DNA from: Paracoccus versutus
Lineage (GTDB): Bacteria > Pseudomonadota > Alphaproteobacteria > Rhodobacterales > Rhodobacteraceae
Direction: 5' to 3'
Assembly: GCF_000763885.1 (NCBI RefSeq)
Contig: NZ_JRKO01000003.1
Span: forward strand, 62,001 to 126,000
Length of the DNA: 64,000 nucleotides
A model generated the notes under the pieces. The model searched no databases. It saw nothing but the letters and a program-made list of their open reading frames with translations, and was not told the DNA's origin. Made by a program: the position numbers and the translations under genes. Shown here one piece after another: positions 1 to 64,000 of this stretch; the stretch's first letter is position 1; each line of letters opens with the position of its first letter.

Positions 1-198
1 GGTCCAGGCGGCCAGGCCGATCAGCGCGAAGCCCACGACGCGCGGCACGCTGGCGGGGCCCACGCCGGAATAGCCGCCCAGGTCGGCCAGGCGCGCGCTG
101 TCCCACAGCATCACGCCGCCGACCGCCACCAGCCCGGCGGCGATGATCAGCGCCGCCGTATCACGGCGGCGCGGCGGTTCGTGGCGGTTGCCGCTCAT
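1..198 (-). CDS. tctB: TctB-family small permease of a tripartite tricarboxylate transporter (5' part only)
   Basis: The first 66 codons are present; the rest lies beyond the left edge. The N-terminus has a short basic cytoplasmic stretch, then a hydrophobic helix (about residues 14-31) and a second one starting at about residue 51, which fits the four-helix small subunit of TTT carriers. The ATG at 198 overlaps the stop of tctC (ATGA), so it is translated right after the binding protein, in the usual tctC-B-A order. Family assignment rests mostly on this context. Confidence 0.75.
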   Translation of the reverse strand, partial: MSGNRHEPPRRRDTAALIIAAGLVAVGGVMLWDSARLADLGGYSGVGPASVPRVVGFALIGLAAWT

Positions 199-1136
199 TT
201 CACCAGACCGATGTCCTTGAGGATCGCCTCGGTCGAGGTCACGTCCTGTTCAAGCTGGGCCTCGAAGTCCGGGCCGGCCAGGTAGGTGTCCATCCAGCCC
301 TTGTCCGAAAGCTGCTTTTGCCAGTTTTCCGACTTGGCCATCTTCTCGATGTCGGCGGTGACCTTGGCCTTCTGCTCGTCCGACAGGCCCGGCGCGGCGG
401 CGACCATGCGCCAGTTCTCCAGCGTCACGTCCAGCCCGGCCTCTTGCAGGGTGGGCGCATCGACGCCCTCCAGCCGCTCGGGCGAGGTCACGGCCAGAAG
501 GCGCAGCGTGCCGGCCTGGATCTGGGCCTCGAACTCGCCCAGCGAGGAAATGCCCGCCGTCACCTGGTTGCCCAGGATCGCCGCCAGGGCCTCGCCGCCG
601 CCGGAATAGGCGATGTAGTTGATCTTGGTCGGATCGACGCCGGCCGCCTTGGCGATCAGGCCCACGGCGATATGGTCGGTGCCGCCGGCCGAGCCGCCGG
701 CCCAGCTGACCGCGCCGGGATCGGCCTTCAGCGCCTCGATCAGCCCGGCGATGTCCTGGATGGGCGAGGCGGCGGGAACCACGATCGCCTCGTATTCGCC
801 GGTCAGCCGGGCGATGGGGGTCACGTCCTTGAGCGAGACGGGCGAGTTGTTGGTCAGGATCGCCCCGACCATGACATAGCCGCCGACGATCAGCGTATCG
901 GGGTTGCCCTTGTTCTGGCTGGCGAATTGCGCCAGGCCGATGGTGCCGCCGGCGCCGGGCACGTTCTGCACCTGCACCGATTTCGAGATGCCTTCCTCTT
1001 GCATCACGGTCTGCATGGTGCGGGCGGTCTGGTCCCATCCGCCGCCGGGGTTGGCCGGGGCGATGATGGTGTAATCGGCCATGGCCGGGACCGCGACGGC
1101 CCCCGCGAACAGGCTGGCGAGAACGAATTGCTTCAT
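195..1136 (-). CDS. tctC: TctC-type periplasmic tricarboxylate-binding protein
   Basis: 313 aa, the normal length of TctC/Bug solute receptors. A signal peptide ([20 protein letters not shown]) precedes a mature part starting [16 protein letters not shown], which is the typical TctC beginning. It should deliver an organic acid (citrate or similar) to TctB/TctA in the inner membrane. I chose the ATG at 1136 over the in-frame one at 1151 because GGAGGA lies about six bases before it and the signal peptide then starts correctly. It is the first gene of the transporter operon, and a two-component system of the matching type lies upstream. The substrate cannot be read from sequence. Confidence 0.9.
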
Positions 1137-1308
1137 GGTCTTCCTCCGCATCGGCCGGACGCATCCGCGCCGGTCCCGTTATCCGCATTTTCTGGGTCTG
1201 GCCTGCATCTCTCCCGGAATGCAGGCGTCCTCCGCAAGCCCGCGCGCAGGCGGGCCCCGTGCCTTTCCAGCACAGAAAGCTGTCATGGACCTGACATCGC
1301 GGCGAAAA

Positions 1309-2388
1309 TTATTCCCCGGCCAGCGCCTTGTTCCAGCGCGCCAGCAGCTTGGCCCGCGTCGCCTGGTCCAGATAGGCCAGAAGGCCGGGGCTGACCGGCA
1401 CCGGCTTCAGCCGCAATCCCGCCAGATCCTGCATCCCGCCCGCGGGGCCGGGCTGGCCCGCGACCTCCAGGCTGACGGCCGAAAGCCGCAGGGTGCGCGA
1501 CAGCAGGCTCTGCCCCTCGGGCGACATCAGGAAGGCCAGGAAATCCGCCCCCAGCCCCGGCTGGCGCGCCGCCGCCGGCACCAGCCCCACGCGCGAGACG
1601 ACGACGGTGAAGTCGCGCGGCAGGATCACCCCCAGGTCGGGATGCCGCCGCGCCCAGTCCGCGGCGTAAGAGCCGAGCAGGTTGTAGCCGACCGCCAGCC
1701 GCCCGTCGGCGATCCGCTCCAGCAGCTCGGCCGAGGTGGGGAATTGCTGCACCCCCGCCCGGCCCATCGCCTGCACCACCGACCAGATGCCGGGATAAAG
1801 CTCCTGGTCGCGGGCCAGGAACAGATAGCCCACGCCCGAGCGCGCCACGTCATAGGTGCCGATCCGGCCCTGCGCCTCGGCCGGATGCTCGGCCATCCAG
1901 CGCATCAGGTCGGCGCGGGTGGCGGGCGGCGGATGATCGGCGAAGCTGGGCTTGTGATAGGCAAAGACCGCCGGCTCGAAGGTCAGCGCATAGGCGGTGT
2001 CGCGCCAGTTCGCCCAGCCGGGCCAGCCCGGCGTGTCCGGCGTCTCGACAGGGCGGGCGAAGCCGTCGTTCGCCAGCTTGACCTGCAGGTCCATGGCCGA
2101 GGAAAAGGCGAAATCCGCCGTGCCGCCGCCCGCCTGCGTCTCGGCGACGATGCGGTCGTGCAGCTGGGTCGTCAGCAGGTTCTCGTAGCGCACGGCGACG
2201 CGGGGATGGCGGCTCTGGAAGGCGGCGACCAGCGGCGCGGCCAGGTCGTCGTCGAGCGAGGAATAGACCGACAGCTCCTGCCCATCGCCCTGCGGGGCGG
2301 GAAACAGCGTCACCTGCGCCGATGCCGCGCCCGGCCACAGCGCGAGTGCGGCGGCGATGGCTGGCAAAAGGCGGGCGAGCGGGCGCAT
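1309..2388 (-). CDS. Periplasmic binding protein, PgtC/iron-type fold, probable sensor partner of TctDE
   Basis: About 359 aa with a clear signal peptide ending in GAASAQ. The mature part (QELSVYSSLDDDLAAPLVAAF) resembles the Fe3+/phosphonate/phosphoglycerate group of extracellular solute-binding proteins, not TctC. No ABC permease or ATPase gene is beside it. It is divergent from the tctD-tctE pair and lies between it and tctC. By analogy with PgtC of the phosphoglycerate system, I infer that it presents ligand to the histidine kinase. The ATG at 2388 is preferred to an upstream TTG (2406), although no strong ribosome site is visible. An orphan ABC receptor is the alternative. Confidence 0.75.
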   Translation of the reverse strand: MRPLARLLPAIAAALALWPGAASAQVTLFPAPQGDGQELSVYSSLDDDLAAPLVAAFQSRHPRVAVRYENLLTTQLHDRIVAETQAGGGTADFAFSSAMDLQVKLANDGFARPVETPDTPGWPGWANWRDTAYALTFEPAVFAYHKPSFADHPPPATRADLMRWMAEHPAEAQGRIGTYDVARSGVGYLFLARDQELYPGIWSVVQAMGRAGVQQFPTSAELLERIADGRLAVGYNLLGSYAADWARRHPDLGVILPRDFTVVVSRVGLVPAAARQPGLGADFLAFLMSPEGQSLLSRTLRLSAVSLEVAGQPGPAGGMQDLAGLRLKPVPVSPGLLAYLDQATRAKLLARWNKALAGE

Positions 2389-2466
2389 GATCGGCGACTT
2401 TGCCAAAGCGGCAGCCCGTTCACAAGCCCGCCGCGCCCCGCTAGGTTGCGGCCAAGGGGGGGAACC

Positions 2467-3138
2467 ATGCGCATCCTGCTTGTCGAGGACAATTTGTCAC
2501 TGGCCGAGGGGCTGACCGCGCTGCTGCGGCAATCGGGCTATGCGGTGGACGTGGTCCATGACGGCGCCTCGGCCGAGGCGCTGGCTGCGGCGGAAAGCTT
2601 CGACCTGGTGATCCTGGACCTGAACCTGCCGCAGATGGACGGGCTCGAGGTGCTGCGGGCGATGCGGGCGCGGCGCAACCCGGCGGCGGTGATGATCCTG
2701 ACCGCGCGCGGCGCCCCCGAAGAGCGGGTGCGCGGCCTCGACCTCGGCGCCGACGACTATCTCATCAAGCCCTTCGACATCGGCGAGTTCGAGGCCCGCA
2801 TCCGCTCGCTGCTGCGCCGCCAGGCGGGCTTGCGCAATTCCACCGTCAGCTTCGGCGACCTGGTGCTGGACCAGGCGGCGCGCAGCTTCCTGCTGGCGGG
2901 CCAGCCGCTGGACCTGCCGGCGCGGGAACGCGGGCTGCTGGAGCTGCTGATCATGCGCGCCGGCAAGGTGGTGGCGCGCGAATCGATCGTGCAATCGCTG
3001 ACCTCGCTCGAGGACGACCTGTCCGCCAATGCCATCGAGCAATATGTCAGCCGGCTGCGCAAGCGACTGGCGCCCGCCGGGCTGACGGTCAGGACCGCGC
3101 GCGGCATCGGCTATTTCCTCGACCGGGCCTCGCCGTGA
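2467..3138 (+). CDS. tctD: OmpR-family response regulator TctD
   Basis: 223 aa. The receiver domain has the acidic pair E7-D8, phosphoacceptor D51 (LVILDLNLP), T79 and K101 (YLIKPFD). The C-terminal winged helix has the usual end ARGIGYFLD. The ATG follows a purine-rich AAGGGGGGAA site. Its stop overlaps the GTG start of the kinase gene, so the two are translationally coupled. It probably activates the divergent binding protein and the transporter operon. The TctD name comes from the tctC neighbour; the close relative QseB/PmrA type cannot be excluded by sequence alone. Confidence 0.9.
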   Translation: MRILLVEDNLSLAEGLTALLRQSGYAVDVVHDGASAEALAAAESFDLVILDLNLPQMDGLEVLRAMRARRNPAAVMILTARGAPEERVRGLDLGADDYLIKPFDIGEFEARIRSLLRRQAGLRNSTVSFGDLVLDQAARSFLLAGQPLDLPARERGLLELLIMRAGKVVARESIVQSLTSLEDDLSANAIEQYVSRLRKRLAPAGLTVRTARGIGYFLDRASP

Positions 3139-4565
3139 TCCGGCGGCCGTTTTCCCTGCGCCGCCGGCTGCTGGGCTGGCTGCTCATGGGAACGCTGGCG
3201 CTGGGCACCGCCGCGCTGATCGACACCTGGCGCGAGGCGGTGCGCATGGCCAATGCGCTGGCCGACCGGGTGCTGGCCGGCTCGGCGCTGGTGATCGCCG
3301 AGCGCGCCTCGCTGGACGACCAGGGCCGCATCGCCATCGAGATCCCCTATGGCGCGCTGGAGATGCTGAGTTCGGCCGCGCAGGACCGGGTGTTCTATCG
3401 CGTGGACGGCCCGCCCGGCCATATCGTCACCGGCTATGGCGACCTGCCGATGGCGCCGGCGTGGCCGGGGGGCGAGCCGGCCTATGCCGACGGCGTGTTC
3501 CGCGGCGAGCCGGTGCGGGTCGCCAGCCTGGCCCGCGCCGCCTCGACCGGCATCGACGAGGTGCCCTTCGTCGTCACCGTGGCCGAGACCACCAATGCCC
3601 GGCGCGAGCTGACGCGGGCGATCCTGATGCGCTCGGCCCTGCGGCTGGCGCTGATGATCGCGGGCGCGGCGCTGATCGTCTGGATCGCGGTGACGCTGTC
3701 CCTGCGCCCGCTTTACCGGCTGAGCGAAGAGATCGCCGCGCGCAACCCCGACGACCTGAGCCCGATCGAAACGCCGGTGCCGTCCGAGGTGCGCGGGCTG
3801 GTCGGCACGGTGAACGGCTTCATGCGGCGGCTGGGCGCGGCGCTGGACGGGATGCGCAACTTCACCGGCAATGCCGGGCACCAGCTGCGCACGCCGCTGA
3901 CGGTGGTGCGCACCCAGCTGGCGCTGGCGGCGCGGGCCGCGACCCTGCCCGAGGCGCAGGCCGCCGCGGCCAAAGGCGACGCCGCCGTGGCCCATGCCGA
4001 GCGCATCCTGGCGCAGCTGCTGCTGCTGGCGCGGGTCGATACTGCCGAGGGCGCGGCGCTGGCCGCGCCGCTGGACCTGGCGGCGCTGGCCCGCGACCTG
4101 ACCGCCGAGCATATCCCCGCCGCCGCCGAGGCCGGCATCGACCTGGGCTTCGAGGGCGAGGGGCCGGTGACGGTCCGGGCCGAGCCGCTGCTGATGGGCG
4201 AGGCGCTGAGCAACCTGATCTCGAACGCGCTGCTTCATGCGGGCCGCGCGGCGGTGGTGACGGTGCGCGTCGGGCGCGCGGGCGGCGACGCGGTGCTGGA
4301 GGTCGAGGACAACGGCCCCGGCATCCCGGCCGAGGCGCGTGCCGCCGCCGTCAGCCGATTCGCGCGGGGCGAGACCTCGGGGCCCGGCATGGGCCTGGGC
4401 CTGCCGGTGGCGCTGGAGATCGCCAGCCTGTTCGGCGGCCGGCTGACGCTGGACGAGGGCGCCGGCGGGCGCGGGCTTCTGGCGCGCATCACCCTGCCGG
4501 CGCTGGCGCGGGCCGGGTCCGTGCAAGAAAATGCCGGGATCGATACGGAACCCTTGCAATCGTGA
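3135..4565 (+). CDS. tctE: Sensor histidine kinase TctE
   Basis: 476 aa starting from GTG in a 4-base overlap with tctD. Order: basic N-terminus, membrane helix (about 12-30), periplasmic sensor region (about 35-160), second helix (about 168-190), HAMP-like linker, dimerisation domain with phospho-accepting H249 in GHQLRTPLTVV, then the ATP-binding domain with N box (ALSNLISNAL), G1 (VEDNGPGIP) and G2 (GPGMGLGLPVA). The periplasmic part is short, as in TctE/QseC kinases, so a separate periplasmic receptor may feed it. It phosphorylates TctD. Confidence 0.9.
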   Translation: MIRRPFSLRRRLLGWLLMGTLALGTAALIDTWREAVRMANALADRVLAGSALVIAERASLDDQGRIAIEIPYGALEMLSSAAQDRVFYRVDGPPGHIVTGYGDLPMAPAWPGGEPAYADGVFRGEPVRVASLARAASTGIDEVPFVVTVAETTNARRELTRAILMRSALRLALMIAGAALIVWIAVTLSLRPLYRLSEEIAARNPDDLSPIETPVPSEVRGLVGTVNGFMRRLGAALDGMRNFTGNAGHQLRTPLTVVRTQLALAARAATLPEAQAAAAKGDAAVAHAERILAQLLLLARVDTAEGAALAAPLDLAALARDLTAEHIPAAAEAGIDLGFEGEGPVTVRAEPLLMGEALSNLISNALLHAGRAAVVTVRVGRAGGDAVLEVEDNGPGIPAEARAAAVSRFARGETSGPGMGLGLPVALEIASLFGGRLTLDEGAGGRGLLARITLPALARAGSVQENAGIDTEPLQS

Positions 4566-4699
4566 CCCGGATTCGCCATCTTTTGCGCGTTCGCGTCTTC
4601 GTGAACGCAGTTTGATGGCCGGGCCCCTCTGGCGGACGTGGCGGCACGTTCGTGATGTCGGCATCGATCTTTGACCAGCCGCCTGGATCTTGTTCTGAC

Positions 4700-5794
4700 A
4701 TGCAGCAAGGAAACAACCCGCCCTTGGGGGGCTCGACGAGTGGAACCCATCGTCCCACCCTGCAATATTTCAAATGGTCCTTCATCGTCACCGTGCTTGG
4801 CCTTGCGCTGGGCGCGTTGCTGGGATGGCAGACCACCGGAACCGTCGGCGGCACGCTGACGATCTTCTTCATCTGCGCCGTGCTGGCGGTGCTGGAAATC
4901 TCGCTTTCCTTCGACAACGCCATCGTCAACGCCAACAAGCTGAAAGAGATGACCCCGAAGTGGCAGCGCCGCTTCCTGACCTGGGGCATCCTGATCGCCG
5001 TCTTCGGCATGCGGATCGTCTTTCCGCTGCTCATCGTGGTCGTCGCGGCCAATATCGGCCCCTGGCAGGCGATGGTCCTGGCCGCAAGCCAGCCCGACGA
5101 ATATTCGCGCATCATGCATGACGCGCACCTGCCCATCGCGGCCTTCGGCGGCACCTTCCTGATGATGGTCGGCCTGAGCTTCTTCTTCGACCATGAAAAG
5201 GACGTGCATTGGGTGCGCTGGCTGGAACATCGCATGCAGCGCTATGCCACCGTCCGCGGCATCGAGGTCGCGGTGGTGCTGGTCACGGTGCTGATCTTCT
5301 CGCGCTTCCTGGAAGGGGCCGATTCGCAGGTGTTCTTCCATTCCGCGATCTGGGGCCTTCTGACCTTCCTGCTGGTCGAGGTGCTGGGCGGCCTGCTGGA
5401 CAGCTCGCAAGAGGCGCTGCAGGCCGGCGCCAAGGGCGGCATCGGCGCCTTCCTCTACCTGGAAGTGCTGGATGCCTCGTTCAGCTTCGACGGCGTGATC
5501 GGGGCCTTTGCGCTGACGCATAACCTGTTCGTCATCGCCATCGGCCTGGGCATCGGCGCCATGTATGTGCGCTCGATGACCATCATGCTGGTCGAGCGCG
5601 GCACCCTGGCCGAATACCGCTTTCTCGAACATGGCGCCTTCTATGCCATCATCGCGCTGTCGGTGATCATGTTCGTCCAGCCCCTGGTGCATATCCCCGA
5701 GGTCATCACCGGCCTGGGCGGCGCGACGCTGATCGGCATCTCGTTCTGGTCCTCGATCCGCTGGAACCGCAAGAACCACGCGGTCGAGGCGTAA
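4700..5794 (+). CDS. DUF475 family TerC-like integral membrane protein
   Basis: 364 aa from the ATG at 4700, with seven or more hydrophobic helices. It carries the two TerC-superfamily signatures with acidic residues inside membrane segments: EISLSFDNAIVNANK near the N-terminus and DASFSFDGVIGAFALT in the second half. TerC relatives are linked to metal-ion efflux or tellurite resistance; DUF475 members have no settled function. The open frame extends upstream to 4652, but the added residues are polar and unlike the family. It is a single gene followed by a strong terminator. Confidence 0.85.
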   Translation: MQQGNNPPLGGSTSGTHRPTLQYFKWSFIVTVLGLALGALLGWQTTGTVGGTLTIFFICAVLAVLEISLSFDNAIVNANKLKEMTPKWQRRFLTWGILIAVFGMRIVFPLLIVVVAANIGPWQAMVLAASQPDEYSRIMHDAHLPIAAFGGTFLMMVGLSFFFDHEKDVHWVRWLEHRMQRYATVRGIEVAVVLVTVLIFSRFLEGADSQVFFHSAIWGLLTFLLVEVLGGLLDSSQEALQAGAKGGIGAFLYLEVLDASFSFDGVIGAFALTHNLFVIAIGLGIGAMYVRSMTIMLVERGTLAEYRFLEHGAFYAIIALSVIMFVQPLVHIPEVITGLGGATLIGISFWSSIRWNRKNHAVEA

Positions 5795-5815
5795 GCCCTC
5801 CGAAGCGACAGGAAT

Positions 5816-5846
5816 GGCCGCCGCCTTTCGGGGCGGCGGCCTTTTT
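5816..5846 (+). terminator. Rho-independent terminator after the DUF475 gene
   Basis: A perfect 10 bp stem (GGCCGCCGCC with GGCGGCGGCC) and a six-base loop TTTCGG are followed directly by five T residues. It lies 22 bases after the stop codon. Confidence 0.93.
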
Positions 5847-5883
5847 GCTATCCCTGACCCGTGGTTCGGAACGAGGGATGGAC

Positions 5884-6834
5884 ATGCGTTACCTGCTTGC
5901 CCTGCTGGTCGTCGTCGCGGTGGCGGCGCTGTTCTATTGGCGCCATGCGCAAAGGGCCGGGGCCGCGCAGGATGACGGCGCCGACGTGCAGGCGCTTTAC
6001 CAGGCCGGCCGGGCGCTGCCGCAGGGGCCGCTGCGGGTCTATCACCTGGGCCACAGCCTGGTCGGGCGCGACATGCCGGCGATGCTGGCGCAGCTGGCCG
6101 GGCAGGGGCACGACTATGCGTTGCAACTGGGCTGGGGCACCCCGCTGCGCGAGCATTTCCAGGGCGGCGCGGCGATCAACGGCTTTGCCCAGGAAAACGC
6201 CACCCCCCGCTATCGCGACGCGCATCAGGCGCTGGCGAGCGGCGAATACGACGCCTTCGTCATGACCGAGATGGTGCGGCTGAAGGATGCGATCCAATAC
6301 AAGGAAAGCCGCCTCTATGCCGGGAAATGGGCGGCCGAGGCGGCGGCGGGCAATCCGGCCGGGCAGGTCTTTCTTTACGAAAGCTGGCACGCGCTGGACG
6401 ATCAGCCGGAATGGCTGTCGCGCCTGCCCGACGACCTGGAGACGATGTGGAAGCCCGGCCTGCTCTGGCCCGCCGCCCGCGCCGCCGGCAGGCCGGTCTG
6501 GCTGATCCCGGTCGGGCAGGTCATGGCCCGGCTGGTGGCCGAGGCCGAGGCCAGGGGCGGCATCGCCGAACTGCAATCGCGCGAGGATCTGTTCGCCCGC
6601 AGCCCGGACGGCACGCTGGACCCCATCCACCCCAACGACCTGGGCGTCTACCTGGTGGCGCTGACCCATTACGCGGTGCTTTACGGCCAAAGCCCGGTCG
6701 GCCTGCCGCATGCCTTGCTACGCGCCGATGGCAGCCCCGCCGATGCGCCCTCGGCGGAACTGGCGCGGCGCATGCAGGAAGTGGTCTGGGAGGTGGTCAG
6801 CACCAACCCGCTGACCGGCCTGCAATCCCCATAA
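5884..6834 (+). CDS. Membrane-anchored SGNH-hydrolase-like protein of unknown substrate
   Basis: About 316 aa. A single N-terminal hydrophobic helix (MRYLLALLVVVAVAALFYW) anchors or exports it. The body has a GxSL-type block (YHLGHSLVGRD) near the N-terminus and DPIHPNDLGVYLVAL near the C-terminus, which match the catalytic Ser and the Asp-x-x-His of the SGNH/GDSL esterase fold. Asp of the usual GDSL is replaced by His. The start at 5884 has GAGG about seven bases upstream; an ATG at 5878 abuts it too closely. The active-site reading is my inference and I do not recognise a characterised relative. Confidence 0.7.
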   Translation: MRYLLALLVVVAVAALFYWRHAQRAGAAQDDGADVQALYQAGRALPQGPLRVYHLGHSLVGRDMPAMLAQLAGQGHDYALQLGWGTPLREHFQGGAAINGFAQENATPRYRDAHQALASGEYDAFVMTEMVRLKDAIQYKESRLYAGKWAAEAAAGNPAGQVFLYESWHALDDQPEWLSRLPDDLETMWKPGLLWPAARAAGRPVWLIPVGQVMARLVAEAEARGGIAELQSREDLFARSPDGTLDPIHPNDLGVYLVALTHYAVLYGQSPVGLPHALLRADGSPADAPSAELARRMQEVVWEVVSTNPLTGLQSP

Positions 6835-6968
6835 TCCGAACGCTGTTTTTACGGATCGTTGAAAACATTTCGATTGATCCGGCGCGGGATTTGCCTTCTT
6901 GGCAGGCATGGGCTGATCGTATTCCGGGCAATTGCCCAAGACGCGGTCAGCCGTGCTGAGGAGGTCCG

Positions 6969-7481
6969 ATGCTTACCGGGTTCGTGCTGTTCTATGTCGG
7001 CGCCGTGCTGTTTCTGAACGGGCTCTGGCTGATGGGCCGGATCGCCGATCGCGAGATCGTCGTCATCAACATCGTCGCCGCGCTGGTCTCGGGCGCGGCG
7101 GTGCTGCACGACGCCTTCGGCGCCGGGGCCAGCGCGGCCAGCATCCGCAACGGCGCGCTGAGCCTCTTGTTCTGCACCACCTATCTGTGGGTCGCCTATA
7201 ACCGGCTCAGCGGGGCGGATGGGCGCGGCCTGGGCTGGTTCAGCCTGTTCGTGGCGGTGACGACCGTGCCGGTGTTCCTGCGCGCGCTTGCGGCGGCCGG
7301 CTCCGCGGCCGAGCTTTGGCTGGCGGCGAACTGGGCCGTCTGGGGCGTGCTGTGGTTCCTGTATTTCCTGCTGCTGGCGCTGGGTCGCCCGATCCAGCGG
7401 CAGACCGCCTGGGTCACGCTGCTGGCCGGGATCTTCACCGGCTGGCTGCCGGGTTTCCTGCTGCTCGACGGGCTGCTCTGA
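6969..7481 (+). CDS. AmiS/UreI family transporter
   Basis: 170 aa with six hydrophobic helices and the AmiS/UreI beginning (GFVLFYVGAVLFLNGLWLMG). The family comprises proton-gated urea channels and short-chain amide channels. It has a good ribosome site (GAGGAGG). No urease or amidase gene lies next to it in this window, so the permeant is open. It ends one base before the convergent neighbour's stop. Confidence 0.85.
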   Translation: MLTGFVLFYVGAVLFLNGLWLMGRIADREIVVINIVAALVSGAAVLHDAFGAGASAASIRNGALSLLFCTTYLWVAYNRLSGADGRGLGWFSLFVAVTTVPVFLRALAAAGSAAELWLAANWAVWGVLWFLYFLLLALGRPIQRQTAWVTLLAGIFTGWLPGFLLLDGLL

Positions 7482-9566
7482 TCACCAGAACAGATGCGCC
7501 TCGTCGATGGCGCGGCGCCAGAAGGCGTCGCGGTCGGCCTCCGGCGTCCAGCCCAGCAGGCGCTTGGGCTTGGCGTTGTCAAAGGGCGACAGGTGCCCGC
7601 GCGATTTCCAGTCCGCCAGCGAGGCGGGCGCGGCACCCTTGCGGCGCAAGGCATGGCGCTTCAGCCCCTGCTTGACCGCATCGACTGCCCAAAGCGCGGT
7701 CAGGTTCGAGCCGCTGACCTTCAGCCGCGCGCCGGTGCGGCGGTGGATGGCGTCGAAATAGTCGCGCCCCGAGAACATCGGCTCGCCGATCAGGTTGAAG
7801 CTTTCGCCGATGGCCTCGTCCCGCTCCATCATCGCGATCAGCCCGTCCGAGACGTCGTCGGCCAGCACGAAGGGCAGGATGTTGCGGCCATTGCCCCACA
7901 GCCGCACCGCGCCGGCGCCATGCCAGCGGCCGATGCCCCAATGCTGCAAGGGGCCGCCGTCGCCCAGCACGATGCCGGGCCGGGCGATGACCAGCCGCAA
8001 CCCCTGCGCCTGCATGGCGATCAGCCGCCGCTCGCCCTCGGCCTTGGAGCGGGCATAGATATTGCGGCTGTCCATCTGGCCGAAATCGCTGGCCTCGGTG
8101 ATGGTGCGGGCGGGGTCGGACATGTCGTATGAGGCGATGGTGCCGGTATGGACCAGCCGCCCGACGCCGGCGCGGATCGCGGCGCGGCCGATGCGCTCGG
8201 TCGTGGCCACGTCGTTTTCCAGCGCCGCCTGCCAGCTCTTGTCGGTGGATTTCGCCAGGTTGAAGACGCAATCCATGCCCTGCATGGCGACCGCCAGCCC
8301 GTCCTCGTCGCGCAGCGAGACGCCCAGCGTCTCGACATGGTCGGCGATGTCGGGGAAGGGGCCGTTGCGGCCGCGCGACAGCACGCGCACGTCATGGCCG
8401 CGCTGGACCAGCCGCCGGGTCAGGTTGCGGCCGATGAAGCCGGTGCCGCCGATCACCATGACGCGCGGCTGCGGCGTGCCGCTGGGCCGGGCCGGAACCG
8501 CGGGCAGGGCGGGCAGGCGGGCCAAGGCATCCTCGATCCCCTGCATCACCGCGCGGGCCGAGGCGGGGGCAAAGCGCGGGTCGGGCCGGCCGGCGCGGAT
8601 GCCGTCGTAGAATGCCGCGACGGTGGCGCGGAAGCTTAGCCCATAGGGACTTTTCTGGTTCAGCGAGGCAACCTGGCGCAGGGCGTTCCGCGCCCCCTCG
8701 CGCAGATGCGCCCCGGCGCGGGACAGTTCCTTGGCCAGCGGGTTCAGCACCAGGTCGGCGGTATTGTCGCGCGTGACCACCAGCGCATCCGCCGCATAAT
8801 CCAGCCGCGCCATGCCGGACGAGCCGCGCAGCATGACCGAGCGGTCGTCGAAGGTCTCGACCAGCGACAGGGCGATGGTCACGTCCACCTTGCCGGCGCG
8901 GGCGAGGATGCGCCAGCTTTGCGGCCGCCGCTCGCCGCCGGGCAGGGTGATCCATTGGCCCAGGCTGACATGCTCGACCTCCAGCGCGCCGAACAGGTCC
9001 ACGGCGAATGAGAAGGGGTGCGGGCCAAGCTCCAGCAGCAGGTTCTGCGTCTGCCGCAGCATCCACAGCGCGTAGGGCCCCGAGCGCAGCGGCACCAAGG
9101 GCAGCGCCCAGTTGACCTGCGCGCTGGAGACCAGCCCCAGGTCGCCCGCCTGCACCGCCTGTTTCAGCCGTTCGTAACCCGGCAGGCCCAGGAAGTTGTG
9201 GCAGGCGCCCAGCTGGCGGCCGGCGGCCTGGGCCGCGGCCTCCATCGCGTCGATCTCGGCCACCGACAGGGCCACGGGTTTCTCGACCAGCACATGCAGC
9301 CCGGCGCCCAGGCATTTCACCGCCAGGTCGCGGTGCAGGTTCGGCGGCGTCAGGATATGCACCACGTCGCAGACCCCGGCCGCGATCATCTGGTCCAGGT
9401 CGGCAAAGGCGGCGACGCCATGGCTGGAAGCCAGCGCCTCGGCCGCGTCAAGGGCGGGGTCGCAGATGGCCACCAGCCGTGCGCCCGGCGCCGCCTTGAT
9501 CGCATCGGCGTGCCACGAGGCGATGTAGCCGGCCCCGACGATACCGACGCGCAAGTCCGAGGTCAT
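7482..9566 (-). CDS. Fused Gfo/Idh/MocA oxidoreductase and NAD-dependent sugar epimerase/dehydratase
   Basis: 694 aa. Residues 1 to about 350 form a Gfo/Idh/MocA dehydrogenase: nucleotide-binding GIVGAGYIASWH at 8-19 and the family's EKP at 95-97. A Pro/Ala-rich linker (about 351-367) leads to an extended SDR-type epimerase with GGTGFIG at 373-379 and a YxxxK catalytic pair (YARSK). Each half is full length, so this is a fusion of two working enzymes, not a readthrough. It lies nine bases after a family 2 glycosyltransferase gene and is probably cotranscribed. Together they suggest synthesis or modification of a nucleotide-sugar or cell-surface glycan. The substrate is unknown. Confidence 0.85.
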   Translation of the reverse strand: MTSDLRVGIVGAGYIASWHADAIKAAPGARLVAICDPALDAAEALASSHGVAAFADLDQMIAAGVCDVVHILTPPNLHRDLAVKCLGAGLHVLVEKPVALSVAEIDAMEAAAQAAGRQLGACHNFLGLPGYERLKQAVQAGDLGLVSSAQVNWALPLVPLRSGPYALWMLRQTQNLLLELGPHPFSFAVDLFGALEVEHVSLGQWITLPGGERRPQSWRILARAGKVDVTIALSLVETFDDRSVMLRGSSGMARLDYAADALVVTRDNTADLVLNPLAKELSRAGAHLREGARNALRQVASLNQKSPYGLSFRATVAAFYDGIRAGRPDPRFAPASARAVMQGIEDALARLPALPAVPARPSGTPQPRVMVIGGTGFIGRNLTRRLVQRGHDVRVLSRGRNGPFPDIADHVETLGVSLRDEDGLAVAMQGMDCVFNLAKSTDKSWQAALENDVATTERIGRAAIRAGVGRLVHTGTIASYDMSDPARTITEASDFGQMDSRNIYARSKAEGERRLIAMQAQGLRLVIARPGIVLGDGGPLQHWGIGRWHGAGAVRLWGNGRNILPFVLADDVSDGLIAMMERDEAIGESFNLIGEPMFSGRDYFDAIHRRTGARLKVSGSNLTALWAVDAVKQGLKRHALRRKGAAPASLADWKSRGHLSPFDNAKPKRLLGWTPEADRDAFWRRAIDEAHLFW

Positions 9567-9575
9567 GGCAAGCTC

Positions 9576-10538
9576 CTATTTATACTCGATAATATGCATG
9601 GCGTCGCCCCTGCGGCGGCGACGGAAATATGTCAGCATTCCCAGAAGGTTGGGGATCTTGGCCAGCGTCAGCAGCGCCGCCTGCCGGCCCGCCATCGGCT
9701 GGCCGCGCAGCCCGCGCCAGGTCTTCCACAAGGACAGCGCATAAAGCCCCAGCACCGCCAGCGAAAGCCAGGGGCTGGTGAACAGCCCCAGCAGGAAGAG
9801 CAGCGGCAGCGCCAGCCCATAGGCCCAGACGCGCAGCCTTTCGCGCTTGAAATGCGGCGGATGCATGGCGCCCACCTGCGCGAAGCCGTGGCCGTTGCGG
9901 ATGGTGCGCTGCCACCATTGGCCGAATCGGGTCATGTCGGCGTCGTGCCAGGTCATCTGCACCGGCAGGCGCATCAGCCTCCAGCCGGCCTTGCCGAGCC
10001 GCAGGCAGAATTCGTCGTCCTCGGCCGCGATCACGATCGGGTCGAAGCCGCCGACCTGGCGAAACGCCGCGGCGCGCACCATCATGTCGCCGCCGCAGGT
10101 GGTGATCGGCCCGGCGGGGCGATGCCAGTCCACCTGGCACATCTGGTTGTAGACCGTGGCGGTGGGGTGGATCTCGGACCGCCAGCCGGTGACGAGGCCC
10201 AGGCCGGGGTCGGCCTGCAGGGCGGCGATGCCGGCCTCCAGCCAGCCCGGCTCGACCCGGCAGTCGCCATCGACGAATTGCACCAGATCCAGATCGCCCC
10301 CCGCCAGCAGCGCCTCGGCCCCGGCATTGCGGGCGCGGGCGGCGGTAAAGGGAACCGAGGTGTCCAGCTCGACCACGGCGACCCCGAGGCTGCGGGCGAA
10401 GGCGACGCTGTCGTCGCCCGAACCGCTGTCCACATAGACCACCCGCTCGCAAAGCGGCACCAGCGAGCGCAGGCAGGCCTTGAGCCTGTCGCCCTCGTTG
10501 CGGCCGATGGCCACGGCGCCCAGCGTGGGACGGGTCAT
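9576..10538 (-). CDS. Family 2 glycosyltransferase
   Basis: 320 aa. The GT-A fold begins with GAVAIGRNEGDRL, has the metal-binding DGD at 90-92 (VQFVDGDCRVEPGW) and an acidic catalytic block (IAAEDDEFCLRLG). One or two hydrophobic segments near residues 240-270 and a basic tail suggest membrane association. It directly precedes the oxidoreductase-epimerase fusion. The donor sugar and acceptor cannot be deduced. Confidence 0.9.
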   Translation of the reverse strand: MTRPTLGAVAIGRNEGDRLKACLRSLVPLCERVVYVDSGSGDDSVAFARSLGVAVVELDTSVPFTAARARNAGAEALLAGGDLDLVQFVDGDCRVEPGWLEAGIAALQADPGLGLVTGWRSEIHPTATVYNQMCQVDWHRPAGPITTCGGDMMVRAAAFRQVGGFDPIVIAAEDDEFCLRLGKAGWRLMRLPVQMTWHDADMTRFGQWWQRTIRNGHGFAQVGAMHPPHFKRERLRVWAYGLALPLLFLLGLFTSPWLSLAVLGLYALSLWKTWRGLRGQPMAGRQAALLTLAKIPNLLGMLTYFRRRRRGDAMHIIEYK

Positions 10539-10627
10539 GTCTGCCCTCGTGCTTGTTCCGGCAGGGGCAGCCTATCCCCGCCGCCGCGCGTTCTGCAATG
10601 CGGCGCGGCCTGTCGTTATCGGCATGT

Positions 10628-11812
10628 TCAGGGCGTCGGCGGCTCTTGCCGCAGGCTTTGCCGCGCCAGGGCCGAGATCAGGTCGGTCTGGGTCACGATG
10701 CCGACGATGCGCGAGCCGTCCAGCACCGGCACCGCCTCGCATTTGCCCGAGGCGAGCATCGGCAGCAGCGTCCCGATGGGCGCGTCGGGCGCGACATGCG
10801 GCGGGTCGGTCTGCATGATCTCGCGCGCGCGGGGCGGCGTGCCGCGCCTGGGGTTCATCAGGTCCGACAGGGCGGCCAGGAAGCGGCGGTTGTGGCGAAA
10901 GGCGTCCTCGCGGGCGCGGCGGATCAGGTGCAGCTGGAAAATCACGCCGCGGAACTGGTCGCCCGCCTCGACCACCGGCAGCGAGGTGAAGCCGTGCTTG
11001 CGGAAGATGTCGGCGACGCGCACCAGCCGCGTATGCGGCGCGACGGTGACGAGGTCGCGCGACATCACGTCCGCCGCGGTCAGCGGCCCGGTGCGATGGG
11101 CGGCGGCCTGCAATTCGGCGGCGCCGATCAGGCGCGCCAGATCCTCGACCCCCAGGTTCAGCGACTGGCGATAACGTTGCAGGATCTCGGTCAACTCGTC
11201 CTTGGACAGGCCCAGCCGCTCCATCGCCGGATGGTCGGCGGTGCCGTGCGGCCCCGGCTCCTCGAACTGGCGAAAGGGATAGCGCCGCCCGGTCAGCCGG
11301 GCATAGATCATCGCCAGCCCCACCAGCGCCAGCGTGCCGACCAGGACCGGCGCCAGCACGAAGTGAAAGCCAAGCTCGCGGATCGCCTCGGGGTTCAGCG
11401 CGGCGGTCATGGCGACCGCGCCGGCCGGCGGATGCACGGCGCGCAAGAGGATCATCGCGGTGATGCTGAGCCCCACCGCCATCGCGACACAAAGCGCCGA
11501 ATGCGGCGTCGCCATGCAGGCCAGCACGCCGATGGCGGCGGCGATGCAATTGCCGACCACCGCCGACCAGGGCTGGGCCAGCGGGCTGTTCGGGACCGCA
11601 AAGACCAGCACCGAGGTCGCCCCGAAGGGCGCGATCATCGACAGCCCCAGCCGCAGGTCGGTCGCGGGCGACAGCAGGAACATCCCCGCGACGCCCAGCC
11701 CGACCAGCGCGCCCACCCCCGCCCGCAGCGCCTCGCGCGGCGAGCCGGGCGCGATCGCCGGGCCAAGCGCCTGCGTGATCTGGTGCAGCACGGCCCCGGC
11801 CGGTCTGGTCAT
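10628..11812 (-). CDS. HPP-family membrane protein with two CBS domains
   Basis: 394 aa from the ATG at 11812, with AAGGA upstream. Residues about 25-170 hold four to five membrane helices with the name-giving HPP at 127-129 (LLRAVHPPAGAVAMTAAL). The soluble C-terminus (about 235-380) is a CBS pair (VMSRDLVTVAPHTRLVRVAD and the copy ending VLDGSRIVGIVTQTDLI). CBS pairs usually bind adenine nucleotides and gate the attached channel or transporter. HPP proteins have been linked to nitrite transport in chloroplasts and cyanobacteria. The bacterial fusion's role is not settled. Confidence 0.88.
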   Translation of the reverse strand: MTRPAGAVLHQITQALGPAIAPGSPREALRAGVGALVGLGVAGMFLLSPATDLRLGLSMIAPFGATSVLVFAVPNSPLAQPWSAVVGNCIAAAIGVLACMATPHSALCVAMAVGLSITAMILLRAVHPPAGAVAMTAALNPEAIRELGFHFVLAPVLVGTLALVGLAMIYARLTGRRYPFRQFEEPGPHGTADHPAMERLGLSKDELTEILQRYRQSLNLGVEDLARLIGAAELQAAAHRTGPLTAADVMSRDLVTVAPHTRLVRVADIFRKHGFTSLPVVEAGDQFRGVIFQLHLIRRAREDAFRHNRRFLAALSDLMNPRRGTPPRAREIMQTDPPHVAPDAPIGTLLPMLASGKCEAVPVLDGSRIVGIVTQTDLISALARQSLRQEPPTP

Positions 11813-11918
11813 CCGAGCTTGTCCTTCGCGCCTGCCCGCAAAACGGGCTTCCGATGCGCCTAATTGTCGCAGGAATGGGCAGGTTGCAAGTCCCCGGAAA
11901 GGCTGAGCGGCGGCGCGT

Positions 11919-12596
11919 TCAGCCCAGCCGGGCAAAGGCTTCCAGCACGGCGCGCTCGGACTGGTTCAGGTAATCCTCCAGCATCCGGGCGGCGCCGGGC
12001 GGATCGCCGGCCTCCAGCCTGCCCAGGATCTCGGCATTGCGCGAAATATAGGGGCGGTGCAGCAGCTCGGGGCTGTCGAGCAGGCCGAAGGCCAGCCGCA
12101 GCTCGGCGATGATCTGGGTAAAGAACTGGATCAGCCGCGGGCTGTCGGTCAGCGCGACGATGGCGGCGTGGAACTCCATGTTGGCGCTGCCGACGCCGCG
12201 CCAGTCGGGGATGGCCTGCAGCGTCTCGGCCCGCTTCACCGCGGCGCGCATCCGGTCGACGGCGGCATGGCCGGGCCAGGCCTGGGCCAGGGCCGGCACC
12301 TCGATCAGCCGCCGCACCCGGTAGATGTCCAGGATCGAGGCCATCGAGGGCACCGCGACGAAGACCCCCCGGTTCGGTTCATGCCGCAGGATGCCCTCGC
12401 GCGTGAGCAGGCGGAACACCTCGCGCAGCGTATTGCGCGAGATGTCCAGCTCGGCCGCCAGCCGCGCCTCGGACAGGCGCTGGCCCGGTACCAGAGCGCC
12501 GCCGGTGACCTGGTCGCGCAGCCGGGCGGCGATGCCTTCGGCAAGGCTGGGGGCGGGTTCGCGGGCTTCGGCCATCGCGGCTGGTTCCTTTGTCAT
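11919..12596 (-). CDS. GntR-family (FCD subfamily) regulator of the 5-oxoproline locus
   Basis: About 225 aa. The winged helix (about residues 12-80) includes PGQRLSEARLAAELDISRNT and the C-terminal all-helical FCD domain has the metal-ligand histidine region (NMEFHAAIVAL). I place the start at the ATG at 12596; the ATG at 12575, behind AAGGA, is equally possible. It is transcribed divergently from the permease-pxp operon, and a perfect FadR-type operator lies between them. I infer local repression relieved by an operon metabolite. Confidence 0.87.
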   Translation of the reverse strand: MTKEPAAMAEAREPAPSLAEGIAARLRDQVTGGALVPGQRLSEARLAAELDISRNTLREVFRLLTREGILRHEPNRGVFVAVPSMASILDIYRVRRLIEVPALAQAWPGHAAVDRMRAAVKRAETLQAIPDWRGVGSANMEFHAAIVALTDSPRLIQFFTQIIAELRLAFGLLDSPELLHRPYISRNAEILGRLEAGDPPGAARMLEDYLNQSERAVLEAFARLG

Positions 12597-12768
12597 CGGG
12601 GCTGTCCCGTCCCTCGGGGGCCGCGCGATCTTGGCCGAGCGGCCGGGGGCAGGCAAGCCGCCCCGCGATGATTCGCCGGGTTTTTCGTCGCCCTGGCCTG
12701 ACCAGCACCGCCGCCTGACAGGGCAGGATGCCGCTGGACTGCCCATCATCCAGGCATATCATCCCTGC

Positions 12769-12804
12769 TTTCCACATATTTTGTTCAACAATATACTGAT
12801 GTAT
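12769..12804 (+). promoter_or_regulatory. Candidate promoter with FadR-type GntR operator
   Basis: TTGTTCAACAA at 12781-12791 is a perfect inverted repeat and matches the TNGTNNNACNA operator consensus of FadR-type regulators. It lies in the 17-base spacer between TTTCCA (12769) and TATACT (12792), a plausible -35/-10 pair reading toward the permease gene. A second repeat, ATAC-TGAT-GTAT, follows at 12793-12804. This AT-rich patch stands out in the 296-base divergent gap. Confidence 0.6.
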
Positions 12805-12892
12805 GTCAAATTATCGTTGACGGATTGTCTTGTTGAATTCACAGTCGAGCCATTCCCAAGACGCACTCCACCCTTGCAGCAGGAGCAGACCG

Positions 12893-14128
12893 ATGGCCGA
12901 ATCCGTCACCTCCCCCTCTGCCGCCTCGGCCGCCGCGCGCGGCGGTTTCCTGGCGGCGATCTTCCTGATGGCGACCTCGGCCATCGGGCCGGGCTTCATC
13001 ACCCAGACCGCGACCTTCACGGCAAAGCTGGGCGCTGCCTTCGCCTTTGCCATCCTCGCCTCGATCGTGATCGACTTCGTGGTGCAGCTCAACATCTGGC
13101 GCATCACCGCGCTGACCCGGCGCAATGCCTCGGACACCGCGAACGCCGCCATTCCCGGCGCGGGCTATCTGCTGGCGGTGCTGGTGCTGGTCGGCGGGCT
13201 GGCCTTCAACATCGGCAACATCGCCGGGGCCGGGCTGGGCCTGAACGCCATGTTCGGGCTCGAGCCCAAGATCGGCGGCGCTCTGTCGGCGGCCCTGGCC
13301 ATCGGCATCTTCCTGTCGCGCCGGGCCGGGCTGCTGCTCGACCGTTCGCTGATCGGGCTGGGCTTGCTGATGATCGCCATGACGGTCATCGTCGCCCTGG
13401 TCTCTAACCCGCCGGTCGGCGACGCGATGCGGCAGATGGTGCTGCCCGAGATCGTCGATTTCGCCACCATCACCACCATCGTCGGCGGCACCGTCGGCGG
13501 CTATATCACCTATTCCGGCGCGCATCGCCTGCTCGACAAGGGACTGGTGGGCGAGCAGAACCTGGCCGCCGTCACCCGCGCCTCGCTGACCGGGATCGCG
13601 GTCACGGGGGTCATGCGCTTCATCCTGTTCCTGGCCATCCTGGGCGTCGTCGCCTCGGGGGTGACGCTGGACCTGTCGGGCCAGGCCGCGAACCCCGCCG
13701 CGCAGGCCTTTGCCGTGGTGCTGGGCGAATGGGGGATGCGCATCTTCGGCCTGATCTTCTGGGCCGCGGCCATCACCTCGGTCATCGGCGCGGCCTATAC
13801 CTCGGTCAGCTTCCTGGTTGCCTTTCGCACCATGGGCGACCGCGACCGCAACATCGCGACGGTGATCTTCATCGCCATCTCGCTGGCGGTCTATCTGTCG
13901 CTGGGCACGGCGCCGGCTGCCATCCTGGTCTTTGTCGGCGGCTTCAACGGGCTGATCCTGCCCATCGGCCTGACCATCTTTACCTATGTCGGCTTCGCGC
14001 GGGCCGACCTGATGGGCGGGCATGTCTATAACCGCCCGCTCTTGATCGCCAGTGCCGTGGTCTGCGCCTTGACCTGGTACATGGGCTTCAAGTCCATCGG
14101 CCCGATCTTTGCCTTCCTGGGCGCCTGA
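12893..14128 (+). CDS. NRAMP-like permease of the pxp operon (YcsG type)
   Basis: 411 aa with about 11 hydrophobic helices. It resembles the NRAMP superfamily, but the metal-binding residues are missing: helix 1 reads AIGPGFITQT where metal transporters have DPGN, and the helix 6 region reads YITYSGAHR without the MPH signature. Bacillus YcsG has the same gene context (next to ycsF/pxpA and ycsI). I infer uptake of 5-oxoproline or a related amino acid, not a metal. The ATG at 12893 follows AGGAG by seven bases; the longer frame from 12830 lacks support. Confidence 0.82.
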   Translation: MAESVTSPSAASAAARGGFLAAIFLMATSAIGPGFITQTATFTAKLGAAFAFAILASIVIDFVVQLNIWRITALTRRNASDTANAAIPGAGYLLAVLVLVGGLAFNIGNIAGAGLGLNAMFGLEPKIGGALSAALAIGIFLSRRAGLLLDRSLIGLGLLMIAMTVIVALVSNPPVGDAMRQMVLPEIVDFATITTIVGGTVGGYITYSGAHRLLDKGLVGEQNLAAVTRASLTGIAVTGVMRFILFLAILGVVASGVTLDLSGQAANPAAQAFAVVLGEWGMRIFGLIFWAAAITSVIGAAYTSVSFLVAFRTMGDRDRNIATVIFIAISLAVYLSLGTAPAAILVFVGGFNGLILPIGLTIFTYVGFARADLMGGHVYNRPLLIASAVVCALTWYMGFKSIGPIFAFLGA

Positions 14129-14167
14129 GCCATGATCGCGGCAGGCCTCCCGCGGGCCCGCCGCCCC

Positions 14168-14199
14168 AATTCCCGCCCTAATTCCCGCCCTAATTCCCG
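14168..14199 (+). repeat. 12 bp tandem repeat immediately before pxpA
   Basis: AATTCCCGCCCT occurs twice in tandem (14168-14179, 14180-14191) and a third partial copy (14192-14199) runs into the GGAGG ribosome site of pxpA. Confidence 0.85.
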
Positions 14200-14208
14200 G
14201 AGGAACAC

Positions 14209-14982
14209 ATGACCCGCAACATCGACCTGAACAGCGACCTGGGCGAGGGCTATGGCGCCTGGAAGATGGGCGACGACGCCACCATGCTGGGCATCGTCAG
14301 CTCGGCCAACGTCGCCTGCGGCTTTCACGCCGGCGACCCGCTGACCATCCTGGCCACCGTGCGCGAGGCGGCGGCGCGGGGCGTGGCGGTCGGGGCGCAT
14401 GTCTCCTATCCCGACCGGGTGGGCTTCGGCCGCCGGCCAATGGACGTGACCCATGCCGAACTTGTGGCGGACGTGATCTATCAGATCGGCGCGCTGCAGG
14501 GCATCTGCGCGAGCGCCGGCACCCGCGTCCACTATGTCAAGCCGCATGGCGCGCTTTACAACACCATCGCCGTGGACCCGAAACAGGGCGCGGCGGTGAT
14601 CGAGGGCATCCGTGCCGTCGATCCCTCGCTTGCCATGATGGGCCTGGCCGGGACGCAGATCCTGGCCCAGGCGGCCGAGGCCGGCCTGCCCATCATCGCC
14701 GAGGCCTTCGCCGACCGCGCCTATCGCCCCGACGGCCAGCTGGTCTCGCGGCGCGAGGCCGGGGCGGTGCTGCACGACCCCGAGGCCGTCGCCGCCCGCA
14801 TGCTGCGCCTGGCGACCGAGGGCAAGATCGAGGCGGCGGACGGCTCGACCCTGCACCTTCAGGCCGACAGCATCTGCGTGCATGGCGACAGCCCCGGCGC
14901 GGTGGCCATGGCCGCCCGCATCCGCGAGGCTCTGCTGGCGGGCGGCGTCGCCATCGCCCCGGCCACGGGGGGCGCGGCATGA
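14209..14982 (+). CDS. pxpA: 5-oxoprolinase subunit A (LamB/YcsF family)
   Basis: 257 aa, normal for PxpA. The family signature is at the N-terminus ([20 protein letters not shown]), followed by [12 protein letters not shown] and the conserved VKPHGALYN. PxpA acts with PxpB and PxpC in ATP-dependent hydrolysis of 5-oxo-L-proline to glutamate in the cytoplasm. The ribosome site GGAGG sits directly before it. The last four bases overlap the next start (ATGA), so the cluster is translationally coupled. Confidence 0.93.
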
Positions 14983-15770
14983 CCCTGTTGCCCGATCCGG
15001 CCAAGGCCCGCGCCGCCCGCCTTGCCTGCCGTCAGGAAGCCCCGCGTCCCACCGCGGGCATGGCGCCGGGGTTCACGCAATGCAACATGATCTCGCTGCC
15101 CAAGGACTGGGCCTGGGATTTCCTGCTTTACGCGCAGCGCAACCCCAAGCCCTGCCCGGTGCTGGACGTGACCGACCCCGGCAGTCCCCGCACCGCGCTT
15201 GCGCCCGATGCCGACCTGAGGACCGACATCCCGCTCTACCGCATCTGGCGCGACGGTGTGCTGGCTGAAGAAACCCCCGACGCCACCGCCGCCTGGGCCG
15301 AGCATCCCGACCTGGTGACATTCCTGATCGGCTGTTCCTTTACCTTCGAGACGCCCTTGCAGCAGGCGGGGATCGAGGTGCGCCACATCGCCCAAGGCTG
15401 CAATGTGCCGATGTTTTTGACCGACCGCGACTGCCGTCCGGCGGGGCGGCTGCATGGCAAGATGGTGGTGTCCATGCGGCCGATCCCGGCGGGGCGGGTG
15501 GCCGAGGCGGCGATGATCTCGGGCCGCACGCCGGCGGTCCACGGCGCCCCGGTGCATGTCGGCGCGCCCGAAGCCCTGGGCATCGCCGACCTCATGCGTC
15601 CCGATTTCGGCGACCCGGTGCAGATCCGGCCGGGCGAGGTGCCGGTGTTCTGGGCCTGCGGCGTGACCCCGCAAGCGGCGCTGATGGCGTCGAAGCCGCC
15701 CTTCGCCATCACCCATGCGCCGGGCTACATGTTCATCACCGACGTGCCCGACACGCATTGGCAGGTGTGA
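14979..15770 (+). CDS. DUF1445 (YcsI family) putative hydro-lyase or D-glutamate cyclase-like protein
   Basis: 263 aa, usual family length. It has the conserved [19 protein letters not shown] near residue 30, a SFTFETPL block and the C-terminal [14 protein letters not shown]. Members are annotated as hydro-lyases, and the mammalian relative DGLUCY interconverts D-glutamate and 5-oxo-D-proline. Being inside a 5-oxoproline operon fits a role in handling the D-isomer or a related cyclisation. It overlaps pxpA by four bases and ends two bases before pxpBC. Confidence 0.88.
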
Positions 15771-15772
15771 CC

Positions 15773-17326
15773 ATGCGCTTCCTGCCCATCGGACCCCGCA
15801 CCCTGCTGGCGGAACTGGACGACCTGGACCAGACGCTGGCGCTGTTCGACGCTTTGCTGGCCGATCCGGTGCCGGGCGTCGCCGAGATCGTCCCGGCCGC
15901 GCGCACGCTGATGATCCGCACCGCGCCCGGCGTCGCCGCCGACGGCCGGCTGGCTGGCGCGGTCCTGGCCCGCCAGCCCGCCCCAGGCACGCCGCCCAAC
16001 GCCCGCGCCAGCGAGACGGTCGAGCTGCCCGTGACCTATGACGGCGAGGATCTGGCCGATGTCGCGGCCCATATGGGCCTGACCGAGGCCGAGGTGATCG
16101 CCGCCCATCAGGAGACCACCTGGCAGGTGGCCTTTTGCGGCTTCGCGCCGGGCTTCGCCTATATGACCTGCGACGATCCGCGCTTCGAACTGCCGCGCCG
16201 CCCGGCCCCGCGCACCCGTATCCCGGCGGGTTCGGTGGCGCTGGCCGGGCGTTTCTGCGGCGTCTATCCGCAGGAGACCCCCGGCGGTTGGCAATTGATC
16301 GGCCGCACCGAGGTGCCGATGTGGGATCTGTCCCGCGACCCGCCGGCGCTGCTGCGTCCCGGCGTGCGCTGCCGTTTCGTGGCGCGCCGGGCCGAGGTTC
16401 GCCCCTCGGCCGCCATCCCGCAGCCCCAACCCCGGCAGGGCTTGCGCGTGCTGTCCACCGCCTTTCCCATCGTCTTTCAGGACGAGGGGCGGCCGGGGCA
16501 GGGCGGGCAGGGCGTCTCGGCCTCGGGCGCGCTCGACATGGGCGCGGCGCGGCGGGCCAATCGCGCCGTCGGCAACCCCTCGGACGCGCCGGTGCTGGAG
16601 ATCACGCTGGGCCCGGTCCGGCTGCGGGCCGACCAGCCGATGACCCTGGCCCTGACCGGCGCGTCGCCGGCCAGCGTCGCCGGCCATGCCGTCCCGCGCG
16701 GCGCGGCCTTTGCCGTGGATGCGGGCGACGAGATCGCCATCGACCCGCCGCAGGCCGGGATGCGCAGCTATCTGGCGCTGCGCGGCGGCTTCCGGGTCGC
16801 GCCGGTGCTGGGCTCGGCCGCCACCGATACGCTGGCCCATGTCGGGCCCGAGCAGGTTGCGGCGGGCGCGGTGCTGGCCCCCGCGAACCGTCCCGCCACC
16901 GCCGCGGCTGCGGCCGAACCCGAACCGGCGCTGCCGAAACCCGGCGATCTGGTGGAATTGCCGGTGACGCTGGGCCCCCGCACCGACTGGTTCACGCCCC
17001 AGATGGTCCAGCATTTCCTGACCCAGGAATGGCTGGTGACGCCGCAAAGCTCGCGCGTCGGCATCCGCCTGCAAGGCGATGCGGTGACGCGCGAGGACGC
17101 AACCGAACTGCCCTCGGAAGGGACCGAGACCGGCGCGATCCAGATCCCGCATTCCGGCCAGCCGGTGCTGTTTCTGGCCGACCATCCGCTGACCGGCGGC
17201 TATCCGGTCATCGCCACCCTGCGCCCCGAGGCGCTGGATCTGGCCGGGCAGATCCCGCCCGGCGCCCGCATCCGCTTTACCGCCAGCGCCGATTTCGCCC
17301 CCATCACGCCAGAGAGGCCCGCATGA
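15773..17326 (+). CDS. pxpBC: Fused 5-oxoprolinase subunits B and C
   Basis: 517 aa. Residues 1 to about 210 are PxpB (KipI-like) with [20 protein letters not shown] and [11 protein letters not shown]. Residues about 224 to the end are PxpC (KipA-like), with [21 protein letters not shown] and the late [11 protein letters not shown]-type block. In E. coli and Bacillus these are two proteins that form a complex; here a short Pro/Gln-rich linker joins them. With PxpA they make the ATP-dependent 5-oxoprolinase. The ATG at 15773 is two bases after the previous stop. Confidence 0.92.
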
Positions 17327-19086
17327 CCATTTTCGCCACCGGCCCCAGCCGCCCGATCCGCCGCCTGCTGATCGCCAACCGGGGCGAGATCGCCGTCCGC
17401 GTGATCCGCGCCTGCCGCGACGAGGCCATCGAAAGCGTCGCCGTCTATGCCGATGCCGATCGCGACGCGATCTTCGTGCGCATGGCCGACCAGGCCCATG
17501 CGCTGGGGGGCGACAAGCCCTCGGACACCTATCTGGATGCCGGCAAGATCATCGCCATCGCCCAGGCCGCCGGGGCCGATGCCATCCATCCGGGCTATGG
17601 TTTCCTGTCCGAACGCGCCGATTTCGCCCAGGCGGTGCAGGATGCCGGGCTGATCTGGATCGGCCCCGATCCCAAGGTGATCGAGGCGCTTGGCGACAAG
17701 ATCGAGGCCCGCCGCATCGCCGAGGCGGTGGGCGCGCCGCTGGTCGCCGGCACCCCCGGCCCGGTCGAAAGCGCCGCCGAGGCGCTGGCCTTCGCAAAGG
17801 AACACGGCCTGCCCATCGCCATCAAGGCCGCTTTCGGCGGCGGCGGCCGCGGCATGAAGGTCGCCTGGCGGCTGGAAGAGGTCGAGGAGCTGTTCGAATC
17901 CGCCACCCGCGAGGCGCTGACCGCCTTCGGCCGCGGCGAATGCTTCATCGAGCAGTTCCTGGATCGCCCGCGCCATGTCGAGGCGCAGGTGCTGGCCGAC
18001 AGGCACGGCACCGTCAAGGTGATCGGCACCCGCGACTGTTCCCTGCAGCGTCGCAACCAGAAGCTGGTCGAAGAGGCGCCGGCGCCGTTCCTGACCGACG
18101 AGCAGCGCGCCCGCATCCATGATTCCGCCCGCGCCATCTGCGCCCATGCCGGCTATTCGGGCGCGGGGACGGTGGAATACCTGCTCTCGGCCAATGGCAC
18201 GATTTCCTTTCTCGAGGTGAACACCCGGCTTCAGGTCGAGCATCCTGTGACCGAGGAAACCACCGGCATCGACCTGGTGCGCGGCATGATCCGCGTGGCG
18301 CAAGGCGCCAAGCTGGCCGACGAGACCGTGCCCGAGCCCCGCGGCCATGCCATCGAGTTTCGCATCAATGCCGAAGACCCCGCGCGCGGCTTCCTGCCCA
18401 CGCCCGGCCCGGTCGAGGTCTTCGATGCGCCCTCGGGGCCGGGCATCCGCATGGATAGCGGCGTCGCCCAAGGCTCGGTGGTGCCGGGCAGTTTCGATTC
18501 GCTGATGGCCAAGCTGATCGTGACCGGCGCCACCCGCGAGGAAGCCTTGCAGCGCGCCGACCGGGCGCTGCGCGAGTTTCGCATCGGGGGCGTGGCCTCG
18601 GTGCTGCCCTTTGCCCGTGCCGTGCTGGCCCAGTCGGATTTCCGCGCCGAGGACGGGGATTTCCGCGTCCATACCCGCTGGATCGAGACCGATTTCGCCG
18701 AACCGCTGGCCGAGGCGGTCGCCCCCCATGCCCGCGTCGCGCCCGCCGCGCAGGCGCCGCTGCTGCGCCTGGCCATTGAGATCGACGGCAAGCGACACGA
18801 GCTGGGCCTGCCCGCGAGCATGCTTGCGGCCTTGCCCTCGGGCGGCGCCCCCGCGGAGGCTGCGCCCGAGACGGACGAGGCGGTGCTGGCCGCCCCGGTC
18901 CCCGGCACGCTGACGCTGTGGCAGGCCGAGGACGGGGCCGAGGTCGAACAGGGCCAGGTTGTCGCCGTCATCGAGGCGATGAAGATGGAGACCCGGATCG
19001 AGGCGCACCGGGCGGGCCGGCTGACCCGCATCGCCGCGCAGGGCGAGGTGCTGGGCTTTGGCGCGGCCCTGGCGCGGATCGGCTGA
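17323..19086 (+). CDS. Biotin carboxylase fused to a C-terminal biotinyl domain (AccC-like)
   Basis: 587 aa, starting in a 4-base overlap with pxpBC behind AGAGAGG. The N-terminal 450 residues are a complete biotin carboxylase: [15 protein letters not shown] start, ATP-grasp with [10 protein letters not shown], and [18 protein letters not shown]. After a variable bridge, the C-terminal 70 residues form a biotinyl domain with [10 protein letters not shown]554 is the expected biotin site. A carboxyltransferase partner is not adjacent unless PxpC (related to the urea-carboxylase transferase) serves. It probably forms a substrate-specific carboxylase for the pxp locus rather than housekeeping acetyl-CoA carboxylase. 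Confidence 0.88.
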
Positions 19087-19165
19087 GGCGCTTTGACATT
19101 TCCCGGCGGGCCGTGCCAATTCGGCCCGCCGGCCCCTGGCCGCCGGATACCTGCCGGGAAAGACG

Positions 19166-20200
19166 ATGAGCCTGCTGAACCGCCGCATCCTGACCTTTGC
19201 GCTGGCCGCCCTGGGCGGCGCGGCCTTCCTGCTGTTGCACCTGCCGCTGCCCATGCTGCTGGGGCCGATGCTGGCCTGCCTGGTCGCGGCGCTGGCCGGC
19301 GCGCCTTTGGCCGGGGCCGGGCAGTTCGGCATCTTCATGCGCACCATCCTGGGGGTGGCGGTCGGCGCCTCGATCACGCCCGGCGTGCTGGCGGAACTGC
19401 CGGACGTGGCGGCCTCGCTGCTGTTCGTGCCGGGCTTCATCGGGGTGATCGCGCTGGTCGGCTATCCCTTGTTCCGCCGCGCCTTCGGCTTCGACCACGC
19501 CACGGCCTGGTATGGCGCCATGCCCGGCGGCTTGCAGGACATGCTGGTCTTTGGCGAAGAGGCGGGCGGCGATGTCCGCGCGCTGTCGCTGATCCATGCG
19601 ACGCGGGTGCTGGTGATCGTCACCGTCGCGCCGCTGATCCTGACCGGCTGGTGGGGCGTGGACCTGTCGCAGCCGCCCGGCGCGCCGATGCGCACGACCG
19701 GCGCGGCCGAGATCGCGCTGATGGCCGCCGCCGGGCTGGTCGGCTGGAAGGGGGCCGAGCGGCTGGGCATCTTCGGCGCCTCGATCCTGGGGCCGATGGT
19801 GCTGACGGCGGCGCTGTCGCTGTCGGGCCTGATCACCCAGCGCCCGCCGGCCGAGATGATCCAGGCCGCGCAATTCTTCATCGGCATCGCCGTCGGGGTG
19901 AAATATGCCGGCATCACCCTGCGCGAGCTGCGCCTGCATGTCACGGCCGGGCTGGTCTATGCGCTGCTCTTGGCGGGGATCAGCCTGGTCTTCATCGAGG
20001 GGATCGTGCATCTGGGGCTGGCGCCGGGGCTCGACGCCTTCCTGGCCTTCCTGCCGGGCGGGCAGGCCGAGATGGTGGTGATCGCGCTGATCGCCGGGGC
20101 GGACATGGCCTATGTCGTCAGCCACCACTTGCTGCGCATGGTCATCGTGATCGTGCTGGGGCCGGTGGTGGGCAAGGTGCTGGGCCGCCGCCGGGGCTGA
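19166..20200 (+). CDS. AbrB-family inner membrane protein
   Basis: 344 aa with about ten hydrophobic segments, arranged as two similar halves (each holding the LLGPML/ILGPMV pattern), which is typical of the duplicated AbrB membrane family (PF05145, once called ammonia monooxygenase). MPGGLQDMLVFGEEAGGD and the related FLPGGQAEMVVIAL in the second half are signature blocks. Transport function is presumed but the substrate is unknown. It starts 79 bases after the pxp operon on the same strand, so cotranscription is possible. Confidence 0.85.
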   Translation: MSLLNRRILTFALAALGGAAFLLLHLPLPMLLGPMLACLVAALAGAPLAGAGQFGIFMRTILGVAVGASITPGVLAELPDVAASLLFVPGFIGVIALVGYPLFRRAFGFDHATAWYGAMPGGLQDMLVFGEEAGGDVRALSLIHATRVLVIVTVAPLILTGWWGVDLSQPPGAPMRTTGAAEIALMAAAGLVGWKGAERLGIFGASILGPMVLTAALSLSGLITQRPPAEMIQAAQFFIGIAVGVKYAGITLRELRLHVTAGLVYALLLAGISLVFIEGIVHLGLAPGLDAFLAFLPGGQAEMVVIALIAGADMAYVVSHHLLRMVIVIVLGPVVGKVLGRRRG

Positions 20201-20244
20201 GGCAACCGCGGCCCCGAGGGGCCGGAACCAAGGGGAGGAACCGC

Positions 20245-20808
20245 ATGAGCCATCGCATCCTGAAAGCCGCCGACCATCGCCGCATGCCGTGGAAGAACGG
20301 CCGCGGCGAGACGGTCGAGATCGCCGTCCACCCCGCGGGCGCGGGCCTTGCCGATTTCGGCTGGCGCGTCAGCATGGCCGGCGTGACCGAGGACGGCGAT
20401 TTCTCGATCTTCCCGCAGATCGACCGCACGCTGGCGGTGCTGACCGGCGCGGGGATCGCGTTGCAGGTGCAGGGGCAGCCCGCCCAGCGGCTGACGCCGG
20501 AGAGCGCGCCGCTGGCATTCCCGGCGGATGTGCCGACCTCGGCGCGGCTGCTGGCGGGGCCGATCACCGACCTGAACGTGATGACCCGGCGCGGGGCCTT
20601 CACCCACCGGCTGGCGCGGCTGACCCAGGCGGCCGAGGGCGCGCCGGGCTGGCGGCTGTTGCTGGCGACCGCGCCGGTGGTGCTGGATTTCGCCGGCGGG
20701 ACCGTGGCGCTGGACCAGCTTGATGCGCTGTTCTGCGAAGGGCCGGAGGCCGCGCTGCCGGTCGGTCCCGCGCCGGATGTCTGGCTGATCGAGATCGCCC
20801 GCGCCTAG
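20245..20808 (+). CDS. HutD/Ves family cupin-like protein
   Basis: 187 aa. The beginning (RMPWKNGRGETVEIAVHPAG) and FGWRVSMAGVTEDGDFSIFP are the hallmarks of the HutD/Ves family, a small bicupin often encoded with histidine-utilisation genes. No hut genes are near here. HutD is thought to limit histidine or N-formimino-glutamate catabolism, but no reaction has been shown. A strong AGGGGAGGA site precedes it. Its stop overlaps that of the convergent antiporter gene. Confidence 0.87.
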   Translation: MSHRILKAADHRRMPWKNGRGETVEIAVHPAGAGLADFGWRVSMAGVTEDGDFSIFPQIDRTLAVLTGAGIALQVQGQPAQRLTPESAPLAFPADVPTSARLLAGPITDLNVMTRRGAFTHRLARLTQAAEGAPGWRLLLATAPVVLDFAGGTVALDQLDALFCEGPEAALPVGPAPDVWLIEIARA

Positions 20809-22580
20809 TCCCGACGATTGCCGAGCAGCAGGTCGCGGCCGGCGAAGATGCCGCCGACGCATTCCATCTCGAAGCGTTCCATGTCGCGGCCGCGGATCTC
20901 GGCCATGACCTCGTCGATCTCGTCGGGGTCGTCGCCCAGCTGCAGCAGCGCCTCGCGGCCCAGGGCGAAGGCGCTTTCCAGCGTCTCGCGCAGCTGGTAG
21001 TCGGCGCCGGCCTCGACCAGTTCGCGCGCATGTTCGCGGTCGAAGGCGCGGGCGATGACCGGGACCAGCGGGAATTCGTGCTTGGCCAGCTCGACGATGC
21101 GGGTGGTGGCCTGCCTGTCGCCGGGCACGGCGACGATCAGGCTGGCGTTGCCGGCGCCGGCGGCGTGCAGGATGTCCAGCCGCGCCCCGTCGCCATACCA
21201 GACCTTGAAGCCGAACTCGTCGGCATCGCGGATGGTCTGCGGATCGCTTTCGACGATCGAGATGGAATGGCCGCGCGCGATCAGCGGCTGGCTGACGATC
21301 TGGCCCATGCGGCCGAAACCGATCATCAGCACCCGCGCTTGCAGCCCCTGCGCCGCCTCGACCCCGTCGAGCGAGGGGGCGGGCTTGGGCGCCAGCCGGT
21401 CGTGCAGGATGATCAGCAGCGGCGTCAGCACCATCGAGACGATGACGATGGCGGTCAGGATGGCATTGTCCTGGCCGCTGATGATGCCGAACTGCATGGC
21501 GCTGGAATAAAGCACAAAGGCGAACTCGCCGCCTTGCGCCATCAGCACCGCGCGCTCCAGCGCCTCGGCCCGGCTGGCGCGCAGCACCCGGCCGACGGCA
21601 TAGATCACCAGCATCTTCAAGAGCATGTAGGCCGGCACGCAGATCGCGATCAGCGCCCAGTTGGCGGCGATGACGGTCAGGTCCAGCGCCATGCCGACGC
21701 CCAGGAAGAACAGGCCCAGCAGCAGGCCGCGGAACGGCTCGACATCGGCCTCGAGCTGGTGGCGGAAGCTGGATTCGGACAAGAGCACCCCGGCCAGGAA
21801 GGCGCCCATCGCCATGGACAGCCCGCCCCATTGCATCAGCAGCCCCGCGCCCAGCACCACCAGCAGCGCGGCGGCGGTCATCACCTCGCGCCCGCCGAAG
21901 CGCGCCAGCAGGCCGAACATCGGGTTCAGCAGATAGCGCCCGGCCGCGACCAGCGCGGCGATGCAGCCCAGGCCGATGGCGATGCCGGCCAGGCGCTGGG
22001 ACAGGGTCACGTCCTCGCCGCCCGGCGCCAGGAAGGCGACCAGCGCCAGCAGCGGCACGATGGCCAGATCCTCGAACAGCAGGATGGCGATGATGCGCCG
22101 GCCCTTGGGCAGGGCGATTTCGCCCCGCTCGGCCAGCATCTGCATGACGATGGCGGTTGAGGTCAGCACGAAGCCGGTCCCCGACACGAAGCTGGCGGCG
22201 ACCGGAAAACCCAGCGCCAGCCCGACGCAGGTCAGCGCCGCGATGGCCAGCAGCACCTGGGCAAAGCCCAGCACGAAGATCTCGCCCCGCATCGCCCAAA
22301 GCCGCGAGGGCTGCATCTCCAGCCCGATCACGAACAGGAACAGCACCACGCCCAGCTCGGCCACATGGATGATCGCCTGCGGGTCGTCGAAGAAGCCCAG
22401 GCCGAAGGGCCCGATCGCCAGCCCCGCCGCCAGATAGCCCAGCACCGAGCCCAGCCCCAGCTTGCGAAACAGCGGCACCGCCAGCACCGCGGCCGCCAGC
22501 AGCACAACCACCCCCACAAGCGGCATCCCGCCGCCACCATGCCCCGCCGCCTCGGCGGCGGCCGTCATCTCTGTCGCCAT
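20805..22580 (-). CDS. Kef-type monovalent cation:proton antiporter (CPA2 family)
   Basis: 591 aa. Residues about 20-400 form some 12 membrane helices of the CPA2 exchanger (VLGYLAAGLAIGPFGLG, ILLFEDLAIVPLLALVAF with the conserved acidic ED). Residues about 415-530 are an RCK/TrkA-N nucleotide-binding domain (VLMIGFGRMGQIVSQPL). This resembles KefB/KefC: glutathione-adduct-gated potassium efflux that protects against electrophiles. That job fits the neighbouring electrophile-detoxification genes. The two stop codons of this gene and hutD overlap. Confidence 0.9.
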   Translation of the reverse strand: MATEMTAAAEAAGHGGGGMPLVGVVVLLAAAVLAVPLFRKLGLGSVLGYLAAGLAIGPFGLGFFDDPQAIIHVAELGVVLFLFVIGLEMQPSRLWAMRGEIFVLGFAQVLLAIAALTCVGLALGFPVAASFVSGTGFVLTSTAIVMQMLAERGEIALPKGRRIIAILLFEDLAIVPLLALVAFLAPGGEDVTLSQRLAGIAIGLGCIAALVAAGRYLLNPMFGLLARFGGREVMTAAALLVVLGAGLLMQWGGLSMAMGAFLAGVLLSESSFRHQLEADVEPFRGLLLGLFFLGVGMALDLTVIAANWALIAICVPAYMLLKMLVIYAVGRVLRASRAEALERAVLMAQGGEFAFVLYSSAMQFGIISGQDNAILTAIVIVSMVLTPLLIILHDRLAPKPAPSLDGVEAAQGLQARVLMIGFGRMGQIVSQPLIARGHSISIVESDPQTIRDADEFGFKVWYGDGARLDILHAAGAGNASLIVAVPGDRQATTRIVELAKHEFPLVPVIARAFDREHARELVEAGADYQLRETLESAFALGREALLQLGDDPDEIDEVMAEIRGRDMERFEMECVGGIFAGRDLLLGNRRD

Positions 22581-22650
22581 CCGGTCCCCGTTCGCGCTGG
22601 TTTCCGGGGGTAAGCCTATACCCGGCGCCCCCGATCACAAAGCGCCGCGC

Positions 22651-23670
22651 TCAGCGCCAGCCAAGCGCCGGGGCGACATGGGCCAGAACTGCCTCGATCA
22701 CATGCAGGTTGTAATCGACGCCCAGCTGGTTCGGCACGGTCAGCAGCAGCGTGTCGGCCTCGGCGATGGCCTCGTCCTCGCGCAGATCCTCGACCAGCCG
22801 GTCGGGCTCGCCGGTATAGCCGCGGCCGAAGATCGAGCGGGTCTCCTCGATGAAGCCGATCTGGTCGGCCTCCTTGCCGCCATGGCCGAAATACATCCGG
22901 TCGCGGTCGTCCATCAGCGGAAAGATCGAGCGGCTGACCGAGACGCGCGGTTCGCGCTCATGCCCCGCCGCCGCCCATGCCTCGCGATAGGCGCGGATCT
23001 GCTCGGCCTGCTGGACGTGGAAGGGCTTGCCGTTCTCGTCGGTCTTGAGCGTCGAGCTTTGCAGGTGCATGCCCAGCTGCGCCGCCCAGCGGGCGGTGTC
23101 GTTCGAGGCCGCGCCCCACCAGATCCGCTGGCGCAGGCCGGGCGAATGCGGCTCGATCCGCAGCAGGCCGGGCGGGTTGGGGAACATCGGCCGCGGGTTC
23201 GGCCGCGCGAAGCCATGCCCCTCGATCACGTTCAGGAACACCTCGGCATGGCGCCGCGCCATGTCGGCGTCGCTTTCGCCCTCGGCCGGGGAGTAGCCGA
23301 AATAGCGCCAGCCCTCGATCACCTGCTCGGGCGAGCCGCGCGAGATGCCCAGCTGCAGCCGCCCTTGCGAAATCAGGTCGGCGGCGCCGGCATCCTCGGC
23401 CATATACAGCGGGTTTTCATAGCGCATGTCGATGACGGCGGTGCCGATCTCGATACGGCTGGTGCGCGCGCCCACCGCCGCCAGCAGCGGAAAGGGCGAA
23501 GCCAGCTGGCGGGCGTAGTGATGGACGCGGAAATAGGCGCCGTCCGCGCCCAGCTGCTCGGCGGCGACGGCCAGCTCGATGGATTGCAGCAGCGTGTCCT
23601 GGGCGCTGCGGGTGTGCGAGGCGGGCTCGTCCGACCAATGGCCGAAGGACAGGAAACCGATCTTCTTCAC
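22651..23670 (-). CDS. LLM-class (luciferase-like) flavin-dependent oxidoreductase
   Basis: 339 aa from a GTG at 23670 with AAAGGTGG upstream. The sequence begins [20 protein letters not shown] and carries [17 protein letters not shown] and the late [13 protein letters not shown], typical of FMN/F420-dependent luciferase-like TIM-barrel monooxygenases. The GTG overlaps the stop of the LysR gene (GTGA), so regulator and enzyme are coupled. Substrate unknown; context suggests an aromatic or quinone compound. Confidence 0.87.
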
Positions 23671-24641
23671 GGGACCACCTTTGGGATTGCGGGTTCCTGG
23701 GATATGGGATCGCTGCGGCCCCCACCCCAGCCCGCCTGCCACGAGGGCTGGCGCAATTCCGCCGCCACATGGTCGATGAAGCGGCGCAGCTTGGCGGGCA
23801 TGGGCAGGACCGGCGGCCAGACCGCGACGATGGGCAGCGGCCTGGTGCCAAAGCCGGGCAGCACCCGTTCCAGCCGCCCGTCGGCCAGCGCCGGCGCGAC
23901 GATGAAGCCGGGCAGGATGGCCAGCCCCAGCCCCTCGACGGCCATGTCGCGGATCGCCTCGCCATTGTTCATCGACAGCCGCCCCTGCACCAGCGGCGAG
24001 ACGAAGCGGTCGCGGTCCTGGAACTGCCACAGCTGGCTGTTGGGCAGGTGGCTGTAGCCGATCACCTCATGCTCGCGCAGGTCGGCCAGGGTTTGCGGCC
24101 GGCCCTTGCGGTCCAGATAGGCGGGGCTGGCGCAGGCGACGCTGGCGTCCTCGCACAGCTTGCGCTGCATCAGCGCCTTGTCGCGCATCTTGCCGATGCG
24201 GATGCCGATGTCGAAGCCCTCGCGCGCCAGGTCGCGGCTGCGGTCGTCGTAGTCGACGCTGATCTCCAGCTCGGGGTTCTGGGCGGCGAAGCGGGCGATG
24301 ATCGGCCCCAGGTGCAGCACGCCAAAGCTCATCGGCGCGGCGACGGACAGGCTGCCGCGCAGGGGCGCAAGCCCGTCCATGTCCCAGGCGGTGCTTTCGG
24401 CCGCCGCGACCAGTTCGGCCAGCGCGGGACGCAGCCGCTCGGCCAGGCGCAGCGCCGCCTCGGTCGGGGTGATGCGCCCGGCATTGCGGCGGAACAGGGC
24501 GGCGCCCAACGTCGCCTCCAGGTCGGTGATCCGCTTGCTGACCACCGATTTCGACAGGTTCAGTCGCGCGGCGGCGGCGGTGACGGTGCCCAGCTCCATC
24601 ACCGTCAGGAAGGTTTCCAGGTCGTTCAGGTCATAGCGCAT
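23667..24641 (-). CDS. LysR-family transcriptional regulator
   Basis: 324 aa. The helix-turn-helix occupies residues about 1-60 ([20 protein letters not shown] with [17 protein letters not shown]), followed by the two-lobed effector domain. It is divergent from the ring-cleaving dioxygenase gene at 24750 across a 108-base gap and cotranscribed with the flavin oxidoreductase. By the usual LysR arrangement it controls both. The inducer is presumably the aromatic or quinone substrate. Confidence 0.92.
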
Positions 24642-24749
24642 GGCCCGAGCTTACCCGTTCGCCAGCGCCGAACGCAAGGTTCGCAGCCGGCGCCGTGGCG
24701 CAAAAGCCGCCCATGGCCGATATTGGTGCCGACAGAAAGGAGGCCCATC

Positions 24750-25694
24750 ATGGAGCTGACCGGAATTCACCACCTGACGGCGATCACCGCCGATGCGCCC
24801 GGCAACAAGCGGTTCTATACCGACACGCTGGGGCTGCGGCTGGTCAAGAAGACCGTCAACCAGGACGACACCAGCGCCTATCACCTGTTCTATGCCGACG
24901 GGCTGGCACGGCCCGGCACCGACCTGACCTTTTTCGACTGGCCGGCGGCGCGGGAACGGCGGGGGACGCATTCGATCAGCCGCACCGGGCTGCGGGTCGC
25001 GGGCGACAGCCTGGACTATTGGGCCGGGCGGCTTCAGGACCGCGGCCTGACCGTGGGGCAGATCGCCCCGATCGACACCCGCGCCAGCCTCGATTTCGAA
25101 GACCCCGAGGGCCAGCGTTTCCGCCTGACCGAGGACGCCGCCGATGCCGTGGCCGCGCCCTGGGAAAAAAGCCCGGTGCCGGCGCAGCACCAGATCCACG
25201 GGCTGGGGCCGATCACCATCTCGGTGCCGGAACTGGCCCCGACCGAGGCGGTGCTGACCCATGTCATGGCCATGCGCAAGGTCCGCGACTATGCCAGCCC
25301 CGACGGGCACGGCACCGTCTATGTCTACGAAATGGGACAGGGCGGCCCTGCGGCCGAGCTGCATGTGGCGGTCCAGCCCGACCTGCCCACGGCGCGCCAG
25401 GGTGCCGGCGGGGTGCATCACGTCGCCTTCCGCGTGCCCGACAAGCCGGCGATCCACGCCTGGGCCGCGCGGCTTTCCGAGATGCGGGTGCCCAATTCGG
25501 GCGAGGTCGAGCGCTATTATTTCCGCTCGCTCTATTTCCGCGAGCCGGGGGGCAACCTGTTCGAGATCGCCAGCGACGATCCCGGCTTCGCCGTGGACGA
25601 GCCGCTGGAGAGCCTGGGCGAGACGCTGTCCCTGCCGCCCTTCCTGGAAGGGCAGCGCGCGCAGATCGAGGCGCGGCTGAAGCCGCTGGACTGA
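24750..25694 (+). CDS. MhqO-type ring-cleaving dioxygenase (VOC superfamily)
   Basis: 314 aa comprising two vicinal-oxygen-chelate modules. Metal-ligand candidates are seen in GIHHLTAIT (start), [12 protein letters not shown] (second module) and [14 protein letters not shown] (glutamate). This matches Bacillus MhqO/MhqA proteins, which are induced by hydroquinones and open the ring. A very good AAAGGAGG site sits before the ATG. LysR is divergent, and a second homologue, fused to an esterase, is at 27120-28649. Confidence 0.9.
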
Positions 25695-25712
25695 ACCCTG
25701 CCGAACCGAACG

Positions 25713-25744
25713 AAAGGCCGCCGGATCGCTTCGGCGGCCTTTTT
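25713..25744 (+). terminator. Rho-independent terminator after the VOC gene
   Basis: Stem AAAGGCCGCCG / CGGCGGCCTTT around an eight-base loop, with the T run continuing to 25744. It lies 18 bases after the stop codon. Confidence 0.9.
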
Positions 25745-25845
25745 CCTGCGCGCAAGAATTCGCCCGCGGCCGGCAGCCCTGTTGCCGCATCGGGGGTTTC
25801 GCCCCATGCTCTGCTGCGCGACAGGACGAAAGGGAGCCTTACCCC

Positions 25846-26250
25846 ATGAGCCAGCCGGAAACGGACAAGCCCGCCTCGGAACTGATCGACGCACGGATCA
25901 ATGAGCTGGGCGACTGGCGCGGCGAGACATTGGCGCAGCTGCGCGCCCTGATCCACGAGGCCGATCCCGAGGTGGTCGAGGAATGGAAATGGCGCGGCGT
26001 GCCGGTCTGGTCGCATGACGGCATCCTCTGCACCGGCGAGACCTACAAGCAGGTGGTCAAGATGACCTTCGCCAAGGGCGCGGCGCTCGAGGATCCGGCG
26101 GGCCTGTTCAACGCCAGCCTGGAAGGCAACACCCGCCGCGCCATCGACCTGCGCGAGGGCGAGCGGATCGACGCCGAGGCGCTGAAGGCGCTGATCCGCG
26201 CTGCCGTGGCGCTGAACACGACCAGCAAGAAAAAGGGGCGGTCGAAGTGA
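25846..26250 (+). CDS. DUF1801 domain protein
   Basis: 134 aa. VVEEWKWRGVPVWSHDGI and VVKMTFAKGAALEDP are the conserved blocks of the DUF1801/YdhG-like fold, a small cytoplasmic alpha-beta protein of unknown function. The lysine-rich C-terminus (KKKGRSK) is encoded by sequence that also forms the terminator of the convergent gene. It starts 101 bases after a terminator and probably has its own promoter. Confidence 0.85.
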   Translation: MSQPETDKPASELIDARINELGDWRGETLAQLRALIHEADPEVVEEWKWRGVPVWSHDGILCTGETYKQVVKMTFAKGAALEDPAGLFNASLEGNTRRAIDLREGERIDAEALKALIRAAVALNTTSKKKGRSK

Positions 26251-26257
26251 CCGCCCC
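26230..26257 (-). terminator. Terminator for the NAD(P)H-FMN reductase gene, inside the DUF1801 3' end
   Basis: Read on the minus strand, a perfect 9 bp stem (GGGGCGGTC / GACCGCCCC, loop of five) is followed by five T residues. On the plus strand the same bases encode the last codons and stop of the DUF1801 gene. Confidence 0.85.
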
Positions 26258-26281
26258 GTGAACTGATTAACAAAGATAATA

Positions 26282-26875
26282 TCAGGCGGTCTTGGCGCGC
26301 TGCGCCATGGTCGCCTCGGCCCACCAATGCAGCTCGTCCAGCATGGCCTCCAGCGCGGGCAGTAGGTTCGCCTCGACCTCGGCCATCTCGCCATTGGCGC
26401 CCAGGGGCGAGACCTTGAAGAAATCGCCGCCGCCCAGGTGCACGGCATTGCGCAGCGGCACCATCTGCAATTCGATGGCGATGCCGCGCAGATGCTCGAT
26501 GGCGCGGGCGGCGCCGACGCCGCCATAGCCCATGGCCGCCGCCGGCTTGCGGTTCCATTCCTTGTAGGCCTGGTCCAGCGCATTCTTCAGCGAGCCGCTG
26601 ACCGAGTGGTTGTATTCGGAGGTCAGAAAGACATAGCCGTCGAACTCGGCCAGCTTCTGCTGCCATTTCACCGCACGCGGATCCTGCGACGGCACCCAGA
26701 GGTTCGAGGCGACCTCGTCGAACAGCGGCAGGTCGTAGTCGCGCAGGTCCACCAGCTCGAAGCTCATGTCCTCGCGCTTCCGGGCGTTTTCCAGTAGCCA
26801 GGCGGCGGGCTTGTCGGCAAAGCGCGCGGCGCGGGTCGAGCCGATGATGATGGCGATATGCGGTTTCCGGGTCAT
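26282..26875 (-). CDS. NADPH-dependent FMN reductase (flavodoxin-like quinone/azo reductase)
   Basis: 197 aa. The FMN phosphate loop IIIGSTRAARFADK is at the N-terminus and SEYNHSVSGSLKNALDQ is the family's second flavin-contact block (ChrR/YieF/azoreductase group). These enzymes reduce quinones, azo dyes or chromate by two electrons. The start at 26875 is chosen because AAGGA lies seven bases before it. It fits the quinone-detoxification theme of the neighbourhood. Confidence 0.9.
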   Translation of the reverse strand: MTRKPHIAIIIGSTRAARFADKPAAWLLENARKREDMSFELVDLRDYDLPLFDEVASNLWVPSQDPRAVKWQQKLAEFDGYVFLTSEYNHSVSGSLKNALDQAYKEWNRKPAAAMGYGGVGAARAIEHLRGIAIELQMVPLRNAVHLGGGDFFKVSPLGANGEMAEVEANLLPALEAMLDELHWWAEATMAQRAKTA

Positions 26876-27054
26876 GGTCTGGTCCTTCGTCATGGTTTGG
26901 CGGGCCGGACGCGGCCCTTCTGGTTGAATGTCGTGGCCTCAAACTGGGCCCTACGAGGCTTTCGGACAAGCCAACCGAAATCGGAAGCGGCGTTCGGAAA
27001 TCGGAAACAGGCCGCGCCGGAAGGAAGCAGGCGGGCTTCGCGACCCGCCTGTCC

Positions 27055-27080
27055 ATCTTCTCTGTTCCACAAATACCCAT
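27055..27080 (-). repeat. GGRTATTTG-type intergenic repeat, copy A
   Basis: On the minus strand it reads ATGGGTATTTGTGGAACAGA followed by GAAG. The same core recurs at 41076-41105, 63426-63450 and 63497-63520. This copy sits 40 bases past the stop of the convergently placed fusion gene. Confidence 0.65.
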
Positions 27081-27119
27081 GCGGCAGCGCGGACAGGCGC
27101 CGCGCTGCCGGCCTGGGCG

Positions 27120-28649
27120 TCAGTCGCGGCCCAGCCATTCGCCGGCCAGCGACACGTCCTCGGGCCGCAACTCGTGCCCCGCATCGACGGTCCGCGCCTC
27201 CAGCGCCGCGCCGCCGCCCTGCAAGGCGCGCTCCAGCGCCGGGGCCATGCGGGCAAAGGGATCGCGGGCGCCGGTCAGCATCAGCACCCGGCTGCCGGCC
27301 AGGGCCTGCGCGTCCAGCGCCGGCGGCGCCTCCAGCACCTGCACGGCGCGGATCAGCACCGCGCGCCCGATCAGGCCGGGATGGAGTTGCAGCACCGCGC
27401 CCAGCAGGTTCGCGCCGTTGGAATAACCCAGGTAGACCAGCGCCTCGGGGTCCAGGCCATAGGCCCGCGCGGCTTCGTCGGTGAAGCCGGCAAAGGCCTC
27501 GGCCTCGGCCCGGACATCCGCCTGATCGTAGGTCACCGCGTCATAGCGGCGGAACCAGCGGTTGATGCCTTCCTCGGTCGAGCGGCCGCGGACGCCCAGC
27601 AGCGTGGCGCGGGGGGCGATGCGATGGGCCAGCGGCATCAGGTCGGTTTCGTTGCCGCCGGTGCCGTGCAGCAGCACGATGGTGCTGCCGTCCGGGTCTT
27701 CCGGCCGGTGGAAGCGGTGGATGAAATGCAGATCGCGCATCGGGCTCCTTTCCTCGCCCGGCAGGGCGAATTGCGGCAGGATCACGCGCAGGTCGTCGGC
27801 GCGGGCCGCGTCATCGGGCGGGACGAACAGCGTTCGGCCCAGATCCTCGGGCGTCTCGTCCAGGGTGAAGCCGGGGGCGTCGGTGGCATATTCCAGCAGC
27901 GTCCCCGCCGGCTCGCGCACATAAAGCGACAGGAAGTATTTCCGGTCATGCACGCTGGTTGCATCGGTATCCTGCAACGCCAGCCGCATCCGGCGCAGCG
28001 CATCGGCATCCGGCGCGCGAAAGGCGACGTGATCGAGGATGCCGGTGCCGGGAATGCCCGGAAAGAAGCCGGTGGCGTCGCGGATGTCGACGACATCCGT
28101 GTCCGAGGCCATGCGCTGCACCGCGCCCTCGGCCGTGCCGGGGCGATAGCCGAAGCGGGTCAGAAAATTGCGCGTCGCCGCAGGCTGCTCGGTCAGGATG
28201 GTGACGCCGCGCAGCCGCGTCGGCGCGATCGGGTCGGGCAGGGGGGCCGCGGCGGGCAGGTCCGCCCCCACCAGCTTGACGATCACGCCGTCGGGGTCTT
28301 TCAGCCGCAGCACGGTTTCGCCCCGCTCGCGCAGCGGCCTCTCGACCGGCACGCGGGCGGTCATGGCGCGGGTCAGCCAGTCGCCGATGCTGTCGGGCGG
28401 CACGGCCAGCGCGATCTCGGCGACCTGGCCATGGCCGACCCGGCCCCTTGCCCCGTCCTCCCACACCAGGAAGGTGACGAGCGAGCCGGGCGAGCCGAGC
28501 GCGTCGCCATAGAATAGGTGCAATTGCTCGGCATCCTCGAAGCCGCCGGTGCGCTTGACCAGGCGCAGGCCCAGGAAGCCGGCGTAGAAATCGACATTGG
28601 CCTGGACCCGGCGGGTGATGCCGGTGACGTGATGGATGCCGCTGGGCAT
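27120..28649 (-). CDS. Fusion of an MhqO-type ring-cleaving dioxygenase and an MhqD-type carboxylesterase
   Basis: 509 aa. Residues 1 to about 300 are a complete two-module VOC protein (GIHHVTGITRRVQANVDFY; ILDHVAFRAPD; AGTLLEYATDAPGF). Residues about 303-509 are an alpha/beta hydrolase of the MhqD/YodD type: oxyanion region LLHGTGGNETD, nucleophile GYSNGANLLG, acid in TGARDPFA and histidine in DAGHEL. In Bacillus mhqO and mhqD are neighbouring genes of one operon, so the fusion supports a shared pathway, probably ring opening followed by ester hydrolysis. A glutathione transferase gene precedes it by 12 bases. Confidence 0.9.
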   Translation of the reverse strand: MPSGIHHVTGITRRVQANVDFYAGFLGLRLVKRTGGFEDAEQLHLFYGDALGSPGSLVTFLVWEDGARGRVGHGQVAEIALAVPPDSIGDWLTRAMTARVPVERPLRERGETVLRLKDPDGVIVKLVGADLPAAAPLPDPIAPTRLRGVTILTEQPAATRNFLTRFGYRPGTAEGAVQRMASDTDVVDIRDATGFFPGIPGTGILDHVAFRAPDADALRRMRLALQDTDATSVHDRKYFLSLYVREPAGTLLEYATDAPGFTLDETPEDLGRTLFVPPDDAARADDLRVILPQFALPGEERSPMRDLHFIHRFHRPEDPDGSTIVLLHGTGGNETDLMPLAHRIAPRATLLGVRGRSTEEGINRWFRRYDAVTYDQADVRAEAEAFAGFTDEAARAYGLDPEALVYLGYSNGANLLGAVLQLHPGLIGRAVLIRAVQVLEAPPALDAQALAGSRVLMLTGARDPFARMAPALERALQGGGAALEARTVDAGHELRPEDVSLAGEWLGRD

Positions 28650-28661
28650 GGCTTTCCCCCT

Positions 28662-29279
28662 TTATGCGCCCTCTTCGCGGGCAAGGACGGTCTGCACGGC
28701 CGGATCGGCCGCGATGCGGTCATGCAGGGCCTGCACATTGGCCCAGCCCTGGGTGCCCTCGGGCAGCAGCTTCCCGGCCCAACGCAGCATCGGAAAGGCA
28801 TAGGCGTCGATCACCGAGCGGCGGCCCAGGATCCAGTCGCGGCCGTCCAGATGCGCGTCCAGCAGCGCCAGCCGCTTGCGGACCAGCTTGCGCGCGGCCT
28901 CCTGCACCGCTTCGCGGTCGGCCTCATCGCGGCGGGTGGTATAGCGCTGCGGCGTGAACAGCGGGAAGAAGGCCGGATGCAGGTCGCCGGTGAAGAAGCT
29001 CGACCAGCGGTCGAGTTCCGCCTGCGCCCGCAACTCGTCGCCGCCGGTCAGGTCGGCCTCGGGATGCTTGCGGGCCAGGTGGTGCAGGATCGCGCCCGCC
29101 TGGGTCAGGGTCCAGCCGTCATCCTCGCGCAGCACCGGCACGGCGCCGGCCGGGTTCACCGCCATCAGTTCCGCCGAGCCGAATTCGACCGCCACCGCCT
29201 CATAGGGCGCTTGGGTCCATTCCAGCACGATATGGGGCGCGAGCGAGCAGGCGCCGGCATGGTAGAACAGGGTGGGCAT
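28662..29279 (-). CDS. Glutathione S-transferase family protein
   Basis: 205 aa. The thioredoxin-like N-terminal domain has LFYHAGACSLAPHIVLEW with the conserved Ser/Cys activation region and the cis-proline GAVPVL; the C-terminal part is all-helical. The start at 29279 follows GGAGG. It forms an operon with the dioxygenase-esterase fusion, which suggests conjugation of quinones or other electrophiles to glutathione. Confidence 0.92.
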   Translation of the reverse strand: MPTLFYHAGACSLAPHIVLEWTQAPYEAVAVEFGSAELMAVNPAGAVPVLREDDGWTLTQAGAILHHLARKHPEADLTGGDELRAQAELDRWSSFFTGDLHPAFFPLFTPQRYTTRRDEADREAVQEAARKLVRKRLALLDAHLDGRDWILGRRSVIDAYAFPMLRWAGKLLPEGTQGWANVQALHDRIAADPAVQTVLAREEGA

Positions 29280-29392
29280 GGGATCCTCCGTCTTGCGATG
29301 CGTCCAAGATAGCGTCGCGCCGCGTTTCCCCAACCGGCAAAGGCTGGAACGCGGCGTTCTGCACCATCGAACGCGCCGGGGCGGGGATCGGT

Positions 29393-30190
29393 TCAGGCGC
29401 TATGCGCGCCCTTGGCCAGGTCCGCGACGAAGGACAGGATCTCGGGCACCGGGCGGCCCTCGCCGATCAGCTTGACGATGGCCGAGCCCACGACGCAGCC
29501 GTCGGCCACGCCCGCCACCGCCTGCGCCGCCTCGGGCGTCGAGATGCCGAAGCCGACCACGACCGGCAGCCTGGCGCTGGCGCGGATGCGGGCGACCTCG
29601 GGCGCGACCTCGGCCGCGTTCGCCGCGGGGCCGCCGGTGATGCCTGTGACCGAGACGTAATAGACGAAGCCGCTGGTGTTCTGCACCACGGCGGGCAGGC
29701 GCCGGTCGTCGGTGGTCGGCGTCGCCAGGCGGATGAAGTTCAGCCCGGCCTCGCGCGCCGGCAGGCACAGCTCGGCATCTTCCTCGGGCGGCAGGTCCAC
29801 CACGATCAGCCCGTCCACCCCGGCCTCGACCGCATCGGCGATAAAGCGGTCCACGCCGCCCTTGCGGGCATAGATCGGGTTGTAATAGCCCATCAGCACG
29901 ATGGGCGTGGCGTCGTCCTGGGCGCGAAAGGCGCGCACCATGTCCAGCACGCGGGTCACGCTGCCGCCCGCCGCCAGCGCGCGCTGGCCCGCCGCCTGGA
30001 TAGTGGCGCCGTCCGCCATCGGGTCGGTGAAGGGCATGCCCAGCTCGATGATGTCCACGCCCGCGCCGGGCAGGCCGCGCATGATCTGCAGCGAGGTGTC
30101 GAAATCCGGGTCGCAGCCCATCATATAGGCGACGAAGGCCTTGCCGTCCGTTTCGGCCAGCCGCGCGAAAGTGTCGTCGATTCTGCTCAT
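29393..30190 (-). CDS. trpA: Tryptophan synthase alpha chain
   Basis: 265 aa, normal size. The catalytic glutamate block [19 protein letters not shown] and the active-site aspartate region (IVVDLPPEE) are intact, and the phosphate-binding [11 protein letters not shown] is present. It splits indole-glycerol phosphate to indole, which TrpB uses. trpB is not adjacent; the divergent neighbour is ychF, an arrangement often seen in Rhodobacteraceae. Confidence 0.97.
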
Positions 30191-30316
30191 GCGCCCCGTT
30201 CCCTCATGGTCCGCCCAGCCCTAGCCCGGCTTGAGGGGCAAGATCAACGGCCCGCCACTGGACTTGCGCGTCATCGCCCCATAATAAGCGCGGAAATCCG
30301 GGAAAAGGGGTGCATC

Positions 30317-31414
30317 ATGGGCTTTCGCATGGGGATCGTCGGCCTGCCGAACGTGGGCAAATCGACGCTGTTCAACGCGCTGACGAAAACCGCCGCCGCG
30401 CAGGCCGCGAACTTTCCCTTCTGCACCATCGAGCCGAACGTGGGCGAGGTCGCCGTGCCCGATCCGCGGCTGGACAGGCTTGCCGAGATCGCGGGGTCCA
30501 AGCAGATCATCCCGACCCGCATCACCTTCGTCGACATCGCCGGCCTGGTGAAGGGCGCCAGCAAGGGCGAGGGGCTGGGCAACCAGTTCCTGGCCAATAT
30601 CCGCGAGGTCGATGCCATCGCCCATGTGCTGCGCTGCTTCGAGGATGGCGACGTCACCCATGTCGAGGGCCGCGTCGACCCCATCGCCGACGCCGAGACC
30701 ATCGAGACCGAGCTGATGATCGCCGACCTGGAATCCGTCGAGCGCCGGCTGGCCAATATCCAGCGCAAGCTGAAGGGCGGCGACAAGGAGGCGGTGGCGC
30801 AGGAAAAGCTGCTGAAAGCCGCGCAGGCGGCGCTGGAATCCGGCCGCCCCGCCCGCACCGTCGAGGTCGCGGACGAGGATCGCAAGGCCTGGGACATGCT
30901 GCAACTGCTGACCGCCAAGCCGGTGCTGTTCGTCTGCAACGTCGAAGAGGACAAGGCCGCCAGCGGCAACAGCCAGTCCGAGCGCGTGGCCCGGATGGCG
31001 GCCGAACAGGGCGCCGGCCATGTGGTGATTTCCGCCAAGATCGAGGAGGAGATCAGCCAGCTTCCGCCCGAGGAGGCCGGCATGTTCCTCGAGGAGATGG
31101 GCCTGCACGAGGCTGGCCTGGATCGCCTGATCCGCGAGGGCTACAAGCTGCTGGGCCTCGATACCTATTTCACCGTCGGCCCCAAGGAGGCGCGCGCCTG
31201 GACCATCCACAAGGGCACGCTGGCCCCGCAGGCGGCGGGCGTGATCCACGGCGATTTCGAGCGCGGCTTCATCCGCGCCGAGACCATCGCCTATGACGAC
31301 TATGTCACCTGCAAGGGCGAGGCCGGCGCGCGCGAGGCCGGCAAGTTCCGCGTCGAGGGCAAGTCCTATGTGGTGCAGGACGGCGACGTGCTGCATTTCC
31401 TGTTCAACGCCTGA
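30317..31414 (+). CDS. ychF: Redox-regulated ATPase YchF
   Basis: 365 aa. The Walker A loop is GLPNVGKSTLFNAL at 8-21, followed by the NFPFCTIEPN switch and a TGS domain near the C-terminus (YFTVGPKEARAWTIHKGTLA). YchF (OLA1) is an Obg-related enzyme that prefers ATP and binds ribosomes. The ATG at 30317 with AAAAGGGG upstream gives the canonical MGFRMGIVGLPN start. The 31415-31835 region follows. Confidence 0.97.
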   Translation: MGFRMGIVGLPNVGKSTLFNALTKTAAAQAANFPFCTIEPNVGEVAVPDPRLDRLAEIAGSKQIIPTRITFVDIAGLVKGASKGEGLGNQFLANIREVDAIAHVLRCFEDGDVTHVEGRVDPIADAETIETELMIADLESVERRLANIQRKLKGGDKEAVAQEKLLKAAQAALESGRPARTVEVADEDRKAWDMLQLLTAKPVLFVCNVEEDKAASGNSQSERVARMAAEQGAGHVVISAKIEEEISQLPPEEAGMFLEEMGLHEAGLDRLIREGYKLLGLDTYFTVGPKEARAWTIHKGTLAPQAAGVIHGDFERGFIRAETIAYDDYVTCKGEAGAREAGKFRVEGKSYVVQDGDVLHFLFNA

Positions 31415-31835
31415 CCGGCAGCCTTGTCCTCACCTTCCGCGTCGCATCCTGGCCGCGGGTATGGCCGGGCGCATCGTCCTTCTGCTCCCGAGGCGGAGGA
31501 TGCAGGGCCTTGGCGCGGGCTGCCGGGGCCGCGCCGGTCTGCAGGCTGACGCCCCGCCCTGTCTCGCACCTTTTCCCGGACCGCGCCGGCCTGCTGGCGG
31601 CGCCGATCGCCCTCGCCGGCCTGCACCGGGTTTTGCTCGCGGCCCGGCGCCTGGCCCCGACCGTCCGGGCGGGGCGGATTTGGTCGACCGGAGCGACGGA
31701 CGCATCGCCTCCGCGGCCCGTGCGGCAGGGCACCCGGCGCCGTTCGCGGCCCGCTGCGGCGAATTTTGCGTGAAACGCCCCTTCCATGCGATTTGCCCTT
31801 GTTTTTCCCGCCTCTGCCCTGCTAGACCGCGCGGC
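31415..31835. other. 421-base gap without a recognisable gene
   Basis: Open frames exist on both strands but they are Arg/Pro/Ala-rich, have no ribosome site and resemble no family. The last 100 bases are less GC-rich and could hold the promoter of the tRNA-Ser gene. No clear terminator for ychF is visible. Confidence 0.6.
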
Positions 31836-31925
31836 GGAGACGTGGCCGAGTGGTCGAAGGCACACCCCTGCTAAGGGTGCAGGCGGGAAACCGCCTCGAG
31901 GGTTCGAATCCCTTCGTCTCCGCCA
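31836..31925 (+). tRNA. tRNA-Ser (GCU)
   Basis: 90 nt including an encoded CCA. The acceptor stem GGAGACG pairs with CGTCTCC, the discriminator is G, and a long variable arm identifies a class II tRNA. The anticodon loop CTGCTAA (31868-31874) between CACCC and GGGTG gives GCU. The accessory region begins directly after it. Confidence 0.97.
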
Positions 31926-31963
31926 TGCCCCATTGTTTTCATTAAGAAAACTGGCCACTTCTG

Positions 31964-32281
31964 GTGCGCGTTTGCCGTGGCGCAGCGGAACAGTCGCCAG
32001 TTGCGAGCGGCCGCGTTGCGCCGATGATGGAACTGGAGGTGGGGACGGCAAGCTTCTTCACATTCAAACCTCCAGTGATTTCGGACGCCTCGATGCCGCA
32101 GCGGGCAACAAGCCATGTCGCGGGCGGGCTGCTGGAGCAGATGGCCAATATCGGATCATATCGCAGAGCGGTGGCCCCGGCAGCTTCGAATTTCGCCTTG
32201 GGGTTCGTGGACAGCATGGAGCCGCAAGACGCGACCGAGGCGCTGCTGCTGGCGCAGATGGCCGCGATCCATCAGGCAACC
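31964..32281 (+). pseudogene. Remnant of a conserved alphaproteobacterial hypothetical protein
   Basis: This frame contains GGLLEQMANIGS and MEPQDATEALLLAQMAAIHQAT, which recall a widespread rhizobial/alphaproteobacterial protein with EPRDQLEAMLAAQMAAVHMAT. The similarity stops at about 32281, where the opposite-strand transposase fragment begins, so the rest is lost. The extent upstream is uncertain; an ATG is at 32024. From memory only, not from alignment. Confidence 0.5.
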
Positions 32282-32282
32282 G

Positions 32283-32546
32283 GCGAAGCGCGGATCCTTG
32301 GCGATGCGGCTGGCGAAGTCGCGGAAGCCCCGTTCGATCGGCTTGGCCTGGCCGTGGGCCGGCGTAGCCCAGTGGACCTTGATGCCCAGCGTGGGCAGCA
32401 CGCCCAGCGGGTCGTCGTCGCGCACCTTGAAGCGGAACCAGGTCGGGGTGCCGCCCATCAGCCATTTGTTGGCGAATTCGTGCCCGTTGTCGAAAAGGCA
32501 ATGCTTCGGGATGCCCCAGGTCTCGATCAGCTCGCCGAAGGCGGAC
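32283..32546 (-). pseudogene. Mu-type transposase (MuA-like) internal fragment
   Basis: About 88 residues: SAFGELIETWGIPKHCLFDNGHEF, PLGVLPTLGIKVHWATPAHG and QAKPIERGFRDFASRIAKDP. This is the DDE catalytic core of MuA-like transposases, including the DNGxxFA motif. The first Asp region, the C-terminal part and any start are missing. One end abuts a truncated antitoxin gene, the other a fragment of another gene. It is a dead remnant of a Mu-like phage or transposon. Confidence 0.8.
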
Positions 32547-32801
32547 AAGCGCTGCCACCACCTTCAGGACGGTGCTGAACTCGGGATTGCCCTTCTCGCT
32601 CAAGGCGCGGTAGAGGCTTTCGCGCGACAGCCCGGCATCCTCGGCGATCTGCTTCATGCCCTTGGCGCGCGCGACCACGCCCAGCGCATCCGCGATGAAC
32701 GCCCCATCCCCGGTTGCCAGGGCATCGGACAGGTAGCCCGCAATCGCCTCGTCGTTGTCGAGGTATTCGGCCGGGTCAAAGGCCGTGGTTTCCAGTGCCA
32801 T
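32546..32801 (-). CDS. HigA-like antitoxin, C-terminus replaced by transposase sequence
   Basis: About 85 native residues: ETTAFDPAEYLDNDEAIAGY, FIADALGVVARAKGM and the helix-turn-helix IAEDAGLSRESLYRALSE, ending STVLKVVAAL. Family members normally end 10-15 residues later. Here the sequence passes into the MuA fragment in another frame; translation would add a foreign tail and stop only at 32064. The DNA-binding part is intact, so some function may remain. It starts two bases after the toxin gene's stop. Confidence 0.75.
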
Positions 32802-32803
32802 GC

Positions 32804-33100
32804 TCAACCCTCCATCTCTGCGGCAAGCCGCTTCGCCTGCTCAATGTCCGCCTGCTGGCGGCTCTTGGTGCCGCCGCACAAAAGCACGACCAGCACCGAT
32901 CCGCGCTGAACGAACTGGACCCGATAGCCGGGCCCCTCGTTGATGCGCCTCTCGCTCGCGCCAGAACCGACCGGCTTCACGTCTCCGGGGTTTCCGAACC
33001 GCAGCCGCTGGATGCGGCTGGCAATCTTTCGGTTGGCCCGTGCATCGCGAAGGGACAGCAGCCATTCCCGGAAGGTATCTGTCTGGCGGATCTCGATCAT
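32804..33100 (-). CDS. RelE/ParE-type toxin of a type II toxin-antitoxin pair
   Basis: 98 aa. TDTFREWLLSLRDARANRKI, IQRLRFGNPGDVKPVGSG and VLLCGGTKSRQQADIEQAK are the marks of the COG3657 'addiction module killer' group, in which the toxin gene comes first and the antitoxin follows. These proteins cleave ribosome-bound mRNA. The frame is complete, whereas its antitoxin is truncated; the strain may tolerate it because the toxin is weak or cross-neutralised. Confidence 0.87.
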   Translation of the reverse strand: MIEIRQTDTFREWLLSLRDARANRKIASRIQRLRFGNPGDVKPVGSGASERRINEGPGYRVQFVQRGSVLVVLLCGGTKSRQQADIEQAKRLAAEMEG

Positions 33101-33210
33101 GAGATGTAGCTTGCAGGCTACATGAAATCAAAGGCAGCAGGATGGTTCCTTGGTTGCCGCTCTGAGGTGGCCAGCGCCAATGCATGCAGCGGGGATGGAT
33201 CACGGCGGGG

Positions 33211-33399
33211 TCACCCATGCAGCAGGCGGTCAGCAGCCTCGCGAAGAACGCGCGCCACCTCGGGATGAGAGACGGCGGCCTTGTCCTGGTAGGATCGGGC
33301 GGTCTCATGCTCGCGCCCGGGCCGCAGCAAGGGCGAACTCAGCAGCAAGTCCATCACGAATGCCTCGAGCGCCTCACCACGTTTGTCGTTGCTTTCCAT
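33211..33399 (-). CDS. Small hypothetical protein
   Basis: 62 aa (start SNDKRGEALEAFVMDLL after Met-Glu) with an acidic, helical composition. The ATG at 33399 has GAGAGGG upstream. It lies between two toxin-antitoxin loci. No family recognised; coding is likely but not certain. Confidence 0.5.
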   Translation of the reverse strand: MESNDKRGEALEAFVMDLLLSSPLLRPGREHETARSYQDKAAVSHPEVARVLREAADRLLHG

Positions 33400-33533
33400 C
33401 GTTTCATCCCTCTCCGAACTCTGCCCGATCCTGCCCCACGGTTGGCGTGATGTGCAGGCAGCGGAAGGGCGAGACATTTTCAAAGGATCCGGGGGAATTT
33501 CGAAGCTTCGGTGTCAGGGAATATCTTGATGCC

Positions 33534-33569
33534 TGTATCATCACACGAGACGTATCGTTGCATGATACA
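33534..33569 (+). promoter_or_regulatory. Inverted repeat at the higBA start, probable autoregulatory operator
   Basis: TGTATCAT (33534-33541) and ATGATACA (33562-33569) are perfect complements separated by 20 bases, and the right arm includes the higB start codon. HigA-type antitoxins bind such repeats to repress their own operon. Confidence 0.6.
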
Positions 33570-33843
33570 GAGCATCAGAGGCGAGTTGACCGCGCAGGTC
33601 CTGGCTGGCAAGCCGGGCAAGGGCTTTCCCGCCAACCTGTCCAAGATCGCCGTCCGCAAGGTGGCGATGCTGCAAGCGGCTCACGTCCTGGACGACCTGC
33701 GGGCGCCCCCGGCGAACCGGCTGGAAGCCCTCAAGGGCGATAGGGCGGGCCAGCATTCGATCCGGGTCAACGACCCGTGGCGCATCTGTTTCACCTGGAC
33801 CCAGAACGGCCCTGCCGATGTCGAAATCGTGGACTACCACTGA
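33562..33843 (+). CDS. higB: HigB-type toxin
   Basis: 93 aa. DDLRAPPANRLEALKGDRAG followed by QHSIRVNDPWRICFTW and the final VEIVDYH are near-invariant in HigB/RelE toxins, which are ribosome-dependent mRNA endonucleases. The toxin-first order and the 11-base gap to higA are normal for the family. The start at 33562 gives the usual N-terminus; the frame is open further upstream. Confidence 0.93.
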   Translation: MIQSIRGELTAQVLAGKPGKGFPANLSKIAVRKVAMLQAAHVLDDLRAPPANRLEALKGDRAGQHSIRVNDPWRICFTWTQNGPADVEIVDYH

Positions 33844-33854
33844 AAGGAACCGCC

Positions 33855-34145
33855 ATGACCATGCTGCAAGTGCCGGTCCATCCCGGCGAAATCCTGAAGG
33901 AAGAATTCCTGGACGAGTTGGGGATCAGCGCCGGCAAGCTGGCCCGGCATGTCCATGTGCCCCGCACCCGCATCGAGCGCCTGGTGAAGGAAGAAACCGC
34001 CATGACCGTGGACACGGCGCAGCGGCTCGCCAAGGCTCTGGGAACCTCGGTGGAGTTCTGGATGAACCTTCAGCTGAACTACGACCTGATTACGAACACG
34101 CCAGATCCAGACGTGGCCGATATCCAGCCGCTGGCAGCGGCGTGA
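33855..34145 (+). CDS. higA: HigA-type antitoxin
   Basis: 96 aa. VHPGEILKEEFLDELGISAG and the helix-turn-helix with TRIERLVKEE, then LGTSVEFWMNLQLNYDL, are typical of HigA/VapI. It binds and neutralises HigB and represses the operon through the repeat upstream. AAAGGA precedes it; an internal ATG at 33861 is an alternative start. Confidence 0.93.
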   Translation: MTMLQVPVHPGEILKEEFLDELGISAGKLARHVHVPRTRIERLVKEETAMTVDTAQRLAKALGTSVEFWMNLQLNYDLITNTPDPDVADIQPLAAA

Positions 34146-34234
34146 GCGTGCTTGTGCTGACCCTGCTCGCCGTGTTCGCCTTCCCGCCGCTGACGCCCGT
34201 CGCGCTGGCGGTCATCACCGCGGGCGTAGTCTAA
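34142..34234 (+). CDS. Possible 30-residue hydrophobic peptide coupled to higA
   Basis: A GTG overlaps the higA stop (GTGA) and opens a 30-codon frame that is almost entirely hydrophobic (VLVLTLLAVFAFPPLTPVAL) and would form one membrane helix. There is no independent evidence that it is translated. Confidence 0.3.
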   Translation: MSVLVLTLLAVFAFPPLTPVALAVITAGVV

Positions 34235-34346
34235 GCCGCCCGCGGACAGGGGTTGCTGCGGTCTGGCTGTGTCCGCCTTGGGTCATGGTGTTGCGTCCTC
34301 CGGCGCGTCTAATCGTGCCGGAGGCGGGATGTTCCAGCAGAGCCTC

Positions 34347-34730
34347 TCAGCGACCCTTGAGCCGGTCGATGGACAGCGCCCCGGCGCCGGTGGTCACGAG
34401 CAACAGGAAGACGAAGCAGAACAGGATGGCTGCATCGCCGCCGTTGGCCACGGGGAAAACGCTCTTGGGGGCATGCGCCATCCAATAGGCAAAGGCCATG
34501 TGCCCGGAGAGGACGAACGCCACCGGCCGAGTGAACAGACCGAGGATGATCAGGGCGCCGCCGATGACTTCCAGCAGCCCGGAGACGAGCGGCAGCGTGC
34601 CGAGGGTTTCGGGGCCGGGGATGGGGATGCCGAACAGCTTCTGGGTTCCATGCTCGAAATAGAGCAGCCCGGCGACGATGCGCAGGGCTCCGATTGCATA
34701 GGGCTGTAGCGCCGAAAGCTTGCCAGTCAT
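34347..34730 (-). CDS. DoxX family membrane protein
   Basis: 127 aa with four hydrophobic helices. ALRIVAGLLYFEHGTQKLFG and LPLVSGLLEVIGGALIILGL are the family signatures. DoxX-like proteins are small quinone- or thiosulfate-linked membrane proteins or redox partners; function here is unknown. It lies alone between the higBA locus and a truncated regulator. Confidence 0.9.
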   Translation of the reverse strand: MTGKLSALQPYAIGALRIVAGLLYFEHGTQKLFGIPIPGPETLGTLPLVSGLLEVIGGALIILGLFTRPVAFVLSGHMAFAYWMAHAPKSVFPVANGGDAAILFCFVFLLLVTTGAGALSIDRLKGR

Positions 34731-34867
34731 TGCCGTCCCTCATCTTTGGGTTGATGCTGCGGACAGTGGATGGTCGCGTTCGTCAGAATGCAAGCGGGAT
34801 GAAAGGCGGAGCGCAAAGCAATCGCATTGATCTTCGAGAGAATGCCGCGATGCAGAGCCGCACGGTT

Positions 34868-35089
34868 TCAAGCCGTATCGGACCCATCAGCTCTCATCGC
34901 CACCCCAGGCCCCACCGCGACCTGCCCGCCTTCGAGGAACTGAACGCCTCGGGCCTCAAGGGCCTTGCGGATAGCTTCCTCGTTCTCCAGGTCCAGGGCT
35001 TTTGTGCGGCCACTCTCGAAGGAGCGCAGCGTGTCATGTGATACGGCAGCAGCATCCGCAAGGTCGGAAGCCTTCCAGTCAATGAGCAA
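34868..35089 (-). pseudogene. XRE-family regulator, N-terminally truncated
   Basis: The frame reads LIDWKASDLADAAAVSHDTL, then SFESGRTKALDLENEEAIRKA, then a GVQFLEG tail. That is a helix-turn-helix protein of about 80 aa missing its usual first 10-15 residues (typically an MTPxQCRAARALL-like start). Only a TTG (35089) is available as a start, and a stop lies in frame five codons upstream. It may be broken or started from TTG. Confidence 0.6.
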
Positions 35090-35130
35090 CCGACGCTGAG
35101 TTCAGCGCTCTGTGCGCACGTCGCCATGCC

Positions 35131-35289
35131 ATGGAAGTGGCCCTAATCGACCTGCCGTCAGCCAACGCGCAAGATGCCCTAGCGAAGGTGGTGGTATATG
35201 CCAGCATCGGCGTTGACGACCTGCGCGCAGAAGCCAAGCTTGAAGAAATCTTGGCCGCAGCCCGCGCGCTCGTCGGAGGTGCAGCATGA
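35131..35289 (+). CDS. Small acidic helical protein coupled to the next gene
   Basis: 52 aa (MEVALIDLPSANAQDALAKV, ending AAARALVGGAA). Amino-acid use is protein-like and predicts mostly helix. Its stop overlaps the next ATG (ATGA), a strong sign of a translated pair. There is no good ribosome site. No family recognised. Confidence 0.5.
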   Translation: MEVALIDLPSANAQDALAKVVVYASIGVDDLRAEAKLEEILAAARALVGGAA

Positions 35290-35651
35290 TAGTGAAAGAC
35301 ATCACGATACCGGACGACAGGATCGACCGCTTCATCCTCGACCTGCTGACCGCGCTGGACGAGACGCAGATCAGCATGACGGAGATCCGCGTCTACCTCG
35401 TTCTCAGCCAGTCGTCCCTGCCGCTGAGCCTGAGCGAGATAGCAAGGCGGATCAATCGAGACCGGAAGATGGCTCGAACCATCATCGATAAGATGCGCGA
35501 ATCCGGCTTCGTCGCCAATGAGCGAGATGGGATTTCCCTCACGCAGGAGAGTGAGGATGAGCGGCAGAGGCTCAATGGTCTCGTGGCAGATGCTCTTGGG
35601 GCTAGTGTCGGGACCAGAAAGCGCAGTTCTGGGCCGGGGCCCGCAGAATGA
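35286..35651 (+). CDS. Winged-helix (MarR-like) small DNA-binding protein
   Basis: 121 aa. MTEIRVYLVLSQSSLPLSLS, EIARRINRDRKMARTIIDKM and the wing-like SGFVANERDGISLT form a probable winged helix-turn-helix; the tail is polar. GGAGGTG lies seven bases before the start. It is translationally coupled to a 52-residue protein and divergent from the truncated XRE gene. Target unknown. Confidence 0.65.
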   Translation: MIVKDITIPDDRIDRFILDLLTALDETQISMTEIRVYLVLSQSSLPLSLSEIARRINRDRKMARTIIDKMRESGFVANERDGISLTQESEDERQRLNGLVADALGASVGTRKRSSGPGPAE

Positions 35652-35734
35652 TCGGTTGAAACAGAAGTGCCCGGCTCCAGTCGAGCGCCTCCATTCTTTC
35701 ATCCCATCTTCAACCGGCGCGAGGGGGCATCAGC

Positions 35735-36250
35735 ATGGACACGGCCTATTCGATCAACCGGCACTGGTCGGATCGTTTTATCCCCGAGATCCGCCGGATC
35801 GTCGGCGCGCATCTGTTGCAGGTCGCGCCGGAATACCTCGATACGCGCCATGCCACCGATCTGCTGATGCTGGACGGCCGCGACATGCGCATTGCTGCCC
35901 GCGTGCGGCGCCATGGCTATGCCGGCCGCTATCCCTATGACTTCACCATTCGCTCGCGCCTGCCTTCGGGCAACCCGACCGAACTGGCCAAGATTGTGAA
36001 CGGCGAAGGCGATTGGCTGTTCTACGGTCATGCCAATGCGGGCGAGACGGGCTTTGACCTCTGGGGGCTCCTGGACCTGCGGGCGTTCCGGGCCGGGCTG
36101 ATCCGTCACGCCTCGAACGGCTACCGCATCGCCTCGGGCGACCGGGTGAACACGGACGGCACCTGCTTCAAGTGGTTCGATATCCGCTCCTTCCCCAAGG
36201 AGCCGCCGCTGGTGCTGGCGACCTCGGGGCCGTCGCCCTGGCGGGCCTGA
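35735..36250 (+). CDS. Hypothetical protein of the accessory region
   Basis: 171 aa behind a good GAGGGGG site. It has no signal peptide or membrane helix. Notable blocks are TDLLMLDGRDMRIAARVRRH and LVLATSGPSPWRA. The D-x(n)-RVRR arrangement near residue 50 faintly recalls phage nucleases of the PD-(D/E)XK type, but I would not assign a function. Confidence 0.7.
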   Translation: MDTAYSINRHWSDRFIPEIRRIVGAHLLQVAPEYLDTRHATDLLMLDGRDMRIAARVRRHGYAGRYPYDFTIRSRLPSGNPTELAKIVNGEGDWLFYGHANAGETGFDLWGLLDLRAFRAGLIRHASNGYRIASGDRVNTDGTCFKWFDIRSFPKEPPLVLATSGPSPWRA

Positions 36251-36253
36251 CTG

Positions 36254-36325
36254 CCACTTTCTCGGCCCAACCCGAAAGTGGGTGAACAAGAGTGCATTGG
36301 CAGCCTCCGCATGTTGCGGGGTTTT
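36254..36325 (+). terminator. Hairpin pair, possible terminator
   Basis: CCACTTTC / GAAAGTGG (36254-36281) lies just after the stop of the preceding gene. It is followed by CCGCA-TGT-TGCGG with GGTTTT (36307-36325). Neither is a textbook terminator. Confidence 0.35.
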
Positions 36326-36491
36326 GCCGTGTCAGGGGCTGCGGATCTGCCATGCCTCGGCCGATCCCTGTTCCATAGGCTGGTCGACCCTCCCATTCTG
36401 GCAAGCACAAAGCACAACGGCCGGTGTTATCGCTTGTCCGGGACCTCAGGACTTCCTAGCCTAGGCCCAAGCCTTGAAGGGAAAGTGGATC

Positions 36492-36884
36492 ATGCAGAAG
36501 AAAGTCATTCTGATCGTCGGGCCGTTGCTGCTCGCCGCCTGCACCGCATCGGACAATTACAGCGAAATCATCGCGCGCTCCACGCCGCCCAGCGCCGCCT
36601 TGAAGTCCGAGATTGTGGCTGGTGCCAAGGAACTCATCTATGACCCCGCCTCGATCCGCGATGCCGAGATTTCCAACGTGGCGACCTTGCCGGATGGGTT
36701 GCAAGGCGTCTGCGTCCGTGCCGACAGCAAGGATGTCTCGGGCCGCTATCTGGGGGTGCACAGCATCGGCATCCCGATCCGGGACGGCAAGATTGCCGGC
36801 GGCAGCCTGGATCACCCCCTCTGTGACCGCTCGGACATTCAGTGGCAGCCCTTCCCCGAGCTTGAGCGGCTTCCTGGCGCATAG
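36492..36884 (+). CDS. Small lipoprotein of unknown function
   Basis: 130 aa. MQKKVILIVGPLLLAACTAS is a lipoprotein signal with the lipobox LAAC, so the mature protein should be lipidated at the cysteine and face the periplasm. The rest includes AKELIYDPASIRDAEISN and GVCVRADSKDVSGRYLG, a pattern seen in small Rhodobacteraceae lipoproteins. The start at 36492 follows AAGGGAAAG. Confidence 0.75.
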   Translation: MQKKVILIVGPLLLAACTASDNYSEIIARSTPPSAALKSEIVAGAKELIYDPASIRDAEISNVATLPDGLQGVCVRADSKDVSGRYLGVHSIGIPIRDGKIAGGSLDHPLCDRSDIQWQPFPELERLPGA

Positions 36885-37076
36885 GGGCTCCTGCTTCGTG
36901 TTTGCCGCTCCTTCCGCTACACAAGGGATGCAGCGGAGGGAGCGGCTTGCGATTCCAAAGGGCCATGCCTCTCCCGACGCCTGCGACACACACGCCCTTT
37001 GTCGCGAATGTCGCGACATCCAATCCTCGCCCCATGGTGTTATCCTTCGACAGGAGCAATCGGAGCGCGCACAGCC

Positions 37077-37442
37077 ATGGCAGAGGAACGGAACGAGCGG
37101 GCAGCGGCGGTGAGAGGGCTGATGGGCAGGTGCCCGCATTGCGGCAAGGGTCGGCTGTTCAGGGGATACCTGACCATCGTGCAGGAGTGCGAATCCTGCG
37201 GCGAGCCGCTGGGGCTCTATCGGGCGGCCGATGGCCCGGCCTTCTTCACCATGACCATCATGCTCCTGCTGTTGATCCCGATGATCGGCTTTGCCTGGGG
37301 GCTTTATCGGCCGGATCCGGTCACGCTGCTGGTCTCGGTAGGGCTGGCGACAACCGTGCTGACCCTGGTCATCCTCCGTCTCGTGAAGGGCGCGTTCGTG
37401 GGATACCTGTGGGCCAAGCATGAACAGGACAGGGGCGCCTGA
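37077..37442 (+). CDS. DUF983 family zinc-ribbon membrane protein
   Basis: 121 aa. Two CxxC knuckles (GRCPHCGKGRLF and ECESCGEPLG) form a probable zinc ribbon, followed by two membrane helices (about residues 58-78 and 84-104). This is the usual DUF983 design. Function unknown; relatives often lie near cytochrome oxidase assembly genes, but not here. The gene looks intact within the accessory region. Confidence 0.9.
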   Translation: MAEERNERAAAVRGLMGRCPHCGKGRLFRGYLTIVQECESCGEPLGLYRAADGPAFFTMTIMLLLLIPMIGFAWGLYRPDPVTLLVSVGLATTVLTLVILRLVKGAFVGYLWAKHEQDRGA

Positions 37443-37499
37443 CCCTGCGCCGGCCAAGGCCAGCCCCTGCGAACCCGTTTCCGCAGGGGCGGCCGCCGG

Positions 37500-37700
37500 T
37501 CAGCCGAGCAGCCAATAGGCGGCCAGGGCAATCGCGCCAAAGCCGGCAAGCATGATGCACCAGTTCAGCAGCACGGCCTTGCCGGACTGGAGCTGTTCGG
37601 GTGTGGGCGGTGTTTCGGCAGGTTCAGGCGCATCGCGGGTCTTTGGTTTTTCGGCAAAAGGTGTCCGGCGCGTGGCCGGTTCATCTTCATGGGAAGTCAT
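37500..37700 (-). CDS. Small single-helix membrane protein
   Basis: 66 aa. A charged, proline-rich N-terminus is followed by a membrane helix (VLLNWCIMLAGFGAIALAAY). AAGGACGACAG precedes the ATG at 37700. Convergent with DUF983. No family recognised. Confidence 0.65.
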   Translation of the reverse strand: MTSHEDEPATRRTPFAEKPKTRDAPEPAETPPTPEQLQSGKAVLLNWCIMLAGFGAIALAAYWLLG

Positions 37701-37763
37701 CTGTCGTCCTTCGTGAACGCAAGGGTCATGATCTGCCAGCCCGGAACCGGGGGCAGAATGCTG

Positions 37764-38135
37764 TCAGGCGGTCATGGGAAGGGACGGGGGTGCACGGGCG
37801 CAGGGGGCGAGCCTGCCGGCACAGACACCGGTTTGCGGCTGATAGGCATAGGCGAGAGATGCCGCGATGCGCGGCGGAAGAGACGGGGGCTCCGGTGGCG
37901 GCAGCGCCGTCGCGGCCAGCGGGCGGATCTGCACCGCATCCTTTCGGGCGATCAGGTCGCGCCCGTGGATCGCCGCCAGGGTCAGGGCCGGCGCGGTCAG
38001 TTTCTGGGACTGGCCTGCCGCCGCGGTGACCTGTGGTCCGGGCAACATGACGACCAGCAGGGCCAGCAGCAGGGCCAGCCACAGCCTTGCCACATGCGAT
38101 GGATTCGCCGTTTCAGGGGCCTGTGGGTCCGTCAT
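37764..38135 (-). CDS. Hypothetical exported or membrane protein
   Basis: 123 aa from the ATG at 38135. A polar start precedes a hydrophobic stretch (LWLALLLALLVVMLPGPQVT) that would act as signal or anchor; the remainder is Pro/Ala-rich. No ribosome site is visible and the frame continues upstream, so both start and reality are uncertain. Confidence 0.4.
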   Translation of the reverse strand: MTDPQAPETANPSHVARLWLALLLALLVVMLPGPQVTAAAGQSQKLTAPALTLAAIHGRDLIARKDAVQIRPLAATALPPPEPPSLPPRIAASLAYAYQPQTGVCAGRLAPCARAPPSLPMTA

Positions 38136-38389
38136 GCTCTGACTGATCCATGTATTCCGGCTGGGACGCAAGGCTTCAGGGTTGCCCCCACCCGGCAGAG
38201 TAGCAACCGAATAGCCGCAGGTTGCGATTCCTGATCGTCGCGAAAGCCAGCCACGGCAACCCTTCTGACGACCCGATTGCCCAGAATCGCGGAATAGCGA
38301 CAATCGCAGGTCGAGAAAGATGGAAATGCTCGGGTGCGACAATGCTCGCACAGCGCCGGCAGGCCCGTTCCGCTGGCCGGGGTGTCTGA

Positions 38390-38629
38390 CAGAGCGAATC
38401 TCAGCCTGCCTGGGACTATCGCGCCGACCTCCGGGCGCGGGCTGTCGCAGAGGCGCCAGCAGACTGTCCGATCAAGGGCAACATCTCGAACAAGGGCGAG
38501 CGGATCTATCACACGCCCTGGTCGCCAGCCCATGCCAAGACCCGGATCGATGAGAGCAGGGGCGAGCGCTGGTTTTGCGACGAGGCCGAGGCTATCGCCG
38601 CCGGTTGGCGCGCGGCGCGCTGGCGCTAG
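38390..38629 (+). pseudogene. Sunset-domain 3' remnant of a nuclease-like gene
   Basis: The frame ends with CPIKGNISNKGERIYHTPWS, ERWFCDEAEAIAAGWRAARW and a stop. This is the 'sunset' domain commonly found at the C-terminus of thermonuclease-type and exported alphaproteobacterial proteins. A stop codon at 38387 closes the frame upstream, and no catalytic domain is present, so only the tail survives. Confidence 0.7.
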
Positions 38630-38747
38630 ATTCGGAGCATCCTGAGCGGCTTCGAATTGTCCCCCATGTGTCCCCCAAGGAGGTGTTAGCGCCCAAACCG
38701 CCTCGTAGGCAGTTTCTCGTAACCGCTTGTCATGTAAGGAAGTTCAG

Positions 38748-38823
38748 TGGTGAGCCCGACAGGATTCGAACCTGTGACCCACTGATTAAAAGTCAGTTGC
38801 TCTACCAACTGAGCTACGGGCCC
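38748..38823 (-). tRNA. tRNA-Lys (UUU)
   Basis: 76 nt with encoded CCA. The acceptor stem GGGCCCG pairs with CGGGCTC (one G-U), discriminator A. The anticodon loop CTTTTAA between ACTGA and TCAGT gives UUU. TAGCTCAGTTGG and GGTTCGAATCC are the standard D- and T-arm sequences. It bounds the accessory region on the right. Confidence 0.97.
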
Positions 38824-38919
38824 ATCGCACGGGGGGCTAACTACGGTCGGCGGCTGACAGGGTCAAGCGGAAAAATCGCGCCTCTGGCAGAATCTTTTCG
38901 GCAGGAGTATGTCAGCGCC

Positions 38920-39747
38920 ATGGAACACCAGCAAAACCTCGGTCAGGGTACCCCTCTGCCCTTCATGAAGATGCACGGGCTCGGCAACGACTTCGTCGTT
39001 GTCGACAGCCGCCGCTCGGGCGCGCTGCCCGATGCCGCGACCGTGGCCGCCATCGCCGATCGCCATCGCGGCGTCGGATTCGACCAGCTTGCCGTCATCC
39101 TGCCCGGCGAGAATGCCGATGCGCGGCTGGTGTTCTTCAACGCCGACGGCTCGGTCTCGGCGGCCTGCGGCAATGCCACGCGCTGCGTCGCGCGCTTCCT
39201 GATGGACGAGACCGGCGCCCCCGCGCTGCGGCTGGCCACCGACCACGCCGTGCTTGCGGCCGAGGATGCCGGGAACCGCCTGACCCGCGTCAACATGGGT
39301 GCGCCGGTGCTGGACTGGGCCGGGATCCCGCTGGCCGGGGATGTCGATACGCTGCACCTGCCCGTCGAGGGCGATCCGGTGGCGACCGGCATGGGCAACC
39401 CGCACATGACCTTCTTCGTGCCCGATGCGGCGGCGGTGGACCTGGACCGCTTCGGCCCGGCGCATGAGCATCATCCGCTTTATCCGCAGCGGACGAATGT
39501 CGAGATCGTTCAGGTCGTCTCGGACAGCGAGATCATCCTGCGCATCTGGGAGCGCGGCACCGGCATCACGCTGGCCTCGGGGTCGTGTTCCTGCGCGGCC
39601 GTCGTCGCCGCCGCAAGGCGCGGGTTGACCGGGCGGCGGGTCAGGGTCAACGTGCCGGGCGGCGTGCTGGAGATCGACTGGCGCGAGGACGGGGTCTGGA
39701 TGACCGGCCCGACCGCGCATGTCTTCGACGGGGTCTGGCGCGGATGA
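38920..39747 (+). CDS. dapF: Diaminopimelate epimerase
   Basis: 275 aa. KMHGLGNDFVVVDSRRSG is the canonical beginning. The two catalytic cysteines are in SAACGNATRCVARF and ASGSCSCAAVVAA. It converts LL- to meso-diaminopimelate for lysine and peptidoglycan. The ATG at 38920 adds a short leader before the usual MKMHG; GGAG lies 13 bases upstream. It overlaps mtaB by four bases. Confidence 0.96.
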   Translation: MEHQQNLGQGTPLPFMKMHGLGNDFVVVDSRRSGALPDAATVAAIADRHRGVGFDQLAVILPGENADARLVFFNADGSVSAACGNATRCVARFLMDETGAPALRLATDHAVLAAEDAGNRLTRVNMGAPVLDWAGIPLAGDVDTLHLPVEGDPVATGMGNPHMTFFVPDAAAVDLDRFGPAHEHHPLYPQRTNVEIVQVVSDSEIILRIWERGTGITLASGSCSCAAVVAAARRGLTGRRVRVNVPGGVLEIDWREDGVWMTGPTAHVFDGVWRG

Positions 39748-41006
39748 AGGACATGAAGCCCCCGGTTTTCGCGACCCTCGGCTGCCGGCTGAACGCCTAT
39801 GAGACCGAGGCCATGCGCGAGATGGCCGAGGCCGCCGGGCTGCAGGGCGCGGTGATCGTGAACACCTGCGCGGTGACGGCCGAGGCGGTGCGCAAGGCCC
39901 GGCAGGAGATCCGCCGGCTGGCGCGGGAAAATCCCGGCGCCCCGGTCATCGTCACCGGCTGCGCGGCGCAGACCGAGCCCGAGACCTTTGCCGCCATGGC
40001 CGAGGTCAGCCGCGTCATCGGCAACCATGAAAAGATGCAGCCCGCGACCTGGGCCGCGATGCAGGCCCCCGACCTGATCGGCGAGACCGAGAAGGTGCAG
40101 GTCGACGACATCATGTCCGTGCGCGAGACGGCGGGCCACCTGATCGACGGCTTCGGCCGGCACCGCGCCTATGTGCAGGTGCAGAACGGCTGCGACCATC
40201 GCTGCACCTTCTGCATCATCCCCTATGGCCGCGGCAATTCGCGTTCCGTGCCGGCCGGGGTGGTGGTGGACCAGATCCGGCGGCTGCGCGACCGCGGCTT
40301 CAAGGAGGTGGTGCTGACCGGGGTCGACCTGACCTCCTGGGGGGCGGACCTGCCGGGGCAGCCGCGGCTGGGCGACCTGGTCATGCGCATCCTGCGGCTG
40401 GTGCCGGACCTGCCGCGGCTGCGGATCAGCTCGATCGATTCGATCGAGGCGGACGAGAACCTGATGCTGGCCATCGCCACCGAGCCGCGGCTGATGCCGC
40501 ATCTGCACCTGTCCTTGCAGGCGGGCGACGACATGATCCTGAAGCGGATGAAGCGCCGCCACCTGCGCGACGACGCCATCCGCTTTTGCGAGGAGGCGCG
40601 GCGGCTGCGGCCCGGCATCGTCTTTGGCGCCGACATCATCGCCGGCTTCCCGACCGAGACCGAGGCGATGTTCGACAACAGCCTGAAGCTGGTCGAGGAT
40701 TGCGGGCTGACCTTCCTGCATGTGTTCCCCTATTCGGCGCGCAAGGGCACGCCCGCGGCGCGGATGCCGCGCGTGCCGGGCCCGGCGATCAGGGAGCGGG
40801 CGGCGCGGCTGCGGGCGGCGGGCGATGCGGCGCTGGCCCGGCATCTTGAGGCCGAGGTCGGCGCGGCGCGCATGGTGCTGACCGAGGGGCCGCGCCTGGG
40901 CCGGACGGAGCATTTCACCGAGGTCGCCTTTGACCGCGACATGCCCGAGGGCACGCTGATGGAGCTGCGCATCGCCGGCCATGACGGGCAGCGGCTGAGG
41001 GCCTGA
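39744..41006 (+). CDS. mtaB: tRNA t6A37 methylthiotransferase MtaB
   Basis: 420 aa. The MTTase N-domain has cysteines in TLGCRLNAYE, VNTCAVT and VTGCAAQ; the radical-SAM cluster motif is CDHRCTFCIIPYGRG. A TRAM-like C-terminus follows. MtaB converts t6A to ms2t6A at position 37 of ANN-decoding tRNAs. The NAYETE after GCRLN separates it from MiaB and RimO. Coupled to dapF by an ATGA overlap. Confidence 0.93.
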   Translation: MKDMKPPVFATLGCRLNAYETEAMREMAEAAGLQGAVIVNTCAVTAEAVRKARQEIRRLARENPGAPVIVTGCAAQTEPETFAAMAEVSRVIGNHEKMQPATWAAMQAPDLIGETEKVQVDDIMSVRETAGHLIDGFGRHRAYVQVQNGCDHRCTFCIIPYGRGNSRSVPAGVVVDQIRRLRDRGFKEVVLTGVDLTSWGADLPGQPRLGDLVMRILRLVPDLPRLRISSIDSIEADENLMLAIATEPRLMPHLHLSLQAGDDMILKRMKRRHLRDDAIRFCEEARRLRPGIVFGADIIAGFPTETEAMFDNSLKLVEDCGLTFLHVFPYSARKGTPAARMPRVPGPAIRERAARLRAAGDAALARHLEAEVGAARMVLTEGPRLGRTEHFTEVAFDRDMPEGTLMELRIAGHDGQRLRA

Positions 41007-41030
41007 GGGCGGTCCATCGTCGCGGTCGCC

Positions 41031-41105
41031 GGGGGGCTGTCTGCCCCCCGTCCATCGGCCAGGGGCCGATGGCCTCCCCCCGAGGATATTTGTCCACGGA
41101 AGAAG
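41031..41105 (+). repeat. Hairpin repeat with GGRTATTTG core, copy B
   Basis: Two perfect hairpins, GGGGGGC-TGTCT-GCCCCCC (41031-41049) and CATCGGCC-AGG-GGCCGATG (41053-41071), are followed by CCCCCGAGGATATTTGTCCA and GGAAGAAG. The block lies 25 bases after mtaB. Related cores occur at 27055, 63426 and 63497. Such elements are scattered in Rhodobacteraceae genomes and may end transcripts. Confidence 0.8.
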
Positions 41106-41228
41106 CCGGGGGAGGGGTGCCGCCATTGCGGTCCTGATGGGCATTTGCCCTGCCGGGGGGCGGGATTTTCGGCCAGGTCGGGAACATTTCCTTGCCGGGC
41201 GGGGCGGCTGTCCATAATCCTTGGGCCG

Positions 41229-42146
41229 ATGACCTTGCTTTATACGCATCCCTCGGGGCTTTTGCATGTGACGCCGCCCAGCCATCCCGAGCAGGTGGCC
41301 CGGCTGGATGCCGTGCTGGCGGCGCTGGAGGGGGCCGACCTGCGGCGGCGCGAGGCGCCCGAGGCGGCGGATCGGGACATCCTGCGCGCCCATCCGGCCG
41401 AATACCTGGCGCTGCTGCGGCGGAAGGTGCCGGCCGAGGGCTGGAGCATGCTCGATTCGGACACCTACCTGGCGCCGGGCAGCCTGGAGGCCGCGCGCCA
41501 TGCCGCGGGCGGGGTTTGCGCCGCCGTGGATGCGGTGCTGGCGGGCGAGGCGCCCAATGCCTTCGTCGCCATGCGCCCGCCCGGCCACCATGCCGAGCGC
41601 ATGAAGGCGATGGGATTCTGCATCCTGTCCTCGGTCGCGATCGGGGCCAAGCGGGCGCTGGAGCATCATGGGCTGGACCGGGTGGCGGTGCTGGATTTCG
41701 ACGTGCATCACGGCAACGGCACCCAGGACGTGCTGTGGGACGAGAAGCGGGCGTTGTTCGCCTCGACCCACCAGGTGCCGCTTTATCCCGGCACCGGCGC
41801 GCCGGCCGAGCGGGGCGCGCATGGCCAGGTCGTCAATGTCGCGCTGGCGCCGGGCAGCGGCGGGGACGAGGCGCGTGCCGCCTGGGCGGCGATCTGCGAC
41901 CGGGTCGCGGCATGGCGGCCGCAGCTGGTGCTGGTCTCGGCCGGGTTCGACGCCCATGCCGCGGACCCGCTGGCCTCGCTGATCTGGGACGAGGCCGATT
42001 TCACCGCCATCACCCGGATGATCTGCGATACGGCGGCCGCCTGTTCGGCCCCGGTGGTATCGGCGCTGGAAGGCGGATATGATCTTGCCGCTCTGGGCCG
42101 CTCGGCGCGCGCCCATGTCGATGTGCTGAGGGAGACTGCGGCGTGA
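41229..42146 (+). CDS. Histone deacetylase family amidohydrolase
   Basis: 305 aa. Zinc-site and catalytic blocks are intact: RPPGHHAE (tandem His), VLDFDVHHGNGTQD (Asp and His ligands), SAGFDAHAADPLA (Asp) and EGGYDLAAL. Bacterial members deacetylate acetylpolyamines, acetoin-related proteins or other small amides. It shares a 4-base overlap with xseB and so heads the xseB-ispA-dxs cluster, as in other Rhodobacteraceae. Confidence 0.93.
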   Translation: MTLLYTHPSGLLHVTPPSHPEQVARLDAVLAALEGADLRRREAPEAADRDILRAHPAEYLALLRRKVPAEGWSMLDSDTYLAPGSLEAARHAAGGVCAAVDAVLAGEAPNAFVAMRPPGHHAERMKAMGFCILSSVAIGAKRALEHHGLDRVAVLDFDVHHGNGTQDVLWDEKRALFASTHQVPLYPGTGAPAERGAHGQVVNVALAPGSGGDEARAAWAAICDRVAAWRPQLVLVSAGFDAHAADPLASLIWDEADFTAITRMICDTAAACSAPVVSALEGGYDLAALGRSARAHVDVLRETAA

Positions 42147-42379
42147 CCGAGATCGAGAACATGTCCTTCGAGGATGCGATGAAAGAGCTGGAGGCGACCG
42201 TCGGCCGGCTGGAGCATGGCGAGGCCACGCTGGAGGAATCGATCAAGCTTTACGAGCGCGGCGCCTTGCTGCGGGCGCATTGCGACCAGCGCCTGCGCGA
42301 GGCCGAGGAGCGGGTGGAAAGGATCACGCTGGCCGCGAACGGCCAGCCCCAGGGCACCGCGCCGGCCGAGGGGCTGTGA
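42143..42379 (+). CDS. xseB: Exodeoxyribonuclease VII small subunit
   Basis: 78 aa starting with GTG in overlap with the preceding gene. MSFEDAMKELEATVGRLEHG and ATLEESIKLYERGALLRAHC are the family's helical signature. It joins XseA in a single-strand exonuclease. The stop overlaps the ispA start (TGATG). Confidence 0.96.
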   Translation: MTEIENMSFEDAMKELEATVGRLEHGEATLEESIKLYERGALLRAHCDQRLREAEERVERITLAANGQPQGTAPAEGL

Positions 42380-43242
42380 TGCAGGAGCGCCTGGGCGAGG
42401 TGAAGGCGCAGGTCCAGGCCGCGCTGGACGGGGCCATGGCCGGCCTGCCCGCGGGCGAGCTGGCCGATGCCATGCGCTATGCCTGCACCGGCGGCAAGCG
42501 CATCCGCGCCTTCCTGGCCATGGAATCGGCGCGGCTGTTCGGCCTGGGCGACGCGGCTGCGCTGCCGGTCGCGGCGGCGGTCGAGGCGCTGCATGCCTAT
42601 AGCCTGGTCCATGACGACCTGCCCTCGATGGACGACGACGACCTGCGCCGCGGCCTGCCGACCGTGCATGTGCAATGGTCCGAGGCGACCGCGATCCTGG
42701 CCGGCGATGCGCTGCAAAGCCTGGCCTTCGGCCTGCTGACCGAGCCGCAGATCGGCCCGCCCGAGGCGCGGCTGGCGCTGGTGCGGGGCCTTTCGGAGGC
42801 CGCGGGTGGGCGCGGCATGGTCTGGGGCCAGGCGCTGGACATCGCCGCCGAGACCGCCGCCGCCCCGCTGGACCTTGCCGCCATCACGCGGCTGCAGCAG
42901 GCGAAGACCGGGGCGCTGATCCAGTTCGCCGCCACCGCCGGCGCGGTCATGGCCGGCAAGGATCCCGGCCCGCTGGCGGACTATGCCCGCAACCTGGGCC
43001 TGGCCTTCCAGATCCAGGACGACATCCTCGACGTGACCGGCAGCGAGGCCGAGACCGGCAAGCGCACCGGCAAGGACGGGGCCGCGAACAAGGCGACCTT
43101 CGTCTCGCTCTTGGGGCTGGAGGGCGCGCGGGACAAGGCGCGCGCGCTGGTCCGCGACGCCGAAACCGCCCTGGATGCCTATGGCGAGGGCGCAGGAAAC
43201 TTGCGGCAGCTCGCGCGTTTCGTTATCGAACGCGACGCCTGA
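42379..43242 (+). CDS. ispA: Farnesyl/geranyl diphosphate synthase
   Basis: 287 aa. The first Asp-rich motif is [15 protein letters not shown] and the second is [11 protein letters not shown], with GGKRIRAFL upstream for the IPP-binding Lys/Arg. It condenses IPP with DMAPP and GPP. Position between xseB and dxs is conserved in many proteobacteria, and overlapping codons imply a single transcript. Confidence 0.95.
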
Positions 43243-43267
43243 CAGCCCGCCCGGAGAGGGGCAAGCC

Positions 43268-45190
43268 ATGACCCATGAGACTTCCGACCGCCCCGCGACG
43301 CCGATCCTGGACCGGGTGCATCTGCCGTCCGACCTCAAGGATCTGACCGATCGCGAGCTGCGCCAGCTTGCCGACGAGCTGCGGGCCGAGACGGTCAGCG
43401 CCGTTTCCGTGACCGGCGGCCATCTGGGCGCGGGCCTGGGCGTGGTCGAACTGACCGTGGCGCTGCACGCGGTCTTCGACGCGCCGCGCGACAAGATCAT
43501 CTGGGACGTGGGGCATCAATGCTATCCGCACAAGATCCTGACCGGGCGGCGCGACCGCATCCGCACCCTGCGGATGGAGGGCGGGCTTTCCGGTTTCACC
43601 AAGCGGTCGGAAAGCGCCTATGATCCTTTCGGGGCCGGGCACAGCTCGACCTCGATCAGCGCGGCGCTGGGCTTTGCCATGGCGCGCGAGCTGGGTGGCG
43701 ATCCGGGCGATGCCATCGCGGTGATCGGCGACGGCGCGATGAGCGCGGGCATGGCCTTCGAGGCGCTGAACAACGCCGGCGACCTGGGCAAGCGGCTGTT
43801 CGTGGTGCTGAACGACAACGAGATGTCCATCGCGCCCCCGACCGGAGCGCTGTCGCGCTATCTGACCCGGCTTTACGCCGAGGGGCCGTTCCAGGACTTG
43901 AAGGCCGTGGCCAAGGGCGCCGTCGGCTTCCTGCCGCCCAGCCTGCAAGAGGGCGCGCGCCGCGCCAAGGAGATGCTCAAGGGCATGGCCGTCGGCGGCA
44001 CGCTGTTCGAGGAACTGGGCTTTTCCTATATCGGCCCGGTCGACGGCCACGACCTCGACCAGCTTCTGCCGCTTCTGCGCACGGTCAAGGCGCGGGCGAC
44101 GGGGCCGGTGCTGCTGCATGTCGTGACCCGCAAGGGCAAGGGCTATGCCCCGGCCGAGCGCGCCGCCGACAAGGGCCATGCCACGGCGAAATTCGATGTC
44201 GAGACCGGGACGCAGGCCAAGGCCAAGTCGAACGCGCCCAGCTATACCTCGGTCTTCGCCCGCGCGCTGGTCGATCAGGCCAGCCGCGACGCCCGCATCG
44301 TCGCCGTCACCGCCGCCATGCCGGACGGCACTGGGCTGAACCTGATGGCCGAGCGTTTCCCGCGCCGCTGCTTCGACGTGGGCATTGCCGAACAGCATGC
44401 CGTGACCTTCTCGGCCGGGCTGGCGGCGGGGGGGATGAAGCCCTTCTGCGCGCTTTATTCGACCTTCCTGCAGCGCGGCTACGACCAGGTGGTGCATGAC
44501 GTGGCGATCCAGCGCCTGCCGGTGCGCTTTGCCATCGACCGCGCCGGTCTGGTCGGGGCCGATGGCGCCACCCATGCCGGCGCCTATGACATCGCCTTCC
44601 TGGCGAACCTGCCCGGCATGGTGGTGATGGCCGCCGCGGACGAGGCGGAGCTGGTGCATATGGTCGCCACCGCCGCCGCCCATGACGAAGGCCCCATCGC
44701 CTTCCGCTATCCGCGCGGCGAGGGCACCGGCGTCGAGATGCCCGAGCGCGGAGAGGTGCTGGAGATCGGCAAGGGCCGGGTCGTCGCCGAGGGCAAGCGC
44801 GTCGCCATCCTGTCCTTTGGCACCCGGCTTGCCGAGGTCATGCGCGCGCGCGAGGCGCTTTCTGCGCGCGGGATCTCGCCCACGGTGGTCGATGCCCGCT
44901 TCGCCAAGCCGCTGGACCGCGCGTTGATCCTGCGCCTTGCCCGCACGCATGAGGCGCTGATCACCATCGAGGAGGGCGCGGTCGGCGGCTTCGGCAGCCT
45001 GGTCGCGCAGTTGCTTGCGGACGAGGGCGTCTTCGACGGCGGGCTGCGCTTCCGCCAGATGGTGCTGCCCGACACGTTCATCGACCACGCCAGCCCCGAG
45101 GCCATGTATCGCGACGCCCGCATGTCCGCCCCCGACATCGAGGCCAAGGTGCTGGAAGTCCTGGGCGTGGCGCTGGCGAAACGGGCCTGA
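43268..45190 (+). CDS. dxs: 1-deoxy-D-xylulose-5-phosphate synthase
   Basis: 640 aa, full length. The thiamine-diphosphate motif is [20 protein letters not shown]; the transketolase-like C-terminal half has [15 protein letters not shown] and [18 protein letters not shown]. It makes DXP from pyruvate and glyceraldehyde 3-phosphate, first step of the MEP route that supplies IspA. GGAGAGGGG sits six bases before the ATG. Confidence 0.97.
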
Positions 45191-45199
45191 GAGGTGAAA

Positions 45200-45820
45200 A
45201 TGCTGCGTATCCTTCTGACCGGCCTTGCCCTTGCCGCGCCCCTGGCGGTGCAGGCGCAGGATCATCTGCCCAACCTGTTCGACGTCACCGTGGTCGAGAC
45301 CTGGGACACGCTGAACGTGCGCGAGGCGCCGGACGGCAAGGCCAAGGTCATCGGCCGGCTCGCCTCGACCGCCAAGGGCGTGGAACTGCTTTCCCGCGAC
45401 GCCAGCGGCAAATGGGGCCGGGTGAACGTGGGCGAGACCACGGGCTGGGTCGCGCTGCGCTTTCTCAAGCCGCAGGCGACGGTGTGGAAACCGGCCGAGC
45501 TGCCGCTGGCGCTGCATTGCAGCGGGACCGAGCCCTTCTGGTCGGTCAAGACCGTGCAGAAGGGGCTGGTCTTCAGCGAGCCCGACCAGCCCGAGCGCCA
45601 GCTTTCGCTGCGCAAGGTCATGGATCGCGGCATCGAGGGCGAGCCCACGCGCGGCATCATCGCCGGCGACGACAAGGGGCGTCTGACCGCCTTCCTGCGG
45701 CCCGAGCAATGTTCGGACGGCATGTCGGACCGCAGCTATGCCCTGGCCGTCGCGGTGATCCTGGACGGGCAGGAGCAGCCCTCACGCATGCTGACGGGCT
45801 GCTGCTCGATCGCGCCCTAG
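45200..45820 (+). CDS. Exported SH3-domain protein with a COG3650-like GTEPFWS motif
   Basis: 206 aa. A signal peptide ends in AVQAQ. Residues about 30-90 form a bacterial SH3 fold (WDTLNVREAPDGKAKVIGRL and GWVALRFL). The C-terminal part has LHCSGTEPFWSV and ends MLTGCCSIAP, matching periplasmic proteins of the COG3650 type. Function unknown, probably cell-envelope. The ATG at 45200 has AGAGG five bases before it. Its TAG stop lies inside the inverted end of the following element. Confidence 0.82.
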   Translation: MLRILLTGLALAAPLAVQAQDHLPNLFDVTVVETWDTLNVREAPDGKAKVIGRLASTAKGVELLSRDASGKWGRVNVGETTGWVALRFLKPQATVWKPAELPLALHCSGTEPFWSVKTVQKGLVFSEPDQPERQLSLRKVMDRGIEGEPTRGIIAGDDKGRLTAFLRPEQCSDGMSDRSYALAVAVILDGQEQPSRMLTGCCSIAP

Positions 45821-45983
45821 CAGGCTGCTGAAAAAGTCCTTGCGACAGGACAGCGCGGGCGGGGAACCGGGAAATCCGCCTCAAATTTGCCGAAAACACC
45901 TCATTTCCAGGCCGATATTAGCTGGATCCAGAACGATTTCCGCTGCGTCGCCCTCTCAAAATCCTTTTTCAGCAGCCTGCTAG
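45817..45983. mobile_element. 167 bp MITE-like element with perfect 20 bp inverted ends
   Basis: CTAGCAGGCTGCTGAAAAAG (45817-45836) is the exact reverse complement of 45964-45983. The outermost CTAG is a palindrome and is compatible with a duplicated 4 bp target, as made by IS5-group elements (YTAR). There is no transposase gene and the inside is non-coding. It sits between the stops of two convergent genes. Confidence 0.85.
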
Positions 45984-46843
45984 GCCTCGATCCCCTCGGC
46001 GCGGGCCAGCGCGGCCAGCCCGGCGCGATAGTCGGGATAGCGCAGGGTCACGCCCAGCTCGCGCTTGATGCGGTCGTTGGCGACGCGCTTGTTCTCGGCA
46101 TAGAAGCTGCGCGCCATGGGGGTCATCTCGGCGCTCGCGTAATCCTCGGCGGGGGGCAGGGGCAGGCCCAGCAGCTCCGCGGCATGGCCGATCACCGCCT
46201 CGGGCGGGGCCGGGTCGTCGTCGCAGACATTGTAGATCGCGCCCGGCCGCGGCGCGTGGATCGAGGCCAGCAGCACCTGGGCGATGTCCTCGGCATGGAT
46301 ACGCGAGAAGACCTGGCCGGGCTTGACGATGCGCCGCGCCGTGCCCGCCCTGACCTTGGCAAAGGGGCCGCGCCCCGGCCCATAGATCCCGGCCAGGCGA
46401 AAGATGTGCAGCGGCAGGCCGTGTTCGGCGGCGAGCCGCTGCCAGCCCTGCTCGGCCGCGACCCGCTCGCGCCCGCGCCGGGTCGAGGGGGTGCAGGGCG
46501 TGTCCTCGTCCACCCAGCCGCCCTCCCGGTCGCCATAGACGCCGGTGGTGGAAAGATAGCCCAGCCAGCGCGGCCGCGCCGCCGCGATCTCGGCCCCGAA
46601 GGCGGCCAGGACCGGGTCCGCGCCCCGTTCCGGCCCGACCGAGACCAGGATCGCGTCGGCCTGGGCGATGGCGCGGCGCACGTCATCCTCTTGCCCCGGC
46701 CAGCGCAGCGGCTGGGCGCCAGCCTGCGCCACGCGATCGGTGGCGGCGCGGGTGGTGCCGGTGACATGCCAGCCCTCGGCCAGCAGCAGGGGCGTCAGGA
46801 AGCCGGCGGAATAGCCGTGGCCGAAAACCAGCATCCTCGTCAT
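45980..46843 (-). CDS. NAD(P)-binding SDR/epimerase family protein (YeeZ-like)
   Basis: 287 aa. The dinucleotide loop is [10 protein letters not shown] near the start, with [12 protein letters not shown] (Ser/Thr and Tyr region) and [13 protein letters not shown]. This is the extended-SDR group that includes YeeZ; substrate unknown. It overlaps the flavin oxidoreductase gene by four bases. Its TAG stop lies in the CTAG at the edge of the inverted-repeat element. Confidence 0.85.
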
Positions 46844-47826
46844 GCGCGCGCCCGCAGGATCTCGGCCGCCATGGCGAAGGAGCGGTGCCGCGCGGCCTGG
46901 TCGTAGATATTGCCGACCAGGATCAGCTCGTCGGGCTGGTGGCGGGCGATCAGCCGGTCCAGTTCGGCGGCGACGGTGTCGGGACTGCCGACGGCGCTGA
47001 CCGCCAGCGCGGCGTTGACCGTGGGCAGGATGCGCACCGGGATCGCCTCGAGCACGTCGTCGACCGGGGGCGGCAGCAGGCCCGGCATGCCCAGCCGCAG
47101 CCGGGCGAAGCTGATCTGCTGGCTGCTGCGCAGCCGCTGCGCCTCGGCGTCGCTGTCGGCGACGATGACGTTCACCGCCAGCATGAAGCGCGGCGCCTGG
47201 CCGAACTCGGTGGGCTGGAACCGCTCGCGGTAAAGCCGCAGCGCGTCCTCGAGGTCGCCGGGGGCGAAATGGCTGGCGAAGGCATAGGGCAGGCCAAGCG
47301 CCGAGGCGAGGCTCGCGCCGTAAAGCGACGAGCCGAGGATCCAGACCGGGACATTCGTGCCCTGGCCCGGATGGGCGGCGACCGGGACGCCGGGGCGGGG
47401 CGGGCCGAGATAGTGCATGAGCTCGACCACGTCGTTCGGGAAATCCTGGTTGCCCTGCAGGGACCGGCGCAGCGCATGCATCACCGCCCCGTCGCCGCCC
47501 GGCGCGCGGCCCAGGCCCAGGTCGATGCGCGGCCCGTGGATCGTCGCCAGCGTGCCGAACTGTTCGGCGATGGCCAGGGGCGCGTGGTTGGGCAGCATGA
47601 CGCCGCCGGCGCCGACGCGGATCGTCCGGGTATGGTCCGCCACATGGCCGATCAGCACCGAGGTGGCGGCACTGGCGATGCCCGGCATGTTGTGATGTTC
47701 CGCCAGCCAGAAGCGGCTGTAGCCCCAGCCCTCGGCGGCTTGCGCCAATGCCACGGAATTGGCGATGGCCTGGCGCGCGTCCGAGCCCTCGGCCACCACC
47801 GCCAGATCGAGAATGGAAAATTCCAT
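46840..47826 (-). CDS. LLM-class flavin-dependent oxidoreductase (MsnO8-like)
   Basis: 328 aa. [36 protein letters not shown] and [13 protein letters not shown] are signature blocks of the luciferase-like group with MsnO8. It likely uses reduced FMN. AAAGGAG lies eight bases before the ATG at 47826; an ATG at 47832 is too close. Coupled to the SDR gene and divergent from amn. Confidence 0.9.
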
Positions 47827-47923
47827 GCGCATCACTCCTTTGCCTTCCCCAGATAAGGCGTCCGGTGCCGGCTTGCCAGCCCGCCGCCGCGCTGGCACTC
47901 TCCGCCGAAACTGGAGAGCGCGC

Positions 47924-49408
47924 ATGTTGACCGACAGCCGGAGACTTCCCATCGAGACGCCCGAGCCCGCCGAGCGCGTCTATTTCGACGACCCGGCCGC
48001 TGCCGTCGCCCGGCTGGTCGAGCTTTACGAGCGCGCCTCGCATTTCCTGCTGGACCATTTCCTTGCCACGCTGAAGGGCGGCCGGCCGGCGGCGCGCTAT
48101 CGCGCCTTCTACCCGGAACTGCGCATGACGGTGCCGATCCATTCCAAGACGGATTCGCGGCTGTCCTTCGGCCATGTCGCGCTGCCCGGCACCTATTCGA
48201 CCTCGATCACCCGGCCGGACCTGTTCCGCGGCTACCTGACCGAGCAGATCGGGCTTTTGATGCGCAACCACGGCGTGCCGGTGGCGATCGGCGAAAGCGG
48301 CACGCCGATGCCGGTGCATTTCGCCGTGGCCACGCAAAGCGACCTGAACGTGCCGCAGGAAGGCGTGCTGGACTATTCGCTGCGCGACGTCTTCGACGTG
48401 CCGGACCTGAACACGATGAACGACGACATCGTCAACGGCACCGCCGGGCCGAACCCGGACGGCAGCCATCCGCTGTCGCCCTTTACCGCGCAGCGCGTCG
48501 ACTACTCGCTGGCGCGGCTGGCGCATTACACCGCGACCCTGCCCGAGCATTTCCAGAATTTCGTGATGTTCACGAACTACCAGTTCTACGTGGACGAGTT
48601 CGAGCTTTTCGCCCGCCGGGCGCTGGCCGATCCGCATTCGGGCTATACCGAGTTCGTCGCGCCGGGCAACCAGGTCCTGGAACGCCCCGAGGACATCATC
48701 GCCACCGGCGCCAAGATGCCGCAGATGCCGGCCTATCACCTCAAGCGCGCGGACGGCGACGGCATCACCCTGGTCAATATCGGCGTCGGCCCCTCGAACG
48801 CCAAGACCGCGACCGACCATATCGCCGTGCTGCGCCCGCATGCCTGGCTGATGGTCGGCCATTGCGCCGGGCTGCGCAACAGCCAGAGCCTGGGCGATTT
48901 CGTCCTGGCCCATGCCTATCTGCGCGAGGATCACGTGCTGGACGACGACCTGCCGGTCTGGGTGCCGATCCCGGCCCTGGCCGAGGTGCAGGTCGCCCTG
49001 CAAGAGGCGGTGGCCGAGGTCACGCAGCTGGAGGGCTATGAGCTCAAGCGCATCATGCGCACCGGCACGGTGGCCACCATCGACAACCGCAACTGGGAAT
49101 TGCGCGACCAGTCCGGCCCGGTGCAGCGGCTGTCGCAATCGCGCGCCATCGCGCTGGACATGGAAAGCGCCACCATCGCCGCGAACGGGTTCCGCTTTCG
49201 CGTGCCCTATGGCACGCTGCTCTGCGTCAGCGACAAGCCGCTGCACGGCGAGTTGAAGCTGCCCGGCATGGCCACGGATTTCTATCGCACCCAGGTCGCG
49301 AACCACCTGCTGATCGGCATCCGGGCCATGGAAAAGCTGCGCGAGACGCCGTTGGAGCGCATCCACTCGCGCAAGTTGCGCTCGTTCAACGAGACCGCCT
49401 TTCTCTAG
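47924..49408 (+). CDS. amn: AMP nucleosidase
   Basis: 494 aa. The N-terminal regulatory half ([30 protein letters not shown]) precedes the catalytic phosphorylase-like half ([49 protein letters not shown]). It cleaves AMP to adenine and ribose 5-phosphate and so adjusts adenylate levels. GGAGAG stands before the ATG. Confidence 0.96.
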
Positions 49409-49459
49409 AATAGGGCCCTTGGCGACGAATTTCGCAGCGTTTGCTGGGGAAAGACGCCG

Positions 49460-49495
49460 AAAAAGCTTGATCTGCGCTTAAAAAGCTTGTGTAGC
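49460..49495 (+). promoter_or_regulatory. Candidate HU promoter with 10 bp direct repeats
   Basis: TTGATC (49467) and TGTAGC (49490) are spaced by 17 bases. AAAAAGCTTG occurs at 49460-49469 and again at 49480-49489, exactly two helical turns apart, overlapping the -35 and the spacer. This suggests a regulator bound on one DNA face. Confidence 0.5.
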
Positions 49496-49560
49496 GGCAA
49501 GCGTGCCGCCAAGGTGGCGTCCGAAAATTTCCCGAACGGGGAACAACGAGGAGACAGAAT

Positions 49561-49860
49561 ATGGCCCAGGCCGCTTCGAAACCGATGACCAAGACCCAGC
49601 TCGTCGCCACGCTGGCCGATGAAATGGGCAGCGACAAGAAGACCGCCGCGGCGGCTCTGGACGCGCTTTCGGCCGTCGTGTCGCGCACGGTCGCCGAAGG
49701 TGGTGCCGTCACCCTGCCGGGCATCGGCAAGGTTGCCTGCCGCACCCGCCCCGAGCGTCAGGTCCGCAATCCGCAAACCCAGGAGATGATGACGAAGCCC
49801 GCCGACAAGGTGGTCAAGGTCACCATTGCCAAGGCGCTGAAGGACAGCGTGAACGCCTGA
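49561..49860 (+). CDS. HU-family DNA-binding protein
   Basis: 99 aa. MTKTQLVATLADEMGSDKKT, then LPGIGKVACRTRPERQVRNP with the DNA-bending arm (RNPQT) and a KVVKVTIAKALKD end. This nucleoid protein variant is common in Rhodobacteraceae and differs from the main HU by a short N-terminal extension. Long leader of about 65 bases after the candidate promoter. GAGGAGACAG ribosome site. Confidence 0.93.
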   Translation: MAQAASKPMTKTQLVATLADEMGSDKKTAAAALDALSAVVSRTVAEGGAVTLPGIGKVACRTRPERQVRNPQTQEMMTKPADKVVKVTIAKALKDSVNA

Positions 49861-49876
49861 TCCCGGCTTTCGCCGC

Positions 49877-49915
49877 AGAAGGGGCCGCGCATGACCTGCG
49901 CGGCTTCTGTCGTTT
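49877..49915 (+). terminator. Terminator after the HU-type gene
   Basis: GCCGCGCA (49884-49891) pairs perfectly with TGCGCGGC (49897-49904) around TGACC, extended by AGAA/TTCT, then a mixed T tract (TTCTGTCGTTT). Confidence 0.7.
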
Positions 49916-49975
49916 CCGGCCCTTGCGCCCGCCGGCCCATCTGCTAGCCCATGGGGGTGCGGGCAGGGGGGCGAC

Positions 49976-50902
49976 ATGGATTTCAGGGCCATTCTGATGG
50001 GCTTCGGCTTTGCGGTCGTCTGGGCCTCGGCCTTTACCTCGACGCGCATGATCGTCACGGCCGCGCCGCCGCTGACCGCGCTGGTCATCCGCTTCGGCCT
50101 GTCTGCCATGGTTGCGATCCCGCTGGCCCGCGCCATGGGCCAGAACTGGCGCCTCAGCCGGGCCGAATGGCGCACGGTGGTCCTGTTCGGCCTGTGCCAG
50201 AACGCGCTTTACCTGGGCTTCAGCTGGGTCGCGATGCAATATGTCGAGGCATCCGTCTCGGCTATCATCGCCTCGATGATGCCGCTGGCCGTGGCCTTCC
50301 TGGGCTGGCTGCTCTATGCCGAGCGGCTGCGCCCCATCGCCGTGGCCGGGCTGGTCGCGGGGGTGGCCGGCGTCACGCTGATCATGGGGGTGCGGCTCCG
50401 GCACGGGCTGGACGTGCCGGGGGTGATCCTGTGCCTGATCGGCATGGTGGCGCTGACCTTTGCCACGCTGGCGGCGCGCGGGGCCGGGGGCAGCCGCAAC
50501 ATGATGATGATCGTCGGGCTGCAGATGGCGGTCGGCGCCGGCCTGCTGCTGGTCCCGGCCATGCTGATGGAATGGGGCCGCCCGGTGGAATGGAGCGCGG
50601 GCCTGCTTTGGGCCTTTGCCTATACGGTGATCGCGCCGGGCATCGGCGCGACCTGGCTGTGGTTCCGGCTGGTCAACCGCATCGGCGCGGTGCGGGCGGC
50701 GACCTTTCATTTCCTGTCGCCGATCTTCGGCGTCGCCATCGCCGCCGCTTTGCTGGGCGAGCGGTTCGGCGCCTCGGACGTGATCGGCGCGCTGATCGTG
50801 GCGGCGGGCATCCTGATGGTGCAGCTGGCCAAGCTGCCCGCCGCCGCGGCGGCGCCTCAGCCGTCCAGTTCCGCCGCCCGCGCCATCGAGGGGCGCGACT
50901 GA
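49976..50902 (+). CDS. DMT superfamily exporter (EamA domains)
   Basis: 308 aa with ten hydrophobic helices in two EamA repeats (first ending near residue 135). The start GFGFAVVWASAFTSTRMIVT and FHFLSPIFGVAIAAALLGER in the second repeat are typical. These export amino acids or other metabolites. The last 46 bases overlap the convergent glutathione transferase gene. Confidence 0.92.
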   Translation: MDFRAILMGFGFAVVWASAFTSTRMIVTAAPPLTALVIRFGLSAMVAIPLARAMGQNWRLSRAEWRTVVLFGLCQNALYLGFSWVAMQYVEASVSAIIASMMPLAVAFLGWLLYAERLRPIAVAGLVAGVAGVTLIMGVRLRHGLDVPGVILCLIGMVALTFATLAARGAGGSRNMMMIVGLQMAVGAGLLLVPAMLMEWGRPVEWSAGLLWAFAYTVIAPGIGATWLWFRLVNRIGAVRAATFHFLSPIFGVAIAAALLGERFGASDVIGALIVAAGILMVQLAKLPAAAAAPQPSSSAARAIEGRD

Positions 50903-51450
50903 ACCCGCCGCGCCCAGTCGTCGATGGCGGGCGTGCGCGGCATCCCCTCGCCAAAGAACAGGAAGGGGCTGGCGATCAGCAGGTCGGCGCCCGAGAAGCG
51001 GTCGCCCAGCAGCCAGGGCTGCTGGCCCAGCACCTCGTCCAGCCGCCGGATCGCGGTGTCGTAGTCGCGGAAGGTCGCCTCCAGCGCCGGATGTTGGATC
51101 TTGAAGAAGTTCAGGATCGCCACCGGCTCCAGCACGCCCTGATACCAGCTGAGCCAGCTCAGATACTGGCCGCGCCTGGGATCGCCCGGCAGCGGGCCCA
51201 GCCCCGCCTCGGGGAACATGTCGGTCAGATACAGGATGATGGCGCCGCGTTCGCGCAGGTGATCCTCGCCATCGACCAGATAGGGCACCTTGCCCTCGGG
51301 ATGCGGGTTCGCCGGGTCGCGCCCGCCCGAGCCGTCCTGGCGCGGGATCGTGACCTGGCGGATCTCGACCTTGTCGAGGATGCCCAACTCGTCCAGCAGG
51401 GCAAGGATGCTCGACGAGCGGCTTTTCGGGGCGTGGTATAGGGTCGGCAT
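50857..51450 (-). CDS. Glutathione S-transferase family protein
   Basis: 197 aa. LYHAPKSRSSSILALLDELG has the N-terminal Ser-rich active site, HPEGKVPYLVDG the cis-proline turn, and an all-helical C-terminal domain follows (WLLGDRFSGADLLIASPF). AGGAGG precedes the ATG. It is divergent from the YafY-type regulator 60 bases away, which may control it. Confidence 0.93.
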   Translation of the reverse strand: MPTLYHAPKSRSSSILALLDELGILDKVEIRQVTIPRQDGSGGRDPANPHPEGKVPYLVDGEDHLRERGAIILYLTDMFPEAGLGPLPGDPRRGQYLSWLSWYQGVLEPVAILNFFKIQHPALEATFRDYDTAIRRLDEVLGQQPWLLGDRFSGADLLIASPFLFFGEGMPRTPAIDDWARRVQSRPSMARAAELDG

Positions 51451-51510
51451 CTTGGCCTCCTGTGTTGACGGGGGCAGAATGGCGCAGGGCCCCTGACAGA
51501 AGGTGACAGC

Positions 51511-52212
51511 ATGTCCCGCACCGACCGGCTGATGCGCCTGATGGATGCGCTGCGCCGCCTGCCCGCGCCGGTGACGGCCGCGCGGCTGGCCGAGGAGACC
51601 GGCGTCTCGCGCCGCCAGCTTTACCGCGACATCGCCACGCTGCGCGCCGGCGGCGCGCTGATCGACGGCGAGGCGGGGCTGGGCTATGCGCTGACCGAAG
51701 ACCCGGCCCTGCCGCCGCAAAGCTTTTCGCGGCTGGAGATCGAGGCACTGCTGCTGGCCGTCTCGGGCCTGCGCACGCTGGGCGATCCCGAACTGACCCG
51801 CGCGGGCGAGGATGCGCTGGCCCGCATCATCGCCACCCTGCCCGAAAGCCAGGGCCGGCACGCCATGCACACCACCATGCGCCTGTTTCGCGAACCGGCG
51901 CAGCGTCCCAGCCCGCAGGTGGACATGGCGCTGCTGCGCGAGGCGCTGTGGGAAGAGCGCAGCCTGGTCATCGACTATCTCGACCTGCAGGACGCCGCCA
52001 CGACGCGCGAGATCTGGCCCTTGGGCCTTAGCTACAGCGACAACCACATGATGCTGCTGGCGCATTGCACGCTGCGGCAGGATTTCCGCACCTTTCACGT
52101 GCCGCGCATCCGGGCCATGCGTCCCGGCGGCACCAGCTTTCGCCCGCGCCGGGTGGCCCTGGTGCGGGACTATATCTCGCGCCCCTGCGCTAGGCGGCCG
52201 CAACCGGGGTGA
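51511..52212 (+). CDS. YafY-type HTH regulator with a WYL-like domain
   Basis: 233 aa. The winged helix (LMRLMDALRRLPAPVTAARL, SRRQLYRDIATLRAGG) is of the DeoR/YafY type; the second half (LVIDYLDLQDAATTREIWPL) is a ligand-sensing WYL-like domain. It is shorter than full WYL proteins. Divergent from the glutathione transferase and convergent with a small overlap with the aminotransferase gene. Confidence 0.9.
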   Translation: MSRTDRLMRLMDALRRLPAPVTAARLAEETGVSRRQLYRDIATLRAGGALIDGEAGLGYALTEDPALPPQSFSRLEIEALLLAVSGLRTLGDPELTRAGEDALARIIATLPESQGRHAMHTTMRLFREPAQRPSPQVDMALLREALWEERSLVIDYLDLQDAATTREIWPLGLSYSDNHMMLLAHCTLRQDFRTFHVPRIRAMRPGGTSFRPRRVALVRDYISRPCARRPQPG

Positions 52213-53593
52213 AGATCGCGGTGGTGCGGTCGCAGCGGTAATGCGCCAGGTGGTCGGCCGCGTGGTCGGCCAGGTCGCAGACGGCATCCAGGATCGCCTG
52301 GACCTCGGCGCGCGGGGCCGCCCAGCACAGGTTCAGCCGCACGAAGCCTGGCTTCTCGATCTCGTCCCCGGCCAGGATCGCGGCGCGCAGCCGGGCCGAA
52401 TCCTCGGGGCCCAGCCCCAGCAGGTGATGGACATAGGGCCCGGCGCAGGCGCAGCCGCCGCGCGCCTGCACGCCGTAAAGGTCCGACAGCATCCGCGTCG
52501 CCAGCTGCTGATGGACAAAGCCGCCCCGCCCGTCGCGGATGCGGAAGCTGAAGAAGGGCAGGCGCGGCGCGTCCGGGTTGCCCAGCAGCTCGATCCGCGG
52601 ATGGTTCCGCAGCCGCGCCATCCCCAGCGCCAGCCATTCGGCATTGCGCGCGTCGATGGTGTCCTGCCCCACGGCGGCCTTGGTCAGGAAGACCAGCGCA
52701 GCGCGGATGTCGCCGATCACGTTCGGGGTGCCGCCTTCCTCGCGCGCCTCCAGCGACGGCGCATAATCGTGGCCCTGGGGCGAGACGAAGCGCACCGTGC
52801 CGCCGCCGGGCAGGGTGGGGCGACCGGCCAGCACCGCGTCGCGGCGCAGGATCAGGACGCCCGAGGCGCCCGGCCCGCCGATGAACTTGTGCGGCGAGAT
52901 CGCCACCGCATCCATGCCCAGCCGCATGTCGATGGGCAGATAGGGCGCGCCGCCGGCCTGGTCCCAGACCACCCTGGCCCCCGCCGCCTTCAGGATGCGC
53001 GTGACCTCGGCCATGTCGGTCAGCGTGCCGGTGACGTTCGAGGCGGCCGAGAAGCTGCCGATCACCGGGCCGCCCGCGCGCGCCAGCGCCTGCCGCAGCG
53101 CCGCCAGGTCCGGCCCGCCCGTCGCGGCCTCGGGGATCGTCACCACCTCGGCCCCGCTTTCGCGCCAGGGCAGGATGTTCGAGTGATGCTCGTAAGGCCC
53201 GATCAGCACCGTCGTTCCCGGCCCGGCGGCCATGAGATGCACCAGCCGGTTGATGCCCTGCGTCGCGCCCGAGCCGGTGAAGATCACCGCATGTTCCGCC
53301 CCGGCATGGGTGCAAAAGCCGATCGCCTCGCGCGCCGCGCGGCGCATCCGCGTCATGGTGCCGCCGCAATAGCTGGCCTCGGTATGGCTGTTGGCATACC
53401 AGGGCAGGACGTTCTCCATCACCCAGTCCTCGATGGGCCGCAGCGCCCGGCCCGAGGCGATGTAATCGGCATAGATCATACGGCGCGGCCCGAAGGGGCC
53501 GTCGATCATCGCGTCGCGGCCGATCACGCCGTCATGGATCACCTGCATCGGGTCGTCGCCCAGCCGGGCGAGATAGCTGTCGAAAGGCGGCAT
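52190..53593 (-). CDS. Class V aminotransferase (cysteine desulfurase-like)
   Basis: 467 aa. The PLP lysine is in AISPHKFIGGPGASGVLIL, preceded by VVWDQAGGAPY (PLP-ring Asp) and FTGSGATQGINR. A cysteine-rich loop (ARGGCACAGPYVHH) stands where desulfurases have their catalytic Cys. It may act on cysteine or selenocysteine, or be an unrelated aminotransferase. AGGA before the ATG at 53593 decides the start over 53611. Divergent from an Lrp/AsnC gene. Confidence 0.88.
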   Translation of the reverse strand: MPPFDSYLARLGDDPMQVIHDGVIGRDAMIDGPFGPRRMIYADYIASGRALRPIEDWVMENVLPWYANSHTEASYCGGTMTRMRRAAREAIGFCTHAGAEHAVIFTGSGATQGINRLVHLMAAGPGTTVLIGPYEHHSNILPWRESGAEVVTIPEAATGGPDLAALRQALARAGGPVIGSFSAASNVTGTLTDMAEVTRILKAAGARVVWDQAGGAPYLPIDMRLGMDAVAISPHKFIGGPGASGVLILRRDAVLAGRPTLPGGGTVRFVSPQGHDYAPSLEAREEGGTPNVIGDIRAALVFLTKAAVGQDTIDARNAEWLALGMARLRNHPRIELLGNPDAPRLPFFSFRIRDGRGGFVHQQLATRMLSDLYGVQARGGCACAGPYVHHLLGLGPEDSARLRAAILAGDEIEKPGFVRLNLCWAAPRAEVQAILDAVCDLADHAADHLAHYRCDRTTAIFTPVAAA

Positions 53594-53684
53594 CGGATTC
53601 CTCGTCTTCATGCGCGCATCTTGACCCGCCGCTGGCGAGAAATCATTCTGAATATCTGCCAGTATCTCACTGATCGGTTGTCAA

Positions 53685-54158
53685 ATGAACGACAAAGCCT
53701 TTTCCATCGACGAAATCGACAACCGCCTGCTGGCGCTGCTGCAACGCGATGCCGGCCTGTCGCAGCGCGAGCTGGCCGAGCGGGTGGGCCTGTCGCAGAA
53801 CGCCTGCTGGCGGCGCCTGCAGCGGCTGACCGAGGCCGGCGTGCTGCAAGGCAGCCGCGCCGTCATCGACGCGGCGGCGCTGGGGCTGGGGCTGACGGTC
53901 TTTGTCATGATCCGCACCCGCCATCATGACGACGCCTGGGCGCGGCGCTTTCGCGCCCGCATCGAATCGCTGCCGCAGATCACCGAGTTCCACCGCATCG
54001 GCGGCGAATGGGACTATATGGCCAAGGCGGTGGTGGGCGGCATGGCGGGTTATGACGCGCTTTACAAGCAACTGATCGCGGACATGGATCTGGAACGCGT
54101 CACCGGCGTTTTCTCGATGGAGACGATCTTCGAGGGTCGGCCGCTGGCGCCGGCTTGA
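53685..54158 (+). CDS. Lrp/AsnC family regulator
   Basis: 157 aa. The helix-turn-helix is DAGLSQRELAERVGLSQNAC, followed by the RAM ligand-binding domain (ITEFHRIGGEWDYMAKAVVG). It is divergent from the aminotransferase gene across an AT-rich 91-base gap; amino-acid-responsive control of that gene is likely. Confidence 0.94.
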   Translation: MNDKAFSIDEIDNRLLALLQRDAGLSQRELAERVGLSQNACWRRLQRLTEAGVLQGSRAVIDAAALGLGLTVFVMIRTRHHDDAWARRFRARIESLPQITEFHRIGGEWDYMAKAVVGGMAGYDALYKQLIADMDLERVTGVFSMETIFEGRPLAPA

Positions 54159-54188
54159 TTTTCACGAAATGTTCTACATCTTCGGGTC

Positions 54189-55178
54189 ATGCGCGCCGAT
54201 TCCATCCTGTTCCCGACCGAAGCCGGCCTTTTCTGCCCCGAGGGCGGCTTTCACATCGACCCGCTGCGTCCGGTCGAGCGCGCGCTGATCACCCATGGCC
54301 ATTCCGACCACGCCCGTTTCGGCCATGGCGCGGTCATGGCCACGGCCGAGACGCTGGAGATCATGCGGCTGCGCATGGGCGACGGCTTTGCCGGCGCGAC
54401 CCAGCTGGCCGAGGCCGAGACGCGCATCGGCGGCGTCACCGTCGGCTTCCACCCGGCCGGTCATGTGCTGGGATCGAGCCAGATCTCGGTCGAGGCCGGC
54501 GGTTGTCGCATCGTCGTCTCGGGCGATTACGCGCGCCAGCCGAACCCGACCTGCGCGCCCTTCCAGCCGGTGCCCTGCGACGTCTTCGTGACCGAGGCGA
54601 CCTTCGGCCTGCCGGTGTTCCGCTTTCCCGAGCCCTCGACGCAGGTGGCCAAGCTGCTGGCCAGCATGGCCGAGTTTCCCGACCGCCCGCACCTGGTCGG
54701 CGCCTATGCGCTGGGCAAGGCGCAGCATGTCATCGCGCTGCTGCGCGAGGCCGGCTATGACGCGCCCATCGCCATCCATGGCGCGCTGAAGGCGCTGTGC
54801 GATTTCTACACCTCCCGCGGCATCGACCTGGGCGCGCTGGTGCCCGCCACGGCCGAGGATGTGGCGGCGCAGCTGGTGATCGCCCCGCCCTCGGCATTCG
54901 CCAGCCCCTGGGTGCAGCGCTTTCGCGACCCGGTGATCGGCTTTGCCTCGGGGTGGATGGCAGTGCGGGCGCGGGCGCGGCAGCGCGGGGTCGAACTGCC
55001 GCTGGTCATCAGCGACCATGTCGACTGGCCGGCGCTGACCGGCACGCTGGCTGAACTGGCGCCGTCCGAGGTCTGGGTCACGCATGGCGCCGAAGAGGGC
55101 GTGATGCGCTGGTGCGAACTGGCGCAGATCCCCGCCCGGCCGCTGCGGCTGGTCGGCTACGAGGACGAGGCGGAATGA
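54189..55178 (+). CDS. Ligase-associated DNA exonuclease (metallo-beta-lactamase fold)
   Basis: 329 aa. The HxHxDH motif is ALITHGHSDHARFGHG, with GHVLGSSQI, VSGDYARQPNP and VGAYALGKAQHVIAL. This is the SNM1/beta-CASP-like nuclease found with bacterial ATP-dependent ligases. It is the first gene of a four-gene operon in which every junction is an ATGA or GTGA overlap. Confidence 0.93.
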   Translation: MRADSILFPTEAGLFCPEGGFHIDPLRPVERALITHGHSDHARFGHGAVMATAETLEIMRLRMGDGFAGATQLAEAETRIGGVTVGFHPAGHVLGSSQISVEAGGCRIVVSGDYARQPNPTCAPFQPVPCDVFVTEATFGLPVFRFPEPSTQVAKLLASMAEFPDRPHLVGAYALGKAQHVIALLREAGYDAPIAIHGALKALCDFYTSRGIDLGALVPATAEDVAAQLVIAPPSAFASPWVQRFRDPVIGFASGWMAVRARARQRGVELPLVISDHVDWPALTGTLAELAPSEVWVTHGAEEGVMRWCELAQIPARPLRLVGYEDEAE

Positions 55179-56719
55179 AGGGTTTTGCCGCCCTGCTGGA
55201 ACGGCTGGCCTTCACGCCGGCGCGCAATGCCAAGCTGCAGCTTTTGCAGCACTATCTGGAACGCACGCCGGACCCGGATCGCGGCTGGGCCCTGGCGGCG
55301 CTGACCGGCGATCTGGCGTTGCGCCGGGTCACGCCTTCGCTTCTGCGGGCCCTGGCGGCCGAGCGGGTGGACGCCGAGCTTCTGGCGCTGAGCTATGATT
55401 TCGTCGGCGACCTGGCCGAGACCATCGCGCTGGTCTGGCCCGAGGGGGCCGAGGACGACCCCTCGCTGTCCCAGGCGGTGGCCTTGTTGCAGGGCACCGG
55501 CAAGGCGGCGCTGCCCGGCGCCATCGCCGCGATGCTGGACCGGCTGGGCCCGTCCGAGCGGCTGGCCTTCCTGAAGCTCGCCACCGGCAATCTGCGCGTA
55601 GGCGTCTCGGCCCGCATGGCGCGGATGGCGCTGGCGGCGATGGGCGTGCCCTCGGTCCCCGAGATCGAGGAGATCTGGCACGGGCTTACGCCGCCCTATG
55701 CGCCGCTGTTCGGCTGGCTGGGCGGTGGGGCGCGGCCGGAAAGCGCGGCGCTGGCGCCGTTTCGCCCGGTGATGCTGTCGACGCCGACCGACCTGGACGA
55801 ATTGCGGGCGCTGGAGCCCGGCGATTATTTCGCGGAATGGAAATGGGACGGCATCCGCGTGCAGGCGGTGGCCGAAGGCGGCATGCGGCGGCTTTATTCC
55901 CGCACCGGCGAGGACATCTCGCACGCCTTTCCCGACGTGATGGAGGCGATGGATTTCCACGGCAGCGCCGATGGTGAGCTGATCGTGCGCCGCGAGGGCG
56001 AGGTCGCGCCCTTCGGCGAGTTGCAGAAGCGGCTGAACCGCAAGACCGTCGGCAAGGGCCTGCTGGCCAGCCACCCGGCGGGCTTGCGGCTTTACGACCT
56101 GCTGCTGTGGGATGGCCGCGACCTGCGTGCCGAGCCGCTGGAGGCGCGCCGCAGGGTGCTGGAGGCGGTGGATTTTGGCGCCCGCATCGACATCTCGCCG
56201 CTGTTGGACTTCGCCACCTGGGAAGACCTGGCCGCGCTGCGCGCCGAGCCGCCCGCGGCGGTGATCGAGGGGGTGATGGTCAAGCGCCGCGACAGCGCCT
56301 ATGTCGCCGGCCGGCCGCGCGGGCCCTGGTTCAAGTGGAAGCGCGACCCGATGGTGGTGGACGCGGTGCTGATCTATGCGCAGCGCGGCCATGGCAAGCG
56401 CTCGGGCTTTCACTCCGACTTCACTTTTGGCCTGTGGGATGGCGGTGAACTGGTGCCGGTCGGCAAGGCCTATTTCGGCTTTACCGATGCCGAGCTGCGC
56501 GAGCTGGACCGTTTCGTGCGCCAGAACACCGTCGAGCGTTACGGGCCGGTGCGGGCGCTGGCGCCGAAGCTGGTGGTCGAGGTGGCCTTCGAGGGGCTGA
56601 ACCGCTCGGCCCGGCATCGTTCGGGCGTGGCCATGCGCTTTCCCCGCATCAGCCGCATCCGCTGGGACAAGCCGGCGGCCGAGGCGGACCGGCTGGAAAC
56701 GCTCGAGGCGATGCTGTGA
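55175..56719 (+). CDS. ATP-dependent DNA ligase of the ligase-exonuclease-helicase cluster
   Basis: 514 aa. An N-terminal helical DNA-binding domain leads to the nucleotidyltransferase core with adenylated K223 in EWKWDGIRVQA, then motif III-V blocks (DGELIVRREG, EGVMVKRRDSAYVAG, WFKWKRDP) and an OB-fold end. It is the LigC/LigB-like, Ku-independent type. Acts with the exonuclease and the Lhr-type helicase in repair. Alternative DNA ligation to the essential LigA. Confidence 0.94.
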   Translation: MKGFAALLERLAFTPARNAKLQLLQHYLERTPDPDRGWALAALTGDLALRRVTPSLLRALAAERVDAELLALSYDFVGDLAETIALVWPEGAEDDPSLSQAVALLQGTGKAALPGAIAAMLDRLGPSERLAFLKLATGNLRVGVSARMARMALAAMGVPSVPEIEEIWHGLTPPYAPLFGWLGGGARPESAALAPFRPVMLSTPTDLDELRALEPGDYFAEWKWDGIRVQAVAEGGMRRLYSRTGEDISHAFPDVMEAMDFHGSADGELIVRREGEVAPFGELQKRLNRKTVGKGLLASHPAGLRLYDLLLWDGRDLRAEPLEARRRVLEAVDFGARIDISPLLDFATWEDLAALRAEPPAAVIEGVMVKRRDSAYVAGRPRGPWFKWKRDPMVVDAVLIYAQRGHGKRSGFHSDFTFGLWDGGELVPVGKAYFGFTDAELRELDRFVRQNTVERYGPVRALAPKLVVEVAFEGLNRSARHRSGVAMRFPRISRIRWDKPAAEADRLETLEAML

Positions 56720-59148
56720 TCCTGCCGCCCGCGTTCCAGGACTGGTTCGCGCGCCAGGGCTGGCAGCCGCATCCGCATCAGCTGGCGCTGCTGGCGGCGA
56801 CGGGCGACAGCCTGCTGATCGCGCCGACCGGCGGCGGCAAGACGCTGGCGGGGTTCCTGCCCTCGCTGGTGGAACTGGCGCAGGTGGCGCGGCCGGATGG
56901 GTATTTGGGCAACAGAGAAGCGGCGCGGGGCGGGCTGCATACGCTTTACGTCTCGCCGCTGAAGGCATTGACTGCCGACATCGGCCGCAACCTGGCACGG
57001 CCGGTGGCCGAACTGGGGCTGGGGGTGCGGGTCGAGGACCGGACCGGCGACACCGGGCAGAGCCAGCGCCGGCGCCAGCGCGTCGATCCGCCCGAGATCC
57101 TGCTGACCACGCCCGAGAGCCTGGCCCTGATGCTGAGCTATCCCGAGGCGCCGGCGATCTTTGGCGGATTGCGCCGGGTGGTGCTGGACGAATTGCACGC
57201 CCTGGCGGAAAGCAAGCGCGGCGACCAGCTGATGCTGGGCCTGGCGCGGTTGCGGGCCTTGTCGCCGGGGCTGCGGGTGACGGGCCTGTCGGCGACGGTC
57301 GAGGATCCGCAGGCGCTGGCCGGGTTCATGGCAGGCGCCGCGCCGGTCACGGTGGTCGAGGCCGATCCCGGCCCCGATCCCGACATCGCCATGCTGGCCA
57401 CCGTGCGGCACGCGCCCTGGTCCGGTGGCGGCGGGCATCATGCCATCCCCGAGGTGCTGGCGGCGGTGAAGGCTGCGCGCACCACCATCATCTTCATCAA
57501 TACCCGCGCCCAGGCCGAGCTGTTCTTCCAGGCGCTTTGGGCTGCGAATGACGAGAACCTGCCCATCGGGTTGCACCACGGCAGCCTGGCGCGCGAGCAG
57601 CGGGCGCGGGTCGAGGCGGCGATGGCGGCGGGCGAATTGCGTGCCGTGGTCGCGACCGGCAGCCTGGACCTGGGCATCGACTGGGGCGCGGTGGACCTGG
57701 TGATCCAGGTCGGTGCGCCCAAGAACGTCAAGCGGCTGGTGCAGCGCATCGGTCGGGCGAACCATCGCTATAATGCGCCCTCGAAGGCGCGGATCGTGCC
57801 GGCGAACCGTTTCGAGCAGATCGAATGCGTCGCCGCGCTGGAGGCGGTGCGGGCGCGCGACCTGGATGGCGATCCGCGCGGGCCGGGGCCGCTCGATGTG
57901 CTGTGCCAGCATATCCTGTTGACTGCCTGCGCCGCACCCTTCGACGCCGATGCGCTTTATGCCGAGGTCGCCACCGCCGGCCCCTATCGCGGGCTTTCCC
58001 GCGCCGATTTCGACGCCTGCCTGGATTTCGCCGCGACCGGGGGCTATGCCCTGCGCGCCTATGACCGCTGGCAGCGGCTGATGCTGCGCGGGGGCCTGTG
58101 GCATCTGCGCGACGCGCGGGCGGCGAAGCTGCTGCGCATGAATGTCGGCACCATCGTCGAGGCCGAGATGATGAAGGTCCGCCTGCGCGGCCGCGGCGGC
58201 GCGCCCCTGGGCGAGGTCGAGGAAGCCTTTGCCGCCAGCCTGACGCCGGGCGACAGCTTCCTGATCGGCGGGCGGGTGGTGCGCATGGATGCGATGCGCG
58301 AGATGGTGATCGAGGTCACGCCCGACCCGACGCGGCAGCCCAAGATCGCGGTCTATTCCGGCGTCAAGCTGGCCATGTCCACGCAGCTTTCGCATCGGGT
58401 GCTGGCGCTGATCGGCGATCCGTCGCGGCACGATGCCTTGCCCGCGCAGACGCGGGACTGGCTGGGCTTGCAGGCCGAGGTCTCGGTCCTGCCGGAACCG
58501 GGGCTGCTGCTGTCCGAAAGCTTTCCCCATGCCGGGCTGTGGCATTTCGCGCTTTACGGTTTCGCCGGTCGCAATGCCTTGCAGACGCTGGGCCTGCTGC
58601 TCACGCGCGAGATGGAGGAGGAGGGGCTGGGCCCGCTGGGTTTCCTGTCGACCGATTACGCGCTGCTGGTCTGGTCGCTGGACCCGCTGCGCGATCCCGC
58701 GCCGCTGCTGGACCGGGCGCGGCTGCGGGCGGGCCTGGGCGACTGGCTGGGCGGGAATGCGGTGATGAAGCGCACCTTCCGCAATGTCGCCACCGTCGCC
58801 GGGCTGATCCAGCGCAACATGCCCGGCCAACGCAAGAGCGGGCGGCAGGCGACATTCTCCAGCGACATCCTTTACGACACCCTGCGCAAATACGACCCCG
58901 GCCACCTGATGCTGCGCATCACCGCCGAGGAGGCGGGGCGGGGCCTTGTCGATTTCGGCCGGATCGAGGAGATGCTGGACCGCTCGCCCCGGCGCGAGCA
59001 TCGGATGCTGGACCGCGTCTCGCCCATGGCCGCGCCCTTGCTGCTGGAGGTCGGCCGGGTGCCGATCCGCGGCGAGGGCCGCGAGCGGCTGGCGCAAATC
59101 GAGGCCGAGGCACTGATGCGCGACGCCGGGCTGGAAGGGATCGCATGA
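56716..59148 (+). CDS. Ligase-associated DEXH-box helicase (Lhr-like)
   Basis: 810 aa from GTG. Walker A is APTGGGKTLAG (K42), Walker B/DEXH is VVLDELHAL, motif III LSATV and motif VI QRIGRANHR. The long C-terminus matches the Lhr-core/DUF4910-type winged helix and beta-barrel. These 3'-to-5' helicases unwind RNA:DNA or damaged DNA. Coupled by GTGA to ligase and by ATGA to pdeM. Confidence 0.95.
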   Translation: MILPPAFQDWFARQGWQPHPHQLALLAATGDSLLIAPTGGGKTLAGFLPSLVELAQVARPDGYLGNREAARGGLHTLYVSPLKALTADIGRNLARPVAELGLGVRVEDRTGDTGQSQRRRQRVDPPEILLTTPESLALMLSYPEAPAIFGGLRRVVLDELHALAESKRGDQLMLGLARLRALSPGLRVTGLSATVEDPQALAGFMAGAAPVTVVEADPGPDPDIAMLATVRHAPWSGGGGHHAIPEVLAAVKAARTTIIFINTRAQAELFFQALWAANDENLPIGLHHGSLAREQRARVEAAMAAGELRAVVATGSLDLGIDWGAVDLVIQVGAPKNVKRLVQRIGRANHRYNAPSKARIVPANRFEQIECVAALEAVRARDLDGDPRGPGPLDVLCQHILLTACAAPFDADALYAEVATAGPYRGLSRADFDACLDFAATGGYALRAYDRWQRLMLRGGLWHLRDARAAKLLRMNVGTIVEAEMMKVRLRGRGGAPLGEVEEAFAASLTPGDSFLIGGRVVRMDAMREMVIEVTPDPTRQPKIAVYSGVKLAMSTQLSHRVLALIGDPSRHDALPAQTRDWLGLQAEVSVLPEPGLLLSESFPHAGLWHFALYGFAGRNALQTLGLLLTREMEEEGLGPLGFLSTDYALLVWSLDPLRDPAPLLDRARLRAGLGDWLGGNAVMKRTFRNVATVAGLIQRNMPGQRKSGRQATFSSDILYDTLRKYDPGHLMLRITAEEAGRGLVDFGRIEEMLDRSPRREHRMLDRVSPMAAPLLLEVGRVPIRGEGRERLAQIEAEALMRDAGLEGIA

Positions 59149-59798
59149 GCGGATACGTCTTTGATTTCCATGGCTTGCGGCTGGAGGCGCAAGCCTCGGG
59201 CGTGCTGTGGTGGGGGGCGGGCGGCTGGCTGGTCGTGGCCGACCTGCACCTGGGCAAGTCCGAGCGCATGGCCCGGCGCGGCGGCCCGCTGCTGCCGCCC
59301 TATGAGGGGCTGGCGACGCTGGAGCGGCTGGCGGCCGAAATCGCGGCGCTGGACCCGCGGGTGGTGGTCAGCCTGGGCGACGGTTTCGACGACCTGGCGG
59401 CGGCCGAGGCGCTGGACCCGCTGGTTGCCGGCGCCCTGGCCCGGCTGGCGCAGGGGCGGGACTGGGTCTGGATCGGCGGCAACCACGATCCCGGCGCGCC
59501 CGCGGGCCTGCCGGGCCGGGCGGCGGACAGCCTGCGGCTGGGCCGGGTCACGCTACGGCACCAGGCGGGGCAGGGGCCGGACATATCGGGCCATTTCCAC
59601 CCCGCCGTGCGGCTGGCCGGAGAGCGGAGGCGCGCCTTCCTGCTGGGCGGCGATCACCTGCTGCTGCCGGCCTTCGGTGCCTATACCGGCGGGCTTTTGC
59701 AGGACGATCCGGCGCTAGCGGCGCTGGTGCCGCAGGGGCTGGCCATCGCTTGCGGCGCCCGCGCCATCCCGCTGCCGTTGGGCCGCCGACGGTCGTGA
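59145..59798 (+). CDS. pdeM: Ligase-associated DNA damage response endonuclease PdeM
   Basis: 217 aa of the calcineurin-like phosphoesterase fold. The metal ligands are all present: VVADLHLGKSERMA, SLGDGFDD, WIGGNHDP and SGHFHPAVRL. PdeM is the fourth member of the cluster and closes the operon. Confidence 0.94.
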   Translation: MSGYVFDFHGLRLEAQASGVLWWGAGGWLVVADLHLGKSERMARRGGPLLPPYEGLATLERLAAEIAALDPRVVVSLGDGFDDLAAAEALDPLVAGALARLAQGRDWVWIGGNHDPGAPAGLPGRAADSLRLGRVTLRHQAGQGPDISGHFHPAVRLAGERRRAFLLGGDHLLLPAFGAYTGGLLQDDPALAALVPQGLAIACGARAIPLPLGRRRS

Positions 59799-59804
59799 GA
59801 AACG

Positions 59805-59828
59805 AAAAAGAGCCGCCCAGGGCGACCC
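59805..59828 (-). terminator. Rho-independent terminator for the outer-membrane protein gene
   Basis: On the minus strand GGGTCGCC-CTG-GGCGGCTC (one or two G-U pairs) is followed by five T residues. It lies just past the convergent pdeM stop and may also slow plus-strand transcripts. Confidence 0.8.
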
Positions 59829-59863
59829 TTTCCCGTCCGTGGAGCCGGATCAAGCGTTCGGGG

Positions 59864-60628
59864 TCAGAACTTGAAGTTCAGGCCCAGTTTCAGGTTGTGA
59901 TAGTCGGGGGTGGCCTGAGTCGATGCCGTTTCACTATTGAGAGTGAAGGTGCGCGTGGATTTGCCGAAGTTGGCATATTCATATTCGCCCGTTACCGACA
60001 TGCGATCGTTCAGCTTCTTTTCGACGCCAAGGCCCAGGATATAGCCGCTCTGCTTGTAATTCGCCTCGTCGCTGAAGGAACCGCCTGCGTCATCCGTGGC
60101 AGCGACCCGATACTCGATATCGGCCCTGGCAAGGCCTGCCACGCCATAGACCAGCAGGTCGGGTTGAACCACATAGCCGGTCTTGACGCGCAGGGCCAGG
60201 ACGCTCTTGACCTTGGAGGACACATCGGTCGAGCCGTCGTATGCGTTGTCATAGGTCAGCACGTCGTCGATATTGCCGCCTTCAAAGCCCAGTTCCGGGC
60301 CGAACACCCAGCGGTTGCGCTGCCAGCGATAGCCGATGCGCAGCCCGGCATTGGCGCCGCTAAGCTCAAGCTTGCCGGCGGTGCCCAGATAGCCGCCTGG
60401 GATCTCGGTGAAGCCCACGTATTCGCCCTCGCCGAAGGCATAGCCCAGCGTCACACCGGCATAGCCGCCGGCCCATTCACCGGCGGGGACTTCGACGATC
60501 GGGTCTGTGACGCCGCTGTCAACGATCGGCGGTGTAAAACCTCCCGCATTCGCGGCCAAAGCGGCGGCCAGCGTCAGCGAGGCGGCGGCCGCAGTGGCGT
60601 GAAGGGCGTTCATCCGAACAGCGCACAT
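59864..60628 (-). CDS. Outer-membrane beta-barrel protein (Omp25/OmpA-like porin family)
   Basis: 254 aa. A signal peptide (hydrophobic TAAAASLTLAAALAANA) precedes alternating beta-strand segments (WAGGYAGVTLGYAFGEGEYV, AGLRIGYRWQRNRWVFGPEL) and ends with the outer-membrane signature HNLKLGLNFKF, terminal Phe included. Likely an eight-stranded barrel. The start at 60628 follows AGGAG by eight bases. G+C is visibly lower than in the neighbours. Confidence 0.88.
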   Translation of the reverse strand: MCAVRMNALHATAAAASLTLAAALAANAGGFTPPIVDSGVTDPIVEVPAGEWAGGYAGVTLGYAFGEGEYVGFTEIPGGYLGTAGKLELSGANAGLRIGYRWQRNRWVFGPELGFEGGNIDDVLTYDNAYDGSTDVSSKVKSVLALRVKTGYVVQPDLLVYGVAGLARADIEYRVAATDDAGGSFSDEANYKQSGYILGLGVEKKLNDRMSVTGEYEYANFGKSTRTFTLNSETASTQATPDYHNLKLGLNFKF

Positions 60629-60836
60629 GTCCACATCTCCTATGCGTGATGCCTATAGAAGGTCCAAAATCCCCGGCATCAAAATCAATTAACAACTCGG
60701 CCTGCGGTCGGAAGGCCGCAAGCGGCGCCTGAAGGCGCCGCCGTTTTGTGGCGCAGATCGCGACATGATAGCAACAATAAAACTAAAGATCGTGTAAAAT
60801 TTAAGGGGCTTGTGGCGCCATTGGCACCATTAAGCC

Positions 60837-63305
<2,469 letters not shown>

Positions 63306-63425
63306 TTATAGTGTGCGCCGCACGGAATGTCACGGGAAAGCCACAAGATTTAGCGGCTTCCCACCGGCCGGCGCCCCGCCATGCCCGCCGCGCCGCGCGC
63401 CCGGCCATCCGGCGCGAAACCTCCG

Positions 63426-63450
63426 GCTTCTTCGTTCCCCAAATACCCAT
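63426..63450 (-). repeat. GGRTATTTG-type repeat, copy C
   Basis: The minus strand reads ATGGGTATTTGGGGAACGAA followed by GAAG, nearly the same as copy A. Confidence 0.65.
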
Positions 63451-63496
63451 GCCGCCCGCCCCGCCAGGCGCTCCGCCCGCCGCCTTGTCCTTGGGC

Positions 63497-63520
63497 TTTC
63501 ACCGTTTCCCAAATACTCCC
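63497..63520 (-). repeat. GGRTATTTG-type repeat, copy D
   Basis: The minus strand reads GGGAGTATTTGGGAAACGGT, 47 bases from copy C and in the same orientation. It lacks the GAAG end. Confidence 0.6.
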
Positions 63521-63584
63521 GCCCGGCGCGCAATGTGCCCCGCCCCGTCCGGCCTGCCACCCTCTCGGCGAGACCCAGGCCGGT

Positions 63585-63920
63585 TCAAGCCAGCCCGTCC
63601 TCCTCCAGCAGGGTCCGGCCGTCGCGGCTCTCGATCTCGATCACCCACAGGTCGGGGTCGCGGGCGATGTTGCGGGCGATCCCGGCGTCGATCTCGCGCT
63701 CCTCGGCCTCGTTCAGCTGCAGCCAGGCCCGCCGGTCGGTCTCGAAATCCCATTCCCGGATCCACAGGCTCGCCCGGCCGTCCAGCGTGGCGCATTTCAC
63801 CATCACGCTGCCAGCGGTGTCGTCGCCATGCCGGGTGACATAGGCCGGGAGGCCGGCCAGCCCCAGCCGGCGCAGATAGGCCGCGACCCAGACGCCGGCG
63901 GCCAGGCGCGGCTCAGGCAT
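63585..63920 (-). CDS. DUF1491 family protein
   Basis: 111 aa. RLAAGVWVAAYLRRLGLAGL, DDTAGSVMVKCATLDGRASL and ETDRRAWLQLN are family blocks, ending VIEIESRDGRTLLEEDGL. Small cytoplasmic alphaproteobacterial protein, function unknown. It starts eight bases after the stop of the preceding minus-strand gene. Confidence 0.9.
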   Translation of the reverse strand: MPEPRLAAGVWVAAYLRRLGLAGLPAYVTRHGDDTAGSVMVKCATLDGRASLWIREWDFETDRRAWLQLNEAEEREIDAGIARNIARDPDLWVIEIESRDGRTLLEEDGLA

Positions 63921-63928
63921 CGGGTGCC

Positions 63929-64000
63929 TCAGGCATCGCCGTCGCGGAAATCGAGGCCCATCTCGTTATAGCGCTCGGCCTCGTCCAGCCAGTTCTCGCG
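63929..64000 (-). CDS. C-terminal end of an unidentified gene
   Basis: The last 23 codons are present (ENWLDEAERYNEMGLDFRDG, then DA and a stop); the rest is outside the window. Codon use is normal for the genome and the 8-base spacing to the DUF1491 gene suggests an operon. No assignment possible. Confidence 0.6.
   Translation of the reverse strand, partial: RENWLDEAERYNEMGLDFRDGDA

Follow-up and report, generated by a model that had tools for sequence, protein, structure and literature searches.

A PxpB-PxpC fusion coupled to a biotin carboxylase gene in Paracoccus versutus suggests a biotin-dependent step in the ring opening of 5-oxoproline

We analyzed an operon at positions 12893-19086 of the window, a 64,000-nucleotide stretch of a Paracoccus versutus contig (NZ_JRKO01000003.1), in which genes for an NRAMP-like transporter, PxpA, a D-glutamate-cyclase-family protein, a PxpB-PxpC fusion (PxpBC) and a fusion of biotin carboxylase (BC) with BCCP are all present. 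The order of the genes, phylogenetic trees and the structure of a protein complex suggest that the biotin enzyme of this operon takes part in the ring opening of 5-oxoproline, the damaged, ring-closed form of glutamate. The operon probably specifies a lactamase that depends on biotin and is driven by ATP, and a 5-oxoprolinase is its most likely identity; in this enzyme, PxpBC would be the carboxyltransferase and PxpA would hydrolyze the product. A biotin enzyme in ring opening is not part of the published accounts of the 5-oxoproline pathway that we examined. Further, our literature search, outside which lay most subscription papers and all preprints, met a related Staphylococcus aureus operon (see below) and found no claim of a biotin-dependent 5-oxoprolinase.

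Results

Organization of the operon

The features are listed in Table 1. The first-pass annotation of this DNA had described PxpB and PxpC as fused and a carboxylase-biotinyl fusion as coupled to them by an overlap, and both observations were confirmed. The PxpBC frame, which holds both carboxyltransferase domains, likely starts at the ATG at 15773 (in-frame GTG and TTG codons are present at 15767 and 15758), and the sequence ATGA at 17323-17326 is common to its end and to the start of the BC-BCCP gene. PxpA, judged from its sequence, is likely the hydrolytic subunit; the model that it passed, NF003814, is a subfamily model, and the protein fell short of three stricter PxpA equivalog models. 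Helix 1 of the NRAMP-family protein is SAIGPGFITQTATF and lacks DPGN, the metal motif of NRAMP transporters.

Table 1. Features of the operon and adjoining genes (positions in the window)
Feature	Position	Strand	Remarks
GntR/FCD-family regulator	11919..12749	-	Divergent from the operon, PxpR-like position; Pfam GntR and FCD
NRAMP-family transporter, PxpT/YcsG-like	12893..14128	+	Pfam Nramp 73.7 bits
PxpA (LamB/YcsF family)	14209..14982	+	NF003814 374.3 bits (cut-off 226); PF03746 346.6 bits
PF07286 protein (D-glutamate cyclase / "putative hydro-lyase")	14979..15770	+	224.6 bits; 4-base overlap with the PxpA gene
PxpB(KipI)-PxpC(KipA) fusion, predicted carboxyltransferase	15773..17326	+	CT_C_D 217.4 and CT_A_B 269.1 bits, one frame
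Arg144 codon of PxpBC	16196..16198	+	Aligns with the likely general-base Lys of urea carboxylase (KlUA Lys1605)
BC-BCCP fusion, AccA3-like	17323..19086	+	Biotin_carb_N 148.9, CPSase_L_D2 255.1, Biotin_carb_C 118.9, Biotin_lipoyl 50.5 bits; 4-base overlap with the PxpBC gene
Predicted biotin-accepting Lys554 codon (EAMKMET)	18982..18984	+	Aligned Lys in fused BC-BCCP
AbrB-family membrane protein	19166..20200	+	Downstream of BC-BCCP; Pfam AbrB 264.2 bits

The neighbors of the best 80 of 554 confirmed relatives of the PxpBC fusion were examined. A GntR profile match was found within 7 kb in 67 of these 80 loci; in Corynebacterium glutamicum, the GntR-type repressor PxpR is described as binding 5-oxoproline (PMC13274462). 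PF07286 was found within 5 kb in at least 39 of the 80, a lower bound because the profile was made from few sequences. The first-pass annotation did not mention the PF07286 protein by name. The AbrB-family gene is possibly part of the operon, and abrB is also found near E. coli pxpBCA, with nei in between.

Linkage of BC to PxpBC

Among the best 80 of the 554 relatives, PxpA and BC were each within 5 kb in 79 loci and BCCP in 78. When the spacing was determined by a simple start-codon rule, the stop of PxpBC and the start of BC overlapped in 43 of 79 loci, were within 30 bases in 19 and were further apart in 17. The present genome has six complete BC N-terminal domains and two cut ones in 5.5 Mb, and therefore we estimate that, with random placement, any one gene would have a BC at a distance of 5 kb or less in about 1% of cases. 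BC is beside PxpBC more often than by chance.

In even draws from two phyla, with urea carboxylases excluded, BC was found within 5 kb in 23 of 72 PxpC-type loci, which belonged to several separate clades. All 23 adjoin PxpA, and their gene orders differ. They comprised 15 of 48 KipA loci in Pseudomonadota (150 genomes; 13 of 46 without the two loci of this genome; one locus cut by a contig end, L061, was scored as BC-free) and 8 of 24 in Actinomycetota (119 genomes; the locus of the centre genome, L154, was excluded, and L169 was scored as BC-free). L169 has BCCP, but BC, which is found in its four sister loci, is absent although 6 kb of sequence is available there. We set aside 21 Pseudomonadota matches as urea carboxylase because their open frames exceeded 1000 aa (the domain order was checked in 14), and four loci with carboxyltransferase domains in urea-carboxylase order and without BC (L164, L171, L175 and L179) were excluded from the 72. 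Among the KipA loci without BC in both phylum samples, PxpA was present in 40 of 49; therefore, many such systems exist without a local BC. Further, one locus (L091) has a window-type fusion without BC nearby, and its MAG has more distant BC genes only (best identity, 49%).

On the KipI+KipA tree, the BC state required six changes without L061 and L169, seven with both as BC-free, and ten if the four excluded loci were also scored as BC-free. Window-type PxpBC formed one clade (support 99), separate from urea carboxylase, within a larger clade (99) in which the other 12 rows were actinobacterial and without BC in the stretch read. In a search for a hint of the substrate in the surroundings of relatives that lack an NRAMP gene, which covered nine proteins from five loci, DUF979 proteins were found at two loci (L118 and L106); these had no NCBIfam match.

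PxpBC as a candidate carboxyltransferase

In PxpBC, Pfam detected no domains other than carboxyltransferase domains. The fusion scored below the NCBIfam equivalog cut-offs for PxpB (127.2 vs 145.55 bits) and PxpC (178.6 vs 500 bits), which the E. coli proteins pass with 355.6 and 591.8 bits, respectively. The AlphaFold2 model of the fusion (mean pLDDT 92.8) was closest to the structures of MSMEG_0435-0436, TTHA0988, E. coli YbgJK and Kluyveromyces lactis urea carboxylase (5i8i; Z 34.2, 293 residues, 1.8 A). The gene adjoining BC-BCCP encodes a carboxyltransferase candidate by sequence and fold. The likeness to the carboxyltransferase of urea carboxylase, which the first-pass annotation had ascribed to PxpC, extends to PxpB and PxpC together; however, the Lys of urea carboxylase is replaced by Arg144.

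The corresponding residue of the K. lactis enzyme, KlUA Lys1605, is described as the likely general base (PMC5770610), and the chemistry of PxpBC may therefore differ. Arg144 was invariant in the 36 sequences of our alignment A2, and Arg occupied this column in all tabulated groups other than urea carboxylase and a single sister group of it. When the positions conserved in window-type proteins were tabulated, no residue stood out as separating BC-linked from BC-free KipI/KipA. Only urea carboxylase and its sister group had the Lys and GGYQ, and BC linkage is therefore no predictor of the Lys.

The BC-BCCP fusion and other BC genes of the genome

Biotin_carb_N, CPSase_L_D2 and Biotin_carb_C of BC-BCCP all scored above the Pfam cut-offs. 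We checked the nine positions that, by numbering and role, we take to be the catalytic ones of E. coli AccC (K116, K159, H209, K238, E276, E288, N290, R292 and R338, placed by motif). The window protein has all of these residues, and none varied among the 86 fused BC-BCCP proteins compared, that of the window included (L079, cut by a contig end, was scored as BC but not as fused). Lys554, predicted from its EAMKMET motif to accept biotin, aligned and was likewise invariant in 86 of 86. The best PDB match of BC-BCCP was AccA3 of the 9yx5 group (689.4 bits, residues 8-585). Further, in the BC tree, window-type BCs and four actinobacterial AccA3-like genes, all four with BCCP in the same frame, were on one side of a branch with an SH-aLRT of 97.

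Among the six complete BC genes of the genome, those on contigs C29 and C63 are accompanied by Carboxyl_trans genes, that on C65 is AccC with BCCP beside it, and that on C18 encodes a truncated pyruvate carboxylase. This leaves those on C3 (the window) and C44, each beside KipI/KipA; the two BC fragments truncated at contig ends (C56 and C21) stand outside this assignment. Carboxyl_trans (PF01039) matches were found on C29, C63, C50 and C10; none was found on C3, and the operon has no AccD-type carboxyltransferase. The window BC has no evident carboxyltransferase partner in the genome other than PxpBC. The lack of a Carboxyl_trans match on C3 led us to reject the reading that this BC serves an acyl-CoA carboxylase whose AccD is encoded nearby.

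Comparison with known systems

PxpABC, which Niehaus reportedly named in 2017, is encoded by pxpBCA in E. coli and pxpTABC in C. glutamicum, and the window shares with it homologues of PxpA, PxpB and PxpC. In contrast to PxpABC, the window PxpB and PxpC are fused, fall under the curated cut-offs and are coupled to a BC-BCCP gene; no BC-BCCP is annotated in the 10 kb surrounding the pxp locus of E. coli K-12. C. glutamicum pxpTABC further resembles the window in its NRAMP-family transporter and divergent GntR gene (PMC13274462). A six-gene operon of S. aureus (including pxpB, pxpC, pxpA, accB and accC) likewise brings 5-oxoprolinase and BC/BCCP genes together; however, the genes are separate, and its authors place accBC under fatty acid synthesis (PMC11315280).

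According to its title, PDB 9yx5 is a Mycobacterium smegmatis long chain acyl-CoA carboxylase complex with MSMEG_0435-MSMEG_0436 bound, and its chain list includes AccA3, a BC-BCCP of the same type as that of the window. In the alignment, MSMEG_0435-MSMEG_0436 (PDB 3mml, 9yx5) shares Arg144, D354, R405, W408 and LPSEG with the window fusion. As compared by titles, chain lists and alignments, the mycobacterial proteins are separate subunits on the carboxylase complex, whereas the window has a fused PxpBC and its own AccA3-like gene.

K. lactis urea carboxylase (PDB 3va7/5i8i) has BC, BCCP and the same carboxyltransferase fold; it is one polypeptide with Lys1605 as the likely base and allophanate hydrolase as partner, whereas the window has two polypeptides, Arg and PxpA. 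Caprolactamase CapAB of Pseudomonas jessenii resembles the proposed system in being an ATP-dependent lactam hydrolase that needs bicarbonate; in the part of that paper cited here, CapAB is called not similar to PxpABC and no biotin part is mentioned (PMC8453981).

Discussion

The first-pass annotation had proposed that a biotin-dependent step may exist here, and our analysis supports its interpretation in part. That such a step belongs to the operon and that PxpBC and BC-BCCP act jointly are well supported by the conserved gene order, the recurrent BC linkage, the AccA3-like BC, PDB 9yx5 and the lack of another evident carboxyltransferase partner. In the proposed mechanism, the biotin on the C-terminal BCCP domain would be carboxylated from bicarbonate, with consumption of ATP, by the BC domain of the same protein. 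PxpBC would pass the carboxyl group on to the 5-oxoproline lactam, a transfer analogous to that of urea carboxylase onto urea. PxpA would then hydrolyze the activated lactam, the carboxy group would leave as CO2, and glutamate would be the product. We infer 5-oxoproline as the acceptor, and carboxylation presumably occurs on N (or O) of the lactam, with the carboxylated product probably handed to PxpA. Against this scheme, PxpB and PxpC are assumed to phosphorylate 5-oxoproline (PMC13274462), and the co-purified proteins are said to hydrolyze ATP (PMC8453981).

The same biotin enzyme might act on another lactam, amide or imide that PxpA hydrolyzes, for example 5-oxo-D-proline from the PF07286 protein, which we regard as unlikely. 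The PF07286 gene (Pfam "D-glutamate cyclase") lies inside the operon and recurs near related loci, as counted above, and the fusion falls under equivalog cut-offs that the E. coli proteins pass. Further, this genome has a second BC-linked PxpA-KipIA locus, and the two may therefore differ in substrate. However, the transporter family, the GntR position and PxpA match the C. glutamicum operon, which is genetically tied to 5-oxo-L-proline, and the transporter homologue YcsG is also needed in Bacillus subtilis (PMC13274462).

We find it rather improbable that BC-BCCP is accessory and serves an unrelated function, either providing carboxybiotin for a distant acyl-CoA carboxyltransferase or only tuning acetyl-CoA carboxylase, with PxpBC consuming ATP itself in the way assumed for PxpABC. 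AccA3, which this BC resembles, serves acyl-CoA carboxylases (PMC11001197), and the fatty acid assignment of the S. aureus accBC and the ATP hydrolysis ascribed to PxpBC point the same way. In contrast, the window's contig has no Carboxyl_trans match and the two strong matches in the genome adjoin other BC genes; the BC linkage recurs in differing gene orders, always with PxpA; and in 9yx5 a PxpBC homologue is bound to an AccA3-containing complex. A split urea carboxylase feeding nitrogen from urea, to which we give almost no credence, would share the BC, BCCP and CT_A_B/CT_C_D domains, but it was rejected by the TIGR02712 score (506.3 and 142.8 bits in two proteins vs 1303.85), the missing catalytic Lys and the separate clade in the tree, and PxpA is adjacent.

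PxpABC 5-oxoprolinases in general could be biotin enzymes, a generalization that we advance as tentative and somewhat doubtful. PxpBC would be the carboxyltransferase in all of them, ATP would be spent at BC, and bicarbonate would be a recycled activator of the lactam. Lineages whose locus lacks a BC gene (E. coli and C. glutamicum, for instance) would rely on the BC/BCCP of the housekeeping acetyl-CoA carboxylase, and the window operon would hold a captured, dedicated copy. The M. smegmatis homologue on the AccA3 complex and the closest sampled actinobacterial kin of the window type, BC-free over the stretch read, indicate that BC-free PxpABC may use biotin in trans; for the same reasons, the first-pass statement that the known enzyme lacks a biotin step is not established. 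The binding of mycobacterial PxpBC to the AccA3 complex also hints at borrowing of housekeeping BC/BCCP.

Lombard and Moreira left open whether stand-alone genes for urea-carboxylase-type carboxyltransferases act with other biotin carboxylases or in another reaction (PMC3199775). For at least one large clade, the evidence from the window and related loci favors the former, with the partner named. If this is true, a widespread recycling of a common metabolic damage product would be a carboxylation-hydrolysis cycle, not a phosphorylation, and "acetyl-CoA carboxylase subunit" genes beside pxp genes would be misassigned.

Organization of the operon and biotin carboxylases of the genome

Five tightly packed genes occupied positions 12893-19086 of the + strand, with a divergent GntR/FCD regulator gene upstream. 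Because the N-termini of relatives begin near an (M)RFLP segment in an alignment of five fusions, the PxpB-PxpC (KipI-KipA) fusion probably starts at the ATG at 15773. An AbrB-family membrane protein and then HutD followed the operon (19166-20808); an AbrB-family membrane protein is also encoded near the pxp genes of E. coli K-12 (locus L156:6724-7770). DPGN is the metal-binding motif of NRAMP transporters; the window homologue has GPGF at this place, as do the pxp-linked NRAMP proteins of loci L029, L034, L045, L115 and L154.

Genes of the operon in the window, in order of transcription
Gene	Product	Coordinates	Strand	Remark
1/5	NRAMP-family transporter	12893-14128	+	
2/5	PxpA		+	4-base overlap with the PF07286 gene
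3/5	PF07286 protein, D-glutamate-cyclase family	14979-15770	+	
4/5	PxpB-PxpC fusion		+	4-base overlap with the carboxylase gene
5/5	Biotin carboxylase-BCCP fusion		+	Overlap ATGA at 17323-17326; product of about 60 kDa

In the genome (5.5 Mb, 187 contigs), we detected six complete N-terminal domains of biotin carboxylase (BC) and two cut by contig ends (contigs C56 and C21). Of the six complete ones, the BC genes of C29 and C63 had Carboxyl_trans genes and biotinyl domains a few kb away on the same contig. The BC of C65 was AccC (708 bits vs. a cut-off of 626.5) with an adjoining biotinyl domain, and its AccA and AccD likely correspond to PF01039 hits, both partial, found on C10 and C50. The BC of C18, which was cut, scored highest as pyruvate carboxylase. 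The BCs of the window contig and of C44 were without such partners, and both adjoined KipI/KipA. The genome possessed two KipA genes, each linked to a BC, whereas one KipA match was obtained in the genome of Pseudomonas oleovorans. In the second, divergent locus (L005; G000:C44:4000-18000), KipI differs at residues near the columns of the active site, and the locus may act on a different lactam. The window genome also gave six full-length matches of hydantoinase-B type, which, like the second locus, could hide the effect of losing the BC gene.

Distribution of the linkage between KipI/KipA and BC

We examined the best 80 of at least 554 confirmed relatives of the fusion, which are near kin by construction. 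KipI and KipA were in a single frame at all 80 loci, and PxpA, BC and the biotinyl domain (BCCP) were found within 5 kb at 79, 79 and 78 loci, respectively; the exceptions were L130 (without PxpA), L091 (without BC) and L079, in which no BCCP was seen and the contig is cut there. The loci were annotated with profiles made from hits in this analysis, and the counts of NRAMP (at least 38/80) and PF07286 genes (at least 39/80) within 5 kb are lower bounds. A GntR-profile match was located within 7 kb at 67 of the 80. Hosts of these 80 included Paracoccus, Rhizobium, Agrobacterium, Pseudomonas, Photorhabdus, Comamonas, Bartonella, Cryobacterium and Agrococcus; the closest named fusion among the matches listed, which may omit entries that closely resemble the window, was that of Paracoccus litorisediminis (80% identity). 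Further, the nine tested catalytic BC positions and the biotin Lys were invariant in 86 fused BC-BCCP proteins (the window, 78 of the 80 near relatives and seven others). L091 encodes a window-type PxpBC with no BC nearby, and its MAG has more distant BC genes only; the locus is either incomplete or relies on housekeeping AccC/AccB. At L118 (5543-6532) and L106 (5997-7076), a DUF979 protein is encoded directly upstream of PxpA and NRAMP is absent; this protein is perhaps an alternative transporter.

To escape the bias of near relatives, we searched 150 evenly drawn Pseudomonadota genomes and 119 Actinomycetota genomes with KipA (PF02626), which yielded 69 matches in 50 genomes and matches in 27 genomes, respectively. 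Surroundings were read for all 48 Pseudomonadota matches not judged to be urea carboxylases (the two of the window genome included) and for 28 matches in Actinomycetota. The same reading covered urea carboxylases, 14 of the 21 from Pseudomonadota and two from Actinomycetota. Four actinobacterial KipA~KipI proteins in urea-carboxylase order (L164, L171, L175 and L179) were set aside, leaving 24; neither BC nor BCCP was found within the 15-kb stretches of these four, which may be urea carboxylases borrowing AccA3. Among the non-urea-carboxylase loci, BC was located within 5 kb of KipA at 15/48 in Pseudomonadota and 8/24 in Actinomycetota. In the two draws combined, PxpA was present at all 23 BC-linked loci and at 40 of the 49 without BC. 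BC-linked gene orders were PxpA-KipI~KipA-BC~BCCP (window type), PxpA-BCCP-BC-KipI-KipA, BCCP-BC-KipI-KipA-PxpA (L005) and two more, both actinobacterial.

Phylogeny of the fusion and its carboxylase

In the KipI+KipA tree (109 rows; 34 of 106 inner branches open), window-type fusions formed one clade (SH-aLRT 99). The enclosing clade (SH-aLRT 99) held 12 other rows, all actinobacterial, with PxpA beside nine and not beside three, and BC was absent from all 12 stretches read; L170 and L172 were nearest to the window-type fusions (support for this step, 84). Three more BC-linked lineages were placed elsewhere, and the state "BC nearby" requires six changes, or seven if L169 and L061 are scored as BC-free. 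In the BC tree (86 rows), window-type BCs and AccA3-like BC~BCCP genes from four actinobacterial genomes lay on one side of a branch with support of 97. Taken together, the two trees suggest that PxpBC partnered AccA3 in Actinobacteria and that, in this inferred order, the operon later took in an AccA3 copy.

Urea carboxylases were sister (99) to the PxpA-BCCP-BC group (L017, L018, L020, L023, L163, L166, L168, L169 and L173), in which PxpA-linked BCCP and BC are separate genes (L169 lacks BC). KipI of this group carries the urea-carboxylase Lys and GGYQ, and the group is a good candidate for lactam N-carboxylation.

Structural comparison and the active site

The best PDB match of the window BC-BCCP was AccA3 (689.4 bits, residues 8-585), which is present in 9yx5 among other entries. 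The chains of 9yx5 also include MSMEG_0435 (KipA) and MSMEG_0436 (KipI) of M. smegmatis, and its title, our source for this entry, describes the long-chain acyl-CoA carboxylase complex with MSMEG_0435-MSMEG_0436 bound. Both genes are listed as upregulated under nitrogen limitation in PMC4617892. In alignments, the two proteins share with the window fusion Arg144, D354, R405, W408 and the LPSEG segment. We modeled the fusion with AlphaFold2 from 36 sequences (mean pLDDT 92.8), and 465-482 residues of the model could be superposed on TTHA0988 (Z 38.6-38.8). Over 276-293 residues, the C-terminal half of the model matched MSMEG_0435 (Z 39.3), E. coli YbgK (Z 34.6) and the carboxyltransferase domain of urea carboxylase (Z 34.2).

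The general base of urea carboxylase is likely Lys1605 of the Kluyveromyces lactis enzyme, according to PMC5770610. This residue is 1012 of 3va7, within TKYNPSR. Its column held Lys in 95% of 20 urea-carboxylase rows and in 9/9 sister-group rows, and Arg (Arg144 of the window fusion) throughout the seven other groups tabulated, BC-linked and BC-free alike, six tree rows being ungrouped in this table. Given this Arg, the Arg-type enzymes would use another base or catalyze another reaction; at the sequence level, it is the main objection to reading them as plain urea carboxylase copies. Further, co-purified PxpB and PxpC are said in PMC8453981 to hydrolyze ATP; a pure carboxyltransferase would lack this activity unless a carboxylase co-purified, and the statement counts against a urea-carboxylase-like reading. 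The same paper states that caprolactamase requires bicarbonate, a precedent favoring a bicarbonate-activated lactam for the window operon.

Linkage of pxp and BC genes has been published for S. aureus, where PMC11315280 places accBC under fatty acid synthesis. A literature search, with most subscription journals outside its scope, found no published claim of a biotin-dependent 5-oxoprolinase. The first-pass annotation had raised the possibility of a biotin-dependent step that the known enzyme lacks. We consider it highly probable that PxpBC and BC-BCCP work jointly, and we lean toward biotin-dependent opening of 5-oxoproline as their reaction; that this extends to PxpABC at large seems doubtful. 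If the 5-oxoprolinase and the PF07286 protein both act on the D-form, their presence in one operon would constitute a futile cycle.
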